In this document: positions 1-35,578 of the stretch, piece after piece | Layout: every line of letters starts with the position of its first letter | Numbering within the stretch: position 1 is the stretch's first letter | Source of the DNA: Bacillota bacterium | GTDB lineage: Bacteria > Bacillota > GCA-003054495 > Carboxydocellales > JAJZSN01 | Direction: 5' to 3' | DNA length: 35,578 nt | Assembly (NCBI GenBank): GCA_021849745.1 | Contig: JAJZSN010000022.1 | Span: 1 to 35,578 of the forward strand | Translations under genes and position numbers: made by a program | The notes under the pieces: generated by a model | Database searches by the model: none | What the model was told of the DNA's origin: nothing | The model's input: the letters and a program-made list of their open reading frames with translations, nothing else

Positions 1-270
1 CTCGGACAGCTTCTCATCCAGCATGCCCCGGAAGATTTCCTCGCCCATGGAGTTGCCCATGAGATCGCTCTTGGGAATAGCCTCCCGCATCTTTTTCATC
101 ATCTGATAGATAAATACCGACTCAAACTGCTGGCTAACTTCCCAGAGCTTTTCCTTGTCCTGATCCTTCTTGGCCTTATCTAGCACTGCCTGAAACCCCT
201 GATCCTCCACCTTGGTGGCCTGGTTCTGAGCCTGGGGAGGCAAGCCTGGTGGCAAAGAATTTATCTTCAT
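1..270 (-). CDS. flgJ: FlgJ-type rod-binding protein, N-terminal part (cut by window edge)
   Basis: The first 90 residues are visible; the 3' end runs off the left edge. After a polar, Pro/Gln-rich leader, the segment from about residue 45 (SQQFESVFIYQMMKKMREAI) and the following MLDEKLSE resemble the rod-binding domain of FlgJ, which helps assemble the flagellar rod in the cell wall. Whether a C-terminal muramidase domain follows cannot be seen; Firmicute versions often lack it. The ATG at 270 has an AGGTG ribosome site a few bases upstream, and the gene begins 17 nt after the flhP/flgG stop, so the two are probably co-transcribed. Confidence 0.8.
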   Translation of the reverse strand, partial: MKINSLPPGLPPQAQNQATKVEDQGFQAVLDKAKKDQDKEKLWEVSQQFESVFIYQMMKKMREAIPKSDLMGNSMGEEIFRGMLDEKLSE

Positions 271-287
271 CTAATTCACCTGCTCAC

Positions 288-1424
288 TTATCTCTTCAGG
301 TTGTTGGCGATACCCAGCATCTCATCGGAGGTGGTAATTGCCTTGGAGTTCAACTCATAAGCCCGCTGGGCGGTTATCATCTTGACCATTTCTTCCGCCG
401 CCTGGACATTGGAGGTCTCTAGGAACCCGGTAGCAATGTGGTCCTTGTTATCATCCACATTAAGGGCCGCTCCCGAGGCTACTGAAGCCAGGTACAAATT
501 CTTGCCCTGCTTTTCCAGACCGGCAGGGTTGACGAAACGGCGAAGCTCTGTCTTTCCGACTTCCTGAACAACCACAAAGTTGCCTTTGTCGTTAACCTGA
601 ACCAACGCCACATCTTGTCCGAGGGTGGGCAAAGTGCCGGCACTGACTTTGGCTGGAACCATTTTGCCGTCGGCGTCGGCAATCAACCCGATGGTTACCA
701 GATTGCCTTCGGCATCTACATTAAAGTTATTTTCTTTAACATAGGCTTCACTGCCATCTGGCATCTCCACTTTGAAGTAACGATCTTTGGGAGGAACATC
801 ATTGGGTGGTTCACCTTTTTCCCAGGTGGTCATGGCGCCTGCAGTTAACTTATAGAAGCCCGCGGGATTTTCGCTAAACTTGGCCGCTGAGTCAGGGACA
901 TAAATCTCTGCCTGGACGTTGGATTCCTTGGGCATAACGATACTGCCGTTAGCGGAAATGTTTATGTCTTTGATATCTCTGAAGACCAGAGGGTTATCAC
1001 CGGTACCGTTGATGGAGAGGCGGTAGCCATCGGTGGTAACCAGTCGGCCTTGGCTGTCCAGCTTGAAAGTGCCGTCCCTGGTATAAGCTACAGTGCCATT
1101 GGGAAGCTCAACCTGGAAGAAGGCATCGGTGGCAATAGCCATGTCCAGGGGATTACCTGTCTGTACCAGGTTGCCCGGAGTAAAATCGGTCCGGATGGCC
1201 GCAGCCCTAACCCCTACCCCTACCTGCATTCCTACAGGCAGAGCAGTTCCAAAGCCGGAAACCCGGCCAGGCTGTTGGAGATTGGCGTAGAGCAAGTCCT
1301 GAAATTCCATGGAAGTCTTCTTATATCCGGATGTATTAACATTGGCCAGGTTATTAGCGATGGTGTCCATATTGGACTGCTGGGCACTCATCCCACTACT
1401 GGCCGACCATAAGGCACGAAACAT
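288..1424 (-). CDS. flhP: FlgG-family flagellar rod/hook-basal-body protein (FlhP position) with internal insertion
   Basis: This is an axial flagellar protein of the FlgF/FlgG family. The N-terminal rod signature is clear (MFRALWSASSGM, then NNLANVNTSGYKK at residues 24-36), as is the C-terminal ETSNVQAAEEMVKMITAQRA segment (336-355). At 378 residues it is about 115 longer than the usual ~260. The extra piece lies around residues 180-290 and includes a second copy of a beta-rich motif: residues 102-130 (FFQVELPNGTVAY...) recur as 216-244 (YFKVEMPDGSEAY...), with 13 of 29 positions identical. The order spoIIID-mbl-flhO-flhP matches Bacillus subtilis, so flhP is the best positional name; flgG would also be acceptable. 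An AGGAGG site precedes the ATG. Confidence 0.9.
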   Translation of the reverse strand: MFRALWSASSGMSAQQSNMDTIANNLANVNTSGYKKTSMEFQDLLYANLQQPGRVSGFGTALPVGMQVGVGVRAAAIRTDFTPGNLVQTGNPLDMAIATDAFFQVELPNGTVAYTRDGTFKLDSQGRLVTTDGYRLSINGTGDNPLVFRDIKDINISANGSIVMPKESNVQAEIYVPDSAAKFSENPAGFYKLTAGAMTTWEKGEPPNDVPPKDRYFKVEMPDGSEAYVKENNFNVDAEGNLVTIGLIADADGKMVPAKVSAGTLPTLGQDVALVQVNDKGNFVVVQEVGKTELRRFVNPAGLEKQGKNLYLASVASGAALNVDDNKDHIATGFLETSNVQAAEEMVKMITAQRAYELNSKAITTSDEMLGIANNLKR

Positions 1425-1486
1425 GTTTGTATTCCTCCTTTGCTTGTGGGCACTACTTATTAGTCAGGGGAGCTTGGGTGCATTCT

Positions 1487-1561
1487 TAACGGTCAGGTTA
1501 CAGGGGTAAGGGGTAAAAATCTTTTAACCCCTAAACCCTAAAACCTAACCCCTGACCGTTG
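1487..1561. repeat. G-rich telomere-like inverted repeat between flhO and flhP
   Basis: On the minus strand, CAACGGTCAGGGGTTAGG is followed by more GGGTTTA/GGGGTTA units, a short AT spacer, and the complement ending in CCTGACCGTT. The ends TAACGGTCAGG/CCTGACCGTTGA are inverted repeats, so the unit can form a long imperfect hairpin. The G-rich half has four G-tracts that could form a G-quadruplex. A second partial copy of the end (CTCAACGGTTAGGGG on the minus strand) lies at about 1580-1594, and a related unit is at 35249-35288. Confidence 0.65.
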
Positions 1562-1596
1562 AGTCACGACATCCATTACCCCCTAACCGTTGAGCC

Positions 1597-2367
1597 TTAC
1601 CCAAGCCTTCCTACTTCATTCACCGCTTTGCCCAATAGATTATCATGGGATTGGACGGCTTTTTGGTTGGCTTCGTAGGAGCGCATGACGGTGATCATGT
1701 TCACCATTTCTGTGATGGGGTTGACGTTGGAGGTTTCTTGGAAACCTTGGAGTACTTTAACCTGTTGGGGCACTGCGGCTCCGTTTCCGCTGAATAAAGA
1801 ATCGCCCGTCTTGGTCAAGGCCCGCTTGTCGGCAAAGTCCACCACCCGCAAAGTGTCTACCCGGTTACCGTCCACGGTGATGATGCCGCTTTCGTCAACG
1901 GAAACATTTCCGCCCTGGATTCTGATGGCACCGGCTTGTCCCATTACCCGGTTACCCTCCGATGTTACCATGTACCCTTGGGCATCCAGCTTGAAGGAAC
2001 CATTTCTTGTGTACCGTTCACCCTGGGCAGTATTAACCACAAAGTAACCGTCGCTACCCAAAGCCAAATCAAGGCCGGCCCCCGTCTGCTTCAGGGAACC
2101 AATGGTATGGGCGGTATAGATTTCATCAACCACCGCTCCGGTGCCCAAAGTACCCACTATGGGAAATTGGTTTGCCGCCAGGTTAGCCCCTGGGCCGCCA
2201 CCTGGATCATTAAGCCGCCTAATCAACATCTCCGGAAAAGACCGAAAGGTAGCAATATCCTTCTTGTATCCATTGGTATTCACATTGGCCAGGTTGTTGG
2301 CAATGGTATCATTCCGATTGGCCTCCACCACCATCCCCGACCCCGCAGTATAAAGCCCTCTAATCAT
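1597..2367 (-). CDS. flhO: FlgF/FlgG-family flagellar basal-body rod protein (FlhO position)
   Basis: This 256-residue axial flagellar protein has the usual family length. The start MIRGLYTAGSGM and NNLANVNTNGYKK (residues 24-36) form the conserved N-terminal coiled-coil entry. The central RYTRNGSFKLDAQGYMVTSE strand and the C-terminal QETSNVNPITEMVNMITVMR segment complete the family pattern. It lacks the insertion seen in its downstream paralogue. Its place after mbl corresponds to B. subtilis flhO, whose product is needed for hook-rod assembly. A GGAGGTGG site 6 nt before the ATG supports the start. A heptad repeat lies immediately upstream. Confidence 0.9.
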   Translation of the reverse strand: MIRGLYTAGSGMVVEANRNDTIANNLANVNTNGYKKDIATFRSFPEMLIRRLNDPGGGPGANLAANQFPIVGTLGTGAVVDEIYTAHTIGSLKQTGAGLDLALGSDGYFVVNTAQGERYTRNGSFKLDAQGYMVTSEGNRVMGQAGAIRIQGGNVSVDESGIITVDGNRVDTLRVVDFADKRALTKTGDSLFSGNGAAVPQQVKVLQGFQETSNVNPITEMVNMITVMRSYEANQKAVQSHDNLLGKAVNEVGRLG

Positions 2368-2386
2368 GCATGTCCACCTCCATTGT

Positions 2387-2473
2387 TAGCTGGTAGCTTG
2401 TAGCTTGTAGTTTTCAGGACATTCTAATATGCCTGTGAGAGCTACAAGCTATGAGCTACGAGCTATCAGCTAA
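2387..2473. repeat. AGCT heptad element between mbl and flhO
   Basis: The left arm 2387-2410 is a run of TAGCTGG/TAGCTTG units. The right arm 2440-2472 is the inverted CTACAAG/CTATGAG/CTACGAG/CTATCAG series. The ~30-nt core (TTCAGGACATTCTAATATG) is shortened compared with other copies. The TAG stop of mbl (2470-2472) lies inside the right arm. The arms can pair into a long hairpin in the mRNA. Confidence 0.85.
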
Positions 2474-3507
2474 ATAACTCTTTTATGAGATTTCCCTTCG
2501 TTAGGGAGGAAATTCAACATATTTAAGGCTTTGCCGGTGCCTAGGGCCACGCAGGATAGGGGGTCGTCGGCGATATGCACTGGCAAGGCGGTCTCTTTGG
2601 CGATTAGTTCTGCCAGGCCATGGAGGAGAGCACCACCGCCGGTCATGACAATGCCCCGGTTCATGATATCGGAAGCCAGTTCAGGAGGAGTTATTTCCAA
2701 CACCTCTTTGACTGATGCCACAACGGCATCTACGGGCTCTTGCATGGCATCGTAAGCCTGGCAAGAATTGACCACCACGTTTTTCGGCAAACCAGTAACC
2801 AAGTCGCGGCCCCTGACATCCATCTGGGTGTTTTCTTTCTTCAGTTCGGGGTAAGCCGTACCAACAGTAATCTTCAGTTCCTCGGCGGTTCGTTCACCGA
2901 TGGCCAGGTTGAACTCTCGACGAATAAAGCGCATGATGGCCTCGTCGAATTTGTCGCCACCCACTCGGATGGATTTGCTGCAAACAATGCCTCCTAGAGA
3001 CAAAACAGCTACATCAGTGGTACCGCCACCGATATCTACCACCATACTACCGGTGGGTTCTGAGATTTCCAAACCAGCACCCAGGGCCGCAGCCAAGGGT
3101 TCTTCGATGAGATATGCATGTTTGGCACCGGCCTGATAAGCAGCCTGACGGACTGCCCGTTCCTCGACACCAGTCACCCCGGAGGGAATGCAGACCATTA
3201 TTCGCGGACGGAAAAAAGGAATAATGGAAATTCTGCCGCAAGCCTTAGTAATAAAGTGCCGCAGCATTTTCTCGGTTACATCATAATCAGCAATAACCCC
3301 GTCCCGTAATGGGCGGGTTGCCACAATATTACCTGGAGTCCGACCGATCATCCGGCGGGCTTCCTCACCCACGGCGATAACCTGTCCGGTATCCTTGTTA
3401 ATTGCTACTACGGAAGGCTCATGAAGGACAACGCCTTTCCCCTTCATGAAAACTAGCACAGTGGCTGTTCCTAAATCAACCCCAATGTCAGAACCAAACC
3501 AAAACAT
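2470..3507 (-). CDS. mbl: MreB/Mbl-family actin-like cell-shape protein
   Basis: This bacterial actin of the MreB family (345 residues, normal length) forms membrane-associated filaments that guide cell-wall synthesis. The phosphate-1 motif is at residues 8-19 (DIGVDLGTATVL), the phosphate-2 motif is VVDIGGGTTDVAVLSLGG near residues 160-177, and GGDKFDEAI follows. Both nucleotide-binding signatures are intact. Position between spoIIID and flhO, as in B. subtilis, favours Mbl over MreB or MreBH, although paralogues cannot be separated by eye. The TAG stop is embedded in a downstream heptad repeat. Confidence 0.93.
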   Translation of the reverse strand: MFWFGSDIGVDLGTATVLVFMKGKGVVLHEPSVVAINKDTGQVIAVGEEARRMIGRTPGNIVATRPLRDGVIADYDVTEKMLRHFITKACGRISIIPFFRPRIMVCIPSGVTGVEERAVRQAAYQAGAKHAYLIEEPLAAALGAGLEISEPTGSMVVDIGGGTTDVAVLSLGGIVCSKSIRVGGDKFDEAIMRFIRREFNLAIGERTAEELKITVGTAYPELKKENTQMDVRGRDLVTGLPKNVVVNSCQAYDAMQEPVDAVVASVKEVLEITPPELASDIMNRGIVMTGGGALLHGLAELIAKETALPVHIADDPLSCVALGTGKALNMLNFLPNEGKSHKRVI

Positions 3508-3555
3508 TATATTATTTTTCCCCCTTCAGGTATGAAACTTGTCCAAGACTGAATC

Positions 3556-3608
3556 AGAAAAATCGCCGGGCAAATCCCGCCACGGGATGTGCTAAACCGA
3601 TTTTTTGT
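3556..3608 (-). terminator. Nested hairpin between spoIIID and mbl, possible terminator or attenuator
   Basis: On the minus strand, AAAAATCGG and CGATTTTT enclose a perfect ATCCCG-TGG-CGGGAT hairpin, and the right side ends in a T-run. The plus strand also ends in TTTTTT, so it could terminate in both directions. It lies 90 nt after the spoIIID stop and about 50 nt before the mbl start, which would separate sporulation-specific from vegetative transcription. Whether it is a terminator, an attenuator or another leader structure cannot be decided from sequence. Confidence 0.5.
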
Positions 3609-3697
3609 CAGATAACGCCTGATTTCTAATATATTCTACCTTTAAGGGGAAATTCCTTTTTCTTGGTAAGAAAAATCACGACTAATTGGTTATTTTG

Positions 3698-3955
3698 TTA
3701 GACTTCCGCCAAATCTTGATATTTTTTGCGAGTAGCTTCCCCGCCCCGCAGGTGCCGTTCGGCTTTATTGTTTTCCAGAATCTCTTTGACCCGGTTGGCC
3801 ATATCTTTATTAACCGACGGCAAGCGCTCGGTCATGTCTTTGTGGACAGTACTTTTACTTACTCCAAAAATCCCGGCAGCCTGGCGTACGGTAGCACCGG
3901 AGTCCAGGATATATGTACTGATTTCCATGACCCGCTTGCGAATATATTCTTGCAT
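3698..3955 (-). CDS. spoIIID: Sporulation transcription factor SpoIIID
   Basis: This small DNA-binding regulator (85 residues) acts in the mother cell, activating and repressing sigma-E-dependent genes, including the route to sigma-K. The helix-turn-helix is at residues 21-45 (ATVRQAAGIFGVSKSTVHKD). A basic C-terminal tail (KAERHLRGGEATRKKY) follows, as in the family. Length and the neighbouring mbl are as in B. subtilis. The G-run that serves as its ribosome site (complement of 3966-3972, 10 nt before the ATG) lies in the 3' arm of a perfect 12-bp hairpin, which may control translation. Confidence 0.96.
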   Translation of the reverse strand: MQEYIRKRVMEISTYILDSGATVRQAAGIFGVSKSTVHKDMTERLPSVNKDMANRVKEILENNKAERHLRGGEATRKKYQDLAEV

Positions 3956-3961
3956 TAAGGC

Positions 3962-4008
3962 TCAACCCCCCCGACGATTTATAATAAATATATATGCGGG
4001 GGGGTTGA
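3962..4008 (-). promoter_or_regulatory. Perfect 12-bp hairpin overlapping the spoIIID ribosome site
   Basis: TCAACCCCCCCG (3962-3973) is the exact inverted complement of CGGGGGGGTTGA (3997-4008), separated by a 23-nt AT-rich loop. In the spoIIID mRNA the seven-G run, the only plausible Shine-Dalgarno sequence, would be paired with seven Cs. No T-tract follows, so it is not a typical terminator, although it lies just 13 nt after the SLH gene stop and may protect that transcript's 3' end. The structure is seen in the sequence; a translational role is inference. Confidence 0.6.
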
Positions 4009-4021
4009 ATAAATGCCTATC

Positions 4022-6952
4022 CTACATTTTCTTCTGTTGTTTCATTAATTTGACCACCATCCTGGACGCCTGGGCCCGGGTGGTGTGCAAATTGGGTTGA
4101 AAACTGTCGACGCTGTAACCGTTAATAATCCCTGCCTTTATAGCTTCGGCAATGGGGCCGCGGGCCCATTCACCAATCTTGTCTTTATCCCGGTATTTTT
4201 CCAGGAGTTTTGTCGCCTCGTCATCTTTGATAGCCTTAAAGCCCGCTGCTCTTGAGATCATGGCAGCCGCTTCGACTCTGGTAACATACTGTTCCGGGGA
4301 GAACCGGTAGGCGGAAGTACCTTTGACAATGCCTACCCGAGCCGCTCCCTGGATGTATTTATAGGCCCAATAGTCATCATCTACATCGTCAAAGTTGGCA
4401 TAGGGGGCATTATATTTGGGGATGCCCATAGCGTCCACAATAAATTTGGTTAACTCGGCCCTGGTAATGGGGGTTTCCGGCCGGAAAGAAGAGGATGTTT
4501 TCCCGGCGGCTATCCCTTTGGCCATTAGCAGTTCGATATCATTCTGGGCCCAGTGGCCGACCACATCATTAAAGGTCTGGAGGTACAGCATTACTGCATA
4601 TGTACCCAGTTTGTCCACTTCCGCTGTTACTGTCCGTTTCTTGTTATCCACTTTGGCTATAACGGGTACCCATTTTTCGTCATCTTCATAATAATAAAGG
4701 GTTACTTTTGCGGCTTGGGCCTCCTGAATACCCTTAATATACTGCATAGTCAAGGTGGCCGGTTTGTCAAGTTTTGTCCTGTCTCCGCTAATCCTCACCA
4801 CGTCGCTGATATAGATAAGATTCTGATCTTTGGTTACGTCATTGGCTTCACGAATCCTAAAGCTCAAAGTAGACTCTCCAGGGAGAACCCCTTTAGGGAT
4901 ATTGATATTAACCTGGTTTTCAAAAGCCTTGATATTACCGCCGTTTTGGGGAACTTTGGTCTCGAAGTAAGACCCCGACACCGCCATGTCCACATAGGTT
5001 ACCTTAATACTCTTGGTGGCCGAACTGCCTGCTTTCATGGTAGCCGTAATGGTATTAACCCCTTGTTTCAAAGTGACCTGTCGACTGAAATTACCGTTGC
5101 TATCTACAGTGGTAGCGATGTTATTCACTTTAAGATCCAGTTTATCGTAAGGAGGGCTAACACCCAGTACCTGCCCGGAAACTGTTATTATATTGGAGTA
5201 GGTAGTGGTTTTGTCTCCCGGACTGCTGATGACAATTTCAGGTTTGGAGGAGTTGGAAATAGGAATGTCCCTAATGGTGGTACGGTTGCCTTTTTGGGCT
5301 TTGAGTTGGATTTTGGTGGCACCCGCAGCCAAAGTGATTTCCCTGGAGAAGTTACCGTTGCTGTCAAACCAGGTTTGGGAACCATTGATGAAGAATCCGT
5401 TGCTGTCGGCGTTTTGCACATTACCGGAGACTGTTACTTTGTTGGTAGTAATGGCCGTCCCGGAGGCAGGAGCTGTTACGGTAATAAATGGGGTATCATC
5501 AAAGAAGACGTAAAAATTCTTGGTGGTTACAGCCGAGCCATCCTTAGCTTTAACTGTGACCGTTTGTCGGCCCGGTGTCAAAGTAATCTGTTTGGAGAAA
5601 TTTCCCTGGCTGTCAAAGGCGACCCCTTCTTCGGCAGCCCCTTCTCTTTGCACGGTTAGGGTTTTGGTTGCGGCCACCTTGCCGGTCACGGTAAATCTGC
5701 TGTTGTATACCGTTGGCATCACCGAGGTATCGGCAGGATTGGTTATGGTCAGGCCGGGGGCTCCGTTATAATAGACTGCCAAATTAACAACGCTGTCGCC
5801 CTCACCATTACGGCCAATAATCTGAATCTCGTTGGCCCCAGCTAAGAGGTCGACGGTTTGGGTGAAGTCTCCGGGAGTAAAGGGTCTCTCCTGGCCTTTA
5901 TTGACTCGAATTCCGGCCCCGGTAGCATTGTCGATTCGACCTTTGAAGGTGATGATTGGATCTGTCCAAGTAAAGGAAGGCATGGATACCGATGTGGTGG
6001 TGGTAGTTACTGCTCCGGATGGCTCTGTAACAGCCACCTGGGCCCTTTTTTCGTGGGTGATATAGATATCAGTGGATGCTGTTCCAGGCAGAGGGGTTAG
6101 TTTGATCTGATTTGTTGCCCCCGGAGCCAAAGTTACGGTATAGGAAAAGGTTTTTCCTGATAAAGGAGCTGCTACTGGAGTTGTCGGCGCCCCACCCGCA
6201 GTGACATTCTGGATGGTTACACCGGTGGCATCGGCAGATATCTGGCCGGAAATGGTGACGGTATTGCCGGAGTTACTGAAGACCTTGGAGCCACTGGCAG
6301 GAGAAATGTTAAAAACGGTGGGTGCGGGAGGTGCGTAGGTAACCTGAAGGTTTTTACTGATGGATTTGGTTCCGTTAGATGCTTCAAAGGTGATGGTATT
6401 GGTACCGACCACCAAAGAAGAAACCGGAATGTTGGTTGATAGAATGGTACCGGCGCTGGGAATAGGGCTAAAAGTTTGGGAAAAGACCGGGGTATTGCTG
6501 TTATTCACTCTAATGGTCAGAGTAGTTGTATTTTCATATTCACCGGAAACATTGAAACTTCCGTTGACAACAGTTGCGTTAACCGGGGTCAGATTGGTTA
6601 GCTGGGGCTCGTCATCATAAACAACGTTAACCACTGCTTCGGAAATACCGTTGACATTGGAGGCCCTTACCATCAGGGTGTTTTGCCCCAAACGCAAGTC
6701 GGTTACGGTAAAGGGCAAGGTGGTGGAGCCAAGACGCTCACCGTTTTTATAGACATCGGTAACGGTTCCGTTAGTTATGTTAGCGTTTAAACTTACGGAA
6801 TTAGTAAATACTCTATCGGTATTTGGAGAAGTTATGGTTATAGCCGGGGTATTAGCTTCCGCCACGGAGATAACTGTTATATACGGGACAAGAAGACTGA
6901 ACATAAACATAAAAACCGAAACAATTGCCGTTAATCTTTTTCCTTTCATCAT
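4022..6952 (-). CDS. Large surface protein: signal peptide, seven Ig-like repeats, ZU5-like region, three SLH domains
   Basis: This 976-residue exported protein starts with a signal peptide (KGKR, hydrophobic core, VSVAEA, residues 1-33). About seven tandem beta-sandwich repeats of 75-95 residues follow to about residue 660; each opens with a variant of P-x-I-T-I-T-x-P and contains VTVSGxV and LxxGxNxI, resembling glucodextranase-B/bacterial Ig-like modules. A region with NIPKGVLPGESTLSFRI resembles ZU5/autoproteolysis-type domains. Three S-layer homology domains close the protein (about 794-845 FNDVVGHWA, 854-905 FDDVDDDYWA, 921-973), anchoring it to wall polysaccharide. It probably serves in the envelope or adhesion; no catalytic motif is visible. 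It separates spoIID from spoIIID, an unusual insertion in this cluster. GGGAGG lies 4 nt before the first of two adjacent ATGs. Confidence 0.9.
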   Translation of the reverse strand: MMKGKRLTAIVSVFMFMFSLLVPYITVISVAEANTPAITITSPNTDRVFTNSVSLNANITNGTVTDVYKNGERLGSTTLPFTVTDLRLGQNTLMVRASNVNGISEAVVNVVYDDEPQLTNLTPVNATVVNGSFNVSGEYENTTTLTIRVNNSNTPVFSQTFSPIPSAGTILSTNIPVSSLVVGTNTITFEASNGTKSISKNLQVTYAPPAPTVFNISPASGSKVFSNSGNTVTISGQISADATGVTIQNVTAGGAPTTPVAAPLSGKTFSYTVTLAPGATNQIKLTPLPGTASTDIYITHEKRAQVAVTEPSGAVTTTTTSVSMPSFTWTDPIITFKGRIDNATGAGIRVNKGQERPFTPGDFTQTVDLLAGANEIQIIGRNGEGDSVVNLAVYYNGAPGLTITNPADTSVMPTVYNSRFTVTGKVAATKTLTVQREGAAEEGVAFDSQGNFSKQITLTPGRQTVTVKAKDGSAVTTKNFYVFFDDTPFITVTAPASGTAITTNKVTVSGNVQNADSNGFFINGSQTWFDSNGNFSREITLAAGATKIQLKAQKGNRTTIRDIPISNSSKPEIVISSPGDKTTTYSNIITVSGQVLGVSPPYDKLDLKVNNIATTVDSNGNFSRQVTLKQGVNTITATMKAGSSATKSIKVTYVDMAVSGSYFETKVPQNGGNIKAFENQVNINIPKGVLPGESTLSFRIREANDVTKDQNLIYISDVVRISGDRTKLDKPATLTMQYIKGIQEAQAAKVTLYYYEDDEKWVPVIAKVDNKKRTVTAEVDKLGTYAVMLYLQTFNDVVGHWAQNDIELLMAKGIAAGKTSSSFRPETPITRAELTKFIVDAMGIPKYNAPYANFDDVDDDYWAYKYIQGAARVGIVKGTSAYRFSPEQYVTRVEAAAMISRAAGFKAIKDDEATKLLEKYRDKDKIGEWARGPIAEAIKAGIINGYSVDSFQPNLHTTRAQASRMVVKLMKQQKKM

Positions 6953-7021
6953 TCAACCTCCCGGAGTAAGTTTTTCCTGTAGTAGCAGAATTCGACATGT
7001 AGCTCCTAATTCCTGCCTTGT

Positions 7022-7185
7022 CTGGTTTTTAAAAGCTTATCCACGGAGAGCACGGAGGTTTATGGGTTGCTACATTTAGGGGTTTTATACTTTTGGGGTT
7101 TATTGGTACATAAAATATTAAATAAATCTTTTTTCTCCGTGGCCTCCGTGGCCTCTGTGGTTGCCTTTTATAGTTATTTTCTCCC
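7022..7185. repeat. CTCCGTG nonamer element, copy A
   Basis: Left arm CCACGGAGAGCACGGAGG (7041-7058); ~75-nt core containing TTTATGGGTTGCT and GGTTTATTGGTACATAAAAT; right arm CTCCGTGGCCTCCGTGGCC (7134 on) of 9-nt units, ending in GGTTGCCTTTTATA. The arms are inverted and can pair. Core and flanks are nearly identical to copy B at 7762-7978. It lies directly downstream of the GxxExxY gene. Confidence 0.85.
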
Positions 7186-7191
7186 TAGGGT

Positions 7192-7593
7192 TTAGAGGTT
7201 ACCACACACTATACGTTTAATTCCGTCTTTAAGTCTTGGTACACTGAAATTAATTATTAGTCCTAAGCTCAATTTGGACAGGTTTAAATAATTTATTACC
7301 TGGGCTTCATGAATTGGTAAAATTGAGCTAACGGTTTTCAATTCTACTAATACTTTTTCCTGTACAACTAAATCAGCTCGAAAGCCGTAGTCGAACTGTT
7401 TGTCCTTATATGTAATTGGTATGAACTTTTGCCTTTTGAAATCTATCTTTTGTAATTCTAGTTCATAACATAAGCATTTTTCATAAACACTTTCAAACAA
7501 CCCTGGCCCCATAGATTTATGTACTTCAATAGCCGCCCTAATTATTTTTTCTGAGATTTGGTTAATCTCCTTTGAGGAGTCGATATTTGACAA
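7192..7593 (-). CDS. GxxExxY family protein (PD-(D/E)XK-like fold)
   Basis: This 133-residue protein carries the family signature GLFESVYEKCL at about residues 31-41, preceded by IRAAIEVHKSMGPG. Further on, FRADLVVQEKVLVELKTV (around 72-89) has the D-x(n)-E-L-K spacing of PD-(D/E)XK nuclease-like domains, to which the family has been assigned. Its biochemical function is not known; nuclease activity is only a fold-based possibility. It occurs sporadically in bacteria. Here it is bracketed by ~58-nt direct repeats (7128-7185 and 7613-7671), interrupting the conserved spoIID-spoIIID neighbourhood, so lateral acquisition is likely. The start is a TTG, with GGATG-type weak ribosome site; an alternative start is possible. 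Confidence 0.88.
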   Translation of the reverse strand: MSNIDSSKEINQISEKIIRAAIEVHKSMGPGLFESVYEKCLCYELELQKIDFKRQKFIPITYKDKQFDYGFRADLVVQEKVLVELKTVSSILPIHEAQVINYLNLSKLSLGLIINFSVPRLKDGIKRIVCGNL

Positions 7594-7612
7594 AATTACA
7601 TCATCCTTTTTT

Positions 7613-7671
7613 ATTTTTTCTCTGTGGTTCTCCGTGGTCTCCGTGGTTGCCTTTTATATTTATTCCCCCTT
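7613..7671. repeat. Right-arm half copy of the nonamer element, upstream of the GxxExxY gene
   Basis: A run of CTCTGTGGTT/CTCCGTGGT units ends in GGTTGCCTTTTATATTTATT, closely matching 7128-7185 on the other side of the gene. Thus the GxxExxY gene lies between two direct repeats of about 58 nt. This half copy has no left arm or core. Confidence 0.8.
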
Positions 7672-7761
7672 AATTTCCATTTACTATATATTACCATATG
7701 GTTGGCGGGAAATTCAAACTGGGTAACTAATTAATATTTTCCTGCCTCCGGGTGACTTTAT

Positions 7762-7978
7762 TTGGTTTTTTAAAAGCTTATCCACGGAGCGCACGGAGAG
7801 TACGGAGGTTTATGGGTTGCTGTATTTAGGGGTTTTATGTTTATGGGTTTATTGGTACATAAAATTTTAAATAAATCTTTTTTCTCCGTGTCCTCCGTGT
7901 CCTCCGTGTCCTCCGTGGTTGCCTTTATTAATTTTCTTTTCGTGTTCTCTGTGTCCCCGTGGTTGCTTTTTATATTTA
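7762..7978. repeat. CTCCGTG nonamer element, copy B, with extra arm
   Basis: Second full copy. It starts with GGTTTTTTAAAAGCTTATCCACGGAG, continues with the same core as copy A, then a longer right arm with four CTCCGTGTC/CTCCGTGGT units and a degenerate further arm (CTCTGTGTCCCCGTGGTTGC) to about 7965. Together with 7594-7761 (half copy plus about 90 nt of AT-rich unique sequence) it fills the 420-nt gap between the GxxExxY gene and the small membrane protein gene; no other gene is seen there. Confidence 0.85.
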
Positions 7979-7986
7979 ATTACAAC

Positions 7987-8014
7987 AAAAAAACCGGCCC
8001 TTAAACCGGTTTTT
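7987..8014 (-). terminator. Rho-independent terminator after the small membrane protein gene
   Basis: On the minus strand, AAAAACCGG-TTTAAGGG-CCGGTTTTTTT begins right after the TAG stop at 8016. A 7-bp stem with a T-run is the standard form. It probably ends the ywmB-murA-spoIID transcription unit. Confidence 0.85.
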
Positions 8015-8015
8015 A

Positions 8016-8231
8016 CTATTCTTTGCATTTTAAGCATAGAGGCATATTCTTTTCCCCTTCAGCCAGCACCATAGCGGGCTGCTTATTAATAAGAGGTATC
8101 AACAGGGCAAAACACACACCAACCACTGCAACATTTTTCCCTACGGCTAATAACCATTTGCGGAGCCAATCCCGATATTTTTTCAGAGCATCTTGACCAA
8201 AGGGCCAGAACTGTCGAAGGTCAAATTCCAT
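8016..8231 (-). CDS. Small single-pass membrane protein in the spoIIQ position
   Basis: Not assigned to a known family. The 71-residue product has an amphipathic, aromatic N-terminus (MEFDLRQFWPFGQDALKKYR), one hydrophobic helix at about residues 28-52 (LLAVGKNVAVVGVCFALLIPL), and a short tail ending in CLKCKE, a CxxC pair. The ATG at 8231 is chosen because AGGAGG lies 8 nt upstream; an in-frame GTG at 8240 overlaps the ribosome site. It follows spoIID by 51 nt and is followed by a terminator. In B. subtilis spoIIQ lies here, but this protein has no LytM domain. A sporulation membrane role is a positional guess only. Confidence 0.7.
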   Translation of the reverse strand: MEFDLRQFWPFGQDALKKYRDWLRKWLLAVGKNVAVVGVCFALLIPLINKQPAMVLAEGEKNMPLCLKCKE

Positions 8232-8282
8232 TTGCAACACCTCCTGCCCTTAGTATGTCCATTACTTTCCGGGTATATTCCG

Positions 8283-9251
8283 CTAGTACTTAGCAAGTTC
8301 AACTCCCGTATAATAGTGGGTTAAAATTTGCCGATAATCCTTGCCGGCCAGGGCCATATAATTTGCCCCATACTGGCATAATCCAACACCATGACCATTC
8401 CCCAGGGTTTCAAAAATTAACCTGTTTCCCTCGGTCTGCCAAGAAAAATTCGTGGAGCGCAGACCCAGTTTCTGTCTTACCTCCGTGCCTTTTAAAATTA
8501 AATCGCCAAAACTCATGGTCTTGATCCTGCCAGTAGCTGTCCTGTCTAGAATCCTAATCCCCCTGGCGGCCCCTGTTGCTACCCTGACGGTTTCCGGGCC
8601 GAGACGTTCTGTAAGTTCTGGAAGGCTTAGAGCCAGGGTAGCTTTGGCTTTAGGGTTATCTTTCTCCAAAGAACAATCAACACTTTTCAGGTAAGGAACC
8701 TCTGTGGACCATACTTCAGCGGCATCTTCGGTGCCAATGCCACCACAGGATGCATGATAGACCGGGTTAATTACCTGACCCTGATAGAGGAGGATCTGTC
8801 CATCAGTTTGCCATACGGCTTGGGCTATTTTTTCATAATAGGTTTGAAAGGAATAATTGCCCCATCTGTTGGCCATGGTATTCTCATCTATCCAGGCCTG
8901 GTTGTGTTGGGGGTCATTGCAGATATCAGCGCCGGGGTGATTACCATCAGGCCGACCTCCGGCTTTTTCCAGCCTCTTGAGGGTATATGTCCTGGCCGCT
9001 ATGGCTTGGGCTTTTAATGCCTCAGGATGAAAGGCGGCAGGCATCTCCGCCGCTAATACCCCAATTAGGTATTGATCAAGGGGGAGGGTAATAACCTTTC
9101 CTTGGCTATGGTCATACATCCTGACAGAGAGGGCGGCGTCCCGGATTTGGGGACTTTTAATTCGCTCTGAATTCTCCCCTCTGAAGAAAACCACGGGGAG
9201 TAAGACTATGGCCATAACCCCGGCTATTATAATAGCTATTATTCGACCCAT
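8283..9251 (-). CDS. spoIID: Stage II sporulation protein D, peptidoglycan lytic transglycosylase
   Basis: SpoIID degrades septal peptidoglycan during engulfment, working with SpoIIM and SpoIIP at the mother-cell membrane. The 322-residue product has an N-terminal membrane anchor (residues 4-23), then LDQYLIGVLAAEMPAAFHPE and ALKAQAIAARTYTLKRL, which carry the conserved catalytic Glu region. YHASCGGIGTEDAAEVW and the C-terminal GNGHGVGLCQYGANYMA are also family hallmarks. Order murA-spoIID is the same as in Bacillus. GGAGGTGG precedes the ATG. Expression from a mother-cell sigma-E promoter is expected from the family but no promoter is assigned here. Confidence 0.96.
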   Translation of the reverse strand: MGRIIAIIIAGVMAIVLLPVVFFRGENSERIKSPQIRDAALSVRMYDHSQGKVITLPLDQYLIGVLAAEMPAAFHPEALKAQAIAARTYTLKRLEKAGGRPDGNHPGADICNDPQHNQAWIDENTMANRWGNYSFQTYYEKIAQAVWQTDGQILLYQGQVINPVYHASCGGIGTEDAAEVWSTEVPYLKSVDCSLEKDNPKAKATLALSLPELTERLGPETVRVATGAARGIRILDRTATGRIKTMSFGDLILKGTEVRQKLGLRSTNFSWQTEGNRLIFETLGNGHGVGLCQYGANYMALAGKDYRQILTHYYTGVELAKY

Positions 9252-9327
9252 TGTCCACCTCCTTGAAAAAGCCTCATTAATAGATATACCGGGAGGGGAT
9301 TGGGTAGAACGAATAGATATGATTTCT

Positions 9328-10584
9328 TTAACAAGTTTTGTCCCTGGTGATGGTTGCTCCCATAGCTCGCAAATTGGCTACAATATTCTCATAACCACGG
9401 TCAATGTGGTGGACATTTCCAATTTCGGTTACCCCTTGGGCCAACATTCCGGCAATTATCAAGGCAGCGCCGGCCCTTAGATCTGTGGCCTTTACCGGGG
9501 CCGCAGTCAATCCTTCCACACCTTTGACCACCGCTGTGCGGCCGTCTATCTTGATATTGGCCCCCATCCGCTTTAATTCGTCAACATGCATAAACCTGTT
9601 TTCAAAAACCGTTTCCGAGATTACACTGGTTCCCCGGGCAACTGTAAGCATAGCCATGACCTGGGCCTGCATATCGGTAGGAAAACCCGGATAGGGCAGG
9701 GTTTTGACATCTATGGGCTTAATTTCACCGGCTCCGGTAACTCTGACCCCGTCATTTTCCTCATACACTGCAACACCTGCTTCCCGTAGTTTAGCACACA
9801 GGGGTTTGGTATGTTCTAAAAGGATGTTTTCAATAAAAATGTCCCCCCCGGTGGCAGCTGCGGCTACCATGTAGGTGCCGGCCTCAATCCGGTCGGGTAT
9901 AACAGTATGTTCGCCTCCCTTAAGTTCTTTTACCCCCTCAATTTTGATGAGGTTTGTCCCTGCTCCCTTAATATTGGCCCCCATGACATTAAGGAAATTA
10001 GCCAAGTCAACTATTTCCGGCTCTTCTGCAGCGTTTTCGATAATGGTCTGCCCTTGAGCTAAGGCCGCCGCCATCATTATATTCTCGGTGGCTCCCACAC
10101 TGGGAAAGTCAAGGTAAATTCGAGCCCCCTTTAATTCTTTGGCCACTGCCTCCACATATCCATGGCCACAAGTAATTTCCGCCCCCAGGGCAGCAAAACC
10201 CTTCAGATGGAGGTCTATGGGCCTTGTTCCAATGGCACAACCGCCCGGTAAAGAAATCCGGGCCTTACCGATGCGCGCCAGTAATGGACCCATGACTAAA
10301 AAGGAGGCCCGCATTTTCCGCACAAATTCATAGGGCGCCTCATGATTGTTTATATTATTGATTTCAACGGTCATCAGGTGGCCTTGACGATTAACGGCAG
10401 CGCCTAACCTTTCTAGAACAGCCACTGCTGTATCTACATCGGCTAGCCAGGGAACATCCTGGAGTATACATTGACCATTGGCCAGAAGAGACGCTGCCAT
10501 GATTGGCAAGACAGCATTCTTGGCTCCACTGACCCGAACCCTTCCTTTTAATTGTACCCCGCCGGTAACTAAGATCTTTTCCAA
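9328..10584 (-). CDS. murA: UDP-N-acetylglucosamine 1-carboxyvinyltransferase
   Basis: MurA catalyses the first committed step of peptidoglycan synthesis, adding enolpyruvate from PEP to UDP-GlcNAc in the cytoplasm. At 418 residues it is the normal length. Visible signatures are the substrate Lys22-Asn23 in [10 protein letters not shown], Arg92, and the loop [11 protein letters not shown] carrying catalytic Cys116, the residue alkylated by fosfomycin. The C-terminus has [11 protein letters not shown]-type sequence ([15 protein letters not shown]). It lies 15 nt after ywmB and before spoIID, as in Bacillus (murAA); the Cys form predicts fosfomycin sensitivity of the enzyme itself. Confidence 0.97.
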
Positions 10585-10599
10585 AACCGTCTTCCTCCA

Positions 10600-11370
10600 C
10601 TAATATTCGGTGGCAATTATGGGAGAACCTATAATAACATAGGTTTTTTTGTCCAAATTATTATATCGGACAGCTACATTGATATTCAGCTGTTTTTCAC
10701 CCATTACCAGCTTTTCCTCTATTTCCGGTGTATAGCCGGTTAGTGAGACCAGCCGTTCTGTACTAATGCCCTCAAAAGGTTTGGTTCCTAAGAACTTAAA
10801 TACCTTTTCCGCAACGGCTTTGTTCTCAGTCAATGACTTTTGACCTGGCAAGGTTCCTGATAAAATAGTTGCTATTTGGGCCGGTTGTGAAGATAGGAGG
10901 CGAAAACCTGCTTCCATTTTACTTTTTCCTTGGTCTATGTCGTATTGGTTATCTTTGCTGATTAGCATTGCCGTTACGTATGTTTCGGCCTTGTCCTCTT
11001 TATTATTTGATTCCTGCATGGTTTGACTATGAATCTCCAGATAAGTACTGGGATTAATAAATCCCCGCAAAATTATCCCCCGGAAATTACTTTCTCCCTG
11101 GCTAATTTGCTCCATACTCTGATTATTGGCGCCCAATTTTACTGACAGTTGGTTGGCGTAGTTCTTTAACTCCTCATCACTACTGAATCGGTGATTTATC
11201 TGCACCCAACCACTGAAGGTCAAATCATTAAACTCTGCTCCCGTTACCTGTAGAGCGCCCTGCAGCGGTTCTTGTCGTTCCTCGTTATCTCCCATGGTAT
11301 ATTTCAACGGCCCCTGCCAGCCGAAGATGATTAAACCTGTCAGAATAAGAAATATGATGGCCTTTTTCAA
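10600..11370 (-). CDS. ywmB: YwmB-like exported protein (TATA-box-binding-like fold)
   Basis: Conserved protein of unknown function found beside murA and spoIID in many Firmicutes; members have a TBP-like fold and are predicted to be exported. The 256-residue form starts at the TTG at 11370 (LKKAIIFLILTGLIIFGW), which opens a signal anchor and follows a GGGGGG run at useful spacing. The frame stays open for a further 31 codons upstream, but that part overlaps the atpC terminator and is unlikely to be translated. The region around FSGWVQINHRFSSDEELKNY and the ELVSLTGYTPEIEEKL-like segment match the family by position and character. Confidence 0.8.
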   Translation of the reverse strand: MKKAIIFLILTGLIIFGWQGPLKYTMGDNEERQEPLQGALQVTGAEFNDLTFSGWVQINHRFSSDEELKNYANQLSVKLGANNQSMEQISQGESNFRGIILRGFINPSTYLEIHSQTMQESNNKEDKAETYVTAMLISKDNQYDIDQGKSKMEAGFRLLSSQPAQIATILSGTLPGQKSLTENKAVAEKVFKFLGTKPFEGISTERLVSLTGYTPEIEEKLVMGEKQLNINVAVRYNNLDKKTYVIIGSPIIATEY

Positions 11371-11441
11371 CTTCCATCCCCCCACGAACGGTATTTTAGT
11401 ATTAGTATTGCCTAGATATGGAGGGGGTAATCTTGATGGTG

Positions 11442-11485
11442 AAAAAAAAAGAGGTCGCCCCAAAATAATTTTTGGGACAACCTCT
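11442..11485 (-). terminator. Strong terminator of the ATP synthase operon
   Basis: On the minus strand AGAGGTTGTCCCAAAA and TTTTGGGGCGACCTCT form a 16-bp stem with G-U pairs, followed by nine Ts. It begins 15 nt after the atpC stop and ends the operon. Confidence 0.93.
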
Positions 11486-11499
11486 CTTCTAGTGATATT

Positions 11500-11898
11500 T
11501 TATTTACCGGCTACTTTGATACGGGTGATAGCTCTTTTTAAAGCTACCTCGGCCCGGGCCAAATCAATATCTGCGGTTTTGGCAGCTAAACGCTCCTCGG
11601 CCCGTTCCTTAGCCCGACGGGCCCGATCCACATCAATCTCAGAAGCCTTTTCAGCGGAGTCGGCCAATACGACGGCCTTGTTGCTCTTTACTTCAAAGAA
11701 CCCGCCGCTGATAGCCATTTTTAGTTCCTGGTTGCCTTGCTTGGCTCTTAATTCACCGATCTCCATGCTGGTAATCAAAGGGGCATGGTTGGCCAGCACC
11801 CCGAAATAACCGACACTGCCGGGAGCTACGATGAAGTCTACATCTTCACTGAAGACAACCCGTTCCGGTGTTACGATCTCCAGTCGAATAGCTGCCAT
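11500..11898 (-). CDS. atpC: ATP synthase F1 subunit epsilon
   Basis: The central-stalk subunit couples rotor movement to F1 and can inhibit ATP hydrolysis. The 132-residue product has the N-terminal beta-sandwich (RLEIVTPERVVFSEDVDFIV, then PGSVGYFGVLANHAPLIT) and a C-terminal helical hairpin rich in Ala/Arg/Glu. Its ATG comes a single base after the atpD stop, with the ribosome site GAGGGAG inside the end of atpD, so translation is coupled. It is the last gene of the operon. Confidence 0.96.
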   Translation of the reverse strand: MAAIRLEIVTPERVVFSEDVDFIVAPGSVGYFGVLANHAPLITSMEIGELRAKQGNQELKMAISGGFFEVKSNKAVVLADSAEKASEIDVDRARRAKERAEERLAAKTADIDLARAEVALKRAITRIKVAGK

Positions 11899-11899
11899 A

Positions 11900-13351
<1,452 letters not shown>

Positions 13352-13352
13352 T

Positions 13353-13469
13353 TAGCTGGTAGCCGGTAGCTGGTAGCTGGTAGCCTGCAAGTCATGCTCC
13401 GAGGTAATATTTAGACCCTTAAGAATATCTTTCAAGGCTATAAGCTACAAGCTACGAGCTATAAACTAC
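13353..13469. repeat. AGCT heptad element between atpG and atpD, inverted orientation
   Basis: Left arm TAGCTGG/TAGCCGG units at 13353-13385; right arm CTATAAG/CTACAAG/CTACGAG at 13437-13469. The core reads AAGAATATCTTTCAAGG on the plus strand, whereas other copies carry CTTGAAAGATATTCTTA on the plus strand, so this copy is inverted relative to the genes. The atpG stop TAG (13466-13468) lies at its edge. Confidence 0.85.
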
Positions 13470-14311
13470 TCAAGTGCCGCAGCTCCGCCCACGATTTCGG
13501 AAATCTCGCGGGTGATAGCGGCCTGACGGGCGCGGTTGTAGGACAAGGTAAGCTTGGCAATGAGTTCTTTGGCGTTGTCGGTTGCCGAACCCATGGCGGT
13601 CATCCGTGCCCCTAGTTCACTGGCCTTGGACTCCAGGAGAGCTCTGAAAACAGTTGTCTCTACATACTTGGGTAACAGTACGCTGAGAATTGATTCAGCA
13701 GAGGGCTCGTAGATATAATCTACGGACGCTCCTTCCTCTGCGGGAGGCTCAACGGGCAGGAGTTTGATAGTAGTAGGATTCTGGGTTAAAGCCGATACGA
13801 ACTCGGTATAAACCAGATATACTTCATCAAACTCTTCAGCGATATAATAGTCCATTACTTTTTGGGCAATTTTCTTGGCAACGCCGAACTGAATATCCTC
13901 GCCTAGACCGGTAAACTCGGCCACGATATTCTTACCGCTGCGCCGGAAGAAGTCACGACTCTTACGACCAACAGTAATCAGGCTAACGTTCTCTAATTGC
14001 TTAATTTCCCCAGCGCTCTTACGGAGAATGTTGGCATTGTAACCACCGCAAAATCCCCGGTCCGCAGTGATAACCACATAGCCAATATTCTTCGGTTCCC
14101 GTTTAGCTAGAAGAGGATGAGACAGGTCGCTGGCCACTCCCACTAATCTGCTCAATACTTCACTGGGTTCCTGGGCAAGAGGTCTGGCCGCAATTACTCG
14201 TTCCTGGGCCTTGCGCAATTGGGCTGCCGACATCATCTTCATAGCTTTGGTAATCTGCTGGATATTCTTAACGGATTTAATCCGGCGAGTAATATCGCGC
14301 ATTCCTGGCAT
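13466..14311 (-). CDS. atpG: ATP synthase F1 subunit gamma
   Basis: This central rotor shaft subunit has 281 residues. The start [23 protein letters not shown] matches the conserved N-terminal coiled-coil helix, [16 protein letters not shown] is the conserved core loop, and the C-terminal helix has [15 protein letters not shown] and [20 protein letters not shown]. All family landmarks are present. The ATG at 14311 is used; a second ATG three codons on would also fit. The gene ends in TAG supplied by a heptad repeat, which separates it from atpD. Confidence 0.97.
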
Positions 14312-14330
14312 TTATTTTCTCACCACCTTG

Positions 14331-14350
14331 TAGCTATTAGCTATTAGCTA
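14331..14350. repeat. Short heptad run (half element) between atpA and atpG
   Basis: Three TAGCTAT units directly follow the atpA stop. Only one arm is present, without a core. It precedes the AAGGTGGTGAG ribosome site of atpG. Confidence 0.7.
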
Positions 14351-14352
14351 AT

Positions 14353-15855
<1,503 letters not shown>

Positions 15856-15881
15856 TTATGCGCTCACCCCTAACTCTATAG

Positions 15882-16421
15882 TTAATTTTTCAAAAGTAAG
15901 TCTTGCAGGACATTTAGACGTCTGTTTACTGTTCCGTCAATAACCTTGTCCCCAATACGGACAGTAAGTCCACCGATAAGTTGGGGATTAACGGCAGTTT
16001 TTAACCGGATGTTTTTACCGGTCATCTTGGATAATTGTGCCTTAAGGGATTCGATATCCACTTCAGCCAGGGGATGAGCCGATATTACTTCAGCGTCAAA
16101 AATATTCCTAGCTTCATTAGCATAAGCTATAAAGGCATCTAAGATGTCTCTGATGTACCCTTCCCGGCGTTTATCAATCACTACTTTAAGAAAGTCCACC
16201 GTGGTAGCAGAAACATTTCCTTCAAAAACTTTATCAACAATATCCTTTTTTGCCTCAGCAGACAATAGTTGGTCGTCCATAACCCGTTTCAGGTCAGCGT
16301 TTGCCTCAATGGTACTAACTACTGTATCTAATTCTTTTTCAAAAGAATCCAAGGCATCTTTTTCCTTGGCAATAGCAAAAAAAGCGTTGGCATAGCGACG
16401 GGCAATGGCGTTATTTAGCAT
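15882..16421 (-). CDS. atpH: ATP synthase F1 subunit delta
   Basis: The peripheral stalk subunit links the top of F1 to the b subunit. The 179-residue product begins IARRYANAFFAIAKEKDAL, a typical OSCP/delta N-terminus, and ends with LIGGLTVRIGDKVIDGTVNRRL, the family's C-terminal signature. Its ATG overlaps the atpF stop by 7 nt, showing translational coupling. Confidence 0.96.
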   Translation of the reverse strand: MLNNAIARRYANAFFAIAKEKDALDSFEKELDTVVSTIEANADLKRVMDDQLLSAEAKKDIVDKVFEGNVSATTVDFLKVVIDKRREGYIRDILDAFIAYANEARNIFDAEVISAHPLAEVDIESLKAQLSKMTGKNIRLKTAVNPQLIGGLTVRIGDKVIDGTVNRRLNVLQDLLLKN

Positions 16422-16903
16422 TTAAGATCGCCTGCCTCTGCAATAAATTCTTTAACCATCTGCTCATGGTCTTGAACAGTGATAGCTTTGCCAACCACCT
16501 TGCCGGCGGCCAATACTGCCAGGGTAGCAACCTCCTCGCGAAGTGCGGCCACGGCCTGGTTCTTCTCCCGGGAGATTTCATCCTGGGCCTTCTTAATGGC
16601 CTTATCGGCTTCATTCTTGGCGTTCTTCACAATATCTTCCTTCATATCTTCGCCCATTTTGGTAGCCTTTTCGATAATCTCCTGGGCCTCTCTCTTGGCC
16701 TGGAGCAGCTGGGCCTGATACTGGGACTGCAGCTTATCAGCTTCGGCCCGGGCGGCTTCAGCTTTTTCCAAGGAATCCTTAATGGTGCGCTTACGCTCTG
16801 CCAGCATATTGAGCATTGGTTTGTAAAGTAATTTATTTAAAATGGCTAACAACACTAGAAAGTTGACTATTTGCCATGCGAATGTTGCGAGATCAAATTT
16901 CAT
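16415..16903 (-). CDS. atpF: ATP synthase Fo subunit b
   Basis: The membrane-anchored peripheral stalk dimerises and holds F1 still. The 162-residue form has one N-terminal membrane helix (ATFAWQIVNFLVLLAILNKL, residues 5-24) followed by a long charged coiled coil. The ATG at 16903 is chosen because AGGAGG lies about 9 nt before it; the frame is open for 11 more codons upstream, but that would place the ribosome site within the gene. The last codons overlap atpH. Confidence 0.95.
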   Translation of the reverse strand: MKFDLATFAWQIVNFLVLLAILNKLLYKPMLNMLAERKRTIKDSLEKAEAARAEADKLQSQYQAQLLQAKREAQEIIEKATKMGEDMKEDIVKNAKNEADKAIKKAQDEISREKNQAVAALREEVATLAVLAAGKVVGKAITVQDHEQMVKEFIAEAGDLKC

Positions 16904-17016
16904 TAGCCACTTACCTCCTCTCTGTAAATCCATCAAAAATCAGGATACTGTAGGGGGCGAAAAGGCCGGAGAAACCTCCGGACCCAATCGCCCTAACCTT
17001 CTCGCCAGTATTCCCC

Positions 17017-17256
<240 letters not shown>

Positions 17257-17296
17257 TTAATTTTCCCCCCTTTCCAAGGTCATCACAAAAATTGTA

Positions 17297-17989
17297 TTAG
17301 TGACCATGTTTTTCTGTAGCACCTGCTATATATAGTGTAGTCAGCAAGGTGAAAACAAAAGCCTGAATAGCGCCCGTCAGAGTTCCTAAGAGATTGATGG
17401 GAACCGGAACCAGCATAGGAACCATGACAAACAAAGTACCTACAACCAACTCATGACCGAAGATATTTCCGTAAAGACGCATTGCCAGCGATACCGGCCG
17501 GACAATCTCTTCTACTACGTTTAACGGGAACATCCACCACATGGGTGTAAAGAGGTGCTTGAAATATTTTAGGCCACTGGTAGCAACACCGAAGAAATGG
17601 GTTGAAAAGAAAACGATAATTGCCAGGGCCGCTGTTACGCTCAAGTTAGCAGTAGGAGGAATAAATATGCCTAAGCCAACTCCTTTTTCAGGAGATTCAG
17701 GAGTGTAACCAACAAAGGGTAATAGACCGAAGTAATTTGAGACCAAGATGTACAGGAAGAAGGTACAAAGCAACGGGAAATATTTCTTAATCCGCTCTTC
17801 GTCCAGCATACCTTCTAAAAGACCGTAGAGACCTTCGATAAGAAGTTCTACAACATTCTGAAATCCGCTGGGTATAAGTTTCATGTTCCTGGTAGCAAGT
17901 ATGGATAGAATGGTTAAAATAACGATAACACCCCAGCCAGACCAGACATAGAAATTAATACCGAGAGGACCTGCTGCTGCACCGAACAT
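17297..17989 (-). CDS. atpB: ATP synthase Fo subunit a
   Basis: This stator membrane subunit forms the two ion half-channels. The 230-residue product has five to six hydrophobic segments. The essential Arg lies in VRPVSLAMRLYGNIFGHEL, and the last helix includes GAIQAFVFTLLTTLYI with the conserved Gln. AAGGAGGTGG lies 6 nt before the ATG. It follows atpI by 54 nt. Confidence 0.97.
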   Translation of the reverse strand: MFGAAAGPLGINFYVWSGWGVIVILTILSILATRNMKLIPSGFQNVVELLIEGLYGLLEGMLDEERIKKYFPLLCTFFLYILVSNYFGLLPFVGYTPESPEKGVGLGIFIPPTANLSVTAALAIIVFFSTHFFGVATSGLKYFKHLFTPMWWMFPLNVVEEIVRPVSLAMRLYGNIFGHELVVGTLFVMVPMLVPVPINLLGTLTGAIQAFVFTLLTTLYIAGATEKHGH

Positions 17990-18043
17990 TTTTCCACCTC
18001 CTTTAACTAATAAATTTATATATTTGAATCATCTTTGGGAAAA

Positions 18044-18418
18044 CTATTTTGACTTGTGAAAAAACTCTTTTATGTTACCGCCGACCAAGAAAATTTTATA
18101 AACTAGCATTCCGCCAAGGCTTCCTCCGATAAACTGTGGGCCAAACTGCACATAACTGCCATATAGTAGTACAGCTAAAATAGCAAACCTGCAATAATAA
18201 AGTAAGGTGACTATAATCTTGACTTTACCGCCGCTCATCCCGTAGAGCTTTTTTAAAATAAAATCAAGGAGTCGCATGTTACTATAAATTAGAAAAAAGC
18301 CAAAAACTAACCCTACGGCGGCCAAAGCTGAAAACTTGAACCCAGCAATGGCAACAAGTAGGGCCAAAACCCCTAAGGAAATTTTCCATGCTGACCCTAA
18401 TAGATGTCGCTCAGGTAT
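18044..18418 (-). CDS. atpI: ATP synthase accessory protein I, probable non-canonical AUA start
   Basis: Small four-helix membrane protein encoded at the head of many atp operons; AtpI assists c-ring assembly or Mg2+ supply. Four hydrophobic segments are visible in the 124-residue form (ISLGVLALLVAIAGF; AAVGLVFGFFLIY; YCRFAILAVLLYG; FIGGSLGGMLVYKIFL). The start is a problem: an ideal AGGAGGGG lies at the atpZ stop, but 7 nt on the codon is ATA (18418), and no ATG, GTG or TTG exists in frame between a TTG at 18514, deep inside atpZ, and a TTG that would remove the first helix. ATA is therefore the best-placed start. Confidence 0.75.
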   Translation of the reverse strand: MPERHLLGSAWKISLGVLALLVAIAGFKFSALAAVGLVFGFFLIYSNMRLLDFILKKLYGMSGGKVKIIVTLLYYCRFAILAVLLYGSYVQFGPQFIGGSLGGMLVYKIFLVGGNIKEFFHKSK

Positions 18419-18420
18419 AT

Positions 18421-18645
18421 CTAGTCCCCTCCTTTTTTTTCCGGGAACATCGCATCGTAAGCGCTCTTGAAAGCCGCCCCGACGCCAACCACGAGCAATA
18501 TAAATGTAAACCAAGGGGATGTACCTAACTTTCCATCGATAAAATCACCTAAGAAATAGCCCACCACAATACCGGCGGCAATAGTGGTCCCCAAGGAAAA
18601 AACTACTCCCAAAGCCTTCAAGTTCTGCCAATCATTTTTACTCAC
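18421..18645 (-). CDS. atpZ: AtpZ/AtpI-like small membrane protein, first gene of the atp operon
   Basis: The 74-residue protein has two membrane helices (about 10-33 LKALGVVFSLGTTIAAGIVVGYFLG and 43-59 WFTFILLVVGVGAAF) with the G-x-x-x-D motif FLGDFIDGKLG between them, typical of AtpZ/AtpI-family proteins that form a Mg2+/Ca2+ transporter complex with AtpI. The GTG at 18645 is chosen because AGGAGG lies 6 nt before it; an ATG 12 codons upstream would put the ribosome site inside the gene. The stop codon overlaps the atpI ribosome site. Confidence 0.85.
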   Translation of the reverse strand: MSKNDWQNLKALGVVFSLGTTIAAGIVVGYFLGDFIDGKLGTSPWFTFILLVVGVGAAFKSAYDAMFPEKKGGD

Positions 18646-18718
18646 AGCCTTCCTCCTCCTATTGACCCTGGTATCCGCCATGGGCTGCCAGTGTTTAGTC
18701 TATTCGGCTGTGACTAGG

Positions 18719-18745
18719 GTTATACATAATCAAAGTTTATGTTAA
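18719..18745 (-). promoter_or_regulatory. Possible sigma-A-type promoter of the atp operon
   Basis: On the minus strand TTAACA (18740-18745) and TATAAC (18719-18724) resemble -35 and -10 boxes, but the spacer is only 15 nt, so this is weak. It lies in the AT-rich 157-nt gap between wecB and atpZ, where an operon promoter is expected. Confidence 0.3.
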
Positions 18746-18802
18746 GAAACATTCAATAATATTCTATCTTTTTATGTGAAATCCTTTTTTTCGCAAAAGT
18801 TT

Positions 18803-19978
18803 TTAGCGATGAATAGTTATATTTTTTTCTTGAACAGTAAATTCACACGGTTTAATGGTCGAACGGCCAAAATGGTAGTTAAGGGCCTGAATAATACGAC
18901 TGGCGGCTTTTCCGTCACCATAAGGATTAACAGCATTGGCCATCTCCTGATAGGCTTGAGAATCCCTCAATAAAATATCTGCCGTCTGTAGGATGACTTG
19001 TCTATCAGTGCCTACCATCTTGACTGTACCGGCCGTAACCGCCTCCGGACGCTCAGTGGTATCTCTCAACACCAATACCGGCTTACCCAAGGAAGGCGCC
19101 TCCTCCTGAAGCCCACCGGAATCGGTAAGCACCAGGTAGGATTTGTTCATCAAGTTGATAAAGGGCTGGTAATCTAGGGGTTCGATGAGATGCACCGCCG
19201 GTAGGTTGCCCAATACCTCTTCCACCACCTGACGAACCTGGGGGTTCTTATGCACAGGAAAAATCACTTCCACATCAGGGAATGTTAAAACTATTTCCCT
19301 TAGGGCCTGGTATACCTGGCGCATGGGTTCGCCCAGGTTTTCCCGGCGATGAGTAGTGACCAGCAGAACCCTTTTGTTGTGATAATCTATTTTTTGCAAA
19401 ACCGGGTCGTCAAAGACATACTCCTTCCGGACTGTTCGCAAAAGAGCGTCAATAACGGTATTCCCGGTAACAAAAATTCGCTCCTCCGCCACCCCTTCCC
19501 GTAGGAGATTGGCTTTGGAAGTGTTTGTAGGAGCAAAATGCAGGTCAGCAATAGAACCGGTAAGCTTCCGGTTCATTTCTTCAGGGAAGGGTGAATATTT
19601 ATTACCGGTGCGCAAACCTGCTTCCACATGGCCAACAGGAATCTGAAGGTAAAAGGCCGCCAAACCGGCTACGAAGGTGGTGGTAGTATCACCGTGAACC
19701 AACACAATATCAGGCCGATCCTGCTCCAAGACTTCCCGGAGGCCCAAGAGGGCCCGGCTGGTTATATCAAAAAGGGTCTGGTTAGGCTGCATGATATTCA
19801 AATCATGGTCAGGGGTTATGTCAAAAAGATTCAGCACCTGATCCAACATCTCCCGATGCTGAGCCGTGACCGCTACCCGGGAGACAAACTCCTCCGGATG
19901 CGCCTCCAGGGCCTTAACCAGTGGCGCCATCTTAATGGCCTCCGGCCTGGTGCCGAATATGGTCATTATTTTGTGCAT
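18803..19978 (-). CDS. wecB: UDP-N-acetylglucosamine 2-epimerase (non-hydrolysing)
   Basis: Interconverts UDP-GlcNAc and UDP-ManNAc in the cytoplasm, feeding teichoic acid or other wall polysaccharide synthesis. The 391-residue length is standard. Signatures are the start IMTIFGTRPEAIKMAPL, VLVHGDTTTTFVAGLAAF, VGHVEAGLRTGN and, near the C-terminus, LVLTDSGGLQEEAPSLGKPV with the conserved Glu pair. A GGAGGTG site precedes the ATG. Firmicutes commonly place this gene (mnaA/yvyH) just ahead of the atp operon. Confidence 0.96.
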   Translation of the reverse strand: MHKIMTIFGTRPEAIKMAPLVKALEAHPEEFVSRVAVTAQHREMLDQVLNLFDITPDHDLNIMQPNQTLFDITSRALLGLREVLEQDRPDIVLVHGDTTTTFVAGLAAFYLQIPVGHVEAGLRTGNKYSPFPEEMNRKLTGSIADLHFAPTNTSKANLLREGVAEERIFVTGNTVIDALLRTVRKEYVFDDPVLQKIDYHNKRVLLVTTHRRENLGEPMRQVYQALREIVLTFPDVEVIFPVHKNPQVRQVVEEVLGNLPAVHLIEPLDYQPFINLMNKSYLVLTDSGGLQEEAPSLGKPVLVLRDTTERPEAVTAGTVKMVGTDRQVILQTADILLRDSQAYQEMANAVNPYGDGKAASRIIQALNYHFGRSTIKPCEFTVQEKNITIHR

Positions 19979-20003
19979 GCGTTACACCTCCGTTAGCAGT
20001 TCT

Positions 20004-20120
20004 TAGCTTATAGCTTGTAGCTTGTAGCTTGTAGCTTGAAAGATATTCTTACAGGCTTTTAAATGACCCTAAAGGCCTGACATGTAAGGCTATAAGCTAC
20101 AAGCTACCAGCTACCAGCTA
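20004..20120. repeat. AGCT heptad element between mazG-like gene and wecB (type example)
   Basis: Left arm 20004-20038 is TAGCTTA/TAGCTTG repeated five times. The core is GAAAGATATTCTTACAGG, then an AT-rich stretch and GACATGTAAGG. The right arm, 20086-20120, is CTATAAG/CTACAAG/CTACCAG units. The arms are mutually complementary. The final codons AGC TGG TAG (Ser-Trp-stop) of the upstream MazG-like gene are read from the right arm. Confidence 0.9.
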
Positions 20121-20437
20121 ATATATCCTTTCCTGACCAGCTTGTCGACGTGTTCTTGTACGGCGTGTTGGATGTCTACGCCGTAGGTTTCTTCTAGGAC
20201 ATACATCATGGTGATGGCGGTTTGGGCTACGTCGAGGAGTTCTTTGGTAATACCCTCTACAACTTCGGGTTCTTCTTTTTCCAACCGCTCGCCGTTGAGG
20301 CCGCGGAATTTGCCTATAAATTGAGCCAGTTCGCCCAGTTCTTCGGCAAGTTTGATGAGGGTGCTCTCCAGGGTTACTTTATCCAGGCCGTTCAACCTGG
20401 GAAGTTTGATTTCTTTGAAGTCCATCCCTAAGCTCAC
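20111..20437 (-). CDS. MazG-like nucleotide pyrophosphohydrolase
   Basis: This 108-residue all-alpha protein resembles the MazG/dUTPase-like NTP pyrophosphohydrolase superfamily. KLAEELGELAQFIGKF (about 31-46) and ITKELLDVAQTAITMM (about 63-78) provide the paired acidic E-x-x-E and E-x-x-D positions that bind Mg2+ in this fold. The substrate is unknown; nucleotide-pool cleaning suits its neighbour, a dCMP deaminase. The GTG at 20437 has a GGGGGGAG site 5-6 nt upstream; an ATG four codons on lacks one. The last two residues and the stop come from the heptad repeat. Confidence 0.8.
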   Translation of the reverse strand: MSLGMDFKEIKLPRLNGLDKVTLESTLIKLAEELGELAQFIGKFRGLNGERLEKEEPEVVEGITKELLDVAQTAITMMYVLEETYGVDIQHAVQEHVDKLVRKGYISW

Positions 20438-20453
20438 TTGATCTCCCCCCTGT

Positions 20454-20564
20454 GGCTATTAGCTTGTAGCTTGTAGCTTGTAGCTTGAAAGATATTCTTA
20501 TAGGTTTTAAAGACCATAAAGGTCAACATGCAAGGCTACCAGCTACCAGCTATTAGCTATCAGC
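20454..20564. repeat. AGCT heptad element between comEB and the mazG-like gene
   Basis: Left arm TAGCTTG four times (20459-20486), core GAAAGATATTCTTATAGG ... CAACATGCAAGG, right arm CTACCAG/CTACCAG/CTATTAG/CTATCAG (20536-20564). The core closely matches the copies at 20004 and 29527. The TAA stop (20553-20555) and last residues Asp-Ser of comEB are inside the right arm. Confidence 0.9.
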
Positions 20565-21002
20565 CAGGCGCAGCACTTCTACTCCGGCTTCGGCAAGGAT
20601 ATCCCTGGCCAGTTGATCCGGGTAATCTCCGGCGAACACTACTTTTTTAATCCCCGCATTGACTATCATCTTGGCGCACAAAACACAGGGCTGGGCCGTG
20701 ATGTAGATGGTGGAATTATCTATGCTGACACCATGTACGGCGGCCTGGATTAAAGCGTTTTGTTCGGCATGGATGGCCCTGCACAACTCATGCCGTTCAC
20801 CTGAAGGAACCTGCATTTTCTCCCGGATGCAGCCAATCTCCAGGCAGTGTTTTAGCTTGGCCGGGGCGCCGTTATAACCGGTGGTTAGAATCCGGTTATC
20901 CCGGATGATCACAGCACCTACTTGTCGCCGCAGGCAAGTTGACCTTTGGGCAATTACCCTGGCTATTTCCATAAAGTATTGATCCCAATCAGGACGGGAC
21001 AT
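20553..21002 (-). CDS. comEB: dCMP deaminase (ComEB type)
   Basis: Deaminates dCMP to dUMP for thymidylate synthesis. The 149-residue zinc enzyme has [12 protein letters not shown]-type sequence ([14 protein letters not shown]; His ligand and catalytic Glu) and [13 protein letters not shown] (two Cys ligands), the cytidine/deoxycytidylate deaminase pattern. The ATG at 21002 has AGGAAGG upstream. The name comEB follows Bacillus usage; no competence role is implied. The C-terminus reads into the adjoining heptad repeat. Confidence 0.94.
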
Positions 21003-21022
21003 GGTTTGAGCCTTCCTCTCTG

Positions 21023-21053
21023 TAGCTGGTAGCTCGTAGCTGGTAGCTTGTAG
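21023..21053. repeat. Left arm of a split AGCT heptad element, 3' of the four-helix-bundle gene
   Basis: Four units, TAGCTGG TAGCTCG TAGCTGG TAGCTTG, stand where a core would normally begin. Instead of the core the next sequence is the four-helix-bundle gene (21060-21410), and the matching right arm is at 21426-21458. Confidence 0.85.
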
Positions 21054-21059
21054 AAAAAT

Positions 21060-21410
21060 CTATTTTAATGAGTTGATTAATGCATGTAAGAGCTTCATTA
21101 CTTCTTCTGACTTTATAAGTAGTTCCTGATGTTGTTTTTCCTTGAGAAACCCTAAATCTTTGGCAAGAGTTAAGTAATAATGGCTTTCATATGCTGATCC
21201 TCTTGCAATAAATAGGAATTGGATAAACTCCTTTTTATGTTGCCTGGAATGACCTTCTGCAATATTTGCTGGTATTGAAGTAGTAGCACGCCTAAGTTGA
21301 GAAGTAAGTCCAAAGACTTCTTCTCGAGGAAAATACTTTGAAATCTCATATACTTTTAACACAAATTCATGGGCTTTCTGCCAGGCAATCAATTGTTCAT
21401 ATCTGGCCAA
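21060..21410 (-). CDS. Four-helix-bundle protein (23S rRNA intervening-sequence family)
   Basis: This 116-residue protein belongs by sequence to the S23/IVS-encoded family, small helical proteins first seen in intervening sequences of 23S rRNA genes. Landmarks are LIAWQKAHEFVLKVYEISKYFP at the start, FGLTSQLRRATTSIPANIAEG (about 32-52) and the terminal helices. Its function is unknown. It interrupts the comEB-upp neighbourhood and sits exactly between the left arm (21023-21053) and right arm (21426-21458) of a heptad repeat, in place of the usual ~60-nt core. TTG start with GGGGG 8 nt upstream. Confidence 0.93.
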   Translation of the reverse strand: MARYEQLIAWQKAHEFVLKVYEISKYFPREEVFGLTSQLRRATTSIPANIAEGHSRQHKKEFIQFLFIARGSAYESHYYLTLAKDLGFLKEKQHQELLIKSEEVMKLLHALINSLK

Positions 21411-21425
21411 AATTATCGCCCCCTA

Positions 21426-21455
21426 GGCTACAAGCTACAAGCTATCAGCTATCAG

Positions 21456-21458
<3 letters not shown>
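21426..21458. repeat. Right arm of the split AGCT heptad element, 5' of the four-helix-bundle gene
   Basis: CTACAAG CTACAAG CTATCAG CTATCAG units, the inverted complement of 21023-21053. The upp stop TAG (21456-21458) is the last heptad. Confidence 0.85.
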
Positions 21459-22097
<639 letters not shown>

Positions 22098-23357
22098 TTA
22101 GGCTACTTCGCTATATAAGGGAAATTTCCGACAAAGCTGTGCTACCAACTCCCTGGCTTTGTCTTGGGCTGCTGGGTCGTTGCGTTTGGTGATGGCCAAA
22201 TCCATGATTTCCGCAATGGTTTCCATAGCTGTGGTATCCATGCCCCGACTGGTGGCCGCAGGGGTACCCACCCTAATCCCACTGGTGACGAAAGGCTTCT
22301 GGGGGTCGAAGGGAATGGCATTTTTGTTCACGGTTATTCCCACACCATCCAGGAGATGTTCCCCTTCTTTACCGGTTATACCTTTGTTGCGCAAATCAAC
22401 CAGCAGAAGGTGGTTATCGGTTCCTCCGGACACTAAATTGAAGCCCCGGTTGATTAAAGCCGCAGCCAGAGTTTTGGCGTTGGCTACTATCTGGTTTTGA
22501 TAAGCTTTAAATTCAGGTTTCAGGGCCTCACCAAAGGCCACGGCTTTGGCGGCAATAACATGCATCAAAGGACCGCCCTGAATGCCGGGGAAAACAGCTT
22601 TGTCTATAGCCGGGCCGTACTTTTCTTTGCATAAAATCAAACCACCTCTGGGACCACGGAGAGTTTTATGGGTAGTAGAGGTCACAAAATCGGCATAAGG
22701 AACTGGGCTTGGGTGTTCTCCCGCTGCCACCAAACCGGCGATATGAGCCATATCCACCATGAAGAGGGCCCCGGTCTCATCGGCGATTTCCCGCAGTTGG
22801 ACAAAGTCAAATACCCGGGGATAAGCGCTGGCCCCGGCCACAATTAGTTTGGGTTTATGTTGATGAGCCAGTTCGAAAACCTTCTCGTAATTAATCTTAC
22901 TGGTGTTCTCTTCCACTCCGTAAGGTACAAAATTATAATACACCCCGGAGATGTTCACAGGGCTGCCGTGGGTCAAATGACCACCGTGGGCCAAGTTCAT
23001 GCCCAACACTGTATCACCGGGTTTGAGCACAGAAAAATAGACGGCGGTGTTAGCCTGAGCGCCGGAGTGGGGCTGAACATTAGCATATTCAGCGCCGAAA
23101 AGCTCCTTAGCCCGCTGGATGGCCAGATTCTCCACCACGTCTACATATTCACATCCACCATAATAACGCTTACCTGGATAACCCTCAGCGTATTTGTTGG
23201 TCAGGGTTGAGCCTTGGGCCTCCATTACCGCCCGGCTCACAAAATTCTCCGAAGCTATCAACTCAATATTATTCTTCTGTCTATTGGTTTCCTTTTCTAT
23301 GACCGCAGCCACTTCAGGATCTACTTTGGCTAAAATACTCTCCACTTTGTTTATCAT
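22098..23357 (-). CDS. glyA: Serine hydroxymethyltransferase
   Basis: PLP enzyme converting serine and tetrahydrofolate to glycine and methylene-THF. At 419 residues the length is normal. The PLP lysine is Lys231 in [14 protein letters not shown], and [17 protein letters not shown]-like sequence ([18 protein letters not shown]) is the substrate-binding region. The ATG at 23357 directly abuts GGGAGG, an unusually short spacing; a GTG four codons on would be farther away. Gene order rpiB-glyA-upp is conserved in Firmicutes. Confidence 0.97.
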
Positions 23358-23372
23358 CCTCCCACTGTTTAT

Positions 23373-23524
23373 TTAGCTTGTAGCCGTTATTTTGCTTGTA
23401 GCTTGTAGCTGGTAGCTTGTAGCCAATTAGGTATTCTTACAAGTTTTTAAGAACCCGTAAGTATGACATCCAAGCTACAAGCTATCAGCTACCAGCTATC
23501 AGCTACAAGCTACCAGCTACCGAC
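23373..23524. repeat. AGCT heptad element between rpiB and glyA (longest copy)
   Basis: Left arm 23373-23424 of TAGCTTG/TAGCTGG units with an insertion (GCCGTTATTT), core with GTATTCTTACAAG and TATGACATCCAAG, right arm 23471-23524 of seven CTACAAG/CTATCAG/CTACCAG units. The rpiB stop TAG (23517-23519) and its last codons are within the right arm. Confidence 0.88.
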
Positions 23525-23969
23525 TAATATACTTGCTTTCCAATTCCCCAATCTTCCCCACCCTGACGGCGTGGCGGCCGCCGGCGAATTGGGTTCCCAG
23601 CCAGGTACGGACAATCTCTCTGGCTAGGCCGAAACCGATAACCCTTTCGCCCATGGCCAGGATGTTGGAATCATTATGTTCCCTGGTGGCTTTGGCGGAA
23701 AAGGTATCATGGCAAAGGGCGGCCCGAATTCCTGGCAGCTTATTGGCTGCAATACTGATGCCGATACCGGTTCCACAAATGAGAATTCCTTTGTCACAGC
23801 GGCCCGCCAGGACGGCCCCGGCCACTTTTTCGGCGATATCGGGATAATCCACCGACTCGGGAGAGCGAGTCCCGAAATCCTCAAAGGCAAATCCCTCTTC
23901 GGCTAAAAACTCCTTTATATCCTCTTTCAACCGGAAACCCCCGTGGTCGCTTCCGATGGCTAACTTCAA
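23517..23969 (-). CDS. rpiB: Ribose-5-phosphate isomerase B
   Basis: Interconverts ribose 5-phosphate and ribulose 5-phosphate. The 150-residue form begins LKLAIGSDHGGFRLKE-style (TTG start), matching the family's MKIAIGSDH opening; GGAGG is 8 nt before this TTG, whereas the GTG nine bases upstream overlaps the ribosome site. Cys in LICGTGIGISIAANK is the catalytic base of RpiB, and HNDSNILAMGER is conserved. The last residues Ser-Arg and TAG come from the heptad repeat. Neighbours ywlE and glyA match B. subtilis (ywlE-ywlF). Confidence 0.96.
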   Translation of the reverse strand: MKLAIGSDHGGFRLKEDIKEFLAEEGFAFEDFGTRSPESVDYPDIAEKVAGAVLAGRCDKGILICGTGIGISIAANKLPGIRAALCHDTFSAKATREHNDSNILAMGERVIGFGLAREIVRTWLGTQFAGGRHAVRVGKIGELESKYISR

Positions 23970-24079
23970 TATAGGCACCTCCAGAATAGGGTTAATATCA
24001 AGATAACACTACAATATTCTACATAGAATCCCATTTCCCTTTTATCCGATAAAAATATCCTTGGAAAAATAAAGCTTCC

Positions 24080-24553
24080 TTATTTACCCGTCGATGAGGC
24101 CAGTTTGTCCAGTATTTTGCCAATGCATTCCTTTAACTCCCCGGCACATTGGCGATAAACTTCCAGGGGTTGTCCAAAGGGATCGGAGATGTCCCGTTCC
24201 AGACCATGGGCGTATTCCCATAGCACAAATACTTTCCCTGCCGCTTCAGGGACGAACTGCAGGATTATATCTTTATGACGCCGAGTCATGGTCAAGACGA
24301 GATCTACGTCGTTTATCAGGGCATGGTTAAGCTGGCGGGCTAGGTGACCGGATAGGTCGATACCACCCTCAAGAAGGGCCTGTACGGCATTGGCTGACGC
24401 TGGTTCACCAGGCACCGCCGCCACTCCCGCTGATAATATTTCAATATCCAGGGCCTGTCCCCCCCGCCCTTGGGCCAAAGCCCTGCCCAGGGCCTCCGCC
24501 ATACTACTCCGGCAGGTATTCCCAGTACAGACGAAAAGAATTTTAGTGCTCAT
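24080..24553 (-). CDS. ywlE: Low-molecular-weight phosphatase, probable protein-arginine phosphatase YwlE
   Basis: The 157-residue protein has the CX5R loop VCTGNTCRSSMAEAL (catalytic Cys9, Arg15) and the acid in SDPFGQPLEVY. In B. subtilis YwlE a Thr in this loop (CTGNTCR) selects phosphoarginine over phosphotyrosine, and the same Thr is present here. The position between mntP and rpiB is also that of ywlE. It would counter McsB-type arginine kinase marking for ClpCP. ATG at 24553 is preferred (GGGGAGG 7 nt upstream) to the ATG two codons earlier. Confidence 0.9.
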   Translation of the reverse strand: MSTKILFVCTGNTCRSSMAEALGRALAQGRGGQALDIEILSAGVAAVPGEPASANAVQALLEGGIDLSGHLARQLNHALINDVDLVLTMTRRHKDIILQFVPEAAGKVFVLWEYAHGLERDISDPFGQPLEVYRQCAGELKECIGKILDKLASSTGK

Positions 24554-24567
24554 ATGCATTCCTCCCC

Positions 24568-24586
24568 AGCTACAAGCTATAAGCTA
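24568..24586. repeat. Short heptad run at the 3' end of mntP
   Basis: AGCTACAAGCTATAAGCTA, two and a half units of a right arm with no core or partner. It encodes the last residues and TAG of mntP and lies against the ywlE ribosome site. Confidence 0.7.
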
Positions 24587-25118
24587 ACTTCACGCCAATT
24601 CCAATCAAGACAAGGCCGCCGATTATCTCGGCTTTGGAGCCTACCCATTGACCCAAATACTTTCCGAAAACCAAACCGGCTGCGGTCATCAAGCCGGCTA
24701 CCGTACCCATTACTCCGACAGCTAACCCCAGGTAAACATTCTGGGTACCCAGGGTGAAACCTACACTAAGGGCATCAAGGCTAACACTGCCCGCTAACAA
24801 GACCAAACCCCAGGTATTGGCAATAACAAAATGGGGTTCCTCGTCAAATCCTTTACCATCCAAGCTCTCCTTAGCCATCTTGGCGCCTAGGAAAATCAGC
24901 ACCAGCGCTCCGGTAATGCCGGCCAGGCGGCCCAGAGAACTAAAAGCCTCACCTACCATATACCCGGCCAAAGGCATGAAGACATGAAATACCAAAACGG
25001 TCAGACTGATAATCCAAATTTGTTTCCTACGAATGCCCGCCACACCAATACCGATGGCTAAAGAAAAAGCATCCGCCCCCAAAGCCACAGCCAGAAAAAG
25101 CAAGGTTAACAAACTCAT
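24570..25118 (-). CDS. mntP: Putative manganese efflux pump MntP
   Basis: This integral membrane exporter of Mn2+ has 182 residues and six hydrophobic segments in two related halves. LGADAFSLAIGIGVAG (helix 1) and SLDALSVGFTLG (about 111-122) carry the paired conserved Asp positions of the family. The position corresponds to B. subtilis ywlD. No yybP-ykoY Mn riboswitch was recognised in the 77-nt upstream gap. GGAGG precedes the ATG; the final Ser-Leu-TAG is read from a heptad repeat. Confidence 0.93.
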   Translation of the reverse strand: MSLLTLLFLAVALGADAFSLAIGIGVAGIRRKQIWIISLTVLVFHVFMPLAGYMVGEAFSSLGRLAGITGALVLIFLGAKMAKESLDGKGFDEEPHFVIANTWGLVLLAGSVSLDALSVGFTLGTQNVYLGLAVGVMGTVAGLMTAAGLVFGKYLGQWVGSKAEIIGGLVLIGIGVKLAYSL

Positions 25119-25195
25119 CCCGTCTCGCCTCCAATTGCATTACTGGAAAATATCTTATCCTGTAAATTATATGCAATCCGGAGGTGGCTATACTG

Positions 25196-26284
25196 TTATA
25201 CTTTGATTATTTTATCAGCGGCCTTGGTTAAGCGGTTCATGATGGCCAAACCCAGTCCTTGCCAGGAAAAGCCTTCAGCTATTACCACCTGAACCCCGTG
25301 GCGGTCAAAATCCCGCAGTAAACTATAGAGGTTAACGGCAACGGTAGTCAAATCCTGCCGGGAACCGATAACCAAAGTGAAAAACCCTTGATATGAGGCA
25401 ACAGTCTCTCGGGAAGCCATAATACCTACCTTAAGGCCTTGCCTCTGCCGGGCCGCCGCCAAGTCCAGGACAGCCGCCGTCATTTCCTCCACCGGGCCGT
25501 CCACCAAAACCACTTCGGCCTCGGGGGAATAATGGGCGTATTTCATGCCCGGCGCTTTGGGTGCTGGAGCCTCCTGCTTATGGCTGTGGGGAAAATCCAT
25601 CCCCGCCATGGCTGGATCAAGGTCAACCTGTCCCAGTACATCCCGCAGCATTTCCAGGGTAATACTCCCCGGTCGCAGCACCATGGGAGGACTCACCGTT
25701 AAATCCAATACCGTTGACTCCACCCCAAGTCCCACAGGGCCGCCGTCTAGAACCAGGGGCACTTTGCCCCCCAAATCCTCCAGCACATGAACTGCGGCGG
25801 TAGGGCTGGGTTTGCCCGAAGTATTGGCGCTGGGCGCCGCAACAGGTACCCCCGCTTCTTTGATGAGAGCCAAAGCCACTGGGTGATCGGGCATCCGGAC
25901 AGCCACAGTAGGTAAACCCGCAGTAACTACCTGGGGTACCTGGGACGAGGAAGGTAAAACAAGGGTTAGCGGCCCCGGCCAGAATTTCTCCGCCAATTGC
26001 CGAGCCTCCGGCGGGATAGCTTTTACCAATGGTTCCAACATGGACCAATGGGCAATATGGACAATCAAGGGGTTGTCTCCCGGCCTGCCCTTAGCCCTGA
26101 AAATCCCCTCCACCGCCTCCGGTGACAAAGCATTGGCTCCCAGGCCATAAACGGTTTCGGTAGGGAAAGCCACCAAACCATTATGGCGGAGGATTTCCCC
26201 CCCCTCACCAATTGCGGCCACCCCTTCAGGGGTCAATTCGCCCGATTTATCTGTTTTTACTTCCAGGCATTTGGTTGAGGTCAA
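25196..26284 (-). CDS. ywlC: L-threonylcarbamoyladenylate synthase (Sua5/YwlC)
   Basis: Makes threonylcarbamoyl-AMP for the t6A37 modification of tRNAs. The N-terminal YrdC domain (about 25-215) has GLVAFPTETVYGLGANAL, KGRPGDNPLIVHI and PSANTSGKPSPTAAVHV, and a linker leads to the C-terminal Sua5 domain (about 240-362), so it is the long Sua5 form. TTG at 26284 is preferred because AAGGTG lies six nt upstream; a GTG three codons earlier overlaps that site. Confidence 0.95.
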   Translation of the reverse strand: MTSTKCLEVKTDKSGELTPEGVAAIGEGGEILRHNGLVAFPTETVYGLGANALSPEAVEGIFRAKGRPGDNPLIVHIAHWSMLEPLVKAIPPEARQLAEKFWPGPLTLVLPSSSQVPQVVTAGLPTVAVRMPDHPVALALIKEAGVPVAAPSANTSGKPSPTAAVHVLEDLGGKVPLVLDGGPVGLGVESTVLDLTVSPPMVLRPGSITLEMLRDVLGQVDLDPAMAGMDFPHSHKQEAPAPKAPGMKYAHYSPEAEVVLVDGPVEEMTAAVLDLAAARQRQGLKVGIMASRETVASYQGFFTLVIGSRQDLTTVAVNLYSLLRDFDRHGVQVVIAEGFSWQGLGLAIMNRLTKAADKIIKV

Positions 26285-26343
26285 AATAGTCACCTTTTCT
26301 GATTTTATAAAAAGAGAGAAATTCCGTAGAATTTCCCTCCCCC

Positions 26344-27207
26344 TTAAGATGCTTTACATGCAACAACAAACCGTTCAAGACCGGCGTAGTCCTTAATAAC
26401 CACGGCCTCAGCCCAATGGTCCCCGGCCAGTTCGGCTTGCAACAGTTGACCCTGTCCAGGGCCAATCTCCATCCCCAGCCAGCCGCCCGGCTTAAGATAC
26501 TCCCAGGCTTGGGGAATCAACCGCCGGTATAGCTCCAACCCGTCCGCCCCTCCATCAAGAGCCAGATGGGGCTCGTAACCGGCAACATCCCTGGCCAAAT
26601 GAGGCACTTCCCCACTTGGGATATAAGGCAAATTAGCAGCCATCCAGTCCACCTTGCCCCTAAATTCTGTAGTCAATTTCTCCAGGAGGTCGCTTTGGAT
26701 AAAATCTATTCGTTGGTCCACTCCGTGGTTCCGGGCATTTTTTCGGGCCACCTGAAGGGCCTGGGGACTGATATCCAGGGCCGCCACCCGAACCCCCAGC
26801 ACATACATGGCCACACTCACCCCAATAGCCCCGCTGCCTGTTCCCACATCCACCACCAGACCTCCCGGAGCATTGATGGTTATATCAGCAATAATCCTCT
26901 CCACCAATAATTCCGTCTCCGGCCTAGGGATTAATACATCGGGGGTCACGGCGAAAACCAGGGACATAAACTCCCTTTGGCCGGTGAGATAGGCTACCGG
27001 AGTCCCTTCCACCCGCCGCTCAATTACTTCCCTGAAAAGGGAGTGAACTTCGGGTTGCACCGGGTCATAAAGGTGAAGGAATAATTTCTCTCTTGACCAC
27101 CCCAAGATGTGAATTAATAAGACCTCCGCATCCAGGCGGGGGTTATCCACCCCGGCCTGGCGGAGTTTTTCAACTCCGCTGCGCAATAACTGCTGAAGGC
27201 TAATCAA
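26344..27207 (-). CDS. prmC: Release factor glutamine methyltransferase
   Basis: Methylates the GGQ glutamine of release factors. The 287-residue SAM-dependent enzyme has the N-terminal helical substrate domain, motif I VVDVGTGSGAIGVSVA (about 119-134), and NLPYIPSGEV, the form of the NPPY catalytic loop seen here with Leu in second place. It starts at a TTG only 1 nt after the prfA stop, so the substrate and its modifying enzyme are co-translated. Confidence 0.95.
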   Translation of the reverse strand: MISLQQLLRSGVEKLRQAGVDNPRLDAEVLLIHILGWSREKLFLHLYDPVQPEVHSLFREVIERRVEGTPVAYLTGQREFMSLVFAVTPDVLIPRPETELLVERIIADITINAPGGLVVDVGTGSGAIGVSVAMYVLGVRVAALDISPQALQVARKNARNHGVDQRIDFIQSDLLEKLTTEFRGKVDWMAANLPYIPSGEVPHLARDVAGYEPHLALDGGADGLELYRRLIPQAWEYLKPGGWLGMEIGPGQGQLLQAELAGDHWAEAVVIKDYAGLERFVVACKAS

Positions 27208-27208
27208 T

Positions 27209-28276
27209 TTAATTTACCTGCTTAAGCTTCTCGGCCTGCTCGGTAGTAATCAGGGCTTCAATAATCTCATCAACATCTCCCATCAAGACATAGTCCAACC
27301 GGTGCAAGGTCAAACCTATCCGGTGGTCGGTAATCCGGTTTTGGGGGAAGTTATAGGTACGTATCCGCTCACTGCGGTCCCCGGTACCCACTTGAGTCTT
27401 ACGGTCACCGGCCAGTTGGGCCCGTTGTTCCTCCAGGGCCGCTTCCAACAGCCTGGCTCGCAGTACTCGCATGGCTTTATCTTTATTCTTATGCTGGGAT
27501 TTCTCATCCTGGCAGGAAACCACTATCCCGGAAGGCAGGTGGGTTATCCGCACCGCCGATTGGGTGGTGTTAACCGACTGGCCCCCCGGCCCGGATGAAC
27601 AGAACACATCTATCCGCAGATCATTAGGATGTATGTCCACATCCACCTCTTCAGCCTCGGGCAAAACCGCCACCGTAGAGGTTGAGGTATGAATACGGCC
27701 CCCCGACTCCGTGGTAGGAATCCTCTGGACCCTGTGAACCCCGCTCTCAAACTTCAATTGACTATAAGCCCCTTGGCCTTCAATAAGGAAAATTATTTCT
27801 TTAAAACCGCCGATATCGGTTTCATTGGAACTAAGAATCTCGGTACGCCAGCCTTTGCGTTCAGCAAAACGGGTATACATGCGGTACAAATCCCCGGCAA
27901 AGAGGGCGGCTTCGCCGCCCCCAGCCCCCCCGCGGATCTCCACAATAACGTTCTTTTCATCATTGGGATCTTTGGGCAGCAGGAGAATTTTCAGCTTTTG
28001 TTCCAATTCTTCCTTACGTTCACTTAACTCGTCGGCTTCCATCTGGGCCAGTTCCCGCATGTCGGCATCCAGCTTTTCGCCAAGCATGGCTTTGGCATCA
28101 TCCAATTGCTTAACCACTGTTTTATATTCACGATAGGTGTTAACCAAATCGGTCATTCCCGCATGGGCCTTGGCATGCTGCTGCCATTCTTTTTGGTTGG
28201 CAATTATTTCGGGGTTGCTCAAAAGTTCCCCCAGTTCTTCATAGCGTTCTTCAAGATGTTGCAGTTTGTCTAACAT
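27209..28276 (-). CDS. prfA: Peptide chain release factor 1
   Basis: Terminates translation at UAA and UAG. At 355 residues it is standard length. GGQ is at 231-233 in [17 protein letters not shown], the peptide-anticodon region has [10 protein letters not shown] (187-189 PTT), and [17 protein letters not shown] is conserved. RF1 matters in this genome because many genes here end in TAG. AAGGTGGAGG lies a few bases before the ATG. Confidence 0.98.
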
Positions 28277-28314
28277 TGTTCCTCCACCTTCAAAATAAGG
28301 TTATATCTATATAA

Positions 28315-29196
28315 TTATACCATATCCTCTTCCTCAGGCAAAACAGCCTCCAGGGCCTTAATCGCAACTTCTACCTGGGAATCGTCAGGCTCACGGGTGG
28401 TAAGCCTCTGTAACCACAAACCTGGAGCAATAATCACCTTCATCAAGGGCGAATCGGCATGACACCCGGAATATTTGATCACTTCATAGGAAATCCCGGC
28501 CACCAAAGGCATCAAGGTGAGTTTGGACAGAATCCGCAGCCATAGCTCCTGCTTGCCTAAAAAGGAAAAAGTAAAAATACTGATAACCATTACAATCAAG
28601 AGAAAACTGGTGCCACAACGAGGGTGCAGAGCTGAACGCTTCTGGGCATTGGCCACCGTCAACTCATCCCCCGCCTCAAAGGCGTGAATAACCTTGTGTT
28701 CGGCCCCGTGATACTGAAAAACCCTCTGAATATCCTTCATCCGGGAAATGAAGACCACATAAAGCAAAAAAATACTAATCCGAATAGTGCCCTCAATTAA
28801 GTTCCACAAATAAATATTGGACACCAGATTGGCGGTTAACCTGTTCAAAGCAGCCGGTGCCACCACAAACAATAAAACCCCCAAGCCAAGAGCGGCGCCT
28901 ATCGTCAAAACAAGTTCTTTGGTGGTGAGTTCCTCTTCTTCTTCGTCCAAAGACTGGTTGGCTGAAAAACTCAAGGCTTTAACCCCGATAATCAAAGACT
29001 CAAAAAGAGCCACAACTCCCCTTACTAATGGCCACTTGAGAAAAGGAAGTTTTTTTACAATAGAATTAACCGGCTTTTTTTCGATAATTATCTCTTGATT
29101 GGGTTTGCGCACGGCAATTGCTAGGTCTTCAGGGCCGCGCATCATAACCCCCTCAATCACCGCCTGACCGCCGTAAGTAAAAGGTTTCTTCATCAT
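28315..29196 (-). CDS. yqhQ: YqhQ-like DUF1385 membrane protein
   Basis: Conserved membrane protein of unknown function (293 residues). Family landmarks are YGGQAVIEGVMMRGP at the start, GVVALFESLIIGVKAL, FQYHGAEHKVIHAFEAG and RCGTSFLLIVM, with ISYEVIKYSG near the end; four to five membrane helices are visible. The prfA-adjacent location between rpmE and prfA is common in Clostridia. ATG at 29196 is chosen since AAGGTGG precedes it by five nt. Confidence 0.92.
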   Translation of the reverse strand: MMKKPFTYGGQAVIEGVMMRGPEDLAIAVRKPNQEIIIEKKPVNSIVKKLPFLKWPLVRGVVALFESLIIGVKALSFSANQSLDEEEEELTTKELVLTIGAALGLGVLLFVVAPAALNRLTANLVSNIYLWNLIEGTIRISIFLLYVVFISRMKDIQRVFQYHGAEHKVIHAFEAGDELTVANAQKRSALHPRCGTSFLLIVMVISIFTFSFLGKQELWLRILSKLTLMPLVAGISYEVIKYSGCHADSPLMKVIIAPGLWLQRLTTREPDDSQVEVAIKALEAVLPEEEDMV

Positions 29197-29210
29197 ATGT
29201 ACCACCTTAA

Positions 29211-29244
29211 GAAAATAACAGAGCCAAAAGCTCTGCTATTATTT
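29211..29244 (-). terminator. Terminator after rpmE
   Basis: On the minus strand AGCAGAGC-TTTT-GGCTCTGTT is followed by ATTTTC. The hairpin starts at the rpmE stop and ends just before the yqhQ ribosome site, so it could reduce read-through into yqhQ-prfA. Confidence 0.7.
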
Positions 29245-29442
29245 CTAGAGATTGAATTTCTTTTTGAACTTGTCTACGCGACCACCAGCATCAATAAACC
29301 TTTGTTTTCCGGTATAAAATGGATGGCATTTGGAGCAAATCTCCACCTTCAGTTCTTTTTTAATGGAACCGCTAGTAAAACTTTCCCCGCAAGCGCAAGT
29401 TACTTTTGACTCATCATATTTAGGGTGAATTCCCTCTTTCAC
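29245..29442 (-). CDS. rpmE: Ribosomal protein L31, zinc-binding (type C+) form
   Basis: The 65-residue 50S subunit protein opens [20 protein letters not shown], with CxC and, further on, [15 protein letters not shown], giving the four-Cys zinc site of the C+ paralogue. The GTG at 29442 is chosen because AGGTGA lies five nt upstream and the product then begins like other L31 proteins. Confidence 0.97.
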
Positions 29443-29526
29443 TAGTGTCACCTACTTTCTCAACCAATTTCCAAAAGTCAACCTTCATTATTATAGCATA
29501 AGGATTGGGATGGATGCAAGAAGAAT

Positions 29527-29650
29527 ATAGCTGATAGCTCGTAGCTGGTAGCTGGTAGCTTCAAAGATATTCTTACAGGTCTTTTTATTACCCCAAAGGA
29601 TAACATGCGAGCTACCAGCTACAAGCTATCAGCTATCAGCTATCAGCTAC
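29527..29650. repeat. AGCT heptad element between the radical SAM gene and rpmE
   Basis: Left arm TAGCTGA/TAGCTCG/TAGCTGG/TAGCTGG/TAGCTTC (29527-29561), core AAAGATATTCTTACAGG ... TAACATGCGAG, right arm CTACCAG/CTACAAG/CTATCAG units (29611-29650). The stop TAG (29647-29649) of the radical SAM gene lies in the right arm. Confidence 0.9.
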
Positions 29651-30909
29651 TCCCCCCCCGCCGGCCTGCTGTAGTTCCCAATCTCCACCCCCGGCAGTTC
29701 CTGCCTTAATACCTCAATGAACCGGAGAATACCCAGGCTTTCTTCTTCGGGTAAGCCCAAGACTTCTTGCAATTGGTCGGGGTCGATGTTGAGGTTGCGG
29801 ATTTGGATGCGATCCACCCCGGTTGAGCGGACCAATTCGAGTAAGGCCTCGGTCTCATCTTCACGGTCATTTAACCCCGGCAGGGTCAACAGATTCAAAG
29901 AAACCAAGACCCCATGGTTTTTGGCTATCACGATAGACTTGCGAACATCCTCCAGGCGGTAGCCTTGGGGGCGGTAATAGGCGTCGTAAATCTTTTCCGT
30001 AGGGCTAATGATACTGACCCGCATGGCATCAAGACCGGCAGCGCAGATTGCGGCAATACCTTCGGTATATCCGGCATTGGTATTGATGTTAATGGTTCCC
30101 CGGCTGGTAGCCTGCCTGACTTTCTTGATGGCTTCAGATATCAACGAGGCCGCCAGGGAAGGTTCCCCCTCACACCCTTGGCCAAAACTTACGATGGCCT
30201 CGGGGGCCTCTTTCAAGTGGGGCACCGCTACATCAAGAACCTCCTCCAGCCGGGGTTGAAAACCAATCCTGGTCTGGGGCGACGGGCAGCACTCGGCGGG
30301 TTGTTGGGAGATACAGCCCAAACAACGGGCATTGCAATGGGGAGAGACCGGTAGCCCTCCTTCCCAGCGACGATAAAAAACGTTCTGGGCGGTCAAACAC
30401 CCATAATCTAAGGAACATTTAGCCAACTGCTGAAGAATTCTGTTATGGGGATGCTGGGCCAGCCTTTTTTCCACCAAGGCGGGCAGGTCAACGGTGTTAA
30501 AATTATTGGGATCCCATTTATGGGGATCGTCGGTAGCCATGGCGGCCACATAAAAGCCGCCCTTATGAAAACCAACCGCAGCATAACCCAGTAAAGGCAG
30601 CCACCCTTGGTTTCCGGGCCTCAGGTAAGCAGGGAGCAAAGTCCGGGTATAACCCTGAGGCAATAAGGCCCCTACTGCAAATACCCGGCCCGCACCGTTA
30701 GGATTGCCCGACAATTTGGTAAACTGGCCATCCGGCATTAACCCCAAGGGCACGCTGTCAGGCACCAGAGTCAAGGTAGCTCCCGGAGGTAAAGGAATCA
30801 TTTCTTCCGCAACCGGCTCCACAAATACCCGGCCACTGCGACCCACCAAACCCATGGAAGGATAATCGAAAACACACCCTTTTTCATCGGCGTATACTAA
30901 AGCAAACAT
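29647..30909 (-). CDS. Uncharacterised radical SAM protein with N-terminal extension
   Basis: The 420-residue protein has the radical SAM cluster motif in SPHCNARCLGCISQQ (about 189-203; CX3CX2C). A TIM-barrel-like part follows: VSFGQGCEGEPSL (G-E-P loop that binds SAM), INTNAGYTEG and LNLLTLPGLNDREDE. The first ~185 residues have no motif I recognise and contain a CX5C pair (CSLDYGC) just before the cluster; QQPAECCPSP adds two more Cys that could bind a second cluster. The substrate is unknown. It is flanked by rpmE and a wall hydrolase gene, which gives no functional hint. AGGAAGG precedes the ATG. Confidence 0.88.
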   Translation of the reverse strand: MFALVYADEKGCVFDYPSMGLVGRSGRVFVEPVAEEMIPLPPGATLTLVPDSVPLGLMPDGQFTKLSGNPNGAGRVFAVGALLPQGYTRTLLPAYLRPGNQGWLPLLGYAAVGFHKGGFYVAAMATDDPHKWDPNNFNTVDLPALVEKRLAQHPHNRILQQLAKCSLDYGCLTAQNVFYRRWEGGLPVSPHCNARCLGCISQQPAECCPSPQTRIGFQPRLEEVLDVAVPHLKEAPEAIVSFGQGCEGEPSLAASLISEAIKKVRQATSRGTININTNAGYTEGIAAICAAGLDAMRVSIISPTEKIYDAYYRPQGYRLEDVRKSIVIAKNHGVLVSLNLLTLPGLNDREDETEALLELVRSTGVDRIQIRNLNIDPDQLQEVLGLPEEESLGILRFIEVLRQELPGVEIGNYSRPAGGE

Positions 30910-30950
30910 GAGAAATTTCCTTCCTGTCTCAATATTTCTTTATTATAACG

Positions 30951-30976
30951 CAAAAAGGGTGGCCATAGCCACCCTT
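30951..30976 (-). terminator. Terminator after the LysM/M23 gene
   Basis: On the minus strand AAGGGTGGC-TATG-GCCACCCTTTTTG, a perfect 9-bp stem with a T-run, about 20 nt after the stop. Confidence 0.93.
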
Positions 30977-30994
30977 AAGGGAATAAAAGTTTTT

Positions 30995-31846
30995 CTAATT
31001 TCCTGCCCGGGGCATATGCTTCAGAGGATTTTCCGGTACACCCTGGCGCAGGATTTCAAAGTGTAGATGGGGTCCGGTGGAACGACCGGTACTACCAACC
31101 AGGGCAATGGGTTGTCCTCTGGTAACCCTTTCTCCTTCTGCAACAAGAAGTTCGGAAGCATGGGCATAGAGGGTTTCCGTTTTACCCCGGTGTTCCAGGA
31201 TTACCGTTTTACCGTAAGAACCCCGGTTACCGGCATAGACCACCTTACCTCCCATGGAAGCCACAATTGCCTCACCCTTGGGGGCAGCAATATCTATTCC
31301 TTCGTGGGGCCGTCCCCACCGCATTCCATAAGGCGAAGACAGGATTCCTTGGGTCGGCCATAACACCATGCTAACCATGCTTCCCCTGGAAACTATGTTC
31401 TTTTTACCGGCAAAAGCCTCCCTATCAATGGGAACAGGAATGGCCAACTCTTGACCAACTCTAATGAGATTAACATCCATCAGATCATTTTCACCAATAA
31501 TGGTATCAACACTGATATCGTATTCTCTGGCAATGCTCCAAAGGCTTTCTCCTTCCTGAACCTGGTGAATAATTGCTTCTTCCGCCGGTACACTTAAAGT
31601 TTGGCCAGGAATAATGACTGATTCAGGCAACAATCCATTCATCAGAGCCATAAGTTCCAAATCCAGATTAAATTCTTCTGCTATGTTCCATAAAGTATCC
31701 CCACTTTGCACCCGGTAAGGGGCTACCACCGCTTCCCAGTCATCGGCATCTTCCGTATTGGCTTGAACCGGCGCCACCATGGCCACCACCAAAACAAGAC
31801 TTAAGAAAATAGCTAAACCCCGTCGACAAATTATTTTTACTCGCAT
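30995..31846 (-). CDS. Exported LysM-LysM-M23 peptidase
   Basis: This is a cell-wall hydrolase or wall-bound LytM protein. The 283-residue product has a signal peptide (residues 1-29, ending VQAN), two LysM domains (YRVQSGDTLWNIAEEFNL at about 44-61 and HQVQEGESLWSIAREYDI near 93) and a C-terminal M23 domain. The zinc ligands are present: HEGIDIAAP (H-x3-D) and HLHFE (HxH), so it should be active. Similar proteins act in growth or sporulation; this one cannot be assigned to SpoIIQ. AGAGGTGA precedes the ATG. Confidence 0.93.
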   Translation of the reverse strand: MRVKIICRRGLAIFLSLVLVVAMVAPVQANTEDADDWEAVVAPYRVQSGDTLWNIAEEFNLDLELMALMNGLLPESVIIPGQTLSVPAEEAIIHQVQEGESLWSIAREYDISVDTIIGENDLMDVNLIRVGQELAIPVPIDREAFAGKKNIVSRGSMVSMVLWPTQGILSSPYGMRWGRPHEGIDIAAPKGEAIVASMGGKVVYAGNRGSYGKTVILEHRGKTETLYAHASELLVAEGERVTRGQPIALVGSTGRSTGPHLHFEILRQGVPENPLKHMPRAGN

Positions 31847-31921
31847 AAGTCACCTCTTTTGGAAAAAATGTTAAAATCCATTTTTAGTTTTTCCAATAAG
31901 AGGATTAAATATACATCCCTG

Positions 31922-31958
31922 GGAAAAACGGGTTTTACCCCTTACAAAGGCAAACCCC
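31922..31958 (-). terminator. Probable terminator after rho
   Basis: On the minus strand GGGGTTTGCCTT and AAGGGGTAAAACCC pair imperfectly and are followed by GTTTTTCCC. It lies about 35 nt after the rho stop. Confidence 0.5.
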
Positions 31959-31963
31959 ATTAA

Positions 31964-31990
31964 CAACCACGAACTATGAACTACGAACCC
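31964..31990. repeat. CTACGAA heptads between rho and the LysM/M23 gene
   Basis: AACCACGAACTATGAACTAC and following ACGAACC read as CTAYGAA heptads. They share the CTAYNAR framework of the AGCT elements and are found again at 35196-35236. Confidence 0.6.
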
Positions 31991-31993
31991 TAC

Positions 31994-33253
31994 TTATACT
32001 GCATTTCTACTCTGCTTCCAGGCAGTCTGCAGCAAGTCCAGGTTAGTCTTGGTTTTGCGCATGGTGTCCGCCAGAGATTCCATAGCGTCGCCGACAGAGC
32101 CGTTATTAAACACCTTGCGGAAGGTCCACATAAGTTCCAATTCCTCTTTAGAAAGAAGAAGATCCTCTTTACGAGTACCGGAGCGGTTGATATCAATGGC
32201 CGGGAAAATCCGGCGTTCAGCCAGCTTACGATCAAGGAGCAGTTCCATATTGCCGGTACCTTTGAATTCTTCAAAGATTACATCATCCATCCGGCTGCCC
32301 GTTTCTACCAAAGCCGTGGCCAAAATGGTCAAACTGCCGCCTTCCTCGATGTTACGAGCGGCCCCGAAGAATCGCTTAGGTTTATGTAAGGCCGCCGGAT
32401 CCACGCCACCGGACAAGGTTCTCCCACTAGGAGGTATCACCAGATTATGGGCCCTTGCCAACCGGGTGATACTGTCCATGAGGATAACCACATCTTTCTT
32501 ATGTTCCACCAACCGCTTGGCCCGTTCCAAAAGCATTTCGGCAACCTTGACATGGTTTTCCGGGGGTTCGTCAAAAGTGGAACTTATTACTTCTCCACGG
32601 ACGGAACGCTGCATATCGGTAACCTCTTCCGGCCGTTCGTCAATCAACAATACCATTAATTCAATATCCGGGTGATTGGAAGTAATACTCTTGGATATTT
32701 GCTTTAACAGAGTGGTTTTACCGGCCTTGGGCGGCGCCACAATTAACCCGCGCTGCCCCTTACCCAGAGGAGCTATCAGATCTATTAATCGGGTTGATAT
32801 TTCTTCAGTAGAGACTTCCAGACTAATGCGTTCCTGCGGATAGATGGGGGTTAAAGCATCGAAGTGGATTCGTTCGGAAGCTTTTTCCGGTTCAACTCCA
32901 TTGACGGTTTCGACCTTCAGAAGGGCAAAAAACCTTTCACCTTCCTTCGGCGGCCTTACCTGTCCAGCCACCAAATCCCCGGTACGTAAGAGGAACCGGC
33001 GAATCTGGGATGGCGATACATAGATGTCATCTTGACTGGGTAAATACTGAAAGGGCCTCAGGAAACCGTACCCGTCCGGTAAAATTTCCAGAATTCCCTG
33101 GGCGAAAAGAAACCCGTCCTTTTCTGTTTGAGCCTTAAGAATTTCAAAAATCAATTCCCTTTTTCGCAGCTGGGAAAAACCTTCCAGGTTCAAATCCCGA
33201 GCCATTCGGTAAAGCTCCACCATGTCTTTAGCATCAAGTTCATTAATAAACAA
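31994..33253 (-). CDS. rho: Transcription termination factor Rho
   Basis: Hexameric RNA helicase that ends transcription. The 419-residue form has the N-terminal helical Rho domain, the RNA-binding cold-shock-like domain ([33 protein letters not shown]), Walker A in [14 protein letters not shown], Walker B in [16 protein letters not shown] and the Q/R-loops. The start is uncertain: the frame opens at an ATG at 33283, but GGGGAGGGG lies inside those codons and points to a TTG at 33253. Neighbours glpX and rpmE are typical of Firmicutes. Confidence 0.95.
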
Positions 33254-33312
33254 CAAAAAACCCCTCCCCATATTAATAGCCATAGTATAACCAGATGTTA
33301 CCTGGAATATTC

Positions 33313-33789
33313 TTAGGCCCTGGGGCTAGGGTTTTTGGTTAATACCAGCCTGATCATCTGTCGCCGGTAGCTCTTAAATATGGTATGCACAACCAGAAAT
33401 AAGACCAACCCGGTTAGCAGGCTGTTGATTAGGGCGCCAAACATGAAGACTTTACCCGCAATAAGAAAAGCCTGGGGGTCTAACTTGGCCAAATCCATGG
33501 CCACTTGGGCCAGATTATCAGCTTCAAGGCCCATCAGCTTATAACCCACCAAAAGATCAAGGTAAAAAAAGAAGGGGAAAAGGGGTTTGAAAAGAATATC
33601 CCCCACAATACCGGCCGGGATGTTGCCCCGCACGAAAGCGGCCACGGCCCCCGCAATGGGAACTCCGAAGCCAAAGGTGGGATAAAAATTAACAATTGAC
33701 CCCACGGCAAAGCCTAAAGCTACTTTCTTAGGGGTGCCCTTTAAACGAAGAAATTTCAGAATATAATACCGCATCCTTCTAAACCACAT
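33313..33789 (-). CDS. DUF2062 membrane protein
   Basis: A 158-residue protein with the DUF2062 pattern: a basic N-terminus, [37 protein letters not shown], then a final pair of hydrophobic helices. Three membrane segments are likely. The function is unknown; some members are annotated with glycan or transport roles without proof. AGAGGTG lies five nt before the ATG, and the gene begins 36 nt after the glpX stop. Confidence 0.85.
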
Positions 33790-33825
33790 TAAAACACCTC
33801 TGCATCGGCTACATCAACATCTCTA

Positions 33826-34788
33826 TTATATCCCGAACCCCGGTTTTTTGGCAAAGTGGTGTATGGCATCAATAAACCTAACGGTACCTGTCTGGCCCCG
33901 CATTACCACGGTATGGGTACGAGCCCCGGAAGCGGAGAACTGGACACCCCTGAGTAAGCTACCGTCGGTAATACCCGTTGCGGCGAAGATAACTTCATCC
34001 CCTTTAACCAAGTCAACCATGGTTAAGACCTTTTTGACATCGGTAATGCCCATTTTAAAGCATCTTTGGATCTCTTCATCGGTCTCCGGCCAAAGGCGGC
34101 CTAATAATTCGCCCCCCAAGCACTTGAGGGCCGCAGCAGCCAAAACCCCTTCCGGGCCGCCCCCGATGCCAATCATCATATCAACACCGGAACCCTCAAT
34201 AGCGGTAGCTACCGCTGGGGATACATCCCCATCAGTGATAAGTTGAATCCGGGAGCCGGCTTTCCGCACTTCTTTAATTAGCCCTTCATGCCTGGGCCGG
34301 TCAAGGATGACCACCGTTAAACCCTATACGTCTTTTTTCAGGGCACTGGCTACCGCTTTAAGGTTTTCGCTAACCGGTGCATCCAGGTCTATCTTGCCTT
34401 TAGCGGCAGGCCCAACAGCGATTTTGTCCATATACATATCCGGGGCATTGAGCAAGCATCCCTTAGGGGCGGTTGCCAAAACAGCAATGGCTCCATTGAG
34501 ACCTTTGGCCACGATATTGGTCCCTTCAAGAGGATCAACAGCAATATCCAGTTTCTGCCCACTACCGGTACCCAGTTTCTCCCCGATATAAAGCATGGGA
34601 GCTTCGTCCATCTCCCCTTCACCGATAACAACTTCGCCGTCAATATCGATGGTATCAAAAACGGCCCTCATGGCATTGGTAGCTGCATCATCAGCAGCAA
34701 TCTTATCTCCCCGTCCCATCCAACGCGCTGTAGCCAAGGCCGCAGCCTCGGTAACCCTGGCAAACTCTAAAGCCAACTTTCTCCCCAT
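33826..34788 (-). pseudogene. glpX: Class II fructose-1,6-bisphosphatase, interrupted by an in-frame TAG (possibly split gene)
   Basis: GlpX hydrolyses fructose 1,6-bisphosphate in gluconeogenesis. The full frame is 320 codons plus stop, the normal length. Residues 1-154 (34788-34327) carry Asp33, Glu57, Asp85 and Glu88 (DPLEGT), and the part after residue 158 carries Glu213 in GIGGGPEGVL, matching the family's numbering. Codon 155 (34326-34324) is TAG in the same frame, where homologues have an acidic or small residue (KDVEDLTVVILDRPRH-like). So a single codon changed; no bases are missing. The second half could restart at GTG 34314, since the new TAGGG resembles a ribosome site 7-8 nt upstream. 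GGAGGG precedes the first ATG. Confidence 0.85.
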
Positions 34789-34883
34789 GATATTCCCTCC
34801 ACTTTGAATTAGTATAACACTATATTGGTAATGTGACACTCTATTATCTATATATGTTCTACATTGATATTTATGTTCCTGCC

Positions 34884-35166
34884 GGGTTCGATTAAGTTTT
34901 TTTGGGTGGAACGGTTGGGTAATTGGGGTCAACTCCGGGTGGGGCAGTAACCCTCCGGGCACCATACTCCACTTTCGACCAATCATCTTCTCGGTCCCTG
35001 CTGCGGCCAAACTCTCATTCTGCTTTCCCTGTGGTCACAGTGGCCTTCGCGACGGGCCCTTCGAAGTGATTGGTTTCCCGAAAGTTCCGTAACGTGCCCT
35101 CCGGGATACTGCCCCACCCTTCGTTGCTCACGGGTAATTTATCCCCGAAGCCGAAGATTGAACCCC
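34884..35166. repeat. Large imperfect inverted repeat between fsa and glpX
   Basis: GGGTGGGGCAGTA (34937-34949) is the exact inverted complement of TACTGCCCCACCC (35107-35119). Pairing continues inward with CCC/GGG, GGG/CCC and CAC/GTG, then CTTTCG-ACCAATCA (34972-34985) with TGATTGGTTTCCCGAAAG (about 35067-35084), and an apical CTGTGGTCACAG (35029-35040). Outward, GGGTTCGAT (34884) matches the complement of ATTGAACCCC (35157-35166). This is a folded RNA or a MITE-like element. With the repeats at 35196-35288 it fills the 530-nt gap; no gene is supported there. Confidence 0.7.
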
Positions 35167-35195
35167 TCTCAAACGACCTATAAATATACCCGAGC

Positions 35196-35236
35196 AACTA
35201 CGAACTATGAACTACGAACTACGAACCATGAACTAC
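35196..35236. repeat. CTACGAA heptads
   Basis: Tandem heptads CTACGAA CTATGAA CTACGAA CTACGAA CCATGAA CTAC between the large inverted repeat and fsa. Confidence 0.7.
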
Positions 35237-35248
35237 CCACCCATCACC

Positions 35249-35288
35249 CACCCTAACCCCTAACCCCTAAAACCTTACCCCTGACCTC
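35249..35288. repeat. CCCCTAA telomere-like repeat
   Basis: CACCCTAACCCCTAACCCCT and the following AAAACCTTACCCCTGACC are related to 1487-1561. The minus strand reads GGTCAGGGGTAAGGTTTTAG, then GGGGTTA repeats. Confidence 0.65.
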
Positions 35289-35322
35289 AGCTACAAGCTA
35301 TCAGCTATCAGCTACCAGCTAC
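35289..35322. repeat. Right arm of an AGCT heptad element at the 3' end of fsa
   Basis: AGCTACAAGCTATCAGCTAT and further CTACCAG units, with no core or left arm. The fsa stop TAG (35319-35321) is inside. Confidence 0.8.
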
Positions 35323-35578
35323 TTCCCCTTAACCGTCTCCCAATCGGCCAGGAACTTGTCTATTCCTAGATCGGTAAGAGGGTGTTTGGTCATTTGCTCG
35401 ATGACCTTATAGGGGATGGTGGAGATGTGTGCTCCGGCCATGGCCGCTTGGGTGGAATGGATGGGATGACGGATACTGGCGGCAATAATCTCGGTATTGA
35501 AACCGTATTGCCCAAAAATATGCACAATGTCCCGGATCAATTCCATGCCATCTTGGCCCACGTCGTCCAGAGATCGGA
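35319..35578 (-). CDS. fsa: Transaldolase-like fructose-6-phosphate aldolase, C-terminal part (cut by window edge)
   Basis: The last ~86 codons are visible; the 5' end lies beyond the right edge. [39 protein letters not shown] and [20 protein letters not shown] match the C-terminal half of the small transaldolase/TalC family, including the phosphate-binding Ser-x-Arg. The catalytic Lys lies outside. Location before glpX agrees with the Bacillus and Clostridium order. The gene ends in a TAG from the adjoining heptad repeat. Confidence 0.9.

What the first reader, a model, noticed from the sequence alone, without database searches (positions are those of the whole stretch)
20004..20120. A family of heptad-armed intergenic elements with a conserved core
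Ten loci in 35 kb carry tandem 7-nt units (TAGCTKG on one side, CTAYNAG on the other); five of them also share a core of ~55-60 nt with CTTGAAAGATATTCTTA ... ACATG-AAGG. Full examples: 20004-20120, 20454-20564, 23373-23524, 29527-29650, and 13353-13469 (inverted). Shortened or single-arm forms are at 2387, 14331, 21023/21426, 24568 and 35289. A conserved core with variable numbers of arm units suggests a dispersed element that copies as a unit while the arms expand by slippage. I know of no formal description.
Basis: partly seen in the sequence, partly recalled or inferred. Interest (0 to 1): 0.78.

Follow-up and report, generated by a model that had tools for sequence, protein, structure and literature searches.

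The report
Seven-letter-armed hairpins linked to rRNA inserts
This bacterium's genome carries hundreds of short tandem 7-letter arrays between its genes, about fifty of them paired into hairpins around a shared core; they look like gene-less relatives of the hairpin insertions ("intervening sequences") known from bacterial ribosomal RNA genes, which would give a known but unexplained class of bacterial repeats a plausible source.

Summary
The window lies in a 3.1-Mb Bacillota draft genome with about 50 core-bearing copies and hundreds of heptad arrays (464 TAGYTNN triplets against 1 in the control). Each full copy is an imperfect palindrome: inverted TAGCTNN arms around a degenerate palindromic core. 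Copies fill spacers between co-directional genes, and the arm often supplies the upstream gene's stop codon.

[quoted passage not shown] four-helix bundle, Avd-like). In 69 IVP loci from 46 Bacillota genomes, 7-nt arrays flank the gene (30/69 loci, against 4/133 control windows). They also flank most of 12 sampled plasmid IVP loci and classical IVSs inside 23S rRNA. In the three unit flavours tested, the genomes richest in dispersed arrays are those whose IVP arms have that flavour; 20 IVP-less genomes have none of the two flavours checked.

Best reading: intervening-sequence-like mobile hairpins, the small copies being non-autonomous derivatives. The movement mechanism and IVP's role are inferred. 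Heptameric repeats and rRNA IVSs are each known; I found no report linking them.

The parts
20004..20120 (+). Full IVP-less element: 5 TAGCTNN units, palindromic core, right arm of NNAGCTA units; between a mazG-like gene (stop TAG in arm) and wecB
   Evidence: RNA fold z = -6.1
20454..20564 (+). Full IVP-less element between a comEB-like deaminase gene (stop in arm) and the mazG-like gene; the copy most similar to 20004
23373..23524 (+). Full IVP-less element between rpiB (stop TAG in arm) and glyA
29527..29650 (+). Full IVP-less element; stop codon of the upstream radical-SAM gene lies in the arm
   Evidence: fold z = -8.0
13353..13469 (-). Full IVP-less element (inverted) between atpG (stop TAG in arm) and atpD of the ATP synthase operon
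2387..2472 (+). Short-core two-armed element; supplies the stop codon of the mreB-like gene
21022..21053 (.). Heptad arm at the downstream side of the IVP gene
21060..21410 (-). IVP gene, 116 aa: 23S rRNA-intervening-sequence protein / four-helix bundle protein, weakly Avd-like; the only copy detected in this (86% complete) genome
   Evidence: PF05635 E=5.5e-41, TIGR02436 E=6e-40 and Avd model 3e-7, below its cut-off, PDB 2gsc E=1.5e-20, single copy
21433..21459 (.). Heptad arm at the upstream side of the IVP gene; reaches the stop codon of upp
14331..14350 (.). Single array between atpA and atpG
24568..24586 (.). Single array; encodes the last residues and stop of the Mntp-family gene
35288..35322 (.). 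Single array with the stop codon of a transaldolase-like gene
35196..35236 (.). Array of the second flavour (AACTACG = TAGTTCR) near the 35288 array

Best explanation
These are intervening-sequence (IVS)-type mobile hairpin elements. The complete member is [tandem-heptad arm] - IVP gene - [inverted tandem-heptad arm]. One such element (21022-21459) sits between upp and comEB; the full heptad-armed copies without a gene are non-autonomous relatives that keep the arms and a small palindromic core. When transcribed inside an operon the arms pair into a long stem. By analogy with 23S rRNA IVSs that stem can be cut by RNase III, so an insertion in a spacer separates, rather than destroys, the flanking coding regions. 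IVP (a four-helix-bundle protein, pentameric in the solved Xanthomonas homologue and related to the DGR accessory protein Avd) most likely recognises the arm or stem and takes part in copying. Shown here: the anatomy, the dispersal, the association of IVP with 7-nt arms, the shared unit flavour within a genome, and arm pairing in folds. Inferred: RNase III cleavage in mRNA, IVP as mobility factor, any reverse-transcription step, and descent of the small copies from an IVP-bearing one.
For: Around 69 IVP loci (46 Bacillota genomes) arrays of period 7, and hardly any of other periods, lie within 130 bp of the ORF (either side 30/69; control windows 4/133; Fisher on windows p = 6e-10); the signal peaks at 0-50 bp and is near zero beyond 250 bp. 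Upstream and downstream flanks are inverted matches of each other (mean score 17.9 against 8.8 between genomes; 35/69 above the 99th percentile). Of 14 IVP loci recognised as lying in 23S rRNA, 13 score at least 21, so the arms come with the element. Most of 12 sampled plasmid IVP loci from Cyanobacteria, Azospirillum (23S), Riemerella and Gemmatirosa also have 7-nt arrays, some inside operons (cas10-cmr3, cas6-cas4, nrdB-nrdA). Flavour match: TAGCT in G000, AGTGG in G161 (76+85), AGGAG in G097/G279/G013 (43+111, 21+26, 14+1); the 20 IVP-less genomes checked have 0 for AGTGG and AGGAG. TAGYT arrays and IVP are associated across 399 genomes (21/39 against 51/360, p = 8e-8). Small inverted-arm elements recur in G161 and G279. 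Copies on the same contig, chiefly the one with the IVP gene, are more alike than copies on different contigs (permutation p < 2e-4). RNA folds z = -4.1 to -8.0; the arms close the IVP element. In another Clostridia genome (L086) comEB, mazG and wecB abut or overlap, and in a Desulfosporosinus MAG (L071) upp and comEB are about 9 bp apart. The Coxiella IVS has a heptameric array and is excised by RNase III (PMC4990558).
Against: Over half of the IVP loci show no clear 7-nt array by the strict measure, and some (e.g. L262, L263, L294, L301) show no arms at all. The small copies' core does not visibly derive from the IVP element's non-coding ends. G000 has other heptad flavours (TAGTTCR, GCTGAYA) with no cognate IVP gene. 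IVP similarity does not predict arm similarity once 23S sites are removed, except among close homologues (rho 0.056, p 0.10). The two variable letters of the units do not covary across the stem. No empty site in a close strain and no target duplication could be shown. Some genomes with arrays lack IVP (e.g. G151, G061).
Confidence: 0.62

Rival explanations
1. The heptads are simple-sequence repeats made by polymerase slippage and tolerated only outside genes; no mobile element is involved.
For: 7-nt is the commonest long SSR class in many bacteria (cited in PMC4679880, PMC4692102); arm lengths vary independently; many arrays in G000 have no core.
Against: About 50 loci share a core that slippage cannot spread; arms are inverted and matched in flavour in 56/56 elements; arrays cluster at IVP genes and their flavour follows the genome's IVP arms.
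Confidence: 0.12
2. IVP elements are passengers that insert into pre-existing heptad hairpins, or both are attracted to the same sites; another factor spreads the heptads.
For: One IVP gene against about 50 core-bearing copies in G000; heptad-rich genomes without IVP exist; no protein-unit code across distant IVPs.
Against: IVP insertions in 23S rRNA carry inverted arms although the rRNA has no such arrays of its own; close IVPs in different families and phyla share arm flavour, e.g. G279 and cyanobacterial plasmids.
Confidence: 0.18
3. The small copies are ordinary MITEs of a DDE transposon (e.g. IS630/Tc1-like, TA target) or a REPIN-like system with a RAYT transposase.
For: Palindromic, intergenic, dispersed; ends TAG...CTA compatible with a TA target.
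Against: No Y1 transposase (PF01797) in the genome; arms are variable tandem arrays rather than fixed terminal repeats. DDE transposases were not searched.
Confidence: 0.1
4. The elements are kept as RNA processing or stability signals in operons (for example between atpG and atpD), regardless of origin.
For: 57 of the 63 array-bearing junctions are co-directional; strong folds.
Against: No compensatory change at the variable positions; unrelated gene functions; the per-junction rate in co-directional gaps (16%) is only modestly above convergent (12%) and divergent (6%) ones.
Confidence: 0.12

Closest known systems
Intervening sequences (IVS) of bacterial 23S rRNA with IVP/S23p ORF (Coxiella, Leptospira; PMC4990558)
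   Same: Same protein family, same layout (arm - ORF - inverted arm), long stem; heptameric array before the ORF in Coxiella; 14 IVP loci in the present set lie in 23S rRNA and 13 of them have inverted arms.
   Different: Here the IVP element lies between protein genes (upp-comEB), and dozens of IVP-less core-bearing relatives are dispersed in operon spacers.
Heptameric intergenic repeats: GGGAATC of Xanthomonas and GGGGAYT of Nostoc (PMC4692102); TAACTGA of Beggiatoaceae (PMC4679880)
   Same: 7-nt units, intergenic, near or overlapping stop codons; about 70 inverted pairs in each of two Xanthomonas genomes. A Xanthomonas IVP (XCC0516, PDB 2gsc) is homologous to the window's.
   Different: Unit sequence; a conserved palindromic core; no IVP link is made in either paper (terms tried gave no hit).
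REPIN / RAYT system (PMC3116915)
   Same: One chromosomal gene flanked by the repeat and many dispersed gene-less palindromic copies.
   Different: No RAYT; the associated gene is IVP; arms are tandem arrays.
Foldback elements of eukaryotes (from memory)
   Same: Inverted terminal repeats made of short tandem repeats.
   Different: Far smaller, bacterial; no homology tested.
DGR accessory protein Avd
   Same: IVP scores weakly against the Avd model (3.4e-7, below the curated cut-off) and bAvd.
   Different: No DGR was looked for; a role in reverse transcription is only an analogy.

Membership tests
23S rRNA-type intervening sequence (IVS) | IVP/S23p open reading frame inside the element | tested here: met
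   21060-21410, PF05635 E=5.5e-41; met for the 21022-21459 element only, the small copies lack it
23S rRNA-type intervening sequence (IVS) | Inverted flanking repeats that close a stem around the insert | tested here: met
23S rRNA-type intervening sequence (IVS) | Located in an rRNA gene | tested here: not met
   G000's IVP element lies between upp and comEB; other IVP loci with the same architecture do lie in 23S. So it works like an IVS but is not filed as a 23S IVS
23S rRNA-type intervening sequence (IVS) | Excision from the transcript by RNase III without ligation | not testable with these tools
   needs RNA data
Intergenic heptameric repeat (Xanthomonas/Nostoc/Beggiatoa type) | Tandem 7-nt units, intergenic, in many copies | tested here: met
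REPIN/RAYT | Y1 (REP-associated) tyrosine transposase in the genome | tested here: not met
   PF01797: 0 matches; rings in 5 of 14 control genomes
IS-derived MITE | Transposon with the same terminal repeats in the genome; target site duplication | not tested
   no DDE transposase search was run; element ends are ambiguous because units repeat
Known structured RNA (Rfam) | Match above gathering score | tested here: not met
   0 matches in the window

The most novel reading that the evidence does not exclude
Tandem-heptad-armed hairpins and IVP form one previously unrecognised class of bacterial mobile element. rRNA intervening sequences are its rRNA-inserted members, and its gene-less copies are the source of most heptameric intergenic repeats in bacteria, copied through an RNase III-released RNA with IVP as an Avd-like helper.
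Probability: 0.3. Interest if true: 0.92.

Novelty: new variant of a known kind. Interest (0 to 1): 0.78.

Why it matters
Two old puzzles have stayed apart: where rRNA intervening sequences come from and what their protein does, and why so many bacterial genomes carry intergenic 7-nt arrays, often at stop codons. A shared element would explain both and offers a candidate heptad-binding protein that can be tested in a laboratory host. It would also warn against guilt-by-association readings of IVP genes found inside other operons, such as the cas loci seen here, where IVP looks like an insertion rather than a component.

Tried and rejected
(1) RAYT/REPIN: no Y1 transposase. (2) Rfam: nothing. 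(3) Compensatory change of the two variable letters of opposite units, as expected if the stem itself were selected or repaired letter by letter: within-element identity 0.42, shuffled 0.47; rejected. (4) A recognition code linking IVP sequence to unit sequence: an apparent Mantel signal (p = 0.004) was mostly conserved 23S flanks; without them rho = 0.056, p = 0.10. (5) Same class or order: only three other genomes are held, none with TAGYT arrays, so no close empty sites could be tested. (6) My first inverted-arm statistic mis-oriented minus-strand loci and was discarded. (7) IVP in phages and viral contigs: two weak phage hits and none.

Full report
1. What is there. The five full copies are real and align over arms and core. 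The window is contig C33 of a 3.11-Mb Bacillota draft genome (86% complete). In it the triplet TAGYTNN occurs 215+249 times against 0+1 for the reversed pattern and AGCTNNNx3 486 times against 0. A covariance model from 25 copies finds about 50 core-bearing loci. Anatomy: TAGCTNN units (NN mostly TG, GG, TA, GA), a core that is itself a worn palindrome (half-consensus about TAGCTTGAAnGnnATTCTTAAGGGT), then inverted units. Arms match in flavour within an element (46 TAGCT/TAGCT, 10 TAGTT/TAGTT, no mixed ones among 56).

2. Where it sits. In a 435-kb sample, 98 arrays were found and one lies well inside a called gene, although about 88% of the sequence is coding. Arrays occupy 16% of co-directional, 12% of convergent and 6% of divergent junctions; occupied co-directional gaps have a median of 165 bp against 42 bp. 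28 arrays touch a stop codon, 22 of them TAG. In the window the elements lie in operon-like spacers (atpG-atpD, rpiB-glyA, upp-comEB-mazG-wecB). Upp ends at its normal last residue, and the next three letters are the TAG of the first unit. In another Clostridia genome (L086) comEB-mazG and mazG-wecB abut or overlap; in a Desulfosporosinus MAG (L071) upp-comEB is about 9 bp. These look like insertions into closed junctions, though the relatives are too distant for a strict empty-site proof. Gene calls here are my own simple ORF calls.

3. The key. It is the only IVP gene found in the genome. The arms close the whole element in the predicted RNA fold.

4. Is the link general? 72 of 399 Bacillota genomes have IVP. 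I took 70 loci; 69 could be scored. Lag-7 arrays lie within 130 bp of the ORF on one or both sides in 30/69, and in 4/133 control windows from the same loci. Among lags 3-15, only 7 and its multiple 14 show this excess; the other lags give 0-3 of 69. By distance, the signal is 15/70 and 14/70 in the first 50 bp on either side and 0-2 per bin beyond 250 bp. Upstream and downstream flanks are inverted matches of each other far above between-genome pairs. Fourteen loci carry 23S rRNA motifs in their flanks; 13 of these have inverted-arm scores of at least 21 (part of that score can come from the rRNA helix the insert sits in). Most of 12 plasmid IVP loci from Cyanobacteria, Azospirillum, Riemerella and Gemmatirosa show 7-nt arrays by eye, often inside operons; one (L323) does not, and in two (L325, L331) the arrays are not clearly inverted. 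The link is strong but not universal: several IVP genes have no arms.

5. Cognate flavour. The window's IVP arms are TAGCTNN, as are the core-bearing copies. G161's IVP arms are AGTGGAG and it has 76+85 AGTGG triplets; the next genome has 14. The AGGAG flavour is richest in G097 and G279, whose IVP arms are AGGAG[TA]C; G013, with the same arms, has 14+1, and family-f97 genomes with related AGAAGTC-type arms have some. The 20 IVP-less genomes checked have none of either. Small gene-less inverted-arm elements occur in G161 and G279 too. In the phylum sample, TAGYT arrays and IVP co-occur (21/39 against 51/360, p = 8e-8); related genomes are not independent, so the p-value is indicative only.

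6. How it probably works. Shown: anatomy, dispersal, intergenic placement, IVP association, strong folds (z -4.1 to -8.0), and greater likeness among copies on the same contig, chiefly the IVP contig. Inferred: the stem is an RNase III substrate in mRNA, as shown for the Coxiella rRNA IVS (PMC4990558); IVP recognises the arms and helps copying, perhaps with a host reverse transcriptase by analogy with Avd; units expand and contract by slippage. Against: no letter-by-letter covariation of opposite units, no IVP-unit code beyond close homologues, no visible descent of the core from the IVP element.

7. Known or new. Heptameric intergenic repeats (PMC4692102, PMC4679880) and rRNA IVSs with IVP (PMC4990558) are known separately, and the Coxiella IVS paper even notes its heptamer array. 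In ten full-text searches of the open-access library I found no paper joining them, nor IVP elements outside rRNA with gene-less relatives; subscription papers are not covered. I therefore call it a new variant of a known kind, with a plausible but unproven larger reading.

Noticed in passing
window 7037-7935: A GxxExxY (PF13366, PD-(D/E)XK) gene at 7192-7593 is bounded by 9-nt arrays (CTCCGTGGC / CCACGGAG), with two near-identical gene-less mini-elements at about 7037-7180 and 7778-7935. Plasmid GxxExxY genes also sit inside operons (e.g. fabD-fabG) and two or three of four looked at have inverted 9-nt-like arms (CACAGAG...CTCTGTG). This looks like a sister architecture with another protein and unit length.
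   Followed up: partly
G000 sample, e.g. L177:5787-5936, L179:3867-3988, L181:15573-15646: Other heptad flavours in the same genome: TAGTTCR arrays and GCTGAYA arrays, often paired in fixed order (TAGTTCR, 28-90 bp spacer, GCTGAYA) without the core. No cognate IVP gene was found.
   Followed up: partly
L321, L325, L327 (cyanobacterial plasmids): IVP genes with short tandem arrays lie inside CRISPR-Cas loci (cas10-cmr3, cas6-cas4 twice); IVP is named among CRISPR-linked domains in PMC10910872, which may partly reflect such insertions.
   Followed up: no
L277, L289, L292 (G017, G045, G095): Closely related IVP genes in three families with 11-nt rather than 7-nt arms, so unit length is not always seven.
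   Followed up: no
L264 (G097:C4): A 55-unit, 384-bp heptad array beside one IVP gene, an extreme arm expansion.
   Followed up: no
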